Part shown: positions 1-64,000 of the stretch, one piece after another
Numbering within the stretch: position 1 is the first letter of the stretch
Layout: each line of letters opens with the position of its first letter
NCBI GenBank assembly: GCA_030167125.1
Contig: CP126531.1
Span: forward strand, 2,108,001-2,172,000
DNA: 64,000 nucleotides
Direction of reading: 5' to 3'
DNA from: Rhodanobacteraceae bacterium
GTDB lineage: Bacteria > Pseudomonadota > Gammaproteobacteria > Xanthomonadales > Rhodanobacteraceae
The notes under the pieces: generated by a model
The model's input: only the letters and a program-made list of their open reading frames with translations
Databases searched by the model: none
What the model was told of the DNA's origin: nothing
Position numbers and translations under genes: made by a program

Positions 1-313
<313 letters not shown>

Positions 314-1201
314 TCAATGTTTTGCCGGCGTCGCGTTGTCACTCGCGGCGCCCGCATCCACGGCCTGCATGAAGGGCGAGCCCTTGTCCAGCACGACCAC
401 CGCGCCGCCGCCGCTGAAACTGTTGCGCCACGCATCGAGGGCGCTCCAGTAGCGGAAGAACTGCGGGTCCTTGGCGGATGCCGCCGCGTAGATTTTCGCC
501 GCCTCGGCATCGCCGTCGCCGCGTATCGCCGCTGCGGCCTGGTTCGCGGCCGCGAGCACCTGTTCGTTGTCCGCATCGCCCTGCGCACGGATGGCCGCGG
601 CCTCGGCTTCGCCTTGCGCGCGCACGCTGCCGGCCGCCGCCTGCGCTTCGGCGGTCATGCGCTTGTACACGGAAGCCAGCGCCTCTTCGGGCGGCAGCAC
701 GCGGCCGACGCCGACACCGAGTACGTCGATACCCAGTTTGCTGCGCAATGCCGCGCCGACGTCGCTGCGCACCTTCGCACCCATGCCCTCGCTGGTTGCA
801 GCCAGCACTGCGGACAAGTCATTGTCCGCGACTTCATCGCGCAGCGCATTTCTCACCAGCGGCTCGATCTGCTGCGTGGCCTGCAGCTCATCGCCGGTTG
901 TCGCATTGAAATAGGTGAGGGCGTCGGCGATCCGCCAGCGCACGTGGAAGCCCACCCGCACGGCGTGGCCATCACGGGTCTTGCAGTCGCCGGGTTCGGC
1001 CTGCGAGATGATTTCGCGCGTGTCGTACACGCTGACGTCCTGCACGAACGGCAGCTTGAAGTGCAGGCCGGGACCGATGCCGGCAGCTTCCACGCGGCCG
1101 AACCGCGACAGCACCGCGGCGTGGCCTTCGCCGACGACATAGATGCTGTTGGCGCCCAGCAGCGCCAGCACGATGATCACGATGGGAAGCGCGTATTTCA
1201 T
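314..1201 (-). CDS. hflC: HflC, SPFH-family modulator of FtsH protease
   Basis: A 295-residue protein with one N-terminal membrane anchor (about residues 4-24) followed by an SPFH/prohibitin domain and an alanine-rich helical stretch (EAAAIRAQGDADNEQ) typical of HflC. HflC pairs with HflK to form a membrane cage around the FtsH AAA protease and restrains degradation of membrane proteins. It starts directly after the hflK stop codon (ATG 1199-1201, hflK stop 1202-1204), so the pair is translated from one message. It is somewhat shorter than E. coli HflC (334 residues, from memory). Order and neighbour make the HflC assignment secure. Confidence 0.95.
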   Translation of the reverse strand: MKYALPIVIIVLALLGANSIYVVGEGHAAVLSRFGRVEAAGIGPGLHFKLPFVQDVSVYDTREIISQAEPGDCKTRDGHAVRVGFHVRWRIADALTYFNATTGDELQATQQIEPLVRNALRDEVADNDLSAVLAATSEGMGAKVRSDVGAALRSKLGIDVLGVGVGRVLPPEEALASVYKRMTAEAQAAAGSVRAQGEAEAAAIRAQGDADNEQVLAAANQAAAAIRGDGDAEAAKIYAAASAKDPQFFRYWSALDAWRNSFSGGGAVVVLDKGSPFMQAVDAGAASDNATPAKH

Positions 1202-2341
1202 TCAGTCGATCCCGTTCACGCCGGGCCCGGAAGTGATCGGCTCCGCAGCCGATGCCGACGCGGCCGGTTGCGCGGATGCCGACGCGGGCGCGCTGCCGAC
1301 GGAACTCGCAGGCGCCGGATGCTGCACCGGGAACTGCACGATCACGTTGCCCGAACCGGTATTGACGACGACGTGGTTTTTCGTCAGCACCTCGCGCATC
1401 GTGTCCAGCCACAAGCGGTGCCGCGTCACCTGCGGCGCCGCCTGGTATTGCGGCAGGATCTGATCGAAGCGCGCGACTGCCGTGTTGGCCTCGGCCACGG
1501 CCTGGCGGCGACCGGTTTCGGCATCGGCCTTGATGGAAACCGCCTGCTCCTTCGCCTTGAGCTTGCCGCTCGCCACTTCGGCGCGCGCAGCGGCCTGCGC
1601 CGTCGCCGCGTTGTCGCGCGCCGCGGAGATTCCGGCGAAAGCCTGCTTCACGTCCGACGGCACGCCGATGTCCTGCACCTCGACGCCGCTCACGGTCACG
1701 CCGATGTTCCCGTTCGCGTCCGTCGCGGAGCCTTGCAACCGTGCAAGGATTTCCGCGGCCAGCTTGTTGCCGTCGACGCGCCCGGACGGACACGGGAAAT
1801 CCAGGTCGTCGATCAGGCATTGCAGCTTGTGCGAACCCACCGCCGCGCGCACGGCCGCCGTGGCCGCATCGCGCATGACCTGTTCGGCGTCGCGCGTGCC
1901 GAACAGGAACCGCCGCACGTCGGTGATCTTGTAATGCACGTCGTAATCGACCAGCACCAGTTGTCCATCGCCGGTGAGCAGGCGCGCCTCGTCGCTGACG
2001 GTGCGCGGGCGGACGATGTCGATCTTTTCGACGCGGTCGATGGGCGGCGGCAGGCGCAGGTGCGGACCCGGCTGCAGCACCCGCTCGAAACGGCCGAGGC
2101 GCAGCACCACGCCGACCTGCTGCGCACCGATGGATGTCCATCCGCCGATCAGGAACCACAGCACGATCAACACGCCGATCAGCGCGGCCGCGCCCAGCGG
2201 ACCGCGGCCGAACGGCCCGAGCCCACGCCGGAACTTCCTCAGCCATGCATCGAGGTCCGGACCCGGATTGCCCTGTCCCGGACCCCACGGCTCGCGGCCG
2301 CGGGGTTCACGCGGTTTTTCACCGGGTTCCTTCCAGGGCAT
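1202..2341 (-). CDS. hflK: HflK, SPFH-family modulator of FtsH protease
   Basis: A 379-residue protein with a Gly/Pro-rich cytoplasmic N terminus (about residues 1-40), one transmembrane segment near residues 50-70 (LIGVLIVLWFLIGGW), an SPFH domain starting with the QQVGVVLRLGRFERVLQPG stretch, and a coiled-coil region with A/E/K repeats. The C terminus is Ala/Ser-rich and low in complexity. This architecture is that of HflK, the partner of HflC in the FtsH-HflKC complex of the inner membrane. The stop codon abuts the hflC start. About 210 bp separate it from upstream hflX, so it may also have its own promoter, although none is clear to me. Confidence 0.95.
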   Translation of the reverse strand: MPWKEPGEKPREPRGREPWGPGQGNPGPDLDAWLRKFRRGLGPFGRGPLGAAALIGVLIVLWFLIGGWTSIGAQQVGVVLRLGRFERVLQPGPHLRLPPPIDRVEKIDIVRPRTVSDEARLLTGDGQLVLVDYDVHYKITDVRRFLFGTRDAEQVMRDAATAAVRAAVGSHKLQCLIDDLDFPCPSGRVDGNKLAAEILARLQGSATDANGNIGVTVSGVEVQDIGVPSDVKQAFAGISAARDNAATAQAAARAEVASGKLKAKEQAVSIKADAETGRRQAVAEANTAVARFDQILPQYQAAPQVTRHRLWLDTMREVLTKNHVVVNTGSGNVIVQFPVQHPAPASSVGSAPASASAQPAASASAAEPITSGPGVNGID

Positions 2342-2550
2342 CTCGGTAAAGCCTCGGGTTGCGGGAAAGTGCGCCGCGGCGGGCGCAAACGATGAATTCT
2401 ACCAGAGCGCCCGTTTCTCTCAGACGCCGGGTCGACGCGGCTGTTGTGAAAAACAAGGCCATGGATGGCCGAGGTGATGTTGGTCGATGTGCAAAACCAA
2501 CACGACTCTCGCTCGTGGCGTGACGCGGCGATCAGGGACGATCGCACAGA

Positions 2551-3909
2551 TCATGCCGCGTCGAGCCACGTGCGCAGCAGCTGCGCGTCGTCGCCGTGCA
2601 CATCGCCGGCGAGCGGCAACAGCAGATCGCGCGGCGCATCGATGTCGAGGCACCAGCCATGCTCGTCGTAGCGTTCGGATTTCACCGCGCCGAGCTCGAT
2701 CAGCCGCGCGCGCAGGCGGCCTGCACGCGGCGGCAATCGCAATTCGGCCTGCACGCGTGCGCCGGCGAGGCGTTCGCTGATCGCTTGCCGCAGCAAGTCC
2801 AGTCCTTCGCCGGTGGCGGCCGACAACCACACCGCGGTCGGCGCGCCTTCGGCATCGCGATCAATACGAGCAGCAGCTTTCTTGAAAATCCGGCCAGGGA
2901 TGGCCGGCTCTTGATCCTCGCCAACAGGGATGTTGGCATTCAACAAATCTATCTTGTTGAACACCATCAACTGCGGCACGCCGCCCGCGCCGATTTCATC
3001 CAGCACGCCGTTGACCACGTCGATCAGCAGGTCGCGCTCGCCGTCGGCGGCGTCGGTGACGTGCAGCAGCAGGTCGGCGTCGCGCGCTTCGGACAGCGTG
3101 GCGCGGAACGCGGCCACCAGATCGTGCGGCAATTCGCGGATGAAACCGACGGTGTCGGCCAGCACCGCGGGACCGGCATCGAGGTCTTCCAGGCGCCGTA
3201 CCGTGGGATCGAGCGTGGCGAACAACTGGTTGGCCGCGTACACCGAACCACGGGTGGCCGCATTGAACAGCGTGGACTTGCCAGCGTTGGTGTAACCGAC
3301 CAGCGCCACGCGCGGCAGCGTGTTGCGCAGGCGCGCGCGGCGTTGCTGGTCGCGCTGCACCCCGACCTTGTCGATGCGCTTCTGCAATTGCTCGACGCGT
3401 TTCTGCAGCAGGCGGCGGTCGGTTTCGAGCTGGGTTTCGCCGGGACCGCGCAGGCCGATCGAACCGCCGCGCTGGCGCTCCAGGTGGGTCCAGCCGCGCA
3501 CCAGCCGGGTCGCCATGTGTTTCAGCTGCGCGAGTTCGACTTCGAGCTTGCCTTCGTGCGATTGCGCACGCTGCGCGAAAATGTCGAGGATCAGCGCGGC
3601 GCGATCGATGACGCGCGCGGAAAAATGTTTTTCGAGGTTGCGTTCCTGCACCGGCGTCAGCGCGTGATCGACCACCACCAGATCGGCGCCGAGTTCCTTC
3701 ACCTTCACCTGCACCTCGTCGGCCTTGCCGGTGCCAATGTAGAACTTCGGATTGGGCGCATCGACGCGCGCGCGCACCGTGCCGAGGATTTCGGCGCCCG
3801 CCGACTTCACCAGTTCCGCGAATTCCTGCGCGCGCCGCGCAGCCGCAGCGTTGCCGGTGTAGGGCAACACCAGCAGCGCGCGTTCGCCTCGTTTCTCGCG
3901 TTCGAACAG
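2551..3909 (-). CDS. hflX: HflX, ribosome-associated GTPase (likely CTG start)
   Basis: About 452 residues from a proposed CTG start that gives the usual HflX beginning MFEREKRGERALL. Visible parts are an N-terminal HflX domain (KFYIGTGKADEV, LTPVQERNLEK), a helical linker (GPGETQLETDRRLL), and a GTPase domain with P-loop GYTNAGKST, switch region DTVGFIRELPHDL and NKIDLL. HflX splits or rescues stalled ribosomes. No ATG, GTG or TTG exists in frame near the expected start. The frame runs upstream through hfq, where the residues are plainly an hfq shadow. CTG at 3909 sits about 9 bases after a CAGGA ribosome-binding site and 5 bases past the hfq stop. Identity is firm; the start is inferred. 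Confidence 0.93.
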   Translation of the reverse strand: MFEREKRGERALLVLPYTGNAAAARRAQEFAELVKSAGAEILGTVRARVDAPNPKFYIGTGKADEVQVKVKELGADLVVVDHALTPVQERNLEKHFSARVIDRAALILDIFAQRAQSHEGKLEVELAQLKHMATRLVRGWTHLERQRGGSIGLRGPGETQLETDRRLLQKRVEQLQKRIDKVGVQRDQQRRARLRNTLPRVALVGYTNAGKSTLFNAATRGSVYAANQLFATLDPTVRRLEDLDAGPAVLADTVGFIRELPHDLVAAFRATLSEARDADLLLHVTDAADGERDLLIDVVNGVLDEIGAGGVPQLMVFNKIDLLNANIPVGEDQEPAIPGRIFKKAAARIDRDAEGAPTAVWLSAATGEGLDLLRQAISERLAGARVQAELRLPPRAGRLRARLIELGAVKSERYDEHGWCLDIDAPRDLLLPLAGDVHGDDAQLLRTWLDAA

Positions 3910-3914
3910 AAGAA

Positions 3915-4172
3915 TCAGTCCTGCGCCGGCGGTTCGGCGTCTTCCTGCTTGTCGTCCGCACCGACCTTGACCGCGCGGCTCGGCACCACGGTCGAGATGG
4001 CGTGCTTGTACACCATCTGGCTGACCTGGTTGCGCAGCAGCACCACGAACTGATCGAACGACTCGATGATTCCCTGCAGCTTGATGCCGTTGACGAGATA
4101 AATCGCAACCGGCACGCGCTCGCGGCGCAGGGCATTCAAAAACGGATCCTGCAACGATTGGCTTTTGGACAT
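3915..4172 (-). CDS. hfq: Hfq RNA chaperone
   Basis: An 85-residue Sm-like protein. The Sm1 motif runs through [20 protein letters not shown] and the Sm2 motif is [12 protein letters not shown], almost identical to E. coli Hfq. The C-terminal tail is short and acidic ([13 protein letters not shown]). Hfq forms a hexameric ring that pairs small RNAs with target mRNAs. It lies 85 bp after miaA and directly before hflX, the classic miaA-hfq-hflX order. Start and stop are unambiguous. Confidence 0.98.
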
Positions 4173-4257
4173 TTTTATGGCCTTCCGATCCCGCTTGCCC
4201 GCACGGTTTCGTATGCGGACATGAATGGTAGCGCAAAAACCCCGGTTTTTGGCCGTT

Positions 4258-5229
4258 TCACGCGGTTTTCATGCCCAAAAACAGCGCCACGGCGGCGGCC
4301 ACCGACGCCGCGCAATGCAGGTCGTCCGGATCGAACACGCGCGCATCCAGTTCGCCGCGCAACCAGGTGGTCTGGCGCTTGGCGAGTTGGCGGGTCGCGT
4401 CGATCGCGCGCTGGCGAAATTCGTCCTTTGAACCCGCGCCGCCGAGGTATTCCCACGCCTGCCGATAACCGACCGCGCGGAGCGCCGGCAAATCCGCGTG
4501 CAAATCGCCGCGCCCACGCAGGCGCTTCACCTCGTCCAGAAAACCCGCGGCCAGCATCGCGTCGAAACGCGCGGCAATGCGCTCGCGCAAGGCATCGCGA
4601 TTCGCGGGAATCAACGCGAGTTTCAGGATGCGCCAGGGAAACCGCTGCACGTCGCGCGCGGCGGCATGCAACGCGGTCAGCGTTTCGCCCGTCAATGCGA
4701 TCACTTCCAGCGCGCGCTGGATGCGTTGCGCGTCGTTGGGCCGGATGCGCGCCGCGGCGTCGGGATCGTGCTGCGCCAGCCGCGCATGCAATGCCGGCCA
4801 GCCCACACGTTCGGCGTCCGCACGCAAGCGCTCGCGCACTTCCGCGTCGGCGGATGGCATTTCGGAAAGGCCCTGTTCGAGCGCGCGGAAATACAGGCCG
4901 GTGCCACCGACCAGCAGCGGCACGCGGTCACGCGCCGCGATCGCCTGCATGGCGGCCAGCGCATCAGCGCGGAATTGCGCCGCCGAATAGGGTTCGGCCG
5001 GATCGCGTATGTCGATCAGCGCGTGCGGGTAATTGCGCCGCGTATCCGCATCCGGCTTGGCCGCACCGATGTCCAGCCCGCGGTAAACCAGCGCCGAATC
5101 GACGCTGACGAGTTCGAGCGGAAAGTGGTCCGCCAGCGCGCACGCCTGCGCGGTCTTGCCGGTGGCGGTCGGACCCATCAGGAAAATCGCGCGCGGTCTC
5201 GCGTCGACGGCGTGGGTGTGTCCGGACAT
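4258..5229 (-). CDS. miaA: tRNA dimethylallyltransferase MiaA
   Basis: A 323-residue enzyme that transfers a dimethylallyl group to N6 of A37 in tRNAs reading U-starting codons. Visible motifs: P-loop GPTATGKT at about residues 20-27, [16 protein letters not shown] (the DSxQVYxxxDIGTAKP box), [18 protein letters not shown], and [10 protein letters not shown]. The ATG at 5229 gives [20 protein letters not shown]. Upstream in-frame codons belong to the opposite strand of tdh, so this start is preferred. It is the first gene of the minus-strand housekeeping run and diverges from tdh, with only 78 bp for both promoters. Confidence 0.96.
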
Positions 5230-5307
5230 GTATCGGATTGTACGGGGCACGCTTTCGAGGCCGCGTCTTATAATGCCGGGATTTCCACCGAACCCAAGGC
5301 AACTGAC

Positions 5308-6342
5308 ATGCCGAACATGATGAGGGCGCTGGTCAAGCGCGACGCCGCCAAGGGCATCTGGATGGACGAGGTGCCGGTGCCGGAATACGGCCACAACGAC
5401 GTGCTGATCGAGGTCGAGAAAACCGCGATCTGCGGCACCGACCTGCACATCTACAACTGGGACCAGTGGGCGCAACGCGTGATCAAGCCGGGCCTCGTGA
5501 TCGGCCACGAGTTCGTCGGCAAGATCGTCGCGCTGGGCAGCGAGGTGCGCGGCTACCGCATCGGCCAGCGTGTGTCCGCGGAAGGCCACATCACCTGCGG
5601 CATGTGCCGCAACTGCCGCGCCGGACGTCCGCATCTGTGCCCGAACACCGTCGGCATCGGCGTGAACCGCAACGGTGCGTTCGCGCAATACATCGCGATG
5701 CCGCAATCAAACCTGTGGCCGATCCCGGACCAGATTCCCTCGTCGCTGGCCGCGTTCTTCGACCCCTACGGCAATGCCGCGCACTGCGCGCTGGAATACG
5801 ACCTGATCGGCGAAGATGTTCTGATCACGGGCGCGGGTCCGATCGGCGTCATCGCCGCAGGCATCGCGCGCCACGTCGGTGCGCGCAATGTCGTCGTCAC
5901 CGACGTCAACGATTACCGTCTGAAACTGGCCGCGGACATGGGCGCGACGCGCGTGGTCAACGTCAAGAACCAGTCGCTGCGCGACGTGCTCGGTGAGCTG
6001 CACATGGAAGGCTTCGATGTCGGCCTCGAGATGAGCGGCAATCCGCAGGCGTTCAACGGCATGCTCGACGTGATGTACCACGGCGGCAAGATCGCGCTGC
6101 TCGGCATCCTGCCCAACGGCTCCGGCATCGACTGGGACAAGGTGATCTTCAAGGGCCTCACGCTGCACGGCATCTACGGCCGCCGCATGTACGAGACCTG
6201 GTACAAGATGACGCAGATGCTGCTCACCGGCTTCCCGCTGCAGAAGGTGCTGACGCACCAACTTGCGATCGACGATTTCCAGCAGGGCTTCGACCTGATG
6301 GCGTCGGGCGAATGCGGCAAGGTGGTGTGCAGTTGGAATTAG
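5308..6342 (+). CDS. tdh: L-threonine 3-dehydrogenase
   Basis: A 344-residue zinc-dependent medium-chain dehydrogenase (E. coli Tdh has 341) that oxidises threonine with NAD+ to 2-amino-3-ketobutyrate. Seen in the sequence: the catalytic-zinc region [13 protein letters not shown] and GHEFVG, four structural-zinc cysteines in [15 protein letters not shown], and the Rossmann motif [15 protein letters not shown]. The ATG at 5308 follows an AAGG site by 8 bases; a second ATG four codons on (MMRALVK) is a weaker alternative. The next gene, kbl, encodes the enzyme that cleaves the product. The stop codon is followed at once by a heptamer tandem repeat. Confidence 0.97.
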
Positions 6343-6474
6343 TCGGGACTCGGGACTCGGGACTCGGGACTCGGGACTCGGGACTCGGGACTCGGGACTC
6401 GGGACTCGGGACTCGGGACTCGGGACTCGGGACTCGGGACTCGGGACTCGGGACTCGGGACTCGGGACTCGGGA
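6343..6474. repeat. Heptanucleotide tandem repeat (TCGGGAC), about 18.9 copies
   Basis: A perfect run of the 7-bp unit TCGGGAC fills 132 bp, beginning at the base after the tdh stop codon. I see no interruption. Because 7 is not a multiple of 3, all frames pass through it without stops on both strands, which creates spurious reading frames (GTRDSGL or SPESRVP repeats). The run lies between tdh and kbl, so it would be in the transcript if the two genes are cotranscribed. Confidence 0.97.
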
Positions 6475-6486
6475 GCATAAAGACGT

Positions 6487-6576
6487 CGTCATTCCGGACG
6501 CGGCGCAGCCGCGATCCGGAATCCATTTTGATTTGAGAGCGACGAAAGATGGATTCCGGCTTTCGCCGGAATGACG
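6487..6576. repeat. Paired palindromic repeat element (REPIN-like), copy 1
   Basis: A 90-bp element bounded by inverted ends CGTCATTCC and GGAATGACG. Each half is itself a small hairpin: the first has CCGGACGCGGC and GCCGCGATCCGG, the second has TTCCGGCTTTCGCCGGAA. Inner edges read GGAATCCAT and ATGGATTCC, again inverted. A second copy with the same ends lies at 45287-45387. The layout, two REP-like hairpins facing each other, matches what is called a REPIN or BIME. I cannot tell from one window whether it is mobile. Confidence 0.85.
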
Positions 6577-6604
6577 GCCAAAAACATTGAACATCGGAAT
6601 CGTC

Positions 6605-7804
6605 ATGACCTACGCCGCGCAAGAACGTCTCCACGAAGAACTCGAATCCATCCGCGACTCGGGCCTGTACAAGGACGAACGCATCATCACCTCGCCGCAG
6701 TCGGCCGAGATCACGCTGGCCGACGGACGCCGCGTGCTGAACTTCTGCGCCAACAATTACCTTGGCCTCGCCGACCATCCGCGCCTGATCGAAGCCGCCA
6801 AGAAGGCGCTGGACACGCACGGTTTCGGCATGGCCTCGGTGCGTTTCATCTGCGGCACGCAGGATTTGCACAAGCAACTGGAACACGACATCGCGAAGTT
6901 CTTCGGCACCGACGACGCGATCCTGTACGCCGCGTGCTTTGACGCCAACGGCGGCCTGTTCGAGCCGCTGCTGGGCGAGAACGACGCAATCATCTCAGAC
7001 GCGCTGAACCACGCCTCGATCATCGATGGCGTGCGCCTCTGCAAAGCCAAGCGCTATCGCTACGCCAACGGCGACGTCGCCGATCTGGAAAAGCAGTTGC
7101 AGGCCGCAGACGCCGCGGGCGCACGCACCAAGCTGATTTCGAGCGACGGCGTGTTCTCGATGGACGGCGTGGTCGCGCCGCTGGACCAGATCACCGCGCT
7201 CGCGAAAAAATACAACGCGCTGGTGCACATCGACGAATGCCACGCGACCGGCTTCCTCGGCAAGACCGGGCGCGGCTCGGCCGAGGTGCATGGCGTGATG
7301 GACAAGATCGACATCTTCACCGGCACGCTGGGCAAGGCTCTGGGCGGCGCGGTGGGCGGCTTCACCACCGGCCGCAAGGAAATCATCGACATGCTGCGGC
7401 AGCGTTCGCGGCCGTACCTGTTTTCCAATTCGCTGCCACCTTCGCTGGTCGCGGCATCGATCGAAGTATTGAAGATGCTGGACGAAGCGGGAAGCCTGCG
7501 CGAAAAGCTGGGGGAGAACACCAGATATTTCCGCGACGCGGTGACCAAGGCCGGTTTCGAGATCAAGCCCGGCAACCATCCGATCGTGCCGGTGATGACC
7601 CACGACGCCAAACTCGCGCAAGCGATGGCGGCGGGCCTGCTGGAAGAAGGCATCTACGCGATCGGGTTCTTCTTCCCGGTAGTGCCGGAAGGCAAGGCGC
7701 GCATCCGCACGCAGATGTGCGCGGCGCATACACGCGAACACCTGGATCGCGCGATCGCGGCGTTCACGAAAGTCGGGCGTGCGGCCGGGCTGTTGAAACA
7801 CTGA
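6605..7804 (+). CDS. kbl: 2-amino-3-ketobutyrate coenzyme A ligase
   Basis: A 399-residue PLP enzyme of the alpha-oxoamine synthase family (E. coli Kbl has 398). It cleaves 2-amino-3-ketobutyrate with CoA to glycine and acetyl-CoA, completing the threonine pathway begun by Tdh. Family signatures are [45 protein letters not shown], and the PLP-lysine site [13 protein letters not shown]. The ATG at 6605 follows a GGAA site; a TTG at 6587 would add six residues and overlap the repeat region. Its stop abuts the stop of the convergent hexosaminidase gene. Confidence 0.97.
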
Positions 7805-10228
7805 TCACTGCGTCAGCAACTGCATCTTCCCGATCGCCCACATGCCGTCGCGTGGATCGCCGGTGGCGAACACACACAACGTGTGATCGCCCCCGGCCGG
7901 CGGAATGTCGCTCGTCAACGTAGTCTGCAATGTCGTCTGCGTGGCTTTCGCCAGCGGCAGCGTAGCGAGCAACGGACCATCGCATGAATCGAGGTGAACC
8001 TGGAACTCGCCGGCGGGCGTGGCTTTCGGTCGCTTGACGACTTTCGCATCATCGGTCCACAACGCGAAGTTCCATGGCAGGTTGCCTACCGTCAGCGCGA
8101 TCCGCTTCACGTTATCGAGCGGTGCGTTCTTCCACAACCAGCACATGTTCTCGATGTCGATCTTGTAAACCGGACGCGGGCCATCGAGCGGACGATCGTC
8201 TTCCAGCCGCAACACGAGCTGGTTCTTGCAGGCATCGAGCTGGTCACTGTTGCGGGTGAGCAGCGCGGCCGTATCGACGGTTTGCGTGCGCGGCGCGGCA
8301 AGTTCGAACCCGTCGGCGGCAAACGTCGCGGCGCGCAACGTGGTGGTGGAATGCGCCAGGAACGACAGCGGCTTCGAATACATCGTCGACGCGGCGCTCG
8401 GCGCGGTGCCGTCGGTGGTATAGCGGATCGTGCCGAAATCCGTCTGGTTCGACAATGCGACATCGATGATCCCGTTCGCACCCTTCGACAACGCGAACGC
8501 CGGCGCAAACGCGCTGTCGGCATACGCGATGCCGAGCGCCTGGTAGCGCGCCAGTTCCGCGGGCATGCGATCGAGGAACGCACGCCAGTCGTGCGTCGAT
8601 GCCGGTGACCACGCCACTTCCGCCAGCGCCGCGATGCGCGGAAACACCGCGTGCTGGACGCGCGCGAAGGTCGGCATGTACTCCGCCCACAGGTTCGCCT
8701 GCACGCCCAGAATGTGCTTCGCCTCGGCCGTGGTCGCACCCGCGGGCACCGGGTCATAGTCGTAGACGTCCTTCAGTGACTCCACGCCGGGCCGTCCGGG
8801 CGGCTCGTCGTGCAGGTTCGATTGATAGTGATCGAGGTACAGCGTGGGCGATGAAGCCATCACCACGTCGTGGCCCTGCTTCAACGCATCGAGCGCGCCC
8901 GCGGGTTCGTGCCACGACATGATCACCGCCGACGCCGGCACGTCGCCATGCAGGATTTCATCCCAACCCACCGCGGTGCGTCCGTGTTGCGCCAGGTAAT
9001 TTGCAACCTGCGTGGTGAACCAGCCCTGCAACGCATCCATGTCCTTCAGGCCGAGCGCGTGCATGTGCACACGCACTGCGGGCGATGCCTGCCACTGGTC
9101 CTTGGCCGCTTCGTCGCCGCCGATGTGGATGTACTTCGACGGGAACAGCGCCATCACGTGGTCCATCACGGCGTCCACGAACTTCAGCGTGCGCGCGTCC
9201 GGCCGCAGCAGCCAGGTGTTGACGCCCCAATCGGTGCCGACCTGCGGCCGCTCGCCGGTAACGCCCAGCCATGGATACGACGCGATCGCCGCCTGCGCAT
9301 GGCCGGGAATGTCGATCTCCGGCACGATCTCGATGAAGCGCTGCGACGCGTAATGGACGATCTCGCGCACTTCCGCGTCCGTGTAAAAGCCGCAGTACGG
9401 CTTGTCCGGACTGCCGGTGAGTGCGGCGTCCGGACCCACGGCCTTGCGGCAGGCGCCGATCTTCGTGAGCTCGGGGTACTGCGGAACCGGCAGACGCCAG
9501 CCCTGGTCATCGGTGAGATGCCAGTGCAGCACATTCAATTTGTGCAGCGACATCCAGTCGATCAACTTCTCGATGTCGGCCGCGCTCTGGAAATGCCGCG
9601 CGGAATCCAGCATCAGGCCGCGCCAACGGAATCGCGGCCAGTCCTCGATATGCATCCTCGGAACCGACACTGATTTTTTATAGCCGGCCGGCTTTGCGAA
9701 GGCCGGCGTCAAAAGCTGCCAAAGCGTGACTCCACCGTAAAACAAGCCCGTCGGAGTACGCGCGCTTACGACAATGTCTCCTGCTTCTGTATCTAGAACG
9801 TAGCCCTCCGGATTATCGACCACAGCGTGTGGATCAAGCTCGAACACGATCGCTTGGGCTGGGGGTTTTTTCGCAAGGGTGACATTCAGTTTGAATGCGT
9901 CGCTTCGCGCCAAGCTGTCAACGAACTGGCGGGCAGCGAATACAGCCCCAAGATCTTTCGACGTAACAACCACGGGCGTGCCGGGCGATACCGAGTTAGC
10001 GCCGACATCTATAAAAGCAACGAGTGCTGGTCTCGGAGTGAGCCACAGCGTTGCCGCAAGCTTTTGCTGATCGGGTAGGGCCGCCATGTCCTGCCAAGAG
10101 AGCAGCTTGGCAACAGGCGCCTTCGACATCTGAACCGTTGGCTTTTGCGCACAAACGGTCGATGTGAAGACCAACATCAAAACTGCAATGCCGACGCGCC
10201 GCGCGCTTCTTTTTTGCCATCGCATCAT
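7805..10228 (-). CDS. Secreted GH20 beta-N-acetylhexosaminidase
   Basis: About 807 residues with a signal peptide (GIAVLMLVFTSTVCAQ), an N-terminal GH20b-like alpha/beta domain (to about 150), and a GH20 catalytic barrel. The barrel holds RGLMLDSARHF, LNVLHWHLTDDQGWRLP, PEIDIPGHAQA and the catalytic Asp-Glu pair in HIGGDEAAKDQW near residue 370. A C-terminal Ig-like region (TIRYTTDGTAPS) follows. It releases terminal GlcNAc from chitooligosaccharides or glycans in the periplasm or outside. The ATG at 10228 lies 29 bp after the GH9 gene on the same strand, so the two are probably cotranscribed. The first 190 codons (9661-10140) have about 56% GC by hand count, lower than the later part, which hints at a mosaic origin. 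Confidence 0.93.
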   Translation of the reverse strand: MMRWQKRSARRVGIAVLMLVFTSTVCAQKPTVQMSKAPVAKLLSWQDMAALPDQQKLAATLWLTPRPALVAFIDVGANSVSPGTPVVVTSKDLGAVFAARQFVDSLARSDAFKLNVTLAKKPPAQAIVFELDPHAVVDNPEGYVLDTEAGDIVVSARTPTGLFYGGVTLWQLLTPAFAKPAGYKKSVSVPRMHIEDWPRFRWRGLMLDSARHFQSAADIEKLIDWMSLHKLNVLHWHLTDDQGWRLPVPQYPELTKIGACRKAVGPDAALTGSPDKPYCGFYTDAEVREIVHYASQRFIEIVPEIDIPGHAQAAIASYPWLGVTGERPQVGTDWGVNTWLLRPDARTLKFVDAVMDHVMALFPSKYIHIGGDEAAKDQWQASPAVRVHMHALGLKDMDALQGWFTTQVANYLAQHGRTAVGWDEILHGDVPASAVIMSWHEPAGALDALKQGHDVVMASSPTLYLDHYQSNLHDEPPGRPGVESLKDVYDYDPVPAGATTAEAKHILGVQANLWAEYMPTFARVQHAVFPRIAALAEVAWSPASTHDWRAFLDRMPAELARYQALGIAYADSAFAPAFALSKGANGIIDVALSNQTDFGTIRYTTDGTAPSAASTMYSKPLSFLAHSTTTLRAATFAADGFELAAPRTQTVDTAALLTRNSDQLDACKNQLVLRLEDDRPLDGPRPVYKIDIENMCWLWKNAPLDNVKRIALTVGNLPWNFALWTDDAKVVKRPKATPAGEFQVHLDSCDGPLLATLPLAKATQTTLQTTLTSDIPPAGGDHTLCVFATGDPRDGMWAIGKMQLLTQ

Positions 10229-10257
10229 CGATCGAATCTCACGCAACGCTCTCAGAA

Positions 10258-12114
10258 TTAATTGTGCGGCAGGCTGATGGCATACATGTACCACGCCGCG
10301 TGCGGCAGCCACTGCTCGCCCCAGCGCCAGTCGTCGTCCTTGCCGGTTTGCGCGTAGCCGAGATCGAACGCGATGCCGTCGTCTTCCGCGTCGAGTCCCG
10401 AGGTGATGCCGTTGATGATCGCGCCGGGCGCGCTGGTGTATTCCCAGGAATCGAAGAACATGTACTGGATGTTGCGATGCCCGCTGCCGATCAGCATGCT
10501 GGTGTCGTAGGGGTTGCGCCCGAGGATCCAGTGCAGCTGGTTCCACGCGTAGTCCCGCAGCTTCGACTGGAACGCCGGATCGTCCGCGAACATCGGCGCG
10601 GCTACGCGCGCCGCGGCGGCCAGCGACGCAAGCCGCGCATCCTCGCCCTGCCACCAGGTTCCTTCCGCGCCGTGCGGGAAGAAGAACTTCACCGCGAGGG
10701 TGCCGTCCTTCAGGTGCACCAGCTCGCGCGCGTATCCGAACGGATTGTTGACATCGACGGTGATGCGCAACTGGAACGCCATCGAGCGGCGAATCGCGTC
10801 GCGCACTTCCTGTTTGCGCGCAGGCGTGGCAATCGAAGCGTATTCGGCCAACGCCACGACCGGCATGCCGTCGTCGGTGGCGTTGAAGAAGGGATCGGGA
10901 CCGTCATCGACACGCCAATAGTCGCGATGACCGTCGTGCGTGGTGAGCTTCGCCATCAGGCGATCCGCCCACGCGTCAGCGGCCGCGCGCCAAGGTTCCC
11001 CGTGGGTTGCGCGATACAGCTCCGTCGCTGCAAGCAGCGCGCAGAAATCATCGACGATGTCCGGCTTGCCGTCGGCCAGCAACTCGCGGTTGTGTTGCTG
11101 CAGATAGTGGAATGCATCCTCTGCGGCTTCGAGATATTGCCTGTTGGAAAAGGCGCCGTGATCCGGCAACGTGCTCGCGGCCGCCAGCGCAGCGATCGCC
11201 ATGCCGCCGCCGTTGCGGAAACTTGCTTCGTAATCGCGTGGCCACGCAGCGTTGCCCTCTTCGGCCGCGCCCGCGCTGCCGGGCGTGGTCTTGATGACCT
11301 GGCGGTAATTGGTCGGGTTGATCAGACGATCCTTCGCAAGCTTAAGCTTGCCGGGCGCGCCGATGCTTTCGTAAAACGAACCGCCGGGTACGTGCATGCG
11401 CACCAGGAAGTCGGCGCCGTAGGTCGCCTCGTCCAGCAGCCGCCGTTCGTATTGCGCGAAGTTCGGGTTGTGCGTGACTTCGAGATTGCGCAATGTCGCG
11501 ATGAGGCTCCACGCCACCAGCGACACTTCCTGATGATTGCCTTCGGCGAGATGCACACCATAGTCGCCGGTCGCGGCGAGCCAGCCGCCGCGAAGATCGA
11601 CGTAAGCGGGACCGGACGGATCGGGATTCTTCAGATGTGCATCGGCGCGCTCGAAATCGCCGGTGACGCGCTGGCCCTTGAAGTAGTAGATGACGTTCGA
11701 AAGCGTGTAGCGTTCCAGCACGTCGTCCGCGATGCGGAACGGAAACGAGAACGCATCGGCGTTGCCGCCGACGTCCACGCGATACGTGCCGGGCGTCTTC
11801 AGCGCGGAGAAGTCGATCGTCCAGTAACGCCAATCGTTCCAGTGATCGACCTGGCCCGCCGGCTTGGGTGAACCTCGCAGCATCGTTTTGCCGGTTGCGA
11901 CGTCGATGACCTTGAAGGTCGCGAAGCTGTCACCCGCGGAACCTTGCACGATTGCACGCTTCGGCGCCGCGGTGTCGTAGCCGACCTGATCGACCAGCAC
12001 TGACGGCGGCTGCGTCGCCGCGGATCGGGTCGCGCCTCCGGCAGCCCACGCTGGCACACCGGCGATCCACAACAGTCCGAACGCTGCCGATGCAAGGCGG
12101 CGAAATCCGCGCAT
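10258..12114 (-). CDS. GH9 family glycoside hydrolase, possible exo-beta-glucosaminidase
   Basis: A 618-residue secreted protein. It has a signal peptide (RLASAAFGLLWIAGVPAWA), an N-terminal Ig-like CelD_N domain (SVLVDQVGYDTAAPKRAIV) and a GH9 (alpha/alpha)6 barrel. Barrel motifs are RGGWLAATGDYGVH (the DAGD site), ILGRNPYDTSMLIGSGHRN (the His signature) and AEDDGIAFDLGYAQ (general-acid Glu). The second Asp of the DAGD site is kept, but the first position is Ala. GH9 contains cellulases and also exo-glucosaminidases in Vibrionaceae amino-sugar operons. The GH20, NagA and NagB neighbours favour a glucosamine or chitobiose substrate over cellulose (inference). The ATG at 12114 follows GGAG by 7 bases and gives a clean signal peptide. 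Confidence 0.85.
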   Translation of the reverse strand: MRGFRRLASAAFGLLWIAGVPAWAAGGATRSAATQPPSVLVDQVGYDTAAPKRAIVQGSAGDSFATFKVIDVATGKTMLRGSPKPAGQVDHWNDWRYWTIDFSALKTPGTYRVDVGGNADAFSFPFRIADDVLERYTLSNVIYYFKGQRVTGDFERADAHLKNPDPSGPAYVDLRGGWLAATGDYGVHLAEGNHQEVSLVAWSLIATLRNLEVTHNPNFAQYERRLLDEATYGADFLVRMHVPGGSFYESIGAPGKLKLAKDRLINPTNYRQVIKTTPGSAGAAEEGNAAWPRDYEASFRNGGGMAIAALAAASTLPDHGAFSNRQYLEAAEDAFHYLQQHNRELLADGKPDIVDDFCALLAATELYRATHGEPWRAAADAWADRLMAKLTTHDGHRDYWRVDDGPDPFFNATDDGMPVVALAEYASIATPARKQEVRDAIRRSMAFQLRITVDVNNPFGYARELVHLKDGTLAVKFFFPHGAEGTWWQGEDARLASLAAAARVAAPMFADDPAFQSKLRDYAWNQLHWILGRNPYDTSMLIGSGHRNIQYMFFDSWEYTSAPGAIINGITSGLDAEDDGIAFDLGYAQTGKDDDWRWGEQWLPHAAWYMYAISLPHN

Positions 12115-12153
12115 GCCGTTTCTCCGATCCGATCCTCGCACCCCGCGCGCCAA

Positions 12154-12187
12154 AAAAAACGGGCCGGGGATGCCATGCCGGCCCGCA
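12154..12187 (-). terminator. Rho-independent terminator after the receptor gene
   Basis: Read on the minus strand: a 7-bp perfect stem GGGCCGG/CCGGCCC (12180-12186 with 12163-12169), then G and a run of eight T (12154-12161). It lies about 120 bp past the TonB-dependent receptor stop and 40 bp before the GH9 start. It should end or attenuate the receptor transcript, so GH9-GH20 expression may depend on readthrough or on a separate promoter. A further hairpin with CCTCG and CGAGG ends precedes it. Confidence 0.85.
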
Positions 12188-12306
12188 ACGCTGGAGAGCG
12201 ACTCACTTCACTCCGATGAAACCCGGTTGCCCTCGACGCGTGCTTGCAACACGCGCCGAGGTTCGACTCGATGATGCCGATGGCATGCCGCCACGGCATC
12301 CCTTCA

Positions 12307-15300
12307 TTACTGCTGCGGTTGGCCTTGCTGGATGCCTTCGCCTCCGACCTTGAACTCGACGCGGCGGTTGCGCTGGCGTCCGGCCGCGGTCTTGTTGGTG
12401 TCGATCGGATCGGCTTCGCCGAAGCCCTTGACCGCGGTGATGCGGCTGGCCGCGATGCCGTGCGAAGTCAGGTACGCATCGACGATGTTGGCGCGACGCT
12501 CCGACAGCGCCTGGTTGTACTGCGCGCTGCCTGTCGAGTCGGTGTAGCCGTCGATCTCGACCTGCACCTGCGGATAACGGTTGAGCGTATCCACGGCCTG
12601 GCTGAGGATCGCGAGCGACTCCGACGCCGGCGGCTTCAGCGTCGGGTCGATGTTGGTCTCGCCCTTCTTAGGCCGGTCGAACTTGAAGTTCACGCCGCGC
12701 AGGTCGATCACCACGTTCTGCGGCGGCGGCGGCGGTGGCGCGGCCTCCGGTGCCGGCGGCGGAGGCGGCGTTGCCGGCGGCAACGGTGCGGGCGCTCCGC
12801 TGCCGAACTTGAAGTTCACGTTGAAGTAGTACTGGCGTCCGTTCACGTAGAACGCTTCCGGCGCGGTGCTGAAGCCAAGGCCGGCCTGCGAGCCATTGAT
12901 GAAGTACTTCAGGTGCGGGTTGTTGAGGTTCATCGCGTCGAACGAGAAGCTCAGGTGATCGTTGAGCTTGTAGCCCGCGGAGAACGACAGGTAGCCCTGC
13001 CCCGACTGCCAGTACGGCAACAGCGCCATCTGGCCTGTGCTGGACATCACGCCATCGTAGAACTTGGAGCGGTAGGTGTAGTTGACGCGGGCGTTCCAGT
13101 GCGCGTCTTCGTAGAAGACCGATGCGTTGGCCGTGTTCTTGGACGTGCCGAACAGCGGGCGATCGCCGGCGGCGACGTTGTTGGCCAGCGTGCCGTCCGC
13201 GTTGTACATGTAGGTGCCGCCCGACGAATGGCCCGTCGCGTAGGTGTAATTGAACGACACGCCGAAGTGGTCACCGATCGGCTGGATGTAGTTCAAGGTC
13301 ACGCCCTTCAACGTGCCGTTGACGTTCACCGGGATGCTGACCAGGTAGTTGCTGTAAATCGGCGCTCCCGACGGGTTGGTCGTCTTGTTGTAGGTCAGGA
13401 GATTGTTGAGGTAGGTGCGGGTGACCGTTCCGTAGTCGTAGTAGTTGTTGAGATCCATCGCGTACACGCTGCCCGCCAACAAGCCGCGCGGCGCGAAATA
13501 CCATTCCAGCGAGGCCGAGAAGTTGGTGGACAGGATCGGCTTCAGGCGCGGGTTGGAGCCGCTGCCGCCGCCGAGTTCGGTGGCGACCGTTGGATCATTG
13601 AGACTCAAGAAGCCCGCCAACTGGGTGTAATCCTGGCGGGTCAGCGTCTGCGATGCCGACCACCGCGTCAGCAGGCTGCCGTCGGAATTGAGGTCGAACT
13701 TCACGTTGAAGCTCGGCAGCACCTTGTTGTAGTTGTGCTTGTAGTAGTTCCAGTACCAGCCGCCCGGGTAAAACGCGGAGGGCGGCGAGCCGACCGCATA
13801 GCTAGCTTCCTGGATACCGGGACTGGTGTAACCGATGTTCTCGTCGGTGGACACGTAGCGCAGGCCGGCGTTCGCGGTCCAGTGTTCGCCCGTGAAGTTG
13901 GCCTGGATGTACGCCGCGCCGTTCTTCTCCGTCATGCTGTAGATGCCGTTCGGATAGAAGCGCGAGGTGCCGGGGTCGTCCGTCACCTTGCGATTCGCAT
14001 ACAGCGCGTTCAACTGCGCGAGCTGCGCCGGCGTCCAGAACCAGATGTCGGAAGGCATCTGGCCCACGCCGAGGTCGCTGGCGAAGCTGCCCGGATAGTT
14101 GCCGCCCGCCGGAGGATAGATCGTGGAGTTCTGTCCGAACTGCACGGCCGATGCGAAGTTCGGACCCTGCGCGATATCTGTCGGGCTGTCGTGATCGTGC
14201 TTGGCGTAGCGCACGCCGAACTCGAGTGAGGACAACGGACCGGCATTGTCGAAATCGTAGGTGCCGTCGGCCTGGAACCAGCGCTCCTTGTCGACCACGT
14301 GGATGTTCTGTTCGCCGAAGATCCAGTCCAGCCCGGCGGTCGCGGGATCGAACGCGTTGTTGGTGCCGCTCATGCTCCAGTTGAGCGGCGTACCCAGCCC
14401 GTTCATCGCGTAGCTGGCGGTCGAGCCAAAACCGGTGTCCATCTCCATCACGTCCTGGGTCGGCGTGTTGCCGGTGCCCTTGGTCGTGCCGATCTGGAAC
14501 TTGAAGCCGAGGTTGTTGGTGGCTTGCCAATCCGCGTCCAGCGTGACGAACTGGCTGGACTCGCTCTCGCCCGGACGCGAGATCATGTCGTAGATGCCTT
14601 GCGAAATCAGCGGCTCGCCGGGCGCGGCACCGGGCAGGTTGGCGCTGGTGAGGATGTTGCCCACGATGGTGCCGGTCACGGCCTGCTTGGGCAGCTGGTC
14701 GCGCGTGCGCAACATGTAGTTGCGGTTGTAGTCGGTCGCGTCGAGGTGCGAATAGAACGCGTCAAGGTTGAAGGTGAGGTTGTCGGTCGCCTTCCACTGC
14801 AGGTCGACCGAACCGCCCTCGCGCTTGCGCGTTTGCGTGAACAGCGCTGCGCCTGGGAGATTGGGATAGAACACGCCTGTGCTTGCGCTGCCCGGCGTCG
14901 CGGCAGACAGACCGAGCGATAGGGCGGCTGGTGAACCGGTTGGAATGTACGAATAGCCGAGCAGTTCCTGCCCTTCGCGCTGCAGGTCGCGTTTCTCGTA
15001 AAAGGCCTGAACCATCACGCCGAACGTACTGGACGCGTTTTTCCAGTTCAGCAGTCCACTGGCCTGCGGCGTGGTCTTTCCGGGCAGGTCGGCGTAAACG
15101 CCGCCCACGCTGCCTTCGAGCGAAAGCTGCTGGCTGAAATCCAGCGGCTTGCGGGTGATGATGTCGATTGTGCCGGCCGCGCCGCCTTCCAGAAGCTTGG
15201 CTTCCGGCGTCATGTGCACGACGACCTGGTTGACGACTTCCGACGGCAGCATCGCGAAGCTGACGCTGCGCGTGCCGCCGCCCCCCAGCACGAACCAGTC

Positions 15301-15756
15301 GCCTGATCCGATCGAGTGGCCGTTTACGGTGGTCAGTGTCAACGACGGCGCGCTGCCGCGGATGCTGGCGCGATCGGCTTCGTCGAAACCGCCTTCGGCA
15401 CCCGCGGCGTCGGCGATGTTGACGCCCGGCAATTGCGCGATGGTGTCGGCGACGTTCTTGGCCGGCAGCTTGCCGATGTCGACCGCGGAGACCACTTCGA
15501 CCTGCGAATTGGCGGCCTTCTTGGTTTCGATCGACAGCGCCTGCGCGGCGCGCACGCCGACCACCTGGATGGTCTCCAGTTGCTGGACGGTGTCCTTTTT
15601 CTTCTGCGTGGAATCCGTCTGCGTCCCCGCACCAGCCTGTGGCTGTTGCTGGTCATTGGATTGTCCCTGAGGCGAGGCGTTCTGCGCCTGGGCAGCTGCT
15701 GCGAACAACAGCGCCGTGGCGATGCTCGCCGAAAGCATGCTCTTGCGGAATTTCAT
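12307..15756 (-). CDS. TonB-dependent receptor fused to a C-terminal OmpA peptidoglycan-binding domain
   Basis: 1149 residues in four parts: signal peptide (ASIATALLFAAAAQA); a TonB-box-like LETIQVVG and plug domain (KLPAKNVADTIAQLPGVNI, ASIRGSAPSLTLTTVNG); a large 22-strand-type barrel ending near residue 984 in the aromatic strand YYFNVNFKF; then a proline-rich linker (PATPPPPPAPEAAPPPPPP) and an OmpA-like domain from about 1010. That domain has DGYTDSTGS, LSERRANIVDAYL and GRQRNRRVEF, which keep the Asp and Arg known to bind diaminopimelate in OmpA. A normal receptor stops at the aromatic strand. The tail is about 87% identical by eye to the OmpA at 22631-23797. Context suggests uptake of GlcNAc oligomers. 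ATG 15756 follows AAGGGG; the gene is 67 bp after the sugar kinase. Confidence 0.95.
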   Translation of the reverse strand: MKFRKSMLSASIATALLFAAAAQAQNASPQGQSNDQQQPQAGAGTQTDSTQKKKDTVQQLETIQVVGVRAAQALSIETKKAANSQVEVVSAVDIGKLPAKNVADTIAQLPGVNIADAAGAEGGFDEADRASIRGSAPSLTLTTVNGHSIGSGDWFVLGGGGTRSVSFAMLPSEVVNQVVVHMTPEAKLLEGGAAGTIDIITRKPLDFSQQLSLEGSVGGVYADLPGKTTPQASGLLNWKNASSTFGVMVQAFYEKRDLQREGQELLGYSYIPTGSPAALSLGLSAATPGSASTGVFYPNLPGAALFTQTRKREGGSVDLQWKATDNLTFNLDAFYSHLDATDYNRNYMLRTRDQLPKQAVTGTIVGNILTSANLPGAAPGEPLISQGIYDMISRPGESESSQFVTLDADWQATNNLGFKFQIGTTKGTGNTPTQDVMEMDTGFGSTASYAMNGLGTPLNWSMSGTNNAFDPATAGLDWIFGEQNIHVVDKERWFQADGTYDFDNAGPLSSLEFGVRYAKHDHDSPTDIAQGPNFASAVQFGQNSTIYPPAGGNYPGSFASDLGVGQMPSDIWFWTPAQLAQLNALYANRKVTDDPGTSRFYPNGIYSMTEKNGAAYIQANFTGEHWTANAGLRYVSTDENIGYTSPGIQEASYAVGSPPSAFYPGGWYWNYYKHNYNKVLPSFNVKFDLNSDGSLLTRWSASQTLTRQDYTQLAGFLSLNDPTVATELGGGSGSNPRLKPILSTNFSASLEWYFAPRGLLAGSVYAMDLNNYYDYGTVTRTYLNNLLTYNKTTNPSGAPIYSNYLVSIPVNVNGTLKGVTLNYIQPIGDHFGVSFNYTYATGHSSGGTYMYNADGTLANNVAAGDRPLFGTSKNTANASVFYEDAHWNARVNYTYRSKFYDGVMSSTGQMALLPYWQSGQGYLSFSAGYKLNDHLSFSFDAMNLNNPHLKYFINGSQAGLGFSTAPEAFYVNGRQYYFNVNFKFGSGAPAPLPPATPPPPPAPEAAPPPPPPQNVVIDLRGVNFKFDRPKKGETNIDPTLKPPASESLAILSQAVDTLNRYPQVQVEIDGYTDSTGSAQYNQALSERRANIVDAYLTSHGIAASRITAVKGFGEADPIDTNKTAAGRQRNRRVEFKVGGEGIQQGQPQQ

Positions 15757-15823
15757 GACGTACCCCTTCTCTCGCTCGCCAGGTGATGGATGCCGAAGCA
15801 CCCGGAATGTTTGATGAAACGCG

Positions 15824-16885
15824 TTACGCCGCGGTGCCGTCTCCCATCGCGCGGCGGCGCACGGAACCGCGCATGTGCTTTTCGAAATACCAATGCGCCG
15901 CGCCCATGACGCCGTGGCGGCCGTGCTCGATCAGGCGCACCGGCACGCGCAGCAGGAATTCGCGCATGCCGCCCTTGCCGAGGCAGCGCTCCACGAAGCG
16001 GCTGCGCTGCAACAGCTTGCGCATTTCGGGCAGGACGCCGCCGGCCAGGTACACGCCGCCATCCGCCATGAACGCCATGGCGAGATTGCCGACGAAACTG
16101 CCGAGCGCGGCGCAGAACACGTCGACCGCTTCGACCGCATCTTCATCGCTGCCCGCGCAGGCCGCAGCGGTCACCGCCTCGGGTGTCGCGAGCCGCGGCT
16201 GCTTTCCCCGCAGTGCGCACAACGTGGTGTACAGCGTGAGCAGACCGGGCCCCGAGAGGATGCGCTCGTACGGCACGTAGCCGCCGTCGGGCGCCAGATA
16301 AGCCAGCACTTCGCGTTCGCGCGCGTTGCCAGGCGCGAAATCCATTTGTCCCGCCTCGCTTGCGAGCACGCGCACGCAGGCCGGGCCGGGCAGGCGCACA
16401 GCCGCACCCAACCCGGTGCCCGGTCCCACCACCAGCGCGGGACCCTCCCCGCACGTTTCGGGACCGCACAGCAACAAGCTGTCGGTGTCCTTCACGTCAT
16501 CGAGGGCGTAACCGAGCGCTTCGAAATCGTTGAGCAGCGCGACATCGTCGAAGGCCAGCGCTTCGCGCAATTGCGACAGGCTGACGCGCCACGCCAGGTT
16601 GTCGTTGACGATCGCGTCGTCGATGACCTGCCCTGCGCAGGCAATCACGCAACGCCGCACCGGCAGCGTGGCATCGCCCTCGACGAATGCGGTCAGCAGT
16701 TCCGGCAGCCCAGCGAAATCCGCGCAGGTGAACTTGCGATAAGCCAGCACTTCGAACTCGCGCTTGCCGTCGGTGGCCGCGCGCATCAACGCAACCCGCG
16801 CATGGGTCCCGCCCACGTCCGCAGCCAGGAACGGCTGCGTGTGCAGGCTGACGTGCTGGGTCAAATGACTGGCGGCCACACTCAT
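15824..16885 (-). CDS. nagK: Glucokinase-family sugar kinase, probable N-acetylglucosamine kinase
   Basis: About 353 residues of the bacterial Glk fold. Motifs: phosphate-1 loop FLAADVGGTHARVALM, the NDFEALGYAL segment with the catalytic Asp, GPGTGLGAAV, and AGGVLPEM near the end. It would phosphorylate GlcNAc (or glucose) entering through NagP; placement in the nag locus favours GlcNAc but the sequence alone does not exclude glucose. ATG 16885 is preferred. A further ATG at 16924 would add 13 residues but directly adjoins the operator palindrome at 16928-16941, whose TTGACA could be the -35 element of this gene's promoter. TonB-dependent receptor gene follows on the same strand. Confidence 0.85.
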   Translation of the reverse strand: MSVAASHLTQHVSLHTQPFLAADVGGTHARVALMRAATDGKREFEVLAYRKFTCADFAGLPELLTAFVEGDATLPVRRCVIACAGQVIDDAIVNDNLAWRVSLSQLREALAFDDVALLNDFEALGYALDDVKDTDSLLLCGPETCGEGPALVVGPGTGLGAAVRLPGPACVRVLASEAGQMDFAPGNAREREVLAYLAPDGGYVPYERILSGPGLLTLYTTLCALRGKQPRLATPEAVTAAACAGSDEDAVEAVDVFCAALGSFVGNLAMAFMADGGVYLAGGVLPEMRKLLQRSRFVERCLGKGGMREFLLRVPVRLIEHGRHGVMGAAHWYFEKHMRGSVRRRAMGDGTAA

Positions 16886-16927
16886 CCTGCGCTCGGGCGA
16901 TTCGGATGGCGCAAGTTTGGTCATGGC

Positions 16928-16941
16928 TGACAACGTTGTCA
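16928..16941. promoter_or_regulatory. Perfect palindrome, probable NagR (LacI-type) operator
   Basis: TGACAACGTTGTCA is a perfect 14-bp palindrome with the central CG typical of LacI-family operators. It lies 42 bp before the preferred kinase start, in the divergent region between the kinase and nagP. On the minus strand it contains TTGACA, a consensus -35 hexamer, so a bound repressor would block the promoter. The regulator is presumably NagR, encoded at 18516-19538. Confidence 0.8.
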
Positions 16942-17107
16942 ATTTGCGATGCAGCAATCCGGAAGGGCCGTAGCCGGACCGCGCAAAGTCAATCGGAATG
17001 GGGCCCTCGGGCATTCATGCATGTTGCGTCGCACCAAAGCCGCGCCGTTGCGGGGGCGCTGTTTTTCGGCAGGCAGGACATGCGATACTCGACCCAGGAC
17101 ACGGATA

Positions 17108-17121
17108 TGACAACGTTGCCC
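17108..17121. promoter_or_regulatory. Second, imperfect NagR-type operator before nagP
   Basis: TGACAACGTTGCCC shares the first 11 of 14 bases with the perfect palindrome at 16928-16941, with centres 180 bp apart. It sits just upstream of a CATAAT hexamer at 17126-17131 that could be the nagP -10 element. Binding here would block nagP transcription, and two sites could permit looping. Confidence 0.65.
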
Positions 17122-17161
17122 ACCCCATAATCCCCATCGCCACACCCGCACAGGCTTGCCC

Positions 17162-18475
17162 ATGACCAACAACGCAACCGCAGCGCAGCCGTCGCATTAC
17201 GTGATGTCGATGGTGATCATCGGCGTCCTGTTCTTCATCTTCGGATTCGTCACCTGGCTCAACTCGTCGTTGATCCTGTTCGTCAAGGTCGGGTTCGACG
17301 TGGACAACGTCGGCGCGTTCCTGATTCCGATGGCGTTCTATTTGTCCTACTTCTTCCTTGCGCTGCCTTCGGCCGTGGTGCTGAAGCGCACCGGCATGAA
17401 AAAGGGCATGGCCCTGGGCCTGCTGGTGATGGCGATCGGCTCCGTGTTGTTCGCCTTCTTCATGGGCGGCTACAGCTACGTCGGCGCGCTGGTGGCGCTG
17501 TTCGTGATCGGCGCCGGCCTGGCGTTGTTGCAGACGGCATCCAACCCGTACGTGAGCATCCTCGGCCCGATCGAGAGCGGCGCCAAGCGCGTGGCGATCA
17601 TGGGAATCTGCAACAAGTTCGCGGGCGGCATTGCGCCGTACGTGTTCGGCGCGCTGCTGCTGAGCGGCGCTGCCGCCTACGCCGACAAGATCAAGGCCGC
17701 GGCTTCGCCTGCGGCGCGCTCGGTGCTGCAGCACGCGTTCGTATCGCGCGCCGTCATGCCTTATGTCGTCATGGCGGTGGTGTTGGCACTGCTGGCGGTG
17801 TGGATCGTGTTTTCCTCGCTGCCGGACATCAAACCAGCGAACGAGCGTCAGGAACTGCGAAGCAACACCCACCAGCGCAGCATCTTCAGCTTTCCGCACC
17901 TGTGGCTGGGCGTGGTGTGCCTTTTCATTTACGTGGGCCTCGAGGTGATGGTCGGTGACGGCATCGTGATCTACGGCCAGGCATCGGGGCTGTCGCTGGA
18001 CACCGCCAAGCACCTGACGTCGTGGGTCATGATCGGGATGCTGATCGGCTATCTGGCGGGCGTCGTCCTGACGCCACGGGTGATCTCGCAGCAGCGCTAC
18101 CTCGCGATTTCGGCGGTGCTGGGCGTACTGTTCGCGGTCGGCGCATGGCAGACGCACGGCACGCTGTCGGTCGGCTTCGTCGCGGCGCTGGGATTCGCGA
18201 ACGCGATGATGTGGCCGGCCATCTTCCCGCTGGCCATCAAGGGCCTCGGCGATCGCACCGAGTTCGGCTCGGCGCTGCTGATCATGGGCATCGCCGGCGG
18301 CGCGTTGATCCCGCAACTCTTCGTGCACCTCGAGGAAGTCATCAACTTCCAGTTGGCCTTCGTGCTGGTGATGGTGCCCGGCTACATCTACATTCTGTTC
18401 TATGGATTGCTGGGTCATCGCGCCGGACAACCGGCGCGCGAGGCGGCAATCGATTCCGCCGCCGTGGCGCCTTGA
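17162..18475 (+). CDS. nagP: NagP-type N-acetylglucosamine MFS transporter
   Basis: A 437-residue inner-membrane protein of the major facilitator superfamily (FGHS/FucP type), with about 12 hydrophobic segments. Family features: an opening segment IIGVLFFIFGFVTWLNSSLI, the QTASNPYVSILGP motif near residue 125, and GICNKFAGGIAPYVFGA. In Shewanella and Xanthomonas such transporters (NagP) bring GlcNAc into the cytoplasm. ATG 17162 follows AGG by 8 bases; an in-frame TTG two codons earlier is possible. First gene of the plus-strand nagP-nagR-nagB-nagA run. Related fucose or glucose/galactose symporters are the alternative, but context favours GlcNAc. Confidence 0.9.
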   Translation: MTNNATAAQPSHYVMSMVIIGVLFFIFGFVTWLNSSLILFVKVGFDVDNVGAFLIPMAFYLSYFFLALPSAVVLKRTGMKKGMALGLLVMAIGSVLFAFFMGGYSYVGALVALFVIGAGLALLQTASNPYVSILGPIESGAKRVAIMGICNKFAGGIAPYVFGALLLSGAAAYADKIKAAASPAARSVLQHAFVSRAVMPYVVMAVVLALLAVWIVFSSLPDIKPANERQELRSNTHQRSIFSFPHLWLGVVCLFIYVGLEVMVGDGIVIYGQASGLSLDTAKHLTSWVMIGMLIGYLAGVVLTPRVISQQRYLAISAVLGVLFAVGAWQTHGTLSVGFVAALGFANAMMWPAIFPLAIKGLGDRTEFGSALLIMGIAGGALIPQLFVHLEEVINFQLAFVLVMVPGYIYILFYGLLGHRAGQPAREAAIDSAAVAP

Positions 18476-18515
18476 CCGCGCGTACTGCACCGGCAAGCAC
18501 CACAAGGAGCCGCAC

Positions 18516-19538
18516 TTGGGAACCGCCACCATCCGGGATGTCGCAAGGCAAGCCAAGGTTTCGCTGAAAACCGTTTCGCGCGTCATCAACCGGGAAAGCT
18601 CGGTGCGCGACGAAACGCGCGAGCGCGTGATGCGCGCGATCGAACAACTCGACTACCGTCCCGACCTTTCCGCGCGCAGCCTGCGCAGCGCCAAGGCGTA
18701 CGCCATCGGCCTGGTGTACGACAACCCGAACCCGTACTACATCATCGCGGTGCAGCAGGGCGCGCTGGCGGCGTGCCGCGAGATGGGTTTCGGTTTGCAG
18801 ATCCACCCGTGCGATTCGCGCGCGACGAAACTCGCGGAAGAATTGCGCGACCTCGTGCACCGTTCGCGCCTCGCCGGCCTGGTGCTGTTGCCGCCAATGT
18901 CCGAGCGCATGGCGCTGCTGCGCGAACTGGCCGCCTACAGCATCCCGCTGGTACGCGTGATTTCGGCGGCCGAGGATCCGCACGACGGCTTTCCGTGCGT
19001 GTTCGTGGACGACCGCGATGCCGCCTACGCGATCACCGCTTATCTGATCCAGCTCGGCCACGAGCGCATCGGTTTCCTGTGGGGCGGCAAGCAGCACCGT
19101 TCCAGTCCCGAGCGCTACAAGGGTTACGAAAAAGCGCTGCAGGATTACGGCGTGCCGATGTCGGACGAACTGGTGCTGGAGGGCGACTATTCGTTCGACG
19201 ACGGTTTTCGCGGCGCGCGCCGGTTGCTCGGACTGGCCGAACCGCCCACCGCGATCTTCGGTTCGAATGACGAAATCGCCGCGGGCGTGCTCGCCGCTGC
19301 GCGCGCGGCAGGCCTGCACGTGCCCTACGACTTGTCGGTCGCGGGATTCGAGGACAGTCCGTTCTCGCGCCATTCGTGGCCTTCGCTCACCACTTCGCGG
19401 CAGCGCACCGAATTGATCGCCGAACATGCCGCGCGGCTTTTGATTGCGCAGATCCACGGCGGCGACGTCGAGAACGAGGGCTTCAGTCCCGAACTGGTGG
19501 TGCGCGGTTCGACCGCACCGCCGCGGCCGAAGGCGTGA
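18516..19538 (+). CDS. nagR: LacI-family regulator of the GlcNAc locus (TTG start)
   Basis: A 340-residue LacI/GalR repressor. The N-terminal helix-turn-helix with hinge (TIRDVARQAKVSLKTVSRVI, then YRPDLSARSL) is followed by a periplasmic-binding-protein-like effector domain (TAIFGSNDEIAAGVLAAARA, LSVAGFEDSPFSR). TTG 18516 is chosen because AAGGAG lies 6 bases before it and no ATG fits. It sits between nagP and nagB and should bind the palindromes at 16928-16941 and 17108-17121. In Xanthomonas and Shewanella relatives, NagR represses the GlcNAc regulon and responds to a GlcNAc metabolite; which one applies here is unknown. Confidence 0.92.
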   Translation: MGTATIRDVARQAKVSLKTVSRVINRESSVRDETRERVMRAIEQLDYRPDLSARSLRSAKAYAIGLVYDNPNPYYIIAVQQGALAACREMGFGLQIHPCDSRATKLAEELRDLVHRSRLAGLVLLPPMSERMALLRELAAYSIPLVRVISAAEDPHDGFPCVFVDDRDAAYAITAYLIQLGHERIGFLWGGKQHRSSPERYKGYEKALQDYGVPMSDELVLEGDYSFDDGFRGARRLLGLAEPPTAIFGSNDEIAAGVLAAARAAGLHVPYDLSVAGFEDSPFSRHSWPSLTTSRQRTELIAEHAARLLIAQIHGGDVENEGFSPELVVRGSTAPPRPKA

Positions 19539-19545
19539 TGGCCGC

Positions 19546-20589
19546 ATGTCTGCCGAGATGAAAGCCGAAGCCACGCTGCTGCACCGCGAAGCCGCCGAAG
19601 CCGCCGACACGGTGGCGCGGCAACTCGAGCGCAACGACGCGGCCGTGTGCAAACTCGCGGCCAGCTTGCGCGACCACGCGCCGCCGTTCGTGGCCACCTG
19701 CGCACGCGGCAGTTCGGATCATGCGGCGACTTACGCGAAATACGTCATCGAGACGCAGACCGGCTGCGTCACTGCATCGGCTTCGCCATCGGTCGAATCG
19801 ATTTATTCGGTGCCGCTGCGGTTGCGAGACGCTTTGTATCTCGTCATTTCGCAGTCGGGCGCCAGTCCTGATCTCTTGCGCAGCGCCGAAGCTGCGCGCA
19901 ATGCGGGTGCACGCGTGGTCGCGCTGGTCAACGCGGAACATTCGCCGCTGGCGGCGCTGGCCGACACCGTGATCCCGCTGCAAGCGGGACCCGAAAAAAG
20001 CGTGGCGGCCACCAAGAGTTTCATCGGATCGCTGGGCGCGGTGCTGCACCTGGTCGCGCACTGGCGGCAGGACGTGGCGCTGCTCGATGCCTTGCACGGA
20101 TTGCCGGAACAATTGCGCCAAGCGTTCGAGCTTGACTGGTCGGCGCTGGTCGAAGGGCTGCGCGACATGCACGATCTGTTCGTGCTGGGACGGGGCTATG
20201 GATTGGCGGCAGCGCAGGAAGCCGCGCTGAAATTGAAGGAAACCTGCGCGCTGCACGCGGAAGCCTTCAGCAGTGCCGAAGTGCGGCACGGCCCGATGGA
20301 ATTGGTGGGTCCACGCCTGCCGGTACTGTTGTTCGCGCAACAGGACGACGCGTTGCCGGGCGTCATGGCCACCGCGCGCGACTTCCACCAGCGCGGCGCC
20401 GAGGTCTGGACCGCCGCGCCGGGCGCGGTGGGCCGCGATGCACTGCCAATCGTCCCGACGAGTCAGCCCATGCTGGCGCCGATCCTGGCAATACAAAGCT
20501 TCTATCGTGCGGTGAACGCACTCGCCATCGCGCGCGGCCGCGACCCCGACCGTCCGCCGCATCTCGCCAAAGTCACCGAGACCGTTTGA
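19546..20589 (+). CDS. nagB: SIS-domain glucosamine-6-phosphate deaminase (NagB-II type)
   Basis: A 347-residue protein with two SIS domains and no glutaminase domain, the NagB-II class that replaces classic NagB in many proteobacteria. Signatures: CARGSSDHAATYAKYVIE, SQSGASPDLLR, ALKLKETCALHAEAFSSAE, RHGPMELV and the C-terminal DPDRPPHLAKVTETV. It converts glucosamine-6-phosphate to fructose-6-phosphate and ammonia after NagA. ATG 19546 begins 7 bp after the nagR stop; ATG 19558 is an alternative. The stop overlaps the nagA start (TGATG), so the two are translationally coupled. A short GlmS-like aminotransferase is ruled out by the missing N-terminal glutaminase domain. Confidence 0.92.
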   Translation: MSAEMKAEATLLHREAAEAADTVARQLERNDAAVCKLAASLRDHAPPFVATCARGSSDHAATYAKYVIETQTGCVTASASPSVESIYSVPLRLRDALYLVISQSGASPDLLRSAEAARNAGARVVALVNAEHSPLAALADTVIPLQAGPEKSVAATKSFIGSLGAVLHLVAHWRQDVALLDALHGLPEQLRQAFELDWSALVEGLRDMHDLFVLGRGYGLAAAQEAALKLKETCALHAEAFSSAEVRHGPMELVGPRLPVLLFAQQDDALPGVMATARDFHQRGAEVWTAAPGAVGRDALPIVPTSQPMLAPILAIQSFYRAVNALAIARGRDPDRPPHLAKVTETV

Positions 20590-21725
20590 TGTCCGTCGCG
20601 CTGGCCAATGCACGCGTGCTTTCGTCGCAAGGTTGGCGCGACGACGCCGCGGTGATCGTCGAAGGCGGCCGCATCGTGGAACTCGCGACACGCGTCCCGC
20701 CTGATGCCGAGGTCCACGATCTGTCGGGGCAAATACTGCTGCCCGGTTTCATCGATTGCCAGGTCAACGGCGGCGGCGGCGTGCTGTTCAACGACCAGCC
20801 GACCGTCGAAGGCATCCGCGCCATCGGCGCCGCGCACCGGCGCTTCGGCACTACGGGTTTCCTGCCGACCCTGATCAGCGACACCACCGGCAAGATGCGC
20901 GCCGCGATCGCGGCGGTCGATGACGCACTCGCCAAAGGTGTTCCCGGCGTGCTGGGCATCCATCTCGAAGGCCCGTTCATCAGCCGTGGGCGCAAGGGCG
21001 TGCATGCGGAACGATACCTGCACGCGCCGGACGCATCCGAACTGCGGCTGGCCGAATCGCTGCACCGTGGCGTGACGCTGCTGACCCTGGCGCCCGAATG
21101 CGTATCGCCCGGTGCGATCCGCGATCTCGCCGATGCAGGCGTGATCGTCAGCGCGGGCCATTCCGATGCCGATTACGCGACCACGCGCGCAGCGCTGGAT
21201 GCGGGCGTGCGCGGCTTCACCCATCTCTACAACGCGATGTCGCCGCTGACCAGCCGTGCACCGGGTGTCGTCGGTACGGCTCTGGATGATCCTGATTCCT
21301 GGTGCGGCGTGATCGTCGATGGCCACCACGCCGCCGCGGCCAGCCTGCGCGTGGCGCTGAAGGCCAAACCGCGCGGCAAGCTTTTCCTGGTCACCGATGC
21401 GATGCCGCCCGTGGGTGCGCTCGATCCGTCCTACGTATTGAACGGCGAAACGATCATCGCGCGTGACGGCATTTGCCAGACCGCCGCGGGTACGCTCGCC
21501 GGTTCCGCGCTCAGCATGATCGACGCCATGCGCAACAGCATCGACATGCTCGGCGTGCCGCTGGACGAAGCCGCGCGGATGGCGTCGACGTATCCCGCCG
21601 ATTTCCTCGGTCTGGATCGAACCCACGGACGCATCGAAACGGGTTTCCGCGCCGACTTCACCGTGGTCGACCCGTCTCTGCAGGTCGTCGAAACCTGGAT
21701 CGGCGGCGTCCGCGAGGCCGCGTAG
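20589..21725 (+). CDS. nagA: N-acetylglucosamine-6-phosphate deacetylase
   Basis: A 378-residue amidohydrolase-superfamily enzyme that removes acetate from GlcNAc-6-phosphate. It shows GFIDCQVNGGGGVLFND (like the E. coli QLNGCGG site), the metal-ligand glutamate region GIHLEGPFISRGRKGVH, SAGHSDADY and THLYNAMSP histidines, and LVTDAMPPVG with the catalytic Asp. The start ATG overlaps the nagB stop by one base. It is the last gene of the plus-strand nag operon and converges with the pseudouridine synthase gene. Length matches E. coli NagA (382). Confidence 0.96.
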   Translation: MSVALANARVLSSQGWRDDAAVIVEGGRIVELATRVPPDAEVHDLSGQILLPGFIDCQVNGGGGVLFNDQPTVEGIRAIGAAHRRFGTTGFLPTLISDTTGKMRAAIAAVDDALAKGVPGVLGIHLEGPFISRGRKGVHAERYLHAPDASELRLAESLHRGVTLLTLAPECVSPGAIRDLADAGVIVSAGHSDADYATTRAALDAGVRGFTHLYNAMSPLTSRAPGVVGTALDDPDSWCGVIVDGHHAAAASLRVALKAKPRGKLFLVTDAMPPVGALDPSYVLNGETIIARDGICQTAAGTLAGSALSMIDAMRNSIDMLGVPLDEAARMASTYPADFLGLDRTHGRIETGFRADFTVVDPSLQVVETWIGGVREAA

Positions 21726-21731
21726 TCTCGA

Positions 21732-22511
21732 CTATCCACCCGACAATGCGCGGATCTCGGCGTCGGTCAACGCACGCCATCCGCCTTTCGGAAGCTCGCC
21801 GAGTTCGAGCGGGCCGATCGCGACGCGCATCAGTCGCAACACGTCATGCCCGCACGCGGCGAGCATGCGCCGGATTTGCCGGTTGCGGCCTTCGTGCAGG
21901 ACGATTTCCAGCCACACATTCTTTTCACCTCCGCCGATGATCCGCACGGATTCCGCCGACAGCCGCTCACCCTTGTCGACGATGCCCGTGCGCAGACGTT
22001 CGAGCGCCGCTGAATCGGGCATGCCGCGCACCTGCACCCGATAAGTTTTCGCAACGTGCGCTTCCGGATCGGCCAGCCGCGCGGCCCATGCGGGATCGTT
22101 GCTCATCAACAACAGCCCCTCGCTGGCCCTGTCCAGACGTCCCACGGGCGCGAGCCACGGAAGCCCGGCGCCTTGCAGCAACGCATAGATCGTGTCGCGA
22201 CCCTGTTCGTCCGACGCACTGACCACCAGTCCGCGCGGCTTGTTCACGGCGACGCAAACCCGTACGCGGGCCTGCAGCGGCTGGCCGTCGATCTCTATGC
22301 GGTCGTTTGCGGCGTCGGCGGGCAATTCCGGATCGCGCACCAGTCTCCCATTCACACGCACGCGTCCAGACACGATCCGGCGCGCGGCTTCGCCGCGTGA
22401 ACACACTCCCAGCTTCGACAGCACGCGCGCCAAGCCATGCCGTGGCGGCAATGCAGGCGCTGGGTGCGCCGCACTCGAAGGCATGGGACGTGGCGGACGG
22501 GTTGCACGCAT
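21732..22511 (-). CDS. RsuA/RluB-family 23S or 16S rRNA pseudouridine synthase
   Basis: About 259 residues: an N-terminal S4 RNA-binding domain (LARVLSKLGVCSRGEAARRI, GRVRVNG) and a RsuA-type catalytic domain. The catalytic Asp lies in VGRLDRASEGLLLM; VNKPRGLV and HEGRNRQIRRMLAACGHDV are the other family boxes. It isomerises uridine in rRNA. Sequence alone does not fix RluB, RluE or RsuA specificity, though VLHEGRNRQIRRM fits RluB best. The start is uncertain: ATG 22511 is chosen, with an in-frame ATG at 22547 upstream and another (MPSSAAH) downstream. Confidence 0.88.
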   Translation of the reverse strand: MRATRPPRPMPSSAAHPAPALPPRHGLARVLSKLGVCSRGEAARRIVSGRVRVNGRLVRDPELPADAANDRIEIDGQPLQARVRVCVAVNKPRGLVVSASDEQGRDTIYALLQGAGLPWLAPVGRLDRASEGLLLMSNDPAWAARLADPEAHVAKTYRVQVRGMPDSAALERLRTGIVDKGERLSAESVRIIGGGEKNVWLEIVLHEGRNRQIRRMLAACGHDVLRLMRVAIGPLELGELPKGGWRALTDAEIRALSGG

Positions 22512-22551
22512 GACGCCATTTTCACCCAACGCTCGATCGACGGACACAAAG

Positions 22552-22579
22552 AAAAAGCCCGGCTTGCGCCGGGCTTTTT
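22552..22579. terminator. Bidirectional intrinsic terminator after ompA
   Basis: AAAAAGCCCGGC, a 4-base loop, then GCCGGGCTTTTT. The 7-bp GC stem is flanked by five A on one side and five T on the other, so it can act in either direction. It lies 51 bp beyond the ompA stop on the minus strand and should end that abundant transcript. Confidence 0.9.
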
Positions 22580-22630
22580 CGTGTCACACCGGACTCACCA
22601 GCGAGGATCCGCCGATGTTCCGCGAACGGC

Positions 22631-23797
22631 TTACATGCTGCCGCTCTGGGGCTGCTGCACCTTGAACTCGACGCGACGGTTGCGCTGACGGCCAGCCGCG
22701 GTCTTGTTGGTGTCGACCGGATCGGCCTTGCCGAAGCCCTTGACCGCGGTGATGCGGCTCGCGTCGATGCCATGCGACGTCAGGTACTGGTCGACGATGT
22801 TGGCGCGACGCTCGGAGAGGCCCTGGTTGTACTTGTCAGTGCCGATCGAATCGGTGTAGCCATCGATCTCGATCGTGACCTGCGGGTAGCGGTTCAAGGT
22901 GTCGACCGCCTGGTTGAGGATCGCGATCGAATCGGACGCCGGCGGCTTCAACGTCGGGCCGATGTTGTGCTCACCCTTCTTCGGACGATCGAACTTGAAG
23001 TTCACGCCACGCAGGTCGATGACCACATTCTGCGGCGGCGGCGGCGGCGGAGCTGCCGGCGGCGGCGGCGGCGGGGCTGCCGGCGGCGGCGGCGGGGCTG
23101 CATGACCCATGTTGATCACCAGACCGATGGTCGCCATCGAGTCCAGCCACTGCTTCGGACCGTAGGTGTGCGGCAGGCCCGGACCGGCGAACCCGGCCAG
23201 CTGTGCCGACTTCGTGTCACGGTAGTAACGTGCCGCGATTTCGCCACGCAGGGCGACGCGATCGCTGACGTTGTACAGCACGCCCACGCCAACCGTGGCA
23301 CCCGGACCCCAGCCAGAACCATTTTGAGGACCCATGTTGCCGAACGCGCCACCGGCTTGGGCGAGCTCGCCGGAAACGGCAGCGTGACGCCACATGCCGA
23401 CGCCGCCCATCAAGAACGGACGCCACTGCGACGACGGATCCATGAAGTAGTAGCGGGCCGCCACGTCGACGCCCAGCGTTTCCCACTGCTTGCCGGCGCG
23501 GATGGAGGAATCCTTGTAGTCCGCATTGTCGCCGGTCGCTTCCACATCCAGCGTGAAGTGCGGGTTCACCCAGAAACCAACACCGAGGCCGCCCATGGGA
23601 GCTGGCTGGACTTGGCGGCTGCTGTCGCCGAACACCACGCCGATGCGGGGCACGATGTACCAGTTGCTGTAGTTCGGGCTCGCAAAGCTACCCGTTGTTT
23701 CCGCCGCTGCACCCGTGTCCTGTGCGTGCGCGACCGACATCACGCCTACAGTACCCAAGGCCAGCGCGATGACCGCGAACAAGCCGTTACGTTTCAT
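22631..23797 (-). CDS. ompA: OmpA-family outer-membrane protein
   Basis: 388 residues: signal peptide (AVIALALGTVGVMSVAHA), an 8-strand-type OmpA barrel to about residue 232 (YFMDPSSQWRPFLMGGVGM, ALRGEIAARYY), a proline-rich linker of repeated PPPPPPAA units (about 233-256), and a C-terminal OmpA/MotB domain. The domain carries DGYTDSIGTDKYN and LSERRANIVDQYL with the peptidoglycan-binding Asp and Arg. It anchors the outer membrane to the wall. The linker plus domain is nearly the same as the tail of the TonB-dependent receptor at 12307-15756. A single gene with its own terminator; the upstream 190 bp are AT-rich near 23940-23955, where its promoter probably lies. Confidence 0.95.
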   Translation of the reverse strand: MKRNGLFAVIALALGTVGVMSVAHAQDTGAAAETTGSFASPNYSNWYIVPRIGVVFGDSSRQVQPAPMGGLGVGFWVNPHFTLDVEATGDNADYKDSSIRAGKQWETLGVDVAARYYFMDPSSQWRPFLMGGVGMWRHAAVSGELAQAGGAFGNMGPQNGSGWGPGATVGVGVLYNVSDRVALRGEIAARYYRDTKSAQLAGFAGPGLPHTYGPKQWLDSMATIGLVINMGHAAPPPPPAAPPPPPPAAPPPPPPQNVVIDLRGVNFKFDRPKKGEHNIGPTLKPPASDSIAILNQAVDTLNRYPQVTIEIDGYTDSIGTDKYNQGLSERRANIVDQYLTSHGIDASRITAVKGFGKADPVDTNKTAAGRQRNRRVEFKVQQPQSGSM

Positions 23798-23988
23798 CGG
23801 AGAGTCTCCTCGTTGTTGATTCTTCAGGCTTCAACCATTCTGGATGAAACCGTGTTTCCGTTTCCCAAACCGCAGAACCACTGCGCGGATTGAAGGCCAT
23901 CCTTCCCGGCCCGTTCCGCTACGGCTGCGCCAGTTTAGCAAAAAACAAACAATTGCGCTTCTGACCTGCCGATCCGTTCATCTGCAAC

Positions 23989-25452
23989 TCAGGCGCCTCC
24001 GCGCAGGGCAAACAAATCCATTAATTCCGGGACCGGAATCGCCATCAACCGCTCGACCTGCGCGCAAAGGTCAATGATTTCAGTAACTTGTGCCGCAGGC
24101 AAATGACCCGCCAAAGCCTTGTGGAACTTGTCCAGCAGGACCGGGATGCCTTCGGCGCGGCGGCGGCGATGACCGATCGGGAAATCGATCGAAACCTTGT
24201 CCGTCCGCGAACCGTCCTTGAAAAACACCTGCACCGAGTTCCCGATGTAGCGTTTGTCCGGGTCGAAATAATCCTTCGTGAACTGCGGATTTTCCGTCAC
24301 CATCATTTTCGCGCGCAACGCGTCGATGCGCGGATCGCTCGCGACCGCATCGGTGTAGTCGTCTGCGGTCAGGCGCCCGAAGATCAGCGGCACCGCGACC
24401 ATGTACTGGATGCAGTGGTCGCGGTCGGCGTAGTTGGCCAGCGGCCCGGTCTTGTCGATGATGCGCGCGCCGGCTTCCTGGGTTTCGATCTCGATGCGCT
24501 CGATGTCGCCGAGCCGATCCTTCACTTCCGGATGCAGCTTCATCGCGCACTCCACCGCCGTCTGCGCATGGAACTCGGCGGGGAAGCTGATCTTGAAGAG
24601 GACATTTTCCATCACGTAGCTGCCGAACGGCCGCTCGAATTCGAATGGCTTGCCGCCGAAGGCGACATCGTAGAAACCCCAGGTCTTCGCGCTCAATGCC
24701 GAGGGATACTCCGGCTCGTCGGTGCTGACCGCGTTGAGTGCATGGATCACGGCACGACGGCAGGCGTCGCCGGCAGCCCAACTCTTGCGCGGGCCGGTAT
24801 TGGGCGCGTGCCGGTAGGTGCGCAGCGAGCCATTGTCGATCCAGCTGTTCGACACGGCGGTGATCACCTGCTCGCGCGTGCCGCCCAGCATCGCGGTCGC
24901 GACCGCGGTCGAGGCAAGCCGCACCAGGATCACGTGGTCCATGCCGGCGCGGTTGAAGGAATTCTTCAGCGCGTAGCAGCCCTGGATCTCGTGCGCCTTG
25001 ATCGCCCAATGCAGCACGTCGCGCATGGCCAGCGGCTCGCCACCGTTGCAGATGTTCGAACGCGACAACCAGTCGGCCACCGCCAGCACGGTGCCGAGAT
25101 TGTCCGAGGGATGGCCCCATTCGGCCGCGAGCCAGGTGTCGTTGAAATCCAGCCAGCGGATCTGCGTACCGATACAGAATGCGGCCTGCGCGGGATCGAG
25201 CTCCAGCGCCGTGCCCGGCACGCGCGCACCACCCGCCAGCACCGCGCCCGGCACGATCGGCGCGAGATGCTTCACGCACTGCGGAAACTTCATCGCCAGC
25301 ATCGCGCAACCCAGCGCATCCATCAGCATGTAACGGGCGGTATCCCACGCCTCCTGCGATTCCACGCGGTAGTCGAGCACGTAGTCGGCCACGTCGACCA
25401 GCGGCTGGTCGGGTGCGGGGCGGGCGGCGGAACGGATATCGGCGTGGCTCAC
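23989..25452 (-). CDS. prpD: 2-methylcitrate dehydratase (MmgE/PrpD family)
   Basis: A 487-residue protein of the MmgE/PrpD family (E. coli PrpD has 483) that dehydrates 2-methylcitrate in propionate catabolism. Recognisable parts: DTARYMLMDALGCAML, IRWLDFNDTWLAAEWGHPSDN (the substrate-site HPSDN), HEIQGCYALKNSFNR, KSWAAGDACRRAVIHA and FPAEFHAQTAVECAMKLH. It stands apart from prpC and prpB (38976-42276), with no other prp gene beside it, so it probably has its own control. It diverges from the riboswitch-controlled TerC gene. Confidence 0.93.
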   Translation of the reverse strand: MSHADIRSAARPAPDQPLVDVADYVLDYRVESQEAWDTARYMLMDALGCAMLAMKFPQCVKHLAPIVPGAVLAGGARVPGTALELDPAQAAFCIGTQIRWLDFNDTWLAAEWGHPSDNLGTVLAVADWLSRSNICNGGEPLAMRDVLHWAIKAHEIQGCYALKNSFNRAGMDHVILVRLASTAVATAMLGGTREQVITAVSNSWIDNGSLRTYRHAPNTGPRKSWAAGDACRRAVIHALNAVSTDEPEYPSALSAKTWGFYDVAFGGKPFEFERPFGSYVMENVLFKISFPAEFHAQTAVECAMKLHPEVKDRLGDIERIEIETQEAGARIIDKTGPLANYADRDHCIQYMVAVPLIFGRLTADDYTDAVASDPRIDALRAKMMVTENPQFTKDYFDPDKRYIGNSVQVFFKDGSRTDKVSIDFPIGHRRRRAEGIPVLLDKFHKALAGHLPAAQVTEIIDLCAQVERLMAIPVPELMDLFALRGGA

Positions 25453-25523
25453 GAACGTTTCCTGTCAGGCGAAGGCAGTCCGTTATTTTGCCAGAGCACG
25501 ACGTGCCTTGACGGCTGCCGCGA

Positions 25524-25656
25524 CGCGCGGTAACAATCGAATCCGTTGTCCCCCGAAAGGGAGTAGCACCGGACCCGATGTGATTCGGGTCCGCGTGGCG
25601 GCCGTCAGCACGAACCTTCAAGGTTCCGGTCGCCACGGCGGTTAGCACCGCGCGCG
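25524..25656 (+). promoter_or_regulatory. Probable yybP-ykoY (Mn2+) riboswitch before the TerC gene
   Basis: The leader holds the conserved loop AAAGGGAGTAGC (25556-25567, family consensus AAAGGGGAGUAGC). A strong GGACCCGA/TCGGGTCC hairpin follows, then GTCAGCACGAACC, the second conserved loop region. The outer stem CGCGCGGT (25524-25531) pairs with ACCGCGCG (25647-25654). The element ends about 70 bp before the start of a TerC-family gene, the class of gene most often under this riboswitch. Helix limits are approximate because I drew them by eye. Confidence 0.8.
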
Positions 25657-25723
25657 AGACTTTCGACATCCCGTGCCGCACCTGCGGCTGCGGGAGTTCG
25701 ATCGTCGCCGCCAGGAGAACCGC

Positions 25724-26431
25724 ATGTACGCGATCAACGAGCTGCTCCACCACCCGCTGGATCCCGACTTCTGGAGCGGCCTCGGATCGATCATCGTGAT
25801 CGACCTCGTGCTCGCGGGTGACAACGCCATCGTGATCGCGCTCGCCGCGCGCAACCTTCCCTCCCATCATCAGTTCCGCGCGATCTTCTGGGGCACGGTC
25901 GGCGCGATCGCCGTGCGCATCGCGATGACGGCGGCGGTGCTGTGGCTGCTCAAGCTTCCGGGCCTGATGTTGATCGGCGGCATCGTGCTGATTCCGATCG
26001 CGTGGCGCCTGTTGAAGCAGGAGGACGACACCGGCCCGAACATCAAACACAAGGTCAGCGGCTTCTGGAGCGCGATGGGCACCATCGTGATCGCCGATGC
26101 GCTGATGGGGCTCGACAACGTGCTGGCGATTGCCGGCGCATCGGGCGGACACTTGGGACTGGTCGTGCTGGGCCTCTTGGTCAGCGTACCCTTGGTGGTG
26201 TGGGGCTCGACGCTCCTTCTGAAACTGATCGGACGCTTCCCGATCATCATCTACATCGGTGCGGCGGCGATCGCGTGGACCGCCGCGCGCATGCTCACGC
26301 GCGATAGGCTGGTGAACGGCTGGTTCGACGCGCACGACCCGTTGCGTTACCTCGTGGACGCCGTGCTGGTTCTCGGCGTGACGGGTGCCGGCTGGTGGAT
26401 GCGGCGGCGCCAGGCTCCGCGCACGGAGTGA
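25724..26431 (+). CDS. TerC/YjbE-family integral membrane protein, probable Mn2+ exporter
   Basis: A 235-residue membrane protein with about seven hydrophobic helices. The family marks are two acidic intramembrane motifs, DLVLAGDNAIVIALA near residue 27 and ADALMGLDNVLAIAGA near residue 123, whose Asp and Asn residues are thought to carry metal ions. Members under yybP-ykoY riboswitches (Alx, YkoY) export manganese, and this gene has such a leader. ATG 25724 follows AGGAG by 6 bases. Convergent with the DUF924 gene. Confidence 0.9.
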   Translation: MYAINELLHHPLDPDFWSGLGSIIVIDLVLAGDNAIVIALAARNLPSHHQFRAIFWGTVGAIAVRIAMTAAVLWLLKLPGLMLIGGIVLIPIAWRLLKQEDDTGPNIKHKVSGFWSAMGTIVIADALMGLDNVLAIAGASGGHLGLVVLGLLVSVPLVVWGSTLLLKLIGRFPIIIYIGAAAIAWTAARMLTRDRLVNGWFDAHDPLRYLVDAVLVLGVTGAGWWMRRRQAPRTE

Positions 26432-26446
26432 ATCCGGACCGCAATG

Positions 26447-26986
26447 TCAGAACGACGATCCGGGCTGTTCCAGGAACGCGCGTTCCTCGGGCGTCGAGGT
26501 GCGTCCGAGCACGTGGTTGCGATGCGGAAAGCGCCCGAAGCGATCGATGATCGCCTTGTGCTTCAACTCGAATGCATAGTTGTTTTCGAGTCCCGGCTGC
26601 CGGAACAGGCGCTCGGCCTCGGCATGGATCACGCGCGACTCCGAATGCATGAACGGCATGTACAGGAACGCGCGGCGCGCGGGCGGCAAGCCCTGGTCGG
26701 CGCCCGCGCGGATCGCTTCCTGCGCCAGCACCAGCGCCATGCCGTCGCTCGCGAAGGCGCGCGCGTCATCGCGGAACAGATTGCGCGAAAACTGGTCGAG
26801 CACGATGATCTCGGCCAGCCTGCCTTCGGGCGTCTCGCGCCACGAAGCGAGTTCGCCGCGCGCGGCCGCCGCGTGCGTTTCGCCGAAACGTGTGCAGATT
26901 GCGGCATCGAACGCCACGTCCTTCTCGAACAATTGCTCCGGCGTCGCCTCCTCGAACCAGAAGTGCAGCACGTCCTGCGGATTCAC
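26447..26986 (-). CDS. DUF924 family protein (GTG start)
   Basis: 179 residues of the DUF924 family, an all-helical TPR-like fold of unknown function. Family signs: the opening VNPQDVLHFWFEEA, then GRLAEIIVLDQFSRNLFRDDARAF, FLYMPFMHSES, and GRFPHRNHVLGRTSTPEE. GTG 26986 is chosen because DUF924 proteins begin with this segment and AAGGAG lies about 10 bases before it. It follows a DUF6159-type membrane-protein gene by 34 bp, probably in the same transcript. Confidence 0.9.
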   Translation of the reverse strand: MNPQDVLHFWFEEATPEQLFEKDVAFDAAICTRFGETHAAAARGELASWRETPEGRLAEIIVLDQFSRNLFRDDARAFASDGMALVLAQEAIRAGADQGLPPARRAFLYMPFMHSESRVIHAEAERLFRQPGLENNYAFELKHKAIIDRFGRFPHRNHVLGRTSTPEERAFLEQPGSSF

Positions 26987-27020
26987 CTCGAAACCTCTCC
27001 TTCCGTCACGGCCGTACTTT

Positions 27021-27872
27021 TCAAATCCAGCGCCTCGCCTGCTTCTCGCGGAACGCGCCGGCCACCAGCTGGTTGTCGAATCCGGGCGGTGCTTCGCCGT
27101 TCGCGGCATACAGATAGATTGCGACCTGGTAGATCGTCTGCAAGGTGGATTGCACCAGCGCCAGGGCCACCAGGTAGACCGCGAGGATCGCCACCGCCAC
27201 GAAAAACACTTCCCGTCCGCCCAGCGCGGCGAGGAAGAACAGCATCATGGCCGGCACGATGCCGAACAGGCCGAAGATCAGCCCGAAGCTGACGTTGCCG
27301 ATGATCTGTTCGCCCCAGGTTTGCCGCAGCATTTCCACGGAACGCTTGTACGACTCGATCGGGCCCGAGTCCTCGACCACCATTACCGGCACGACGAGGA
27401 ATGACGTGACCGACCAGGCCATGCCGAGCAGGCCGACCACGATGCGCCCAACGAAGCCCACCTTCTCTTCCAGCATCCGCAGCAGGATGCCCACGGTGCT
27501 GGTCAGCAGCGCCCAGCCGAAAATCTGCGGAAGCCGCTGGCGCGCAACCGCCAAACCATAACCGAGCGTCGGTTGCCCGCCATCGATCTGCTTCAACACG
27601 CAGGCGATCAGCGCCGCGTTGAAGAAGATGATCACGAAGTAATCGAGGAAATAGAACACGAACATCGCCGCGTACATCGGCAGCGTCATGCGCACGGGCG
27701 CGCCCGCGTGCGGGTGGCTGGCCAACGCGACGAACACCGGCACGGCGAACAACGCGATGATGACCGCCAGTGCCACGCCCGAGATCAGCGGAAACACGAT
27801 CAGGCGCTTGTCCTGCTGCAACATCCGCCAGGACGCGCCCATCAATTGCCACGTGCGTGCGAACTTGCCCAT
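27021..27872 (-). CDS. Multi-pass membrane protein, DUF6159-like
   Basis: 283 residues with five or six hydrophobic segments (LISGVALAVIIALFAVPVFVAL, AAMFVFYFLDYFVIIFFNAA, the region around IVVGLLGMAWSVTSFLVVPV, then two near the C terminus). The segment VPVMVVEDSGPIESYKRSVEM is typical of a family of bacterial membrane proteins that I recall as DUF6159. No enzymatic motif is visible and the function is unknown. ATG 27872 follows GGGGAAG. It starts 11 bp after the S9 peptidase stop, so the two are cotranscribed. Confidence 0.75.
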   Translation of the reverse strand: MGKFARTWQLMGASWRMLQQDKRLIVFPLISGVALAVIIALFAVPVFVALASHPHAGAPVRMTLPMYAAMFVFYFLDYFVIIFFNAALIACVLKQIDGGQPTLGYGLAVARQRLPQIFGWALLTSTVGILLRMLEEKVGFVGRIVVGLLGMAWSVTSFLVVPVMVVEDSGPIESYKRSVEMLRQTWGEQIIGNVSFGLIFGLFGIVPAMMLFFLAALGGREVFFVAVAILAVYLVALALVQSTLQTIYQVAIYLYAANGEAPPGFDNQLVAGAFREKQARRWI

Positions 27873-27883
27873 GTGACTTCCCC

Positions 27884-32009
<4,126 letters not shown>

Positions 32010-32193
32010 GCGTGCCGCGCGGCGCCAGCGGAAGCACCCGTTCAGCATCGCGTCTCTTCCGTCCAATCGGCCACGCAACGCGTTAAGCATGGTGAACACC
32101 GGATAAACCCCGCGCGCCGCATTCATTCACCTTCTCGTCAGCTACTTAGAATCGATCCTCCAAGCCTTCCGCGCCCACGCAAGGAGCGGGGTC

Positions 32194-33648
<1,455 letters not shown>

Positions 33649-33657
33649 GGCGCGCCG

Positions 33658-35094
33658 TCACAGCGTGATCGGCACGCGTATCGTCAAGGTGACATCGGGC
33701 GTGTCGCGGGTGACGCCGACGCCCAGCGCCACGTTCAAGGTGCGGTGGTCGTTGATCTTGTAGGAACCGCCGACCAGCAGGCTGCCGAGCACGGTGCGCG
33801 TCGAGCCGGCGAGCGTCTGTCCGTTCACGCGGGTCGCGCCCACGAAACTCTGGTCGTAGCCGAGGCTGATCGATGCGCGGTCGTTGAGCGCCAGTCCGAC
33901 ACCGACGCTGGCGTCGTACACGTCGCCCACCGCGACCTTGCCCAGCGGCTCCTTGACGCCGCCCACCAGCGTCAGGCTGACGTTGCTGCGCGGGAAGTTG
34001 TGCAGGTAACTCAGGTTGCCGAAGAACACCACCGGATCGGAGGGAAGCAACCACGTCAACCCGGGTTGCAGTGAATAAAAACCCGATCCGGTCGGCATCT
34101 CCAGCGGCAGTCCCGTGCCGGTCGTGTTCTGGATGCAGCGCTGCACGCAATCGGTCGTGACCTCGAACGGATCGCGCCCGGTGCGCGACTTGAAGCGCAG
34201 CCAGCCGATGTAATACGGCCGATCCGCACCGCCATCGTTGAACTGGTAGCGTGCAGTCGCCTCGACGTCACCGATGCCCTTGCCGTTGGTGGTGAACACC
34301 CGGTCCGTGGCACTGCCGGTGAAGATCTCGCGGCTGGTGGTGTCGGTATGTCCATCCACGTACGGCACGCGCATCTCCACTTCGAGCCGGTTGGTGATGC
34401 CGTAGCGCCCGGTCAGTTCCGCGATCTGGTTGGTGATCCGCACCTGCCGCACGTCGATCAGGCCGATCACCAGCGCCGGGATGATGGTGTAACCGATCAG
34501 CGCGACGCGATCGGTCGAGGAATAGCCGAACTGGTACGACGGTTCGATCACGAATTTGCCGCGCGGCGTCAGCACGCCGGGTTGATCGAAGATCGGCGCC
34601 ACCGCGGGCGGACGCGTATCGGACTGCGGCGCAGCCCCGACCCGCTGCTGGCCGACCGCGGCGACGTCCGAGGCGGTGTAGGGAACGGTGCCGTCCGCGG
34701 ATGGCGCGGACGATGGCGCGCCAACGCCGGCGCTGCCCGGCGCGGCGCCGCCACGTTGCGCCGCCAGTTCGCCGGCACCGATCGACTGTCGCAGCGCCAG
34801 GTATTCGTCCTGCTGCACGGACAGATCGTGCTCGATCTTCGCGATCTGCCGGTCCTGCTGCGCCATCAGTTTTTTCTGCGCCGCGATCTCGCGGCGCAAG
34901 GCGCGCAGCTCCGCGTCCTGCACGGCCAGTTTCTTGCGCACCGCGGCGGACAGTTGGCTCTGCCGCGCGCCCTGCAGCGCCGCCTCGTCGTCCTGCGCGG
35001 CCTGCACCGAAGTGAGGCCCGCGAGCATCAACAGGCCCGCGCATCCGGCCAGCAGCGGTTTGCCCAGCGAAGAGTCATTCGTTCGCGTCCGCAT
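33658..35094 (-). CDS. Outer-membrane beta-barrel with N-terminal coiled coil (FapF-like)
   Basis: 478 residues: signal peptide (LLAGCAGLLMLAGLTSVQA), a coiled coil at about 45-105 (LRREIAAQKKLMAQQDRQIA), an Ala/Gly/Ser-rich linker, then a beta-barrel from about 165 of the phenol-degradation/transporter type (RGKFVIEPSYQFGYSSTDR, ITNRLEVEMRVPYV, ASISLGYDQSFVGATRV) ending in strands TPDVTLTIRVPITL. A coiled coil before a barrel is the architecture of FapF, the exporter of Pseudomonas functional amyloid, and this gene is last in an operon of matching order. ATG 35094 follows AAGGAGA. Homology to FapF is inferred from architecture and context, not from alignment. Confidence 0.8.
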   Translation of the reverse strand: MRTRTNDSSLGKPLLAGCAGLLMLAGLTSVQAAQDDEAALQGARQSQLSAAVRKKLAVQDAELRALRREIAAQKKLMAQQDRQIAKIEHDLSVQQDEYLALRQSIGAGELAAQRGGAAPGSAGVGAPSSAPSADGTVPYTASDVAAVGQQRVGAAPQSDTRPPAVAPIFDQPGVLTPRGKFVIEPSYQFGYSSTDRVALIGYTIIPALVIGLIDVRQVRITNQIAELTGRYGITNRLEVEMRVPYVDGHTDTTSREIFTGSATDRVFTTNGKGIGDVEATARYQFNDGGADRPYYIGWLRFKSRTGRDPFEVTTDCVQRCIQNTTGTGLPLEMPTGSGFYSLQPGLTWLLPSDPVVFFGNLSYLHNFPRSNVSLTLVGGVKEPLGKVAVGDVYDASVGVGLALNDRASISLGYDQSFVGATRVNGQTLAGSTRTVLGSLLVGGSYKINDHRTLNVALGVGVTRDTPDVTLTIRVPITL

Positions 35095-35150
35095 CGCCGT
35101 TTCTCCTTGTCGTTGTCCGGATGGGGCGTTGCACGCGCGGAAAGCGGACG

Positions 35151-35678
35151 TCACTGCCCGCGCGAGTTGATCAAGGCGGACTGCAAAGTGTTGCCAAGGT
35201 TGAGCGCGTTGAACATCCCGAGGTTCCTGACGCGCGCATCGAACGTGGTCAGCGCCTGGATGCGCTGGTTGTCGAGCGTGTTCTGGATCACGATTGCGCC
35301 GATTGCACCGTTGAAGGCTGCCGGATCCGTGAAATTGCCCGGCCCGTTGCGGATCAGGGTGATGCCGTTGAGCAGCGACTTCAGCGCGTTCGCCTGCGTC
35401 GCATCCATGTGCGAGAGATCGGGGATGTTGACGCTGATGCTCGCGGCCAGACCGCCGTTGATGTAGACCAGCCGGCTGATGCCGAACGAGACCATCAGCC
35501 CGTTGCCGAGGTCGTAACCGCCGCACGCCGCCGACAGCTCGCTGTCGCTCGCGGGCGCAACGCCAAACAGCGCCAACGCGGCAGCCGGCTGCGCACTCGC
35601 TGGCGGCGCCGCATGTGCCGCGCCGGCGAACGACGCGATCGCTGCCAATGCACACGCCCAGATATTTTTCGTCTTCAC
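35151..35678 (-). CDS. Secreted protein with double-glycine motif, FapE-position (GTG start)
   Basis: 175 residues from a GTG start that follows AAAGGAG by 7 bases. A Sec signal peptide (ACALAAIASFAGAAHA) is followed at 45-54 by DSELSAACGG. This fits the double-glycine leader rule (E at -8, L at -7, GG at -2/-1) used by C39 peptidases. The remainder is a beta-rich, Asn/Gly/Ile-rich sequence (GAIVIQNTLDNQRIQALTTF). No family is recognised. It lies 13 bp after the C39 peptidase gene and 56 bp before the barrel gene, the FapE position in Pseudomonas operons. Maturation by the neighbouring peptidase is inferred. Confidence 0.75.
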   Translation of the reverse strand: MKTKNIWACALAAIASFAGAAHAAPPASAQPAAALALFGVAPASDSELSAACGGYDLGNGLMVSFGISRLVYINGGLAASISVNIPDLSHMDATQANALKSLLNGITLIRNGPGNFTDPAAFNGAIGAIVIQNTLDNQRIQALTTFDARVRNLGMFNALNLGNTLQSALINSRGQ

Positions 35679-35691
35679 TGACGGCTCTCCT

Positions 35692-36390
35692 TTAGTTCCC
35701 GCTGACGCCGTTGAAGCCGCTGACGCCGTTCCGTGGCATCACTACGTTGTAAAGCCCCTGGCGGTCTACGCCGCTTCCCAGCATCGCCATCGGCGCGGCG
35801 CGCCAGTCGTCACGGCTGTTGAAGATCGCCACGTCGCGATGGTTGTGGACCACGAACACCAGGTGGTTCGTCCACATCTTTTCGAATTCCGTTTCCGGAA
35901 TCGACCGCGTGCCCTTGGCGGGGTCGCCGACCAGCACGCGGCCGGCGAACATGCCCTTGATCACCACGAAATGGTGGTAACCCTGCACGTCGATCAGGAC
36001 GATCGCGGGCAGGTGCGCCTGCTCCAGCTTGCCGAGCGGCACCACGAAACCGTCGGCGTCGAAACCGAGCGCCGCCAGGAAGCGCTTGATGTCCAGCAAC
36101 GAAAACCCTTCCTTCCTGATTTTTGCCTGGTTGCCGTGCTGGTACATCGCCAGGAACGCGATGCGTTCGCTGATCGGAAAGTCGTACTGGTAGGTGAGCA
36201 GCGTGGCGACCGCCGCCGAGCCGCAGCTGAAATCGTATTGCTGGTGGATCGTGTTGCGGAAGCGTTCTTCCTTCAGCGTCGTGACCGGCACGCGGTAATT
36301 CGCGCCGGCCACGTTCGGCATCTGCAGGCTGCCCGCGATCGCCGACAGCGGCAGCCAGGCGAGAAGCACGAGCAGCCACAGTCGCCTCAT
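35692..36390 (-). CDS. Secreted C39-family cysteine peptidase (FapD-like)
   Basis: 232 residues with a Sec signal peptide (WLLVLLAWLPLSAIAG) and a stand-alone C39 peptidase domain. The catalytic Cys is C56 in QQYDFSCGSAAVATLL, His is H139 or H140 in GYHHFVVIKG, and Asp is D156 in VGDPAKG. C39 domains usually sit on ABC exporters and cut after double glycines. A free periplasmic form is the hallmark of FapD in functional-amyloid operons. Its ATG overlaps the stop of the small subunit gene (ATGA), so the two are coupled. Two neighbours carry candidate Gly-Gly cleavage sites. Confidence 0.88.
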   Translation of the reverse strand: MRRLWLLVLLAWLPLSAIAGSLQMPNVAGANYRVPVTTLKEERFRNTIHQQYDFSCGSAAVATLLTYQYDFPISERIAFLAMYQHGNQAKIRKEGFSLLDIKRFLAALGFDADGFVVPLGKLEQAHLPAIVLIDVQGYHHFVVIKGMFAGRVLVGDPAKGTRSIPETEFEKMWTNHLVFVVHNHRDVAIFNSRDDWRAAPMAMLGSGVDRQGLYNVVMPRNGVSGFNGVSGN

Positions 36391-36797
36391 GGCTGCATCT
36401 GCACGTTGATGATGGTGGCGTTCTGGATCAGCACGCTGTTGCCGCTGTTCTGTATCACCATCGGAAACCCGACCGCGTTGGCGAATGCACCGCCGCCGAT
36501 TTCGTTGAGGCCGGTAACGGCATCCGTGGTGGTCGTGTTGGAAACAGTGCCGTTCAAGGTGATGGTGTCGTAGGTGCTGGTGCCGCCATTGAGGCGCGCC
36601 AGTTCGGCGTTGCCGACGCTCGGCCCCAGGCCCGGCGCAGGCGACGAGACCGGCGCAGCCGAATGAGCGGGAGCGCGCGCTGGAATAGGAACAAGCACGG
36701 TGTGCGGCGCAGCCGGCGGAGCCGCATGGGCTGCGGCCAGCAAGCCGGCTCCCATCAACACGAACAGCACGGTGCAACATGGCAATGGAGAATGCAT
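36387..36797 (-). CDS. Small secreted amyloid-like subunit with double-glycine motif
   Basis: 136 residues: signal peptide (VLFVLMGAGLLAAAHA), a Pro/Ala-rich spacer, then VGNAELARLNGG at 61-72, an excellent double-glycine leader match (E -8, L -7, L -4, GG). The rest is Thr/Asn/Gln-rich: YDTITLNGTVSNTTTTDAV and a C-terminal MVIQNSGNSVLIQNATI. The same T-L-x-G-x-V-S and Q-N-S-G-x-x-x-L-I-Q patterns flank the Gly-rich core of the next protein upstream. It may therefore be a minor or nucleating subunit, like FapB (inference). ATG 36797 follows GGGAG by 7 bases. Confidence 0.75.
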   Translation of the reverse strand: MHSPLPCCTVLFVLMGAGLLAAAHAAPPAAPHTVLVPIPARAPAHSAAPVSSPAPGLGPSVGNAELARLNGGTSTYDTITLNGTVSNTTTTDAVTGLNEIGGGAFANAVGFPMVIQNSGNSVLIQNATIINVQMQP

Positions 36798-36888
36798 GGC
36801 ATGACTCCCGAAGCGCGAACGCGCGCATTCGCTGAACATTCCCGCGTCGTGGAACTCCTTTCCACGACGCGGGTTCCTCGCCCTGACT

Positions 36889-37794
36889 TCAGTGTCCGAC
36901 CGTGAGGTTGGCCTGCACCGTGACGCCTTGCTGGATCAGCGACGCGGCGCCACTGTTCTGCGCCATCGTGGTGATGCCCGCGGCCGCGGCCGCAGCGCCG
37001 CTCATGTTGTTGGACATGTCGAATGAACCGGCATCGACGCTGTTCGAGCCGCCGGCTCCGCCTGCGCCACCGGCGCCCGCATAGCCGTTGCCACCCGTGC
37101 CGGAACCACCCGCACCGCCCATGCCGCCCGCGCCGCCGGTTGCGCTGGAAGAACCACCTGCGCCGCCGCTGCCCGACGTGCTGGTCGAACTGGCCATCGA
37201 GCTGCCGCCCGTGCCGCCGCCCGACGCGCCGCTGCTGCCGCCCGCACCGCCGGTTCCGCCTGTCGCCGTGCCGCCCGCGCCACCGACCGCGTAGTAGCTG
37301 CCGCTGGCATCGCCGCCGCGCGCATGCGCCGACGCGCCGCCGCCCTTGCCGCCCGCGCCCGAGTAACCGCCCGACGCGAAGCCGCCGATCGAATAGCTGG
37401 AGCCGGCGCTGCTGTTGGAATCACCGCCGCGCCCGGTGCGCGCGTGGGCGTTTCCACCGTGACCGCCGTCGCCGCCATAGCCGCCGACGCCGTAGCCGCC
37501 GGAGCCATCACCGCCGCTCGCGCCGTGTCCGCCATTGGCATTGCCCCAGTTGTTGGCGACGTTGCCGATGCCATACACGCTTACGCCGGAAACCGACCCG
37601 GTCAAGGTGGTATTCGCGACGGCTTCGCTGGTGTTGAAGGACGAGCTTATCGAGGACGATGCGGTGCCGGCGTTGTTGGCTGCCGCGCTGCCTTCGCCGT
37701 TGGCGTAGGCGTCCTGCGCCTGCGCGGAAATCGAAAAAGCCATCGACAGTCCAAGCCCGAGGCAGACTGCCGATACCAGTTGTGTCTTGCGCAT
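36889..37794 (-). CDS. Large Gly/Ala/Ser-rich secreted protein, candidate amyloid or fibre subunit
   Basis: 301 residues: signal peptide (AVCLGLGLSMAFSISAQA), a short conserved-looking head (SSSFNTSEAVANTTLTGSVS, YGIGNVANNWGNANGG), a core of about 170 residues built of GGxG, GGAGG and SGGxG units, and a tail MAQNSGAASLIQQGVTVQAN. The head and tail patterns recur in the small subunit next to it. First gene of the operon, 43 bp after a -24/-12 promoter; in Fap systems the fibre genes also come first. No leader-type GG site is evident. The core resembles PE_PGRS or silk-like sequences in composition only. Confidence 0.78.
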   Translation of the reverse strand: MRKTQLVSAVCLGLGLSMAFSISAQAQDAYANGEGSAAANNAGTASSSISSSFNTSEAVANTTLTGSVSGVSVYGIGNVANNWGNANGGHGASGGDGSGGYGVGGYGGDGGHGGNAHARTGRGGDSNSSAGSSYSIGGFASGGYSGAGGKGGGASAHARGGDASGSYYAVGGAGGTATGGTGGAGGSSGASGGGTGGSSMASSTSTSGSGGAGGSSSATGGAGGMGGAGGSGTGGNGYAGAGGAGGAGGSNSVDAGSFDMSNNMSGAAAAAAGITTMAQNSGAASLIQQGVTVQANLTVGH

Positions 37795-37836
37795 GGAGAT
37801 CTCTCCGTTGGTTGCCGGTTTGGCGAAACCTTGGAG

Positions 37837-37852
37837 AGCATGCGGCGTGCCA
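37837..37852 (-). promoter_or_regulatory. Sigma-54 (-24/-12) promoter of the amyloid-like operon
   Basis: On the minus strand TGGCACGCCGCATGCT fits the sigma-54 consensus TGGCACGNNNNTTGCW with one mismatch, with GG and GC at the required 10-base spacing. Transcription would start near 37825, about 30 bases before the ATG of the Gly-rich subunit. The only sigma-54 activator in the window is encoded at the far end of this operon. Confidence 0.75.
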
Positions 37853-38074
37853 GCATGGGCAAACGATCCGGGGGCGCGTTTTCAAGCACTTGCGCGACGC
37901 GCACTGTGCACGGCTTGTCAAAACACCCGATGTCTTTTTCCTTTTTTCAAAACCAATTGCACTTTTTGCACTGCAGAAATGAACAAGTGGGTGCGCATCG
38001 GCATCGCCGCCGCTTGATCCGCGTCCGCGCGGAACCACATATGAAAGGATTGTTTCATTCGCCAAGGAGCTCCC

Positions 38075-38698
38075 ATGAAGCTGTACACCACGCCCGGCGC
38101 CTGTTCGATGGCCGATCACATCGCGCTGGAATGGACCGGCCATCCGTACACGGCCGTGATCACCAGCCGCGAACATCGCGCCACCCCGGATTTCCGCCTG
38201 CTCAACCCGGCGGGCGCGGTGCCGGTGCTGGAAGACGATGGCTGGACGTTGACCCAGAACGCGGCGATCCTCAACTACATCGCCGACAAGTTTCCCGATG
38301 TGAAGCTCGGTGGCGACGGCACGCCGAAAAGCCGCGCGGAAGTGAACCGCTGGCTGGGATTCCTCAACTCCGACATGCATCCGGCGTTCAAGCCGATTTT
38401 CGGCAAGACCAACTATCTCCAAGACAAGGCGGTCATCGAAAAAACCCACGAACACGCGCGCACGCAACTGCGCGGCATGTTCGAACGCGCCGACGAGCAA
38501 CTCGGCAAGCACGACTGGATCGCGGGCGACCGGAAATCCATCGCCGACCCTTACCTGTTCGTGATGCTGCGCTGGGCCAGAAACGTCGACGTCGACCTGT
38601 CGGGGCTCGACAACCTCGGGAAGTTCGAGCAGCGCATGCGCGCGGATGCGGGCGTGCAGAAGGTGTTGAAGGCCGAGAACATCGATCAGGCGGCGTAA
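38075..38698 (+). CDS. Glutathione S-transferase
   Basis: 207 residues. The N-terminal thioredoxin-like half (MKLYTTPGACSMADHIALE, AGAVPVLEDDGWTLTQNAAI) has the Pro of the cis-Pro loop and the Ser-rich active-site start typical of the bacterial GstA/beta class. The C-terminal helical half contains KHDWIAGDRKSIADPYLFVML, with the conserved Asp of the GST N-capping motif. It would conjugate glutathione to electrophiles in the cytoplasm; the substrate is unknown. ATG 38075 follows AAGGAG. It is a single gene, followed by repeat hairpins. Confidence 0.94.
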   Translation: MKLYTTPGACSMADHIALEWTGHPYTAVITSREHRATPDFRLLNPAGAVPVLEDDGWTLTQNAAILNYIADKFPDVKLGGDGTPKSRAEVNRWLGFLNSDMHPAFKPIFGKTNYLQDKAVIEKTHEHARTQLRGMFERADEQLGKHDWIAGDRKSIADPYLFVMLRWARNVDVDLSGLDNLGKFEQRMRADAGVQKVLKAENIDQAA

Positions 38699-38759
38699 CA
38701 AATCGCTCCCTCTCCCGCAGACAGCTACTGGTCGGCGAGAGAGAGTGCTGGTCTTTTCC

Positions 38760-38796
38760 CCCTCTCCCCCGAGCGCTTTTTGCTCGGGGGAGAGGG
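38760..38796. repeat. CCCTCTCCC palindrome, copy 1
   Basis: A perfect 15-bp stem, CCCTCTCCCCCGAGC with its complement, around a GCTTTTT loop. It lies 60 bp after the GST stop. The same CCCTCTCCCCC arms occur again at 38870-38908, so this is a dispersed palindromic repeat that may also stop transcription. Confidence 0.85.
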
Positions 38797-38869
38797 TTGG
38801 GGTGAGGGGACGGAGCTTCCGCTATATCGAAACGTTCCGGTAAGCCGACGCATTCCCCCTCACCCTTTG

Positions 38870-38908
38870 CCCTCTCCCCCAAACCGTGAAACTGTTTGGG
38901 GGAGAGGG
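38870..38908. repeat. CCCTCTCCC palindrome, copy 2
   Basis: A perfect 15-bp stem, CCCTCTCCCCCAAAC with GTTTGGGGGAGAGGG, and a 9-base loop. It shares the outer 11 bases with the palindrome at 38760-38796 but differs in the inner stem by compensating changes. It lies 67 bp past the prpC stop on the minus strand, so it may also end that transcript. A shorter relative, CCCCCTCC with GGAGGGGG, is at 61241-61260. Confidence 0.85.
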
Positions 38909-38975
38909 GAACAGTTGGTGGCGTGCGGGTTCGCTCTCGACAACGACTCGGGTATCCGCCGTCGCAAAACTTCGA

Positions 38976-40127
38976 TCAGCGTTTCTCTATGGGCACGTAC
39001 GTCTGGTCTTCCGGCCCCGTGTAGTTCGCGCTCGGCCGGATGATCTTGCCGTCCTGGCGCTGCTCGATCACGTGCGCCGACCAACCCGAGGTACGCGCGA
39101 TCACGAACAGCGGCGTGAACATCGCGGTCGGCACGCCCAGCATTCGATATGCGCTGGCCGAGTACCAGTCGAGGTTCGGGAACATCTTCTTGAGTTCCAT
39201 CATCACGTTCTCGATCCGCTCGGACACCTCGAACAGGCGCGGGTTGCCGCCGTCGGTGCACAGCTTGCGCGAGATCTCCTTGATGATCGGATTGCGCGGA
39301 TCACCGATCGTGTAAACCGGATGGCCGAAGCCGATCACGATTTCCTTGTTGGCGACGCGCTGGCGGATGTCGGCCTCGGCCGCATCGGCGCTGCGGTAGC
39401 GGCTGATGATCTCCATCGCCACTTCGTTGGCGCCGCCGTGCTTGGGCCCGCGCAGCGCGCCGATCGCGCCGGTGATCGCGGAATAGAAATCGCTGCCGGT
39501 GCCGGCGATCACGCGCGCCGCGAAGGTGGACGCATTGAACTCGTGTTCGGCGTACAGGATCAGCGATTTGTCTAATGCATTCGCGTGCAGCTCGCTGGGC
39601 GGCTTGCCGTGCAGCACGTGCAGGAAGTGCGCGGCGATGGTCACGTCGTCGGTTTCGACGTCGATGCGGCGGCCGTTGTGGCTGAAGTGGTACCAGTACA
39701 GCAGCATCGAACCGAAGCTCGCCATCAGGCGATCGGCGATGTCGCGTGCGCCGGTGACGTTGTGGTCGCGTGCTTCCGGCAGCACCGTGCCTAGCACCGA
39801 ACACCCGGTACGCATCACGTCCATCGGATGCGTGGAGGCCGGCAACAGCTCCAGCGCCGTCTTGACCGGATGCGGCAGCCCTCGCAGGCGCTGCAACTTC
39901 GCGCGGTACGCGTTCAATTCCGCCCAGGTCGGCAAGTGTTCGTGCACCAGCAGGTGCGCGACTTCCTCGAACGTGGCCTTGGTCGCCAGATCCTTGATGT
40001 CGTAACCGCGGTAGTGCAGGTCGTTGCCGCTGCGGCCCACCGTGCACAGCGCGGTGTTGCCGGCCGCGACGCCGGAAAGCGCCACCGACTTCTTGGCTTT
40101 TGGAAGGGCCTGTACGTTGTCGCTCAT
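38976..40127 (-). CDS. prpC: 2-methylcitrate synthase
   Basis: 383 residues of the citrate synthase family, short type, as in PrpC. Signatures: [53 protein letters not shown] with the active-site His, [18 protein letters not shown], and [21 protein letters not shown]. It condenses propionyl-CoA with oxaloacetate. Presence of prpB in the same run supports PrpC over a housekeeping citrate synthase. ATG 40127 follows GGAGAGAAAGC. It is the last gene after two unknown membrane-protein genes. Confidence 0.94.
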
Positions 40128-40182
40128 TGCTTTCTCTCCAGTGGAATCTGCGCGATGCGGCAGGCGCACCACGGATTGTCGT

Positions 40183-40797
40183 TCAATTGTTGAACACGTC
40201 GGACGGCGCCACGCGCGGGCATTGGGCCACGGGGTCCACCTTCAGGGTGCCCTGCTTGTAGCCGACCAGGTGTTCGTCCCGATAACGCCAGCACTCGCCC
40301 AGCGTCGAGCAATAGCAGATGGCGATGGTCATGTGCTTCTGGATCGCCGCCGTGCGAAATTGCTGATAGGGCTCGCTCGAGGCGAACTTGATGACAGGCA
40401 CCGTCTCGCCGGCGCTCACCACGCCCGGATAAATGGTGGATTCGCTGTAGGGGCGCGGCTTCGCCACACCGAGCGCATCGAGCGCGTGGTCCCAGTTCGT
40501 TTGCGGCTTGCCATCCACCCAGATCTGCGCACTGCGCACGATCGCGGGACCGACGCCCTTGTTGTAAACCTCGATGGCAAACGTGGTGTCGTTGTTGCCG
40601 GCTTCCATCCACGGCCATACCTGCGCCTGCACCTGCTTGGTCTGAATCTCGGCGATGTAGCGTTCGATGTACGCGGTGTAGGCCGCGACGACGAGCGCCA
40701 GGAAGCCGACCAGCGACGCGATGATTGCCGCGACCGCGTCCCACCTGATCTGGCGCGCCCGTGAGCGTTGCTTGTCATCCGTCTCGGCCATTCGCAT
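40183..40797 (-). CDS. Unknown single-pass membrane protein A (tandem paralogue)
   Basis: 204 residues, no family recognised. A short basic N terminus is followed by one membrane helix ([20 protein letters not shown], about 21-42). A domain facing the periplasm (if N-in) follows, with [31 protein letters not shown] and [13 protein letters not shown]. It is clearly a paralogue of the neighbour at 40797-41381. Its ATG overlaps that gene's stop (ATGA). The C-Y-C-S-T-L-G-x-C-W motif has three cysteines that could bind metal or form disulfides (inference). Position between prpB and prpC suggests cotranscription with methylcitrate-cycle genes. Confidence 0.85.
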
Positions 40798-41381
40798 CAG
40801 TCATCGAATTGCCGCGCGTCGGGTACCGCGGGACATTTCCCGACCTCGATGCGGTTATTGCCATCGCTGCGCGTGCTGTCGTTCACCCAGCAATCCCCCA
40901 GCGTCGAGCAGTAGCACACCTTGAAGGCCAGGTGCTTTCTGGAGGCATCGCGGAAAGCCAGGAAGTGGTCGTGGTCCTTGAACTTGATCCACTCCAGCGT
41001 TTCGCCGGCCGAAATCACGTTGTGGTTGAAGGTGCTTTGCCCGTAATCCTGCGGAGCGACCTGCATGGAACGCATCACGGCATTCCAGTCATGTTGCGGC
41101 TTGCCATCGACCAGCACGACCGCATTCCTGATGATCGCCGGTCCCACGCCCTTGTTGATCCACAGGTAGTCCATGCCGCTGTCGCTGTTCGCCCACATCA
41201 GGTACGGCCACACCTGCGCGCGCACCTGCTGGCGCTGGATGTAAGCGGTGTAGGCCGCGACCAGCAACGCCAGCAAACCCACCAGCGACGCGACGACCGC
41301 GGCGGCGGCGTCCCAGCGGATTTCGCGCACGGGTTTCTTCACCACCGGAACCGAAGCGCTTTCGCCATGTCGGACGGGCAT
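40797..41381 (-). CDS. Unknown single-pass membrane protein B (tandem paralogue)
   Basis: 194 residues, paralogue of the previous gene: the same IRWDA start to the membrane helix (AAVVASLVGLLALLVAAYTA), the same [26 protein letters not shown] and SAGETLEWIKF blocks, and the motif KVCYCSTLGDCW. Outside these blocks the two differ considerably, so the duplication is old. It begins 10 bp after the prpB stop. Function unknown. The conserved cysteine motif and Gly-Pro block are the best clues. Confidence 0.85.
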   Translation of the reverse strand: MPVRHGESASVPVVKKPVREIRWDAAAAVVASLVGLLALLVAAYTAYIQRQQVRAQVWPYLMWANSDSGMDYLWINKGVGPAIIRNAVVLVDGKPQHDWNAVMRSMQVAPQDYGQSTFNHNVISAGETLEWIKFKDHDHFLAFRDASRKHLAFKVCYCSTLGDCWVNDSTRSDGNNRIEVGKCPAVPDARQFDD

Positions 41382-41391
41382 CGCGGCTCGC

Positions 41392-42276
41392 CTATTTGTT
41401 TGCCGCGAACAGTGCGTCGAGCTTGTCTTCCCAGGTGTGGTAGCCCAGGAAGTCGTACAGCTCTTCGCGCGTCTGCATCTGTGGCACGTACGCCTTTTGC
41501 GTGCCGTCGCGGCGTACGGTTTCGTAGAACCCGAGCGCAGCCTTGTTCATCGCGCGGTACGCGCCGCAGCAGTACAGCGCGATGTCGACGCTCACGCCGC
41601 GCAATTCGTCGACGGTGAAGAACGGCGTGGAACCGAACTCGGTGAGGTTGGCGAGGATCGGCACTTTCACCGCTTGCTTGAACTTGCGGTAATCGTCCAG
41701 CGTCTTCATCGCCTCGGGGAAGATCATGTCGGCGCCGGCTTCGACGTAGGCCACCGCGCGTTCGATCGCCGCGTCGATGCCTTCCACTGCCGCGGCATCT
41801 GTGCGCGCCATCAGCACGAAACTGGAATCGGTTTTCGCGTCTACGGCGGCTTTCAGGCGATCGACCATCTCCTCTTTCGGCACCACTTCCTTGCCCGGGC
41901 GATGGCCGCAGCGCTTCTGCCCGACCTGGTCCTCCATGTGCACAGCGGCCACGCCGACGCGCTCGAACGAGCGGATCGTGCGCGCGATGTTGAAGGCGCC
42001 GCCCCAGCCGGTGTCGATGTCGACCAGCAGCGGCAACTGCGTCGCCTCGACGATGCGGCGCGCGTCGGTGAGCACGTCCTCCATCGTCGAGATGCCGAGA
42101 TCCGGCACGCCCAGCGAATTGGCGGCCACGCCACCGCCGGAGAGATACAGCGCCTTGTAGCCGACGCGCTTCGCCATCAGCCCGGCATACGCCGTGATCG
42201 CGCCGACCACCTGCAAGGGCGCCTCGGCGGCGAGCGCGGCGCGGAAGCGGGCGCCCGCGGAATGGGATTCGCTCAT
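41392..42276 (-). CDS. prpB: Methylisocitrate lyase
   Basis: 294 residues of the isocitrate lyase/PEP mutase family, matching E. coli PrpB (296). It cleaves 2-methylisocitrate to pyruvate and succinate. Seen: [38 protein letters not shown] with the Mg2+-binding aspartates, [19 protein letters not shown] with the catalytic Cys, [18 protein letters not shown] and [13 protein letters not shown]. It starts 19 bp after the TPR gene and leads the prpB-X-X-prpC run. No prpR-type regulator is beside it. Confidence 0.96.
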
Positions 42277-42295
42277 GCGGCCTCCGGCAAAGCCG

Positions 42296-44098
42296 CTATT
42301 TTAACGCACTTGCGGAAGCTGCCGGATGTTGCGCCGACTCGCCCGCGGCGATGCGCGCGGTCAGCGTCTCGAAGCGCGGGTCGCCGTGCAGCGGGCGGTA
42401 CCACGGATTCAGCCACAGCGAGTTCATGTGCGCGGAACGATCGCGGTACGCCTGTTCCAGTTGCGCCATCGCGGCGTCCTTGTCGTCCAGCGCGGCATCG
42501 ATCGCGGCGATGTAGGTGCGATCGACATAGTGGTGCTGCGCGTCGGCCAACAATGTTTGCAAGGTCGCGCGTGCCTGCGCGGTGTCGCCGGTGTGCGCCT
42601 GGCAGATGGCGAGCTGCGGGCTGGACGTGCTCAGCTTGGCGTGCTGCTGCGTGTAACGATCCACGCAAGCCTGCCAATGGCCGAACGCGCCATCGACCAT
42701 CGCCACGGCGTCGCCGTTGTACGCGAACGACGGATCGATCTGGTTGACGCGCTGCGCCAGTTTCATCGCGTCGGCCTCGTTGCCCTGCGCGATCGCGGCG
42801 TAGGCTTCCCAGCGCGGGTACCAGGGATTGAGCGGATCCAGTTTTTCCGCCGCCTGCAAATCCTTGCGTGCCGCGGCCGCATCCTTGCCGATGCGCAACA
42901 CGTAGAAGCCCATCAGCGCGTGCGCCTCTGCAAGGCTGGGCCGCAACTTCAGCGCGAGTTCGATTTCCCGCTTCGCCTTGGCGAAATCCAGGTCGTAACT
43001 CATCGCGATATAGCCGAGCTGCAGGTGTCCTTCCGCCAGATCGGGATTCAACGCCACCGCCTTTTCCGCGGCGCCGCGCATCGCTGGCAGGATGGAAAGC
43101 GGCGCGCGGTAGACGTCGGCGAGATAGATGTACGCACGCGCCATGCCCGCCCACGCCGCCGCGTAATTCGGGTCGATCGCGATCGCCTGGTTGAACAGCA
43201 CCAGCGCCTCATCGAGGCTTGCTTCGTCGGTATGCCACGACAATCGCGAGCCTTGCAGGTACAGATCGTGCGCTTGCGGACTGGTGGTGCCCTTGAACAC
43301 CAGCTTGCCGCTGTCGATGCCGCCCAGCTTCACCTGCAGCGCGGCCACCACCGCGTTGGAGATGGTGTCCTCGAGCGCGAACAGGCTTTCCATTTTTTCG
43401 TTGTACTGCTGCGACCACAATACGACTCCGGTGACGCTGTCGTCCAGTTCCACGTCGATGCGCAATTGATCGCCGGAGCGCTGCACCACGCCGTACAGCA
43501 GGTTGCGCGCGCCGAGTTCGCGCCCGATCGCCTTCGCGTCGAGATCATTGCCTCGGAAACGGAACGACGAAGTGCGCCCGATCACTTCCAGTCCCGGCAC
43601 GCGCGACAAGGCGTTGAGCAATTCCTCGCTGATGCCCTGCCCCAGGTAGCTCTGTCCGGGATCGCCCAGCACCGAAAGCGGCAGCACCGCTATCGATTTC
43701 GGATTGAGCGCCACCGGTGCGGACGCGGCGCCGTCGTCCGCACCGCGCAAGGTGTGTTCGATCGGCCCGAAGTACCACCACACCACGCCGCCGAGCGCGG
43801 CGACCAGCACGCCGACGGCGCCGAGCGAAAAACCGATCCGCAGCGAGCGCCGCCGGCTGCTGGTCGTCACGCGCTGCGCATCGCCCGGCGCCTGGAACGC
43901 CCACGCCAGCACCAGCGCGAACGGAAACCCCGCCAGCACCAGCACCACGAGCGTGCGCGCCAGCCACGCCGGAAACTGCAGCAGCGGGAAAATGACCGCG
44001 ATGATCTGAATGATCAGCCAGGCGACCACGGCATAGGTGGCCGCCACGCGAAACACGTGGTGCCGCCGCAGGTCCTGCAGGAATCCGGTTGCGGGCAT
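42296..44098 (-). CDS. TolB-like/TPR membrane protein
   Basis: About 600 residues. An N-terminal helical part has three hydrophobic segments ([57 protein letters not shown]). A TolB/FlgO-like domain follows ([20 protein letters not shown], then [16 protein letters not shown] and [20 protein letters not shown]). From about 300, TPR repeats run to the end. This architecture is frequent in adenylate-cyclase-associated or signalling proteins, but no cyclase or DNA-binding domain is present here. Likely anchored in the inner membrane with the repeats binding a partner; function unknown. ATG 44098 is preferred over 44140. prpB lies 19 bp downstream. Confidence 0.85.
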
Positions 44099-44197
44099 GC
44101 CGAACGATCCCCGTCGCGCGATCAGGCACCGCGCCGTCACGCTGGGCGCATCTTAGCGCCTGTCCCGGCCCACATTGTCATCGGTTGCGTCGAGCCA

Positions 44198-44229
44198 TGA
44201 AAAAGGCGGCCATGCGGCCGCCTTTTTCA
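44198..44229. terminator. Bidirectional intrinsic terminator after mdh
   Basis: TGAAAAAGGCGGCC, a 4-base ATGC loop and GGCCGCCTTTTTCA form a perfect 14-bp stem with A and T runs on the outside, so it can act both ways. It lies 18 bp past the mdh stop. Confidence 0.92.
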
Positions 44230-44247
44230 TCCATCGATACCGCCGGA

Positions 44248-45228
44248 TCAACCCAGCAAGTCTTCGACGCCGTGGCGCTCTTCGCGCAATTCCTTGTCGG
44301 TGGCGTCCATGCGGGCGCGCGAGAAATCATTGATCTCGAGGCCCTGCACGATTTCGTACTTGCCGTTCTTGCAGGTCACGGGGTACCCATAGATCACGCC
44401 GGGCTTGATGCCGTACGAGCCGTCGGACGGAATGCCCATCGAGACCCAATCGCCCTCGGCGGTGCCGAGTGCCCACGTGCGCATATGGTCGATCGCGGCC
44501 GATGCGGCGGATGCCGCCGATGACGCGCCGCGCGCCTTGATGATCGCGGCGCCGCGTTGCTGCACGGTCGGGATGAATTCCTTTTCGTACCAGGCCTGAT
44601 CGACCAGCGACAACGCGAGCTTGCCCTTCACCGTCGCGTGGTGGAGGTCGGGGTACTGCGTCGAGGAATGGTTGCCCCAGATGATCACCTTCGCAACGTC
44701 GGTGTTGTGCGCGCCGGTCTTGGCGGCGAGCTGGCCCTTGGCGCGGTTGTGGTCGAGCCGAACCATCGCGGTGAAGCATTTCGGGTCGAGGTCGGGCGCG
44801 TTGGCCTGCGCGATCAGCGCGTTGGTGTTGGCGGGATTGCCGACCACCAGCACTTTCGCGTCGCGTTTGGCTTGCGCATTCAGCGCCTTGCCCTGCGGGC
44901 CGAAGATCGCGCCGTTGGCGGACAAGAGATCCTTGCGCTCCATGCCGGGGCCGCGCGGACGCGCGCCGACCAGCAGCGCGTAATCGACGTCCTTGAACGC
45001 AACGTTGGCGTCGTCGGTCGCGACCACGCCCGCCAGCAGCGGGAACGCGCAGTCATCGAGTTCCATCACCACGCCGTTGAGCGCGGGCAGCGCGGGCGTG
45101 ATTTCGAGCAGGTGCAGGATCACCGGCTGGTCGGGACCGAGCATGTCGCCGGCGGCGATGCGGAACAGCAGCGCGTAACCGATCTGGCCGGCGGCGCCGG
45201 TGACTGCAACGCGGACAGGTGCTTTCAT
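44248..45228 (-). CDS. mdh: Malate dehydrogenase
   Basis: 326 residues of the cytosolic-type NAD malate dehydrogenase found in beta- and gammaproteobacteria. It interconverts malate and oxaloacetate in the TCA cycle. Seen: [19 protein letters not shown] (nucleotide loop), [15 protein letters not shown] with the substrate-binding arginines, [25 protein letters not shown] and [13 protein letters not shown] with the catalytic His. The ATG at 45228 is the only sensible start. A palindromic repeat and about 60 bp more separate it from the aminotransferase. Confidence 0.97.
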
Positions 45229-45286
45229 CGATTCAACTCCTTATCAGGACGACACCCTCTCGAGAGAGAGGAAGCCAAGGTAACCT

Positions 45287-45387
45287 CGTCATTCCCGCGA
45301 AGGCGGGAATCCAGTGGCTTTGGTCATGGTGCAAAGGCACTGGATTCCGGGTTCCGCCGCAAGAGCAGCGGCGGCCCCGGAATGACG
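45287..45387. repeat. Paired palindromic repeat element (REPIN-like), copy 2
   Basis: A 101-bp element with ends CGTCATTCC and GGAATGACG, the same as the element at 6487-6576. The left hairpin is ATTCCCGCGAAGGCGGGAAT; the right half carries GGATTCCGGG and CCCCGGAATGACG. The inner edges AATCCAGTG and CACTGGATT are inverted. It lies between mdh and the aminotransferase gene, upstream of mdh. Confidence 0.85.
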
Positions 45388-45425
45388 AGCAAAGCTACGA
45401 AGAAACAGGTCAGCGAATCCTCGAA

Positions 45426-46625
45426 TCAGTTCAATTCGTCGAAGAACTGCTGGATGCGCGCAAGGCCTTTCTTCAACTGTTCGGGCGCGCAGGTGTAGGA
45501 AATGCGCAAGCTGCGCGGCGCGCCGAACGCGGAGCCCGGCACCGTCGCGACGAACTTGTCTTCCAGCAGCGCCTTGCAGAAATCGACGTCGCTGGCGATC
45601 GGCTTGCCCTTGTGCGATTTGCCGAACGCGACCGAAATGTCCGGGAACGCGTAGAACGCACCTTGCGGGCGCGGGCACTTCACGCCCTGGATCTTCAGCA
45701 GCGCGTTGACGACTTCGTCGCGGCGATTCGAGAAATCCTCGCGCTTGGCATTCGGCACGTCCTGCGATCCGGTCAACGCGGCGATCGCGGCGACCTCGGT
45801 GATTTCCGGCAGGCAGGTGATGTGGTTGGAGTTGAGCGTCACCAGCGCCTTCACCTCGGCTTCGGGACCGGCCACGAAACCCACGCGCCAGCCCGGCATG
45901 CCGTAGGTCTTCGAAAGCGAATCCATGATGAAGGTGCGCTCGCGCAGCTCCGGCTTGAACTGCACGAAGTTGTGGTAGCCGATGCCGTCGAACACCAGGC
46001 GGTTGTAGATGTCGTCGGTGATGATCCAGGTTTCGGGATGTTTCACCAGCACGTCGGCAAGCGCCGCGATCTCGTCGCGCGTGTAGACCATGCCGGTCGG
46101 ATTCGACGGATTGTTGAACAGGAACACCTTGGGGTTCGACTGCAGCGCCTTGTCGACCTGCGCCGGTGTCAGCTTGTAGTTCTGTTCCGCCGGGCATTCC
46201 AGGATCGTCATCTTCGCGCCGAGGATTTCGGCGATGTCGACGTAGCTGGTCCAGTACGGTGCCGCGAACACGATCTCGTCGCCTTCGTCGAGCAGCGCCT
46301 CGCACAGGTTGTACAGCACCTGCTTGGCGCCGATGCCGACGGTGACGTTGTTGCGCGTGTAACCGGGCAGGCCGCTCTGCGCGTAATGCGCGACGATCGC
46401 GTCGAGCAGCGCAGGCGCGCCGCGGTTGGTGCCGTAGGCGCCGCTGTCGCGCGAGGTCCAGTCGCGCACCGCCTGATAGACGTGGTCGCCCGGCAGGAAA
46501 TTCGGCACGCCGATCGAGAAATTGACGACGTCCTTGCCTTCGGCCTTGAGCTGCTTTGCCTTGTCTGCGATCACCATGATCGCACTGGGCTTGGCGCGGC
46601 CGGTACGCGCAGCGAGTTTGGGCAT
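45426..46625 (-). CDS. Aspartate aminotransferase (class I PLP)
   Basis: 399 residues of class-I aminotransferases, the AspB/AatA (Ib) type. Seen: NFSIGVPNFLPGDHV, YGTNRGAPALLDAIV, the PLP-contact FLFNNPSNPTGMVYT, ITDDIYNRLVFDG, the PLP lysine in DSLSKTYGMPGWRVGF, and LRISYTCAPEQLKKGL with the carboxylate-binding Arg. It transfers the amino group between aspartate and 2-oxoglutarate, giving oxaloacetate beside mdh. Exact specificity cannot be fixed. ATG 46625 gives MPKLAARTGRAKPSAIM. Confidence 0.93.
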   Translation of the reverse strand: MPKLAARTGRAKPSAIMVIADKAKQLKAEGKDVVNFSIGVPNFLPGDHVYQAVRDWTSRDSGAYGTNRGAPALLDAIVAHYAQSGLPGYTRNNVTVGIGAKQVLYNLCEALLDEGDEIVFAAPYWTSYVDIAEILGAKMTILECPAEQNYKLTPAQVDKALQSNPKVFLFNNPSNPTGMVYTRDEIAALADVLVKHPETWIITDDIYNRLVFDGIGYHNFVQFKPELRERTFIMDSLSKTYGMPGWRVGFVAGPEAEVKALVTLNSNHITCLPEITEVAAIAALTGSQDVPNAKREDFSNRRDEVVNALLKIQGVKCPRPQGAFYAFPDISVAFGKSHKGKPIASDVDFCKALLEDKFVATVPGSAFGAPRSLRISYTCAPEQLKKGLARIQQFFDELN

Positions 46626-46801
46626 CGGGGGAACCTCTTTATGGAGATCGGCTTGCGACAACCCGAGGATTTTATCATGCGCGGTTGTGCATCGCCGCAG
46701 CGTGTTGTTGCTAGAGTACGCGGCGGCCGGCAACGCAATCAGGCATCCCGCGAACCGCCAGCCGTAGCGTCGATCCCGTCACCAAGCTGAAGGAGATACG
46801 C

Positions 46802-47062
46802 ATGCTGCACATCCTGTGGTACATCATCATCGGTCTGATCGTCGGCCTGCTCGCGCGCTTTTTCTTTCCGGGGCCGGTGCCAATGGGCATCATCATGACC
46901 ATCATCGTCGGCATCGTCGGCTCGATTATCGGCGGTTTGATCGCGCGCCTGTTCAGCCGGCCGCCGCCGGGCACGCCGTTTCATCCCGCGGGCATCATCC
47001 TGTCGATCATCGGTGCGATCATCCTGATCTGGATCCTGCGGATTACCGGCCTGCACGTCTGA
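46802..47062 (+). CDS. GlsB/YeaQ/YmgE family small membrane protein
   Basis: 86 residues with three glycine-zipper membrane helices (IIIGLIVGLLARFFFP, IIMTIIVGIVGSIIGGLIA, GIILSIIGAIILIWIL). This is the transglycosylase-associated (YeaQ/YmgE/GlsB) family, often induced by stress; the function is unknown. The ATG follows AAGGAGATACGC. It stands alone, with a hairpin just after it. Confidence 0.9.
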   Translation: MLHILWYIIIGLIVGLLARFFFPGPVPMGIIMTIIVGIVGSIIGGLIARLFSRPPPGTPFHPAGIILSIIGAIILIWILRITGLHV

Positions 47063-47085
47063 CCAGGCTCAGCGGATGGACCCAT

Positions 47086-47113
47086 GAACAGGCCGCCCGC
47101 GGGCGGCCTGTTC
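47086..47113. terminator. Hairpin between the small membrane protein and the cyclophilin gene
   Basis: GAACAGGCCGCCC directly facing GGGCGGCCTGTTC, a 13-bp stem with a tiny loop. It lies 23 bp after the YeaQ-type stop and 20 bp past the convergent cyclophilin stop, so it can serve both genes. The T run is short, so it is a modest intrinsic terminator. Confidence 0.75.
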
Positions 47114-47133
47114 GTATCGGATCGAAGCCTGGC

Positions 47134-47640
47134 TCAGCGCGCGCCCAGCGTGGCATTCCACTGCTTGATGCGATCGGCCTGCGCAGCCAGCAGCGCGCCC
47201 GTGTCGCCTTCGATCGTGATCTTCTCGATCGTGTCGCCTTGGCGAATCGCATCCACGACTTTCTGGTCGTCCGCGGCGGCGACTTCGCCGAACACGGTGT
47301 GCTTGCCGTCCAGCCACGGCGTCGCCACGTGGGTGATGAAGAACTGGCTGCCGTTGGTGCGCGGGCCGGCATTGGCCATCGACAGCTTGCCGGGTGCATC
47401 GTGCTTCAGGTCGGCGCGGCATTCGTCCTCGAACTTGTAGCCGGGGCCGCCGGTGCCGGTGCCGTTGGGACAGCCGCCCTGGATCATGAAGTCGGCGATC
47501 ACGCGATGGAAGTTCAGGCCGTCGTAGAACCCGCGCTGTGCGAGGTTGACGAAATTGGCGACCGTCACGGGCGCCTTGTCGTCGAACAGGCGTACGTGGA
47601 TCGGGCCCTTGGAGGTCTGAAAGGTTGCGGTGAGGCTCAT
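47134..47640 (-). CDS. ppiB: Cyclophilin-type peptidyl-prolyl cis-trans isomerase (PpiB-like)
   Basis: 168 residues of the small bacterial cyclophilins. Seen: [36 protein letters not shown] with the catalytic Arg, [20 protein letters not shown], and [16 protein letters not shown]. No signal peptide, so cytoplasmic (PpiB rather than PpiA). It speeds proline isomerisation during folding. ATG 47640; diverges from typA with 189 bp between starts. Confidence 0.95.
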
Positions 47641-47829
47641 GGGGGTTTCCGTTGCTCGGCGCCACGCGGCGCCGGACCCGCAAGGATAACGTGTCATGCC
47701 GGTCCTGCCGGACCTCTGGCGCGACTTCGCGCTTCGGTTCAGTTTCGGGGGCCGAAATCCGCTAGAATATGCAAATCCTTCTTGTATTTGCCGTCGTGGT
47801 CGGATGACCGCGACGGTTCGTGTGTGCCA

Positions 47830-49677
<1,848 letters not shown>

Positions 49678-49691
49678 TGCACACCTGAACG

Positions 49692-49718
49692 AAACGGCAC
49701 CCACGGGTGCCGTTTTCT
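49692..49718 (+). terminator. Intrinsic terminator after typA
   Basis: AAACGGCACCC, a 2-base turn and GGGTGCCGTTT followed by TCTTT, 14 bp after the typA stop. A GC-rich 8-bp core with T tract on the plus strand. Confidence 0.88.
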
Positions 49719-49970
49719 TTTCCGCCGCCAGATTTTCGTTGACACCTTCAAGGCGTGCGCGTACCTTGCGCACGCCTTCGGTCCGCCGCGGGCTTTTCGT
49801 TTTCCCTCCAGGCATCCAATGGACAGCACCCCGAGTACCAACGCAGCCGCTCGCGATGCGCGAACGTCTGCCTTGGCCAAACCCAATCCGCAACGACCCG
49901 CGGCTTTGCGCGGGCGGGCTGTTCGTCCAGGTTGACGCGGCTCGCCTCCGTCCGCGGACCGGAGGCAGTC

Positions 49971-51302
49971 ATGAATCTCCGCAGCACCTTCATTGCCGCA
50001 CTGCTCGCGGCACTTCCCTGCATCGCCCATGCCGACGACGCCGCACCGCGGCTGTTCGTGCCGCAACTGCTGTCCGCGCAGTACACCTTCATCGACCAGC
50101 ATCAGTATTCGCTGCGCGCGCCCTATTCCGGGCCGCTCAGCCTGAAACCGGACGGCGATACCGAACGCTCGCACACTTTCGGCGCGTACTTCGGCGTGCA
50201 ACTGCCCGCGCACTTCCAGTATTACTTCGACGTCGAGATGTTCAAGGGCGAAGGCGTCAGCGGCGCCACCGGCGTCGGCGCGGTCGTCAATGGCGACGTG
50301 GTGCATTCGGGCAACGCCGGCCTCGGCAAGCGCGCCTACGTCGCACGCCGTTACCTGCGCTGGACGCTGCCGCTGGGCGGCGCCACGCACAGCGTCGATC
50401 GCGCACAGGACCAACTGCCGGGCACCGAATCCGACCACTATCTCGAAGCCAAGCTCGGCCGCATGACGCCCAGCGACGACTTCGACCAGAACCGCTACGC
50501 CAACAGCGCGCGCACGCAATTCATGGACGGCGCTTTCTTCAACGCGCTGGCCTGGGACTATGCGGCCGATACCCGCGGCTACACCAACGGCGCGATGTTC
50601 GCGTGGGTCAATCCGCACTGGACGCTGCGTTACGGTGTCTATCAGATGCCCACGCACTCCAACGGCCAGACCCTGGAATGGCCGCTGAAGCGCGCGCGCG
50701 GCGAACAGGTGGAACTCACCCTGCGCGAATCAAAGGACAGCTGGGCGCTGCGCTTTCTGGTATATCGCAACATCGCGCGGATGGGCATCTATCGCGACGC
50801 ATTGCGCATCGCCGAGGAAACCGGCACCACGCCCGACATCCGCGCCGACGACCGGGACGGCCACCACAAATACGGTTACGCGATCAATGCCGAACTGCCG
50901 CTGGCCGACGGCGGCGACACCGGCTTGTTCGCGCGCTATGGCTGGAACGACGGGCACACCGAATCGTTCGTGTTCACCGAAGTCGATCGCGACGCCAGCA
51001 TCGGCGCGCAGGTCTCGGGCGTGCACTGGCACCGCGCGAAGGACCGCCTTGGCATCGCCTTCGCGATGAACGCGCTGTCGCGCGACCACCGCGACTACCT
51101 CGCCGCGGGCGGCTGCGGCTTCCTGCTGTGCGATGGCGCGTTGAGCTACGGCCACGAGGAAATCGCGGAAGCGTACTACGCGATCCAGGTGCTGCCGCAC
51201 GTCACGCTGAGCCCGGATTTCCAGTTCATCCGCGATCCCGGCTACAACCGCGACCGCGGACCGGCGCGCTTCATCGGCATCCGCGCGCACCTCGAATACT
51301 GA
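49971..51302 (+). CDS. Outer-membrane porin, OprB-like (carbohydrate-selective family)
   Basis: 443 residues: signal peptide (TFIAALLAALPCIAHA), an N-terminal segment (QYTFIDQHQYSLRAPYSGP), then alternating beta-strands ending in GPARFIGIRAHLEY, a typical outer-membrane C terminus though closing in Tyr. Segments such as LGRMTPSDDFDQNRYANSAR, WPLKRARGEQVELTLR and SYGHEEIAEAYYAIQVLPHV match carbohydrate porins of the OprB kind. The substrate is unknown. ATG 49971 follows GGAGG. The 250-bp leader has a TTGACA at 49739-49744 and a hairpin AAGGCGTGCGC/GCGCACGCCTT at 49750-49778. Confidence 0.85.
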   Translation: MNLRSTFIAALLAALPCIAHADDAAPRLFVPQLLSAQYTFIDQHQYSLRAPYSGPLSLKPDGDTERSHTFGAYFGVQLPAHFQYYFDVEMFKGEGVSGATGVGAVVNGDVVHSGNAGLGKRAYVARRYLRWTLPLGGATHSVDRAQDQLPGTESDHYLEAKLGRMTPSDDFDQNRYANSARTQFMDGAFFNALAWDYAADTRGYTNGAMFAWVNPHWTLRYGVYQMPTHSNGQTLEWPLKRARGEQVELTLRESKDSWALRFLVYRNIARMGIYRDALRIAEETGTTPDIRADDRDGHHKYGYAINAELPLADGGDTGLFARYGWNDGHTESFVFTEVDRDASIGAQVSGVHWHRAKDRLGIAFAMNALSRDHRDYLAAGGCGFLLCDGALSYGHEEIAEAYYAIQVLPHVTLSPDFQFIRDPGYNRDRGPARFIGIRAHLEY

Positions 51303-51347
51303 CGCTCAATCCGTCGGGCCAATATCGCGGCCGACGGCGCGACGCAC

Positions 51348-51755
51348 TCACAACAATGCCTCGGCCAATGAGCTTGGCGAGTGGATCACCACACCACCGA
51401 CGGTTCGACCGTACAACTTGCCGAAATGTCTGCGATCGCCAGTGACCAACACATCGCAGCCTTCCCCTATCGCAGCCGCCAGCACCGGGCGATCCTTCTC
51501 TGGCAGCAATGCCGCGTGTTTCGCGGGCAGTTGATGATGCCGAAATGGCACGACTTCGACGTGCTCGAGCAAGGCATCCAACGCCGCGACCCCCGCCTCA
51601 CTCTTGGCTTCGAGATTCCTTCGTGCTTCGGTGATCACATACAGGTCCGCGCACAGCGCGTGTCCACCCTTGCGTAATCGGACCATCAATTCGCGAACCG
51701 CACCATCGGATTTGGCGGCAGAGAACAAAACGTTGGCATCGAGAAAGATGCGCAC
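51348..51755 (-). CDS. PIN-domain toxin (VapC-like)
   Basis: 135 residues of a PIN-domain ribonuclease. The acidic active-site residues are seen: Asp in MRIFLDANVLFSAA, Glu in VITEARRNLE, Asp in EKDRPVLAAAI, and Asp in DVLVTGDRRHF. It would cleave RNA when free of its antitoxin. It starts 9 bp after the AbrB-like antitoxin gene, the normal vapBC order. The RNA target cannot be predicted from sequence. Confidence 0.9.
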   Translation of the reverse strand: MRIFLDANVLFSAAKSDGAVRELMVRLRKGGHALCADLYVITEARRNLEAKSEAGVAALDALLEHVEVVPFRHHQLPAKHAALLPEKDRPVLAAAIGEGCDVLVTGDRRHFGKLYGRTVGGVVIHSPSSLAEALL

Positions 51756-51764
51756 CGATTCTGG

Positions 51765-52055
51765 TTAGTCGCTGCGATCTGACTTTCGTCGCGTGGAAAC
51801 GCTCGCTCGTTTTGCGCCGCGTTTCTTGTTCTTGCGACCGAGTTCTTCGGCAAGCTCGGCTTCGGATTCGTCGAATTCGCGGATGCGGGCGGCGTCGTAC
51901 GATTCAACGGGCAGCGTTACTGCCGGACGCAGCAGCAATCCTTCCGGCGTCGTCTCTGCGATCAACTGGTCGTCGGGCTTCAAGCCCATCTGCCTGCGCA
52001 GCTTCGCAGGCAAGGTGACCACGCCGCGACTGGATACGGTCAATGCGGTTTGCAT
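51765..52055 (-). CDS. AbrB/MazE-family antitoxin (VapB-like)
   Basis: 96 residues: an N-terminal SpoVT-AbrB swapped-hairpin domain (LTVSSRGVVTLPAKLRRQMG, LKPDDQLIAETTPEGLLLRP), then an acidic helix (DESEAELAEELG) likely to bind the toxin, and a basic tail. It should neutralise the PIN toxin downstream and repress its own promoter at the inverted repeat 15 bp upstream. ATG 52055. Confidence 0.88.
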   Translation of the reverse strand: MQTALTVSSRGVVTLPAKLRRQMGLKPDDQLIAETTPEGLLLRPAVTLPVESYDAARIREFDESEAELAEELGRKNKKRGAKRASVSTRRKSDRSD

Positions 52056-52069
52056 GTCGACACCTTAGT

Positions 52070-52094
52070 CGAATTGCAGCAATTCTGCAATTCG
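52070..52094. promoter_or_regulatory. Inverted repeat, probable antitoxin operator
   Basis: CGAATTGCAG, a 5-base spacer and CTGCAATTCG are perfect 10-bp inverted arms, 14 bp before the antitoxin start. AbrB-type antitoxins bind such palindromes to autoregulate. There is no T run, so terminator function for the RDD-pilin gene is less likely. Confidence 0.65.
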
Positions 52095-52125
52095 GCGTTG
52101 CGCTACTGACAAGCAGCAGCCGACT

Positions 52126-53103
52126 TCAGCGGCAACTCTTGGGCAGATACCAATCGCGGATGTCCGGACTGCTGCATTGCCAATGCAGCGCGGCGGCGTT
52201 GCCGACCGGCGCGATCACCACGTGGCCGCCGCGGATGCGCACGTCCGCATCGTTGCCGAACGTCACCACAACCTTGCCGCCGGTCACGCGCACGCTGCTG
52301 ACGTAGCGTGCGTTGATGGACCCGGGTTGAGGCAATCCGAGTGCGCCGTTGTCGTCGGGCAACGCGCCGCGCTGGCCGATGTATTCCGCGATCAGCGCGC
52401 GGGCGCGCAGCGTCGTATCGAGGCCCTGCGCGACTTCCGCCCGCACGGCGTAGCCTTGGTAGGTGGGAATCGCGATCGCGGCGACGATCGCCGCGAACGG
52501 CAGCAACAACACGCAAACAGCGATCACGACCAGCGCGATGGCCCAACCCGGCATGCCGCTCCGCGCCGCGGTGGGCGCGACTGAATCCGGCGCCGTCGGA
52601 TCGCGATTTTGCCAAGCGCGCAATCCGTCCCTGCGCACCACGCAGCAACCGGCCATCAAGTCGTGCAGCGCCTGCTTGCGCTCGGTCCAGCCGGCCAGCA
52701 TGTAGCCGATGTCTAGGATGAAGCCGGACAGGAACTTGCCGAAGAAGCGCCCGGTCGCGCGGCCGAAGCCGATCCTGCGCCCGTATTCGTCGGTGACCCT
52801 GAGCCCGAGCGCCAGCTTGCCGGGCGTGCCCTGCCACGCCGAGGCTTCGCACGACGCGTAATAAAGCCAGGGCACCAGCACCCACACGAACCACAGCGAA
52901 GGAACCACGCGAAACGGAACCACGCCGTACGGCTGCATCGCCAAAGGCACCGCGGACGAACCGGCGACGATCAGGTACAACATCGCGAAGACGGGCGAGA
53001 GGATCAACGCGTCGATCAACCACGCGACCGCGCGCAGCCAGAAGCCCGCGTGCAGGCCGCGGTCCTGGTAATGAGTCGGCAATGGCTGCAAGGGCGCCGT
53101 CAT
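52126..53103 (-). CDS. RDD-domain membrane protein fused to a pilin-like domain
   Basis: 325 residues in two parts. Residues 1-165 form an RDD domain: GFWLRAVAWLIDALILSPVF, then AWQGTPGKLALGLRVTDEYG and RFFGKFLSGFILD. From about 190 a hydrophobic helix IVAAIAIPTYQGYAVRAEVA, close to a type IV pilin stem, leads into a pilin-like C domain (YVSSVRVTGGKVVVTFGNDA, ALHWQCSSPDIRDWYLPKSC with the disulfide cysteines of PilA). The pilin part has no prepilin cleavage site at its own N terminus. ATG 53103. Function unknown; the fusion tethers a pilin-type fold to the inner membrane. Confidence 0.85.
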   Translation of the reverse strand: MTAPLQPLPTHYQDRGLHAGFWLRAVAWLIDALILSPVFAMLYLIVAGSSAVPLAMQPYGVVPFRVVPSLWFVWVLVPWLYYASCEASAWQGTPGKLALGLRVTDEYGRRIGFGRATGRFFGKFLSGFILDIGYMLAGWTERKQALHDLMAGCCVVRRDGLRAWQNRDPTAPDSVAPTAARSGMPGWAIALVVIAVCVLLLPFAAIVAAIAIPTYQGYAVRAEVAQGLDTTLRARALIAEYIGQRGALPDDNGALGLPQPGSINARYVSSVRVTGGKVVVTFGNDADVRIRGGHVVIAPVGNAAALHWQCSSPDIRDWYLPKSCR

Positions 53104-53219
53104 CGCGGGTCCACCGGATTCACGCGCCGATGGTCGCAGAACCGCACAGCGCCTGCAGGTACAGTGCCGCACGCGCCATCCCGCCAAATCGCCACGTTCG
53201 CACTTCTCGGACGATCTCC

Positions 53220-55196
53220 TCAGCTCTTTTTCGCTGTCGATCCCACAGATTTTGAGCGGAATGCTTCGGCAATGCGACTACACCAAGCTGTGTAAGCTGG
53301 ATCGTATATAGGCTTCGCTGCCGAAAGCATTTCGTACAGTTCGTCGTTGTTCGGGTATACCGCAGCGATCAGAGGCAACAGCCTTGCCGCGTAGCTCCCA
53401 GCGTGTATTAGTTCGCGCATTCGTTGAGCGGCCGGCCGCTCGAACTCGTCAACAATGGGTGAGCCAAGACGGCGCCCCTTCGCGAGCGCTGTGAAATACA
53501 TGAATTGTGCGGGCTCGTTGCTGCGCAGATTCGCAGCCAACGTTTGCAACCAACCGTAGATATCCCGTTCACCAAAAAGACTCTCCCTTGCCTTTGCCGA
53601 ATCTGCCAGCGTCAGCGCCAATGTTTGCGCCAACGCGCTTATGTACTCGGATGGGTAAGCCGCAGGCAGCGTGTACACGGGCGTGCGCGGTTCAATCAAA
53701 GCGGATGTCGCGACACCAAGCGCGTTCAGCATTTCTCCCGACACGACAATCAAGGCATTGCCGCCATCTTCTACGGAGAAGCGGCGTTCCACCGTTGCGA
53801 CGGTCGCCAGGTTGGAGAGCCGACGCAACCGATAGATGATGTTGAAGGTACCGTCATCGAGATCGTCGATTTCACCCTCGGCGGCAAATGCAAAGTCTTC
53901 AGCGAGTTGTTCCAGCGTCTCCTCATTCAGAGGTTGGCCGAACAGAACCAGATTGTGGCCGTCAGCCACCGGAAGGTGGAATGCAACATCCAGATCGCTG
54001 CAGTAAACCAACTGCTCAAGCACCAATAGCGGCAGACTTCTTGACAGACGTCCACGTTCGTCCTCGCGTCCGGCACTCGGCTTGTTGTTGCCCGAGGTGA
54101 TCTTTGCCGAGAGCGGGACAAGCACAACGCGTTGAGCACCTTCTCGCCTCGGCGGCGCTGCCCAGCCCATGTCGTGCATCCCCAAAAGCCACGGCGGCAG
54201 TGGCATTTGCAAGATGGAGATTTCAGGTTCGTGGTCAAGCAGCTGCGACTTGGCGCTAACCATGTCATCAAAGAGCTTGGCGTAGCGATTCAGCTGCTCT
54301 GCATAGGCCGGCTGTCCCAAGGCAAACAGGCGATCGAGTAGAGCCCGCCCGGCCACAGCGTCTTCCAACTCCACATACGCCTGCAGAAGATTGTATCCGG
54401 CCCGAATATCGTCAGAACGCTCGTCATAAATAGGCGCGATGCGTTGAACTGCATCGGCAAGCAAGCCTTGTTTGCCCAACTCGCCGCTGGTGATCAGCAT
54501 GACGTCGTTGCCGTGAGGCGCTCGCGCGAGCGCCTGATCAAACCAGGCCAAGCTTTCTTCTCGTTTTCCCGCCTTGATCGCATGCTGGCCAAGCAACAAT
54601 TGCGGTCTCCATGCATTTGGAAGACCCGCGAGATGCCGCAGGTACTTTTGGGTGGCATCGGCTCCTGATTCTTCTGTCAGGACGGCGACGCGCCACATCA
54701 AACCGTTGTCTTGGTTCGGATCGAGTTGAAGACCGCGATCGAGCGTCGCCATGGCGGCTATCTGATCGCCACGAGCAGCTATCACCTTTGCTTCATTGGT
54801 CAGCAGCGTACCCGTTTCGCCTACCTTGGCGATGGCTTGGCGAATGGTGACTCCAGCATCATCAATACGACCCAGTTTTAGTTGCACAATCGCTCGTGCG
54901 ACAGATCCACGCTCGATGACTGGATCAATGTTCGCCAATCTCGCGCTCGCTTCATCAACATCAGCGGCAAGGTTGTCCCTGAGCGCGGAAATGATGAACG
55001 AGTACAGCTGCTCCGGTTTGTCCCAATTTGCCTGCAAGTTTGGCTTCAGGACTTTTTGGCGCCATTGTGCGACCGATATTTGGAACGAGCGTCCGTAAAC
55101 GTCAACAAATTGAATCATGCGTTGATCGTCGACTGCGGCTGACACCCGTTCCGGTGTAGTAGCTGGCTTTTTGCGATTCTTGAAAAGCCCGAACAT
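53220..55196 (-). CDS. Low-GC TPR-repeat protein of unknown function
   Basis: 658 residues with no signal peptide and no recognised enzymatic domain. The middle part shows TPR-like helical pairs (about 110-300: RAIVQLKLGRIDDAGVTIRQ, SLAWFDQALARAPHGNDVML). The second half carries an unfamiliar domain with PLLVLEQLVYCSDLDVAFHL and NIIYRLRRLSNLATVATVER. Three sample stretches give about 50% GC, against 60-68% in most neighbours, so it was probably acquired by transfer. It lies alone between the RDD-pilin gene and the kinase gene. The product is likely cytoplasmic. Confidence 0.8.
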   Translation of the reverse strand: MFGLFKNRKKPATTPERVSAAVDDQRMIQFVDVYGRSFQISVAQWRQKVLKPNLQANWDKPEQLYSFIISALRDNLAADVDEASARLANIDPVIERGSVARAIVQLKLGRIDDAGVTIRQAIAKVGETGTLLTNEAKVIAARGDQIAAMATLDRGLQLDPNQDNGLMWRVAVLTEESGADATQKYLRHLAGLPNAWRPQLLLGQHAIKAGKREESLAWFDQALARAPHGNDVMLITSGELGKQGLLADAVQRIAPIYDERSDDIRAGYNLLQAYVELEDAVAGRALLDRLFALGQPAYAEQLNRYAKLFDDMVSAKSQLLDHEPEISILQMPLPPWLLGMHDMGWAAPPRREGAQRVVLVPLSAKITSGNNKPSAGREDERGRLSRSLPLLVLEQLVYCSDLDVAFHLPVADGHNLVLFGQPLNEETLEQLAEDFAFAAEGEIDDLDDGTFNIIYRLRRLSNLATVATVERRFSVEDGGNALIVVSGEMLNALGVATSALIEPRTPVYTLPAAYPSEYISALAQTLALTLADSAKARESLFGERDIYGWLQTLAANLRSNEPAQFMYFTALAKGRRLGSPIVDEFERPAAQRMRELIHAGSYAARLLPLIAAVYPNNDELYEMLSAAKPIYDPAYTAWCSRIAEAFRSKSVGSTAKKS

Positions 55197-55312
55197 TGGA
55201 CGTTAAAAGTGAATGGCCGGAAGTTCCGAGCTTGACGACGCGGAGGGCTGTTCGCAAGCGCCGGGCGCAACGCACTGTCACCTTTGGACCGCAATACACC
55301 CCAAGAACGGGA

Positions 55313-56671
55313 CTAAACGCTCTTTTCAATTCCTACCGCTTTTTCCTGCATCGCAGGCCCCGGCAACGCAGCATCGGGCGGTTGCGCAGCTGGAAAGTGC
55401 GCGGTCGCGACGGTGCCTTTGCCGAGCGCGCTTTCCAGCGTGACCTGCCAGCGGTAGCGGTCGGCGATGCGGCGCACGATCGCGAGGCCGATGCCATGTC
55501 CGCGGCGGCCGGTGCGGCTGCCGCGGTAGAACGGCTGGAACGCGCGCTCCAGATCGTCCTCGCTCATGCCGCTGCCGGTGTCGGTCACGCGCACCTCGTT
55601 CGTCCCGACCTCGACGGTGACGCTGCCCTGCTCCGTGTACAGGCACGCGTTGCGGATGAGGTTGCCGATCATCACCGCGAACACCCGCGGCGGCGCATGC
55701 AGCGCGAAGCGCGCGTGCTCGACCATCGCCAGTTGCACCGGCTTGCCCGCCAGCAGTTCGCGGTAGCGCGCGATCTCGGCCCCGACCACGTCGTTGGCGA
55801 GGAAGTCCTCGTCGCGCAAACCGGAGTCGGATTCGCGCGCCAGCACCAGGAAGGTTTCGATCAGCCCTTCCATCTCGCGGACGGAACGCCTGATCCGCGC
55901 CAGCGAACGCTGCGCGAACGGGCTCATGTCCTCGTCCGCCAGCACGTCGACCGCGACCTTCATCACCGTCAGCGGCGTGCGCAGTTCGTGGCTAGCATCG
56001 CGGGTGAAGTTGCGTTCGCGTTCGACGAATGCATCCAGCCGGTTGGCGAAGTTGTACAGCGCGGCGACCAGCACTTCCACGTCACTGTCGCTGGCGGCGG
56101 GCAGCCGGTCGGGAGCGAGCGACGCGGGATCAGGATGGTCCGGATCCCAGCGCCGCACCACCTTGGCCAGTTCGATCACCGGCGACAGCGCCTTGCGCGA
56201 CGCGCGATAAGTCAGCCAGGTCGCGAGATAGATGATCAGCACCACCAGCACGACCGGGATCAAGCCGAACAACATCACCACGCTGTTGGGCCGGTCGTTG
56301 TTGAACAGCAGGAACAGCCGGCCGCGCGGCGTGTCGGAAACCAGCACGGTGCCCTCGGTTTCGTCGGGCTGCTTGACCTGGTGATAGCCCGGCGGCAAGC
56401 CGGCCAATCGCGCGGGGACCGCGTCCGCCGGTCCGCCCGGTGTGCGCAGATAGCCGCGCAGCAGCCAGGTGTCCGGCAACGGCGTGTGCGGATCGCGCGC
56501 CAGTTGCTGCGCGTAATAAACGCTTTCGCGATCGAGTTCCTGGCGGGCCATCGCCGTGCGGCTGGAGTTGGCGGCCGCATAGACGCCCAGCGCGGTGACC
56601 ACGCTGATCGCCGCCACCCACAGCGAGAACATCACCCAGAAACGGTGGCCGATGCTTGTGTAGCGGGCCAT
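55313..56671 (-). CDS. Two-component sensor histidine kinase
   Basis: 452 residues. Two membrane helices (VMFSLWVAAISVVTALGVYA near 12-33 and MLFGLIPVVLVVLIIYLATW near 131-152) bracket a periplasmic sensor part of about 100 residues. A HAMP-like linker is followed by the H box with phospho-His in TRDASHELRTPLTV. The ATPase has N box NLIRNACLYTE, D box VTDTGSGMSEDD and G box GRRGHGIGLAIV. It follows the response-regulator gene by 76 bp. The signal is unknown. Confidence 0.94.
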   Translation of the reverse strand: MARYTSIGHRFWVMFSLWVAAISVVTALGVYAAANSSRTAMARQELDRESVYYAQQLARDPHTPLPDTWLLRGYLRTPGGPADAVPARLAGLPPGYHQVKQPDETEGTVLVSDTPRGRLFLLFNNDRPNSVVMLFGLIPVVLVVLIIYLATWLTYRASRKALSPVIELAKVVRRWDPDHPDPASLAPDRLPAASDSDVEVLVAALYNFANRLDAFVERERNFTRDASHELRTPLTVMKVAVDVLADEDMSPFAQRSLARIRRSVREMEGLIETFLVLARESDSGLRDEDFLANDVVGAEIARYRELLAGKPVQLAMVEHARFALHAPPRVFAVMIGNLIRNACLYTEQGSVTVEVGTNEVRVTDTGSGMSEDDLERAFQPFYRGSRTGRRGHGIGLAIVRRIADRYRWQVTLESALGKGTVATAHFPAAQPPDAALPGPAMQEKAVGIEKSV

Positions 56672-56747
56672 GCGCAGCGCCTATCCGCGGTGACCGGTGC
56701 GTGCCGGATTGTGGGCGCCGGCGCGGCTGCCGCGCAAGCCGCGACGT

Positions 56748-57491
56748 TCAGCGGCCCGACGCCAGCGCGCTGGCTTCCGCTTCGGCATCCAGATCGGCCA
56801 CCCGGTAACCCGCGCTGTGGATGGTGTGGACCAGCGGTTTCGCGTAGGGCTTGTCCACCACGCGGCGCAGGTTGTACAGGTGCGAGCGCAGCGTGTCGGA
56901 ATCGGGCAGCGTGTCGCCCCAGATTTCGCGTTCGATGTCGTGGCGCGAAACCACTCGCGGCGATTCGCGCATCAGGATCGCCAGCAGCTTCAGGCCGATC
57001 GGCGAAACCTGCAACTCCTCGCCGTCGCGCGTGATGCGCAGCGTCGCGGTATCGAGCACCAATCCGCCGATCTGGTAAACCTCGCTGGAAACCTGGCGCC
57101 GCTCGCGCCGGATCAGCGCGCGGATGCGCGCTTCCAGTTCGCGCGGCTCGAAAGGCTTGACCAGGTAATCGTCGGCGCCGGCATCGAGGCCCACGAGTTT
57201 GTCTTCCAGCGTGTCGCGCGCGGTCAGCATCAACACCGGCGTGGATTTCTTGGCTTCGCCGCGCAGCTTGCGGCAGACGTCCAAGCCATCCATGCCCGGC
57301 AGCATCAGGTCGAGCACGATCACGTCGTAGCTGTTGGTGACCGCAAGGTGCAGGCCGCTGACGCCATCGCCGGCGAAATCGACGGTGTAGCCGCGCCGCT
57401 CCAGGAACTCGCCGACCATCTCGGCGATGCCGCTGTTGTCCTCGACCAGCAGGACCAGTCCCGTCTGTTTTTCGTGATCGGACTCCGTCAT
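56748..57491 (-). CDS. OmpR-family response regulator
   Basis: 247 residues. Receiver domain with acidic pair in LVLLVEDNSGIAE, the phospho-Asp in DVIVLDLMLPGMDG and the Lys of VKPFEPRELEAR. The winged-helix DNA-binding domain is at the C end (LRSHLYNLRRVVDKPYAKP, VHTIHSAGYRV). The kinase gene follows in the same direction, so the two form a cognate pair. ATG 57491 follows GGAGAGG by 6 bases. Targets unknown; the repetitive protein gene upstream (57752) is a candidate on position only. Confidence 0.94.
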   Translation of the reverse strand: MTESDHEKQTGLVLLVEDNSGIAEMVGEFLERRGYTVDFAGDGVSGLHLAVTNSYDVIVLDLMLPGMDGLDVCRKLRGEAKKSTPVLMLTARDTLEDKLVGLDAGADDYLVKPFEPRELEARIRALIRRERRQVSSEVYQIGGLVLDTATLRITRDGEELQVSPIGLKLLAILMRESPRVVSRHDIEREIWGDTLPDSDTLRSHLYNLRRVVDKPYAKPLVHTIHSAGYRVADLDAEAEASALASGR

Positions 57492-57666
57492 TTCAGCCTC
57501 TCCCCCCGCTGTCATTCCCGCCATCGTGGCACCGGCGCCAATGTGCAGGCGCGCGGGTGAGCATTCCGTGAAAACGGCCGCCGGCGGCCGCGTGTCAACC
57601 GATCCGGCGCGGGCCCGTTATCGATCGAAGGCGGGGCAACGACCGCCTGGCATCACGAGTGGCGAA

Positions 57667-57706
57667 TGCGGCGGACAGACCTCCCTTCCTGTCCGCCGCA
57701 TTTTTT
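57667..57706 (+). terminator. Orphan intrinsic terminator on the plus strand
   Basis: TGCGGCGGACAG, a 10-base loop and CTGTCCGCCGCA followed by six T (57701-57706): a perfect 12-bp stem with a T tract on the plus strand. No plus-strand protein gene lies upstream within about 6 kb. On the minus strand it lacks a T tract, so it is a poor terminator for the repetitive-protein gene that ends at 57752. Confidence 0.8.
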
Positions 57707-57751
57707 GGCGTGCAACGGCCGCGGCATGCCCGCGCACGGCAATTTGCCTGG

Positions 57752-58711
57752 TCAATCGTCGTCGCGCGGCACGCTGACCTTGCCCTTGACGTTGCGATGG
57801 CTGACGTCGCCGCCGCCGAGCGCGCCGACGCTGAAATCGCCGCCCACGCCGTCGGCACCGAAGTCGCCCGAGCCGACGCTGCCCGCATGCACGTTGCCGC
57901 CGGCCTGCGAGATCTTCACGTCGCCCGAGGCGAGCGCGCCGACCGACACGTTGCGGGTGACGTTGCCGACGATGAGGTCGCCCGAACCGATGGTCTTGGC
58001 ATCGAGGCTGCCGCCGACGCCGCCGACCTTGGCGTCGCCCGACGCGATCGAACCCAGCGACACGTCGCCCTTGACGTTGTTCAGCACGAGATCGCCCGAT
58101 CCGATCGAGTCCGCGCGCGCGCTGCCACGCACGCCGTCCATGCCGACGTCACCGGAACCGAGGTGCGAAAGCTCGAAGCTGCCGACGTCGCTGGCCACCA
58201 CGTCGCCGGAACCGACGCTCAAGCCGAATGCGCCGGCGACGCCGTTCACCTTGAGGTCGCCGGAACCCAGCGACGCATCCAGCGCGGCGACGTTGTCGAC
58301 CTTCGCGTCGCCCGAACCTTCCTGCAACTTGATCGCCAGCGATTGCGGCACGCGCACGTCCAGTTTCAGGTAGGCGTAGGAACCGCCGAACAGCGACATC
58401 AGCATGGTGTGGTCGCCGTCGTGCGCGACCAGACTGCCGGTGTCGCCACTGCGCGAGGCTTCGATCTTCACGTCCTGCAACCATTTTTCGTTCGAGGCGC
58501 AGGCGGTGCCGCGCACCACCACGTTGGTCACCCCCGGATCGCCGTGGATCACCAGGTCGTCGGGACCGATCTGAACCGCCAGCAGTTTCAGGCCCGCGGC
58601 ATTGATTTCGGCATTGCGCGGCGCGCTGTAACGGCATTGTTCGGCGCACACGGCCGTGAACGACAGCGCCAGCAACGACGCGCCGGCCAGCAACAGGATG
58701 GATTTGCGCAT
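57752..58711 (-). CDS. Secreted repetitive beta-helix-like protein (GSGD repeats, DUF4097-like)
   Basis: 319 residues: signal peptide (LLLAGASLLALSFTAVCA), an N-terminal domain of about 110 residues with two cysteines, then roughly ten imperfect repeats of 18-20 residues with GSGD or ASGD (EGSGDAKVDNVA, LGSGDLKVNGVA, VGSGDVVASDVG, IGSGDLVLNNVK). The spacing suits a right-handed beta-helix or a DUF2807/DUF4097-type solenoid. It is likely periplasmic or surface-exposed. No catalytic residue is evident. ATG 58711. Its GC is as the neighbours. Confidence 0.82.
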   Translation of the reverse strand: MRKSILLLAGASLLALSFTAVCAEQCRYSAPRNAEINAAGLKLLAVQIGPDDLVIHGDPGVTNVVVRGTACASNEKWLQDVKIEASRSGDTGSLVAHDGDHTMLMSLFGGSYAYLKLDVRVPQSLAIKLQEGSGDAKVDNVAALDASLGSGDLKVNGVAGAFGLSVGSGDVVASDVGSFELSHLGSGDVGMDGVRGSARADSIGSGDLVLNNVKGDVSLGSIASGDAKVGGVGGSLDAKTIGSGDLIVGNVTRNVSVGALASGDVKISQAGGNVHAGSVGSGDFGADGVGGDFSVGALGGGDVSHRNVKGKVSVPRDDD

Positions 58712-58879
58712 GACTTTCCTCCGGCAGGTGAAAACGAATTCCCCGAATGGGGAGCAATTGCGATGCCAACCGGACAGCGTCGGCACATCCATGATTTTCA
58801 AGGGGCTGCGTCCGTGCGCGTGCCCGGGAAGGTGTCCGCGGACACCCTGCAGACGCCCGCGAACACGTGACGCGCGGCT

Positions 58880-59698
58880 TCAGCGCTCTTCGGCTTTGGC
58901 CTTGTTCCAAAGCGCATCCTGTTCGGCCAGCGATTTGCCGTCGAGCTTTTCGCCCGCCGCCGCGGCCAGCGCTTCCATGCGGCGAAAGCGCCGCTCGAAC
59001 TTGGTGTTGGCGTGGCGCAACGCGGCGGAAAAATCCACGCCGGCGTGACGCGCAAGATTCACCAGCACGAACGCGACGTCGCCGATCTCGTCCAGCAAGC
59101 GGTCGTGACCCGCGCCTGCCGCGAATTCCGCACGCACTTCGGCGATTTCCTCGTGCAACTTGTCCAGCACGGGTTCCGGTCCGGGCCAGTCGAAGCCGAC
59201 CGTCGCCGCCTTGTCGCACAGTTTCTGCGCGCGCTTCCATTCGGGCAGGCCGCGCGCGAGGCCGGCCAGCGCACTGGCGTCGCCATCGCCCTTGCCGGCG
59301 CGCTCGGCGCGCTTGATCTCGTCCCACGCACGCGATTGCTCTTCGACATTCGCGTAGTGCGCATCGGCGAACACGTGCGGATGACGCCGAACCAGCTTGC
59401 CGTTGATCGCGTCCACCACGTCGTCGAACGCGAACAGTCCTTGCTCCTCCGCCATGCGCGCGTGGAACACCACTTGAAGCAGCAAGTCACCGAGTTCGTC
59501 CTTCAGCGCCGCATAGTCCTTGCGGTCGATCGCGTCGGCGGTTTCGTAGGCTTCCTCGATGGTGTACGGCGCGATCGTCTCGAAGGTTTGCTCGACGTCC
59601 CACGGACAACCGCGCTCGCGGTCGCGCAGGCGCGCCATGGTCGCGAGCAGGCTTGCAATGCCGTTTTCGGACGGCGCGGATTTCTTCTCGTCGCTCAT
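58880..59698 (-). CDS. mazG: MazG nucleoside triphosphate pyrophosphohydrolase
   Basis: 272 residues with two MazG domains, as in E. coli MazG (263). The metal-binding EExxE-type motifs are in IEEAYETADAI and DELGDLLLQVVFHARMAEEQ (domain 1) and LHEEIAEVRAEF with DEIGDVAFVLVNLARH (domain 2). RERGCPWDVEQTFETIAPY is a characteristic opening. It hydrolyses NTPs to NMP and pyrophosphate, cleaning the pool. ATG 59698. Downstream of cysQ by 153 bp on the same strand. Confidence 0.96.
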   Translation of the reverse strand: MSDEKKSAPSENGIASLLATMARLRDRERGCPWDVEQTFETIAPYTIEEAYETADAIDRKDYAALKDELGDLLLQVVFHARMAEEQGLFAFDDVVDAINGKLVRRHPHVFADAHYANVEEQSRAWDEIKRAERAGKGDGDASALAGLARGLPEWKRAQKLCDKAATVGFDWPGPEPVLDKLHEEIAEVRAEFAAGAGHDRLLDEIGDVAFVLVNLARHAGVDFSAALRHANTKFERRFRRMEALAAAAGEKLDGKSLAEQDALWNKAKAEER

Positions 59699-59722
59699 AA
59701 CCTCGAATACAAAGCATTTTTT

Positions 59723-59819
59723 GACACGGATTCACACGGATAAAAGCGGAGAGAGCAAAGCTGCGCGGCAAACCCTCTTCATGTTTTTTATCCGCGCTTA
59801 TCCGCCTTGATCCGCGTCC
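59723..59819. repeat. Imperfect inverted repeat of GGAT-type units between cysQ and mazG
   Basis: An arm of CACGGATTCACACGGATAA kind (59723-59749) faces TTATCCGCGCTTATCCGCC and TTGATCCGCGTCC (59788-59819); about 20 of 27 positions pair. The low GC and short CGGAT units differ from the flanking DNA, and this kind of repeat is dispersed in several proteobacterial genomes. It could form a long hairpin in the cysQ-mazG transcript. Confidence 0.65.
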
Positions 59820-59851
59820 AATGGCTTTTTCCCGAACCGCTGCAGAAAGTC

Positions 59852-60655
59852 TCAGGTGACCTGCAGCCGCGCCAGCCAATCGACCGAAGCGTCGCCCAGC
59901 GCGAGGAATTCGGGGTTCAACAACGATTCCTTGGTGTTGTAGCGCAGCGGCGCGCCCTGCAAATCCAGCACCGCGCCGCCGGCCTGTTCCAGCACGCATT
60001 GCGCGGCGGCGGTGTCCCATTCCGAGGTGAGCCCGAGGCGCAGGTACAGGTCGGCATCGCCGCGCGCGACCATGCAGAACTTGATCGACGATCCGACCGA
60101 AACCAGCGTGTGCTCGCCGAGGTTCGCGAGGATCGCGGTTTGCCGGTCGCTGCCGTGCGAACGGCTGCCCGCCACCACCGGAACCGTGGCCGCCGCGCGC
60201 GTCGCGATCGGCTGCGGCAGCGCGCCGGGCGCATTCTCGAGGAACGCGCCGTCGCCCGCGATGCCGTAATACAGCGCGCCCGTGACCGGAATCAGCACCA
60301 CGCCCAGCACCGGCGCGTGCTTTTCGATCAGCGCGATGTTGACTGTGAATTCGCCATTGCGTTTCACGAACTCGCGCGTGCCGTCCAGCGGATCGACCAG
60401 CCAGTAGCGGTCCCACCCGCGGCGCGTGTTCCAGTCGATGTGTTTCGACTCCTCGGACAGCACCGGGATGTCCGGCGTCAGATCCTTGAGGCCCGCGACG
60501 ATGATGCGGTGCGAAGCCATGTCGGCCGCGGTCAGCGGCGAGTCGTCGGACTTCTGCTCGACCGCGAAGCTGCCGACATAGACTTCCAGGATGGCGGCGC
60601 CCGCGCGGCGCGCGAGCGAACAACTTGCGTGCGCGATGCGTTCCAATTCGCTCAT
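59852..60655 (-). CDS. cysQ: 3'(2'),5'-bisphosphate nucleotidase CysQ
   Basis: 267 residues of the inositol monophosphatase superfamily, CysQ branch. Metal-binding motifs: SEESKHID, and VDPLDGTREFVKRNGEFTVN with the D-P-x-D-G-T signature; a later motif is in LGLTSEWDTAAAQCVLEQAG (WDxAA). It dephosphorylates 3'-phosphoadenosine 5'-phosphate, a by-product of sulfate assimilation. Its start overlaps the nudE stop (ATGA), so translation is coupled, as is common for nudE-cysQ pairs. Confidence 0.95.
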   Translation of the reverse strand: MSELERIAHASCSLARRAGAAILEVYVGSFAVEQKSDDSPLTAADMASHRIIVAGLKDLTPDIPVLSEESKHIDWNTRRGWDRYWLVDPLDGTREFVKRNGEFTVNIALIEKHAPVLGVVLIPVTGALYYGIAGDGAFLENAPGALPQPIATRAAATVPVVAGSRSHGSDRQTAILANLGEHTLVSVGSSIKFCMVARGDADLYLRLGLTSEWDTAAAQCVLEQAGGAVLDLQGAPLRYNTKESLLNPEFLALGDASVDWLARLQVT

Positions 60656-61209
60656 GCCGGTTTGTACCTTCCTTCGAGATATTCACGCGCGATGAACAGC
60701 GCGGCGATGGAGCGTCCTTCCGACACATCGTCGCGCGCCAGCAAGGCATGCAGTTCGGACAGCTTCCACGGCACCACTTCCAGCGGCTCGGGTTCGTCGC
60801 CGGGGCGGCGCTGCGGATAGAGGTCTTCGGCCAGGATCACCTGCGCCTTGTGGGTCATGTACGCGGGCGAGAGCGACAAGGTGGTCAGCGGCGTCAGCTT
60901 GCGTGCGCCGAAACCCACTTCTTCCTGCAACTCACGATTGGCGGCATCCAGCGGGGTTTCGCCGCGGTCGATGCGGCCCTTCGGCACGCCCAGTTCGTAG
61001 CGCCCGACCCCGGCGCCGTATTCGCGCACCAGCAGCACGGTGTCGCGGTCCTGCATCGGCACGATGAACACCGCGCCCATGCCGGACGCGGTCAGCCGCT
61101 CGAAGGTTCGGCGCGCGCCATTCGAAAACGCGAGGTCGACTTCCTCGACGCGCAGGAAGCGGCTGTCGCGCGCGGCGCGTGTAGCGAGGATCTCGGGGGG
61201 TGTAGGCAT
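60652..61209 (-). CDS. nudE: ADP compounds hydrolase NudE
   Basis: 185 residues (E. coli NudE 186). The Nudix box runs GRIDRGETPLDAANRELQEE then VGFGA, matching G-x5-E-x7-REUxEExGU. Around it are FERLTASGMGAVFIVPMQDR and LSLSPAYMTHKAQVILAEDL. NudE hydrolyses ADP-ribose, NADH and Ap3A. ATG 61209 is chosen because upstream residues (MACRYNHA) look accidental. The first gene of a coupled pair with cysQ. Confidence 0.94.
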   Translation of the reverse strand: MPTPPEILATRAARDSRFLRVEEVDLAFSNGARRTFERLTASGMGAVFIVPMQDRDTVLLVREYGAGVGRYELGVPKGRIDRGETPLDAANRELQEEVGFGARKLTPLTTLSLSPAYMTHKAQVILAEDLYPQRRPGDEPEPLEVVPWKLSELHALLARDDVSEGRSIAALFIAREYLEGRYKPA

Positions 61210-61372
61210 CGCGTGATTGTAACGGCACGCCACAACTTACCCCCCTCCAAAGGGAGGGGGTCGCGCGAAGCGCGCGGGATGCCTGCGTGCGAAAGGCCAT
61301 CCCCCTCACCGCGCTTCGCGCGCGTTCGCTGCGCTCCGCCCTTCATGCGGAAGGGGGAAGTCGCCCGGACTA

Positions 61373-62242
61373 TCAACCCGACGACGCGGGTGGCGGCACG
61401 CTCGACGCCGACACGGGCACTTTCACCTTCTTGCCCGTCAGCGTTTCCGCGGGCGGCATCGACAGGCGGATGTCGTCGTCGTTCTTCGGCGGCGGTTGCG
61501 GATCGTCGCCCTTGCAGCCCGCCAGCAACATCAACGGCGAAACCGCGCAATGCAACTTGATGCCGCCCGGCAGATGCACGGTCTTCTTCACCGTGGTCTT
61601 CTCGATCGCCTTGTCGACCGCGCGTCCGATGGTCTTCTGACCCAGGCTTTCCTTGTCCGGCGCCCAATCCTGATTGAAGCGCGTGGGCTTGTACGGAACC
61701 GGCGACTTGCCGCTGTAGATCTGCGAGCCCTTGATTTCCGGCGCGCGATAGGCCGGCACGGGCGCGGCGGTCGACGCGCTCGGCGGAATCTGGATCTGCC
61801 CGTTCGACTGGTACAACTCCAGCGCGGGTGTTTTCACGCCTTGCATCTGCGCCTGGATGGCGCCCTTGGCGGGCGCCTCGTGATGCACGGGCCGCGGCAT
61901 TGCGGGGCGCGGCTGTCCCGGCAACGGCGGCGGCGCGAGCAGCGGCGGTGGCGGCGGCACGTTGGCCGCGGGCTCGATCAGCATCACCGCGATCACGTTG
62001 CGCTCGCCGTGGCGATGCGGCGACGGGCGCAGGATGCGCCACGCCAGCCACACCAGGATAACGTGCGCCAGCAGCACCAGCGCGAGCAGCATCCACAACG
62101 TGCGCCGGTCGCGCGCAACCGGCGTGCGCTGGGTGAGCCGCACGTAAGGCAGGCTGGACAGTTCGGCCGCGGCGTCGCGAAACTCCCAGTGATCCGGGTA
62201 TTCCGCCTGCACCTCGATTTCCATTCCGTCGTTGCGGGGCAT
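61373..62242 (-). CDS. Proline-rich single-pass membrane protein of unknown function
   Basis: About 289 residues. A soluble N terminus of about 40 residues, one membrane helix (LWMLLALVLLAHVILVWLAW), then a proline-rich stretch (NVPPPPPLLAPPPLPGQP) and a long polar region ending in a Ser/Pro tail. The organisation recalls TonB-type or other periplasm-spanning proteins, but the C-terminal TonB fold is not visible. A small conserved-looking segment is KTVHLPGGIKLHCAVSPLML with one Cys, then LAGCKGDD. ATG 62242; the ATG at 62224 (MEIEV) is possible. Function unknown. Confidence 0.75.
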   Translation of the reverse strand: MPRNDGMEIEVQAEYPDHWEFRDAAAELSSLPYVRLTQRTPVARDRRTLWMLLALVLLAHVILVWLAWRILRPSPHRHGERNVIAVMLIEPAANVPPPPPLLAPPPLPGQPRPAMPRPVHHEAPAKGAIQAQMQGVKTPALELYQSNGQIQIPPSASTAAPVPAYRAPEIKGSQIYSGKSPVPYKPTRFNQDWAPDKESLGQKTIGRAVDKAIEKTTVKKTVHLPGGIKLHCAVSPLMLLAGCKGDDPQPPPKNDDDIRLSMPPAETLTGKKVKVPVSASSVPPPASSG

Positions 62243-62422
62243 GCGACCGGCCGTTGCGCGCGACGCGCGCATTGAAGTGTACGGGAAGCGCGGCAACCGC
62301 CCGCTCGCGCGTCGCCTCGCGATTCAGACCCTGCCAGGGGTCCCAGGTTCCGCGGGCCTTGACCGTGGATGCGGATAGGCGCAAGGTTTCATGCCTGCCG
62401 CCATCGGAAAAGCGAGGTCAGC

Positions 62423-64000
62423 ATGGGCGCCTACTCCACCGAGGACATCCGCAACGTGGCCCTGGCGGGCCACGCAGGCGCCGGCAAGACCAGCCTGTTC
62501 GAAGCGCTGCTGCAGGCCGGCGGCGCGATCCAGACCGCGGGCAGCATCGAGCGCGGCAACACGGTGTCCGATTTCGACGACCAGGAAAAGGAACGCCAGC
62601 ATTCCATCCATTCGTCGATCGCGTCGATCGACGTCGCGGGCTGCCACATCAATCTGATCGATACCGCGGGCTACGCGGATTTCCGCGGCGAAACGCTGGG
62701 CGCGCTGGCCGCGGTGGAAACCTGCGCGGTGGTGGTCAACGCCACCAACGGCATCGAACACGGCACGCGCCGGCTGATGCATTACGCCAAGCAGCGCGGC
62801 CTCGCGCGCATGCTCATCGTCAACCGCATCGACATGGAAGACATCGACCTCACCGGCCTGCTGGCCGCATTGCGCGACGAGTTCGGCGCCGAATGCCTGC
62901 CGGTGAACCTGCCCGCGGAACACGGCAAGCGAGTCGTCGATTGCTTCTTCGCGCACGACGGGCAAAGCGACCTCGGCCCCGTCGCCGATGCGCACCAGCA
63001 GATCATCGACCAGGTGGTCGAGATCAACGAGCGCCTGATGGGCCGCTACCTCGAAGACGGCGAGGAGAATCTTTCGCCCGAAGACCTGCACAACGCCTTC
63101 GAACAATGCCTGCGCGAGGGCCATCTCGTGCCGATCTGTTTCACCTCCGCGCGCAGCGGTGTGGGCGTCGCGGAGTGGTTGCAGATTGCACGGAAGTTGT
63201 TGCCGCATCCGGGCGAAGCCAACCCGCCGCCCTTCATGAAAGGCACCGGCGCCGACGCGAAACCCGTCGAGGCCAAGCCCGATCCGCGCGCGCACGTGAT
63301 CGCCGACGTGTTCAAGATCATCAACGATCCGTTCGTCGGCAAGCTCGCAGTGTTCCGCGTGTGGCAAGGAACGGTGAAAAAGGATTCGCAGCTCTTCATC
63401 GACGATGGCAAGAAGCCGTTCAAGGTGGGTCACCTGCTGCGCCTGCAGGGCAAGGACCACATCGAGATCGAGCAGGCGATTCCCGGCGACATCGCCGGCG
63501 TCGCCAAGGTCGAGGAAATCCATTTCGACGCGGTGCTGCACGATTCGCACGACGAGGATGCGATCCACCTCAAGCCGCTGGACTATCCGCTGTCGATGTT
63601 CGGACTCGCGGTGGAACCGAAGCACAAGGGCCAGGACCAGAAGCTCGCGACCGCGCTGTCCAAACTGGCCGAAGAAGACCCCTGCCTCACGATCGAGCAC
63701 AACAAGGAATTGAACGAGACCGTGGTGCGCGGCCTGTCCGACCTGCACCTGAAACTCACGCTGGCGCGGATGCAGGCGAAGTACGGCGTCGAGGTGATCA
63801 CGCATCCGCCGCGCATCGCCTACCGCGAAACCATTGGCGCGAGCGCCGAAGGCCATCATCGCCACAAGAAACAGACCGGCGGCGCCGGGCAATTCGGCGA
63901 GGTGTTCCTGCGCGTCGAGCCGCTGCCGCGCGGCGCGGGTTTCGAGTTCAGCGACGAAAGCAAGGGCGGCGTGATCCCCAACCAGTTCATTCCGGCCATC
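62423..64000 (+). CDS. Elongation factor G-like protein (EF-G paralogue, partial)
   Basis: The first 526 codons lie in the window; the gene runs off the right edge without a stop. The start MGAYSTEDIRNVALAGHAGA is followed by P-loop GHAGAGKT, ERQHSIHSSIASID, DTAGYADFRGE and NRIDMEDIDL in the GTPase domain. Domain II and the EF-G-type domains III and IV come next (LGDIAGV-type region near GDIAGVAKVEEI, then KYGVEVITHPPRIAYRETIG and KQTGGAGQFGEVF). It diverges from canonical EF-G (no RGITI in switch I) and resembles the separate EF-G-like group seen beside housekeeping fusA. The translation role of that group is unclear. Confidence 0.9.
   Translation, partial: MGAYSTEDIRNVALAGHAGAGKTSLFEALLQAGGAIQTAGSIERGNTVSDFDDQEKERQHSIHSSIASIDVAGCHINLIDTAGYADFRGETLGALAAVETCAVVVNATNGIEHGTRRLMHYAKQRGLARMLIVNRIDMEDIDLTGLLAALRDEFGAECLPVNLPAEHGKRVVDCFFAHDGQSDLGPVADAHQQIIDQVVEINERLMGRYLEDGEENLSPEDLHNAFEQCLREGHLVPICFTSARSGVGVAEWLQIARKLLPHPGEANPPPFMKGTGADAKPVEAKPDPRAHVIADVFKIINDPFVGKLAVFRVWQGTVKKDSQLFIDDGKKPFKVGHLLRLQGKDHIEIEQAIPGDIAGVAKVEEIHFDAVLHDSHDEDAIHLKPLDYPLSMFGLAVEPKHKGQDQKLATALSKLAEEDPCLTIEHNKELNETVVRGLSDLHLKLTLARMQAKYGVEVITHPPRIAYRETIGASAEGHHRHKKQTGGAGQFGEVFLRVEPLPRGAGFEFSDESKGGVIPNQFIPAI

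Follow-up and report, generated by a model that had tools for sequence, protein, structure and literature searches.

In this window, the whole 64,000-nucleotide stretch of DNA analysed, a TonB-dependent receptor that is complete in its plug and barrel continues in the same frame through a proline-rich linker into an OmpA-type peptidoglycan-binding domain. The same architecture recurs in related genomes, the family that donated the domain is represented by a gene nearby, and the tail is under purifying selection with its wall-binding residues retained. From this we infer, with a probability of roughly 0.6, a receptor for N-acetylglucosamine (GlcNAc) or chitin-type substrates whose ompA-derived tail would tether it to the cell wall, keep it in the envelope and supply extra links between outer membrane and wall. 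All coordinates without another label refer to the window.

A receptor with an OmpA domain behind its barrel

The 1149-residue frame is unbroken in translation of the minus strand, from the ATG at 15756 to the stop at 12307. Its parts, with two structures downstream, are as follows:

12307..15756, minus strand: gene of the fused protein, a TonB-dependent receptor joined to an OmpA domain (1149 aa; translation, domain profiles)
15682..15756, minus strand: putative signal peptide-like N terminus, residues 1-25, MKFRKSMLSASIATALLFAAAAQAQ (from sequence alone)
12805..15579, minus strand: TonB plug and beta barrel, residues 60-984 (whole TIGR01782 model, E 6.6e-168)
12718..12804, minus strand: proline-rich linker, residues 985-1013 (sequence; low-confidence region of the model; aligns with the ompA linker)
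12343..12717, minus strand: OmpA peptidoglycan-binding domain, residues 1014-1138 (PF00691 at 1039-1131)
12273..12300, minus strand: hairpin directly 3' of the stop
12152..12184, minus strand: GC-rich stem-loop followed by T8, terminator-like

Pfam, TIGR01782 and the unbroken frame agree on the order that the initial annotation had given, a receptor barrel followed by a proline-rich linker and an OmpA domain. Pfam places Plug at residues 79-195 (1.2e-12), TonB_dep_Rec at 455-944 (4.7e-23) and OmpA at 1039-1131 (5e-20). The plug and barrel profiles both score above their cut-offs, which places the protein among the TonB-dependent receptors, and PF00691 reaches 72.1 bits in the tail against a curated cut-off of 27.2. 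TIGR01782 matches residues 60-984 over all 868 model positions, with 560.7 bits against a cut-off of 310; because the family model is covered over its full length, nothing of the receptor is missing ahead of the tail. A candidate TonB box, LETIQVV, is visible by eye at about residue 60, where the plug-and-barrel region begins. At the other end, the aromatic final strand NVNFKF of the barrel stops at residue 984 and 165 residues follow it, among them a linker with 16 prolines in 32 residues (985-1016), which sets the protein apart from TIGR01782 receptors, in which the barrel forms the C-terminal end. The main part of the protein is a receptor of known type, to which a domain has been added. 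It lacks the small 8-strand barrel of OmpA, its own being of the TonB-receptor type; it is not an OmpA, though its tethering may be of the OmpA kind.

The AlphaFold2 model of the whole protein, of moderate confidence (mean pLDDT 66.6, pTM 0.67), resembles the TonB receptors PfeA, PirA and FepA in the PDB; the barrel alone gives zero matches against PDB sequences. The model places the last barrel strand at residues 975-985, a low-confidence stretch at 986-1012, and the strand-helix-strand-helix-strand-strand order of OmpA-type domains at 1014-1138. Modelled alone, again with moderate confidence (mean pLDDT 63.2), the tail is matched by Foldseek to OmpA-like domains with a probability of 1.00 (best E 3e-06), including 3td4 (Acinetobacter baumannii OmpA with diaminopimelate), OprF and PA0833. 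The complete family match and the positions of the strands suggest that the barrel closes ahead of the linker, a point on which the prediction agrees with the earlier description.

The GlcNAc-use locus and the neighbouring ompA gene

Two features of the surroundings had escaped the initial annotation: the receptor sits among genes for GlcNAc use, and the donor gene lies inside the same window. The genes are:

7805..10654, minus strand: GH20 beta-hexosaminidase, its true start inside the given frame (PF00728)
10258..12153, minus strand: GH9 family glycoside hydrolase (PF00759)
15824..17014, minus strand: glucokinase-family gene (glk), upstream of the receptor (PF02685; order conserved)
17156..18475, plus strand: NagP-like MFS sugar transporter (TIGR01272 above cut-off; NagP_SO3503 below cut-off)
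18402..19538, plus strand: LacI-family regulator (PF00356)
19444..20589, plus strand: NagB-II-like glucosamine-6-phosphate deaminase (NF046059, below curated cut-off)
20586..21725, plus strand: NagA, N-acetylglucosamine-6-phosphate deacetylase (TIGR00221 above cut-off)
22631..23797, minus strand: OmpA-type gene, 388 aa (barrel PF13505, proline-rich linker, PF00691), source family of the tail

The genes for glk, the receptor, GH9 and GH20 share one strand, and those for the NagP-like transporter, the LacI regulator, the NagB-II-like enzyme and NagA share the other. This catabolic cluster is conserved around the receptor in related genera, and since the neighbours are GlcNAc-use genes, they suggest that the substrate is probably GlcNAc or chitin oligosaccharides. 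The ompA gene flanks the locus only within the genus; it was not found in the flanks fetched for L007, L009, L010, L018 and L021.

The tail and the C-terminal domain of the OmpA in the window are 87% identical in protein over 127 residues. Their genes, which lie on the same strand, share 300 nt at 85% and a further 67 nt of linker at 75%, in direct orientation and about 10.31 kb apart, and two such blocks argue that the resemblance is not chance. In L006, L008, L024 and L058 the ompA gene adjoins an unfused receptor, and in L006, L008, L024 and G015 it occupies the equivalent place while the receptor stops at the barrel. Sequence comparison shows that the tail derives from the C-terminal half of the ompA gene nearby, and by inference a duplicate of the 3' part of that gene became attached behind the last receptor strand. 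In effect, OmpA would have exchanged its 8-strand barrel for that of a TonB receptor beside the GlcNAc-use cluster. In the fused receptor and OmpA alike, the linker junction comes directly after the last barrel strand, which may explain why barrel assembly tolerates the addition.

The 3' end of the gene fits this origin. The terminator-like stem-loop (CTCTCCAGCGTTGCGGGCC...) is common to fused and unfused receptor genes; its occurrence behind unfused relatives makes it older than the tail, and its sharing by both forms indicates that the tail entered behind the last strand, ahead of a 3' end that was already there. A simple promoter and terminator scan returned nothing beyond chance and did not pick up this stem-loop either.

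Distribution and maintenance of the tail

Species of the genus differ in whether they carry the tail, a variation that the initial annotation had missed. Among 16 genomes of the genus the receptor is found in 11, fused in four and unfused in seven (G014 is a partial match). The fused copies L003, L004 and L005 come from the genomes that the search of the genus designated G005, G003 and G012. In a maximum-likelihood tree of plug and barrel the fused genes do not group together, and well-supported branches force at least three changes of state. The fused copies nevertheless have in common several features that the donor lacks: a linker that starts with GS and has similar Pro/Ala motifs, the C-terminal EGI(E/Q)QGQ and a Val at domain site 52. 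The hairpin just 3' of the stop also unites the window gene with L003 and L004, which have a comparable one, and by eye none was seen after the genes of unfused relatives or the donor ompA. Shared features of this kind, with no counterpart in the donor, point to one origin.

The unfused genes suggest the direction of change. L006, L008 and L024 retain AAGCTCTGATCC at the gene end, and the more distant L009, L016 and L019 end in KL followed by the stop and TCC; the likeness of these ends makes them look ancestral, not products of deletion. A single gain followed by recombinational replacement of 3' ends fits best, and we rank it above the alternative of repeated gains. A tree of the 123-residue OmpA domain, a short alignment, resolved the tails neither by receptor nor by genome.

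Two minor observations concern the gene itself. The post-stop hairpin is stable in the window gene, L003 and L004. In DNA, codons 1-80 of the receptor (15517-15756) share 91% identity with L005 and only 63-77% with other relatives; in the mid-part of the gene, identity to L005 is about 80%. Such a mosaic suggests that gene ends have been exchanged between species.

Among fused copies of this first receptor, dN/dS is 0.11-0.28 for the OmpA domain and 0.12-0.25 for the barrel, and no intact fused copy has a stop or a disrupted frame. The dS values of tail and barrel are 0.39 versus 0.46 (window and L003), 0.63 versus 0.63 (window and L004) and 0.60 versus 0.60 (L003 and L004). Given a tail dS so close to that of the barrel and a low dN/dS, the tail is of about the same age as the split between the fused genes and has been maintained.

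G003 has, in addition, another receptor with Plug, barrel and PF00691 (L051:3687-6944, minus strand), which is 35% identical to the first. It lies about 12 kb away, in a duplicated glk/receptor/GH9 module with its own glk and GH9. The same tail on two different receptors indicates a cassette that is not bound to one receptor. The signal peptide and terminator of the second receptor resemble those of the first, whereas its Dyella orthologues carry different 3' ends; the second gene may therefore have acquired its ends by copying from the first. The other 51 family matches listed for it (44 of 117 genomes match) all end ahead of the tail.

Outside the genus, the tail was absent from the orthologues sampled, 27 family matches in one search and 24 from family and order in another. 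Across 233 family genomes, the tail-like matches listed outside the genus (down to about 6e-50) all lie in frames whose length falls far below that of a receptor. The matches listed for 37 order genomes and 36 phylum genomes contained no further fusion of receptor and OmpA domain; in this survey, which stayed within the phylum, frames from about 870 residues upwards were read, together with a sampling of frames near 800. The best matches listed in a plasmid search end at the barrel.

Several long frames were set aside. A 1064-aa open frame with PF00691 (G001:C15) is MotB plus an upstream open frame and not a fusion. The long PF00691 frames of the order, in G235, G029, G265, G019, G258, G245 and G264, include no TonB receptor; they are porin-OmpA-repeat proteins, open frames or masked sequence. 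Separately, at G213:C1:3597624-3598097 a tail-like OmpA domain lies within an open frame of 673 aa, where the family norm is 370-450 aa, and that genome has two tandem copies of it.

Proposed wall tethering, known systems and alternatives

Two residues of the tail bear on wall binding:

12538..12540, minus strand: Asp1073, equivalent of the diaminopimelate-binding Asp271 of A. baumannii OmpA (spacing and motif)
12493..12495, minus strand: Arg1088, equivalent of the diaminopimelate-binding Arg286 of A. baumannii OmpA (spacing and motif)

In A. baumannii OmpA, Asp271 and Arg286 bind diaminopimelate (PMC5974059). Their equivalents here are likewise 15 residues apart, which bears out the earlier statement that the Asp and Arg are kept, and both positions are invariant in all 14 aligned domain copies that cover the pair. 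Together with homology and purifying selection, these residues lend good support, at the level of sequence, to the wall anchoring that had been proposed, and the domain should bind the cell wall.

A mechanism can be outlined from these properties. The barrel would close normally and the flexible proline-rich linker would carry the OmpA domain in the periplasm, where it would bind the diaminopimelate of peptidoglycan and act as a tether in cis. Every receptor made would then double as a link between outer membrane and wall. Tethered receptors would stay in the envelope instead of leaving in vesicles, and when the receptor is abundant the added links would keep up envelope attachment. Published work on other systems bears on these consequences. 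E. coli OmpA without its wall-binding domain shows no rise in lateral mobility (PMC3637615), which opposes lateral immobilisation and weakens the initial suggestion that the tail holds the receptor in place, so that the first interpretation stands in part. The same kind of truncation raises the packaging of OmpA into outer-membrane vesicles (PMC8284480), and Bordetella vesicles are depleted of the wall-bound OmpA-like protein RmpM and of a porin (PMC8610307); on these grounds we favour retention in the envelope together with the added links.

Several known systems resemble the protein in part. OmpA and OprF have the same order of barrel, proline-rich linker and periplasmic PF00691, and the tail derives from such a neighbour gene; their own barrel is small and 8-stranded, whereas that of the fused protein is a large, plugged TonB-dependent receptor. 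The Xanthomonas/Caulobacter-type receptors of GlcNAc-use loci are represented by TIGR01782, whose whole model the protein matches, and their loci conserve the order glk, NagP, LacI, NagB, NagA, GH20, as here; outside the genus, the last strand is where the sampled orthologues stop, and the fused receptor runs 165 residues further. RmpM of Neisseria and Bordetella, whose structure 1r1m is matched by the tail, likewise links an outer-membrane barrel to the wall through an OmpA-type domain (PMC8610307), but it is a separate protein acting in trans, while here the domain is within the receptor chain. OmpM of Veillonella, a porin with a periplasmic stalk, combines nutrient entry and wall tethering in one chain (PMC10628300), as is proposed here, but its channel is a trimeric porin, passive in transport, and its wall-binding stalk is of another kind; the protein here is a TonB-dependent receptor that has an OmpA domain at its C terminus. 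TpgA (NF047726, a weak match on the tail), compared by family name only, pairs an OmpA-type domain with another outer-membrane protein, the trimeric autotransporter, and is a separate protein that serves an adhesin and not a nutrient receptor.

Both component families are already known, and none of the papers searched describes their combination; UniProt or InterPro may already list it. We suggest tentatively, at somewhat less than even odds, that wall-tethered TonB-dependent receptors form a new architectural class, in which an OmpA cassette carried by at least two receptors of the genus unites uptake and attachment in one chain and the anchor varies among close species. These species hold the same receptor with and without the putative anchor, a natural experiment whose alleles allow tests of anchoring on vesicle loss, envelope strength, uptake and response to TonB force. 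The gene also illustrates how an outer-membrane protein can gain a post-barrel periplasmic domain through duplication of part of a neighbouring gene, joined at the proline-rich linker.

The wall tether has to be weighed against other accounts of the tail. It might place or brace the receptor for energy transduction, near TonB-ExbBD or against TonB's inward pull. The OmpA domain is on the periplasmic side, where TonB acts, and a literature on force-coupled transport exists (PMC5413942). This role is nonetheless unlikely, since the unchanged mobility of truncated OmpA (PMC3637615) argues that anchoring is not required to hold outer-membrane proteins, and unfused orthologues manage without the tail. 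The domain might instead serve mainly as an interaction module, for oligomerisation or for contacts with OmpA or other envelope proteins, as the firm association of RmpM with porins (PMC8610307) and its reported occurrence with the BAM complex (PMC2797634) would allow. Interaction alone, however, would not need the Asp/Arg pair and surrounding motif that are invariant here, and the porin-binding part of RmpM is thought to be N-terminal and not the OmpA domain (PMC8610307), which makes this improbable as the main function.

A near-neutral fusion, in which recombination between neighbours added a tolerated domain of little effect, would explain a tail that occurs in only four of 11 genomes and is scattered on the barrel tree. 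Two points also count against the favoured tether itself: seven of the 11 receptor-bearing genomes do without the tail, so it is dispensable for the basic receptor role, and fused genomes keep a normal ompA, so the added tethering may matter little. Against a near-neutral fusion stand a dN/dS well under 1 across dS of 0.4-0.6, intact frames and the recurrence of the tail on a second receptor, so that neutrality, too, has little likelihood beside the favoured wall tether. The data refute a frameshift or assembly error that fused two genes: a nearby donor could in principle produce a mis-join, but neither fault was found in the single-contig source genome, the tail is under purifying selection and differs from the donor at 15% of bases and so is not a copy of donor reads, and the identical junction in one frame recurs in the independent assemblies of L003, L004 and L005, the last of which ends at its contig end inside the tail.
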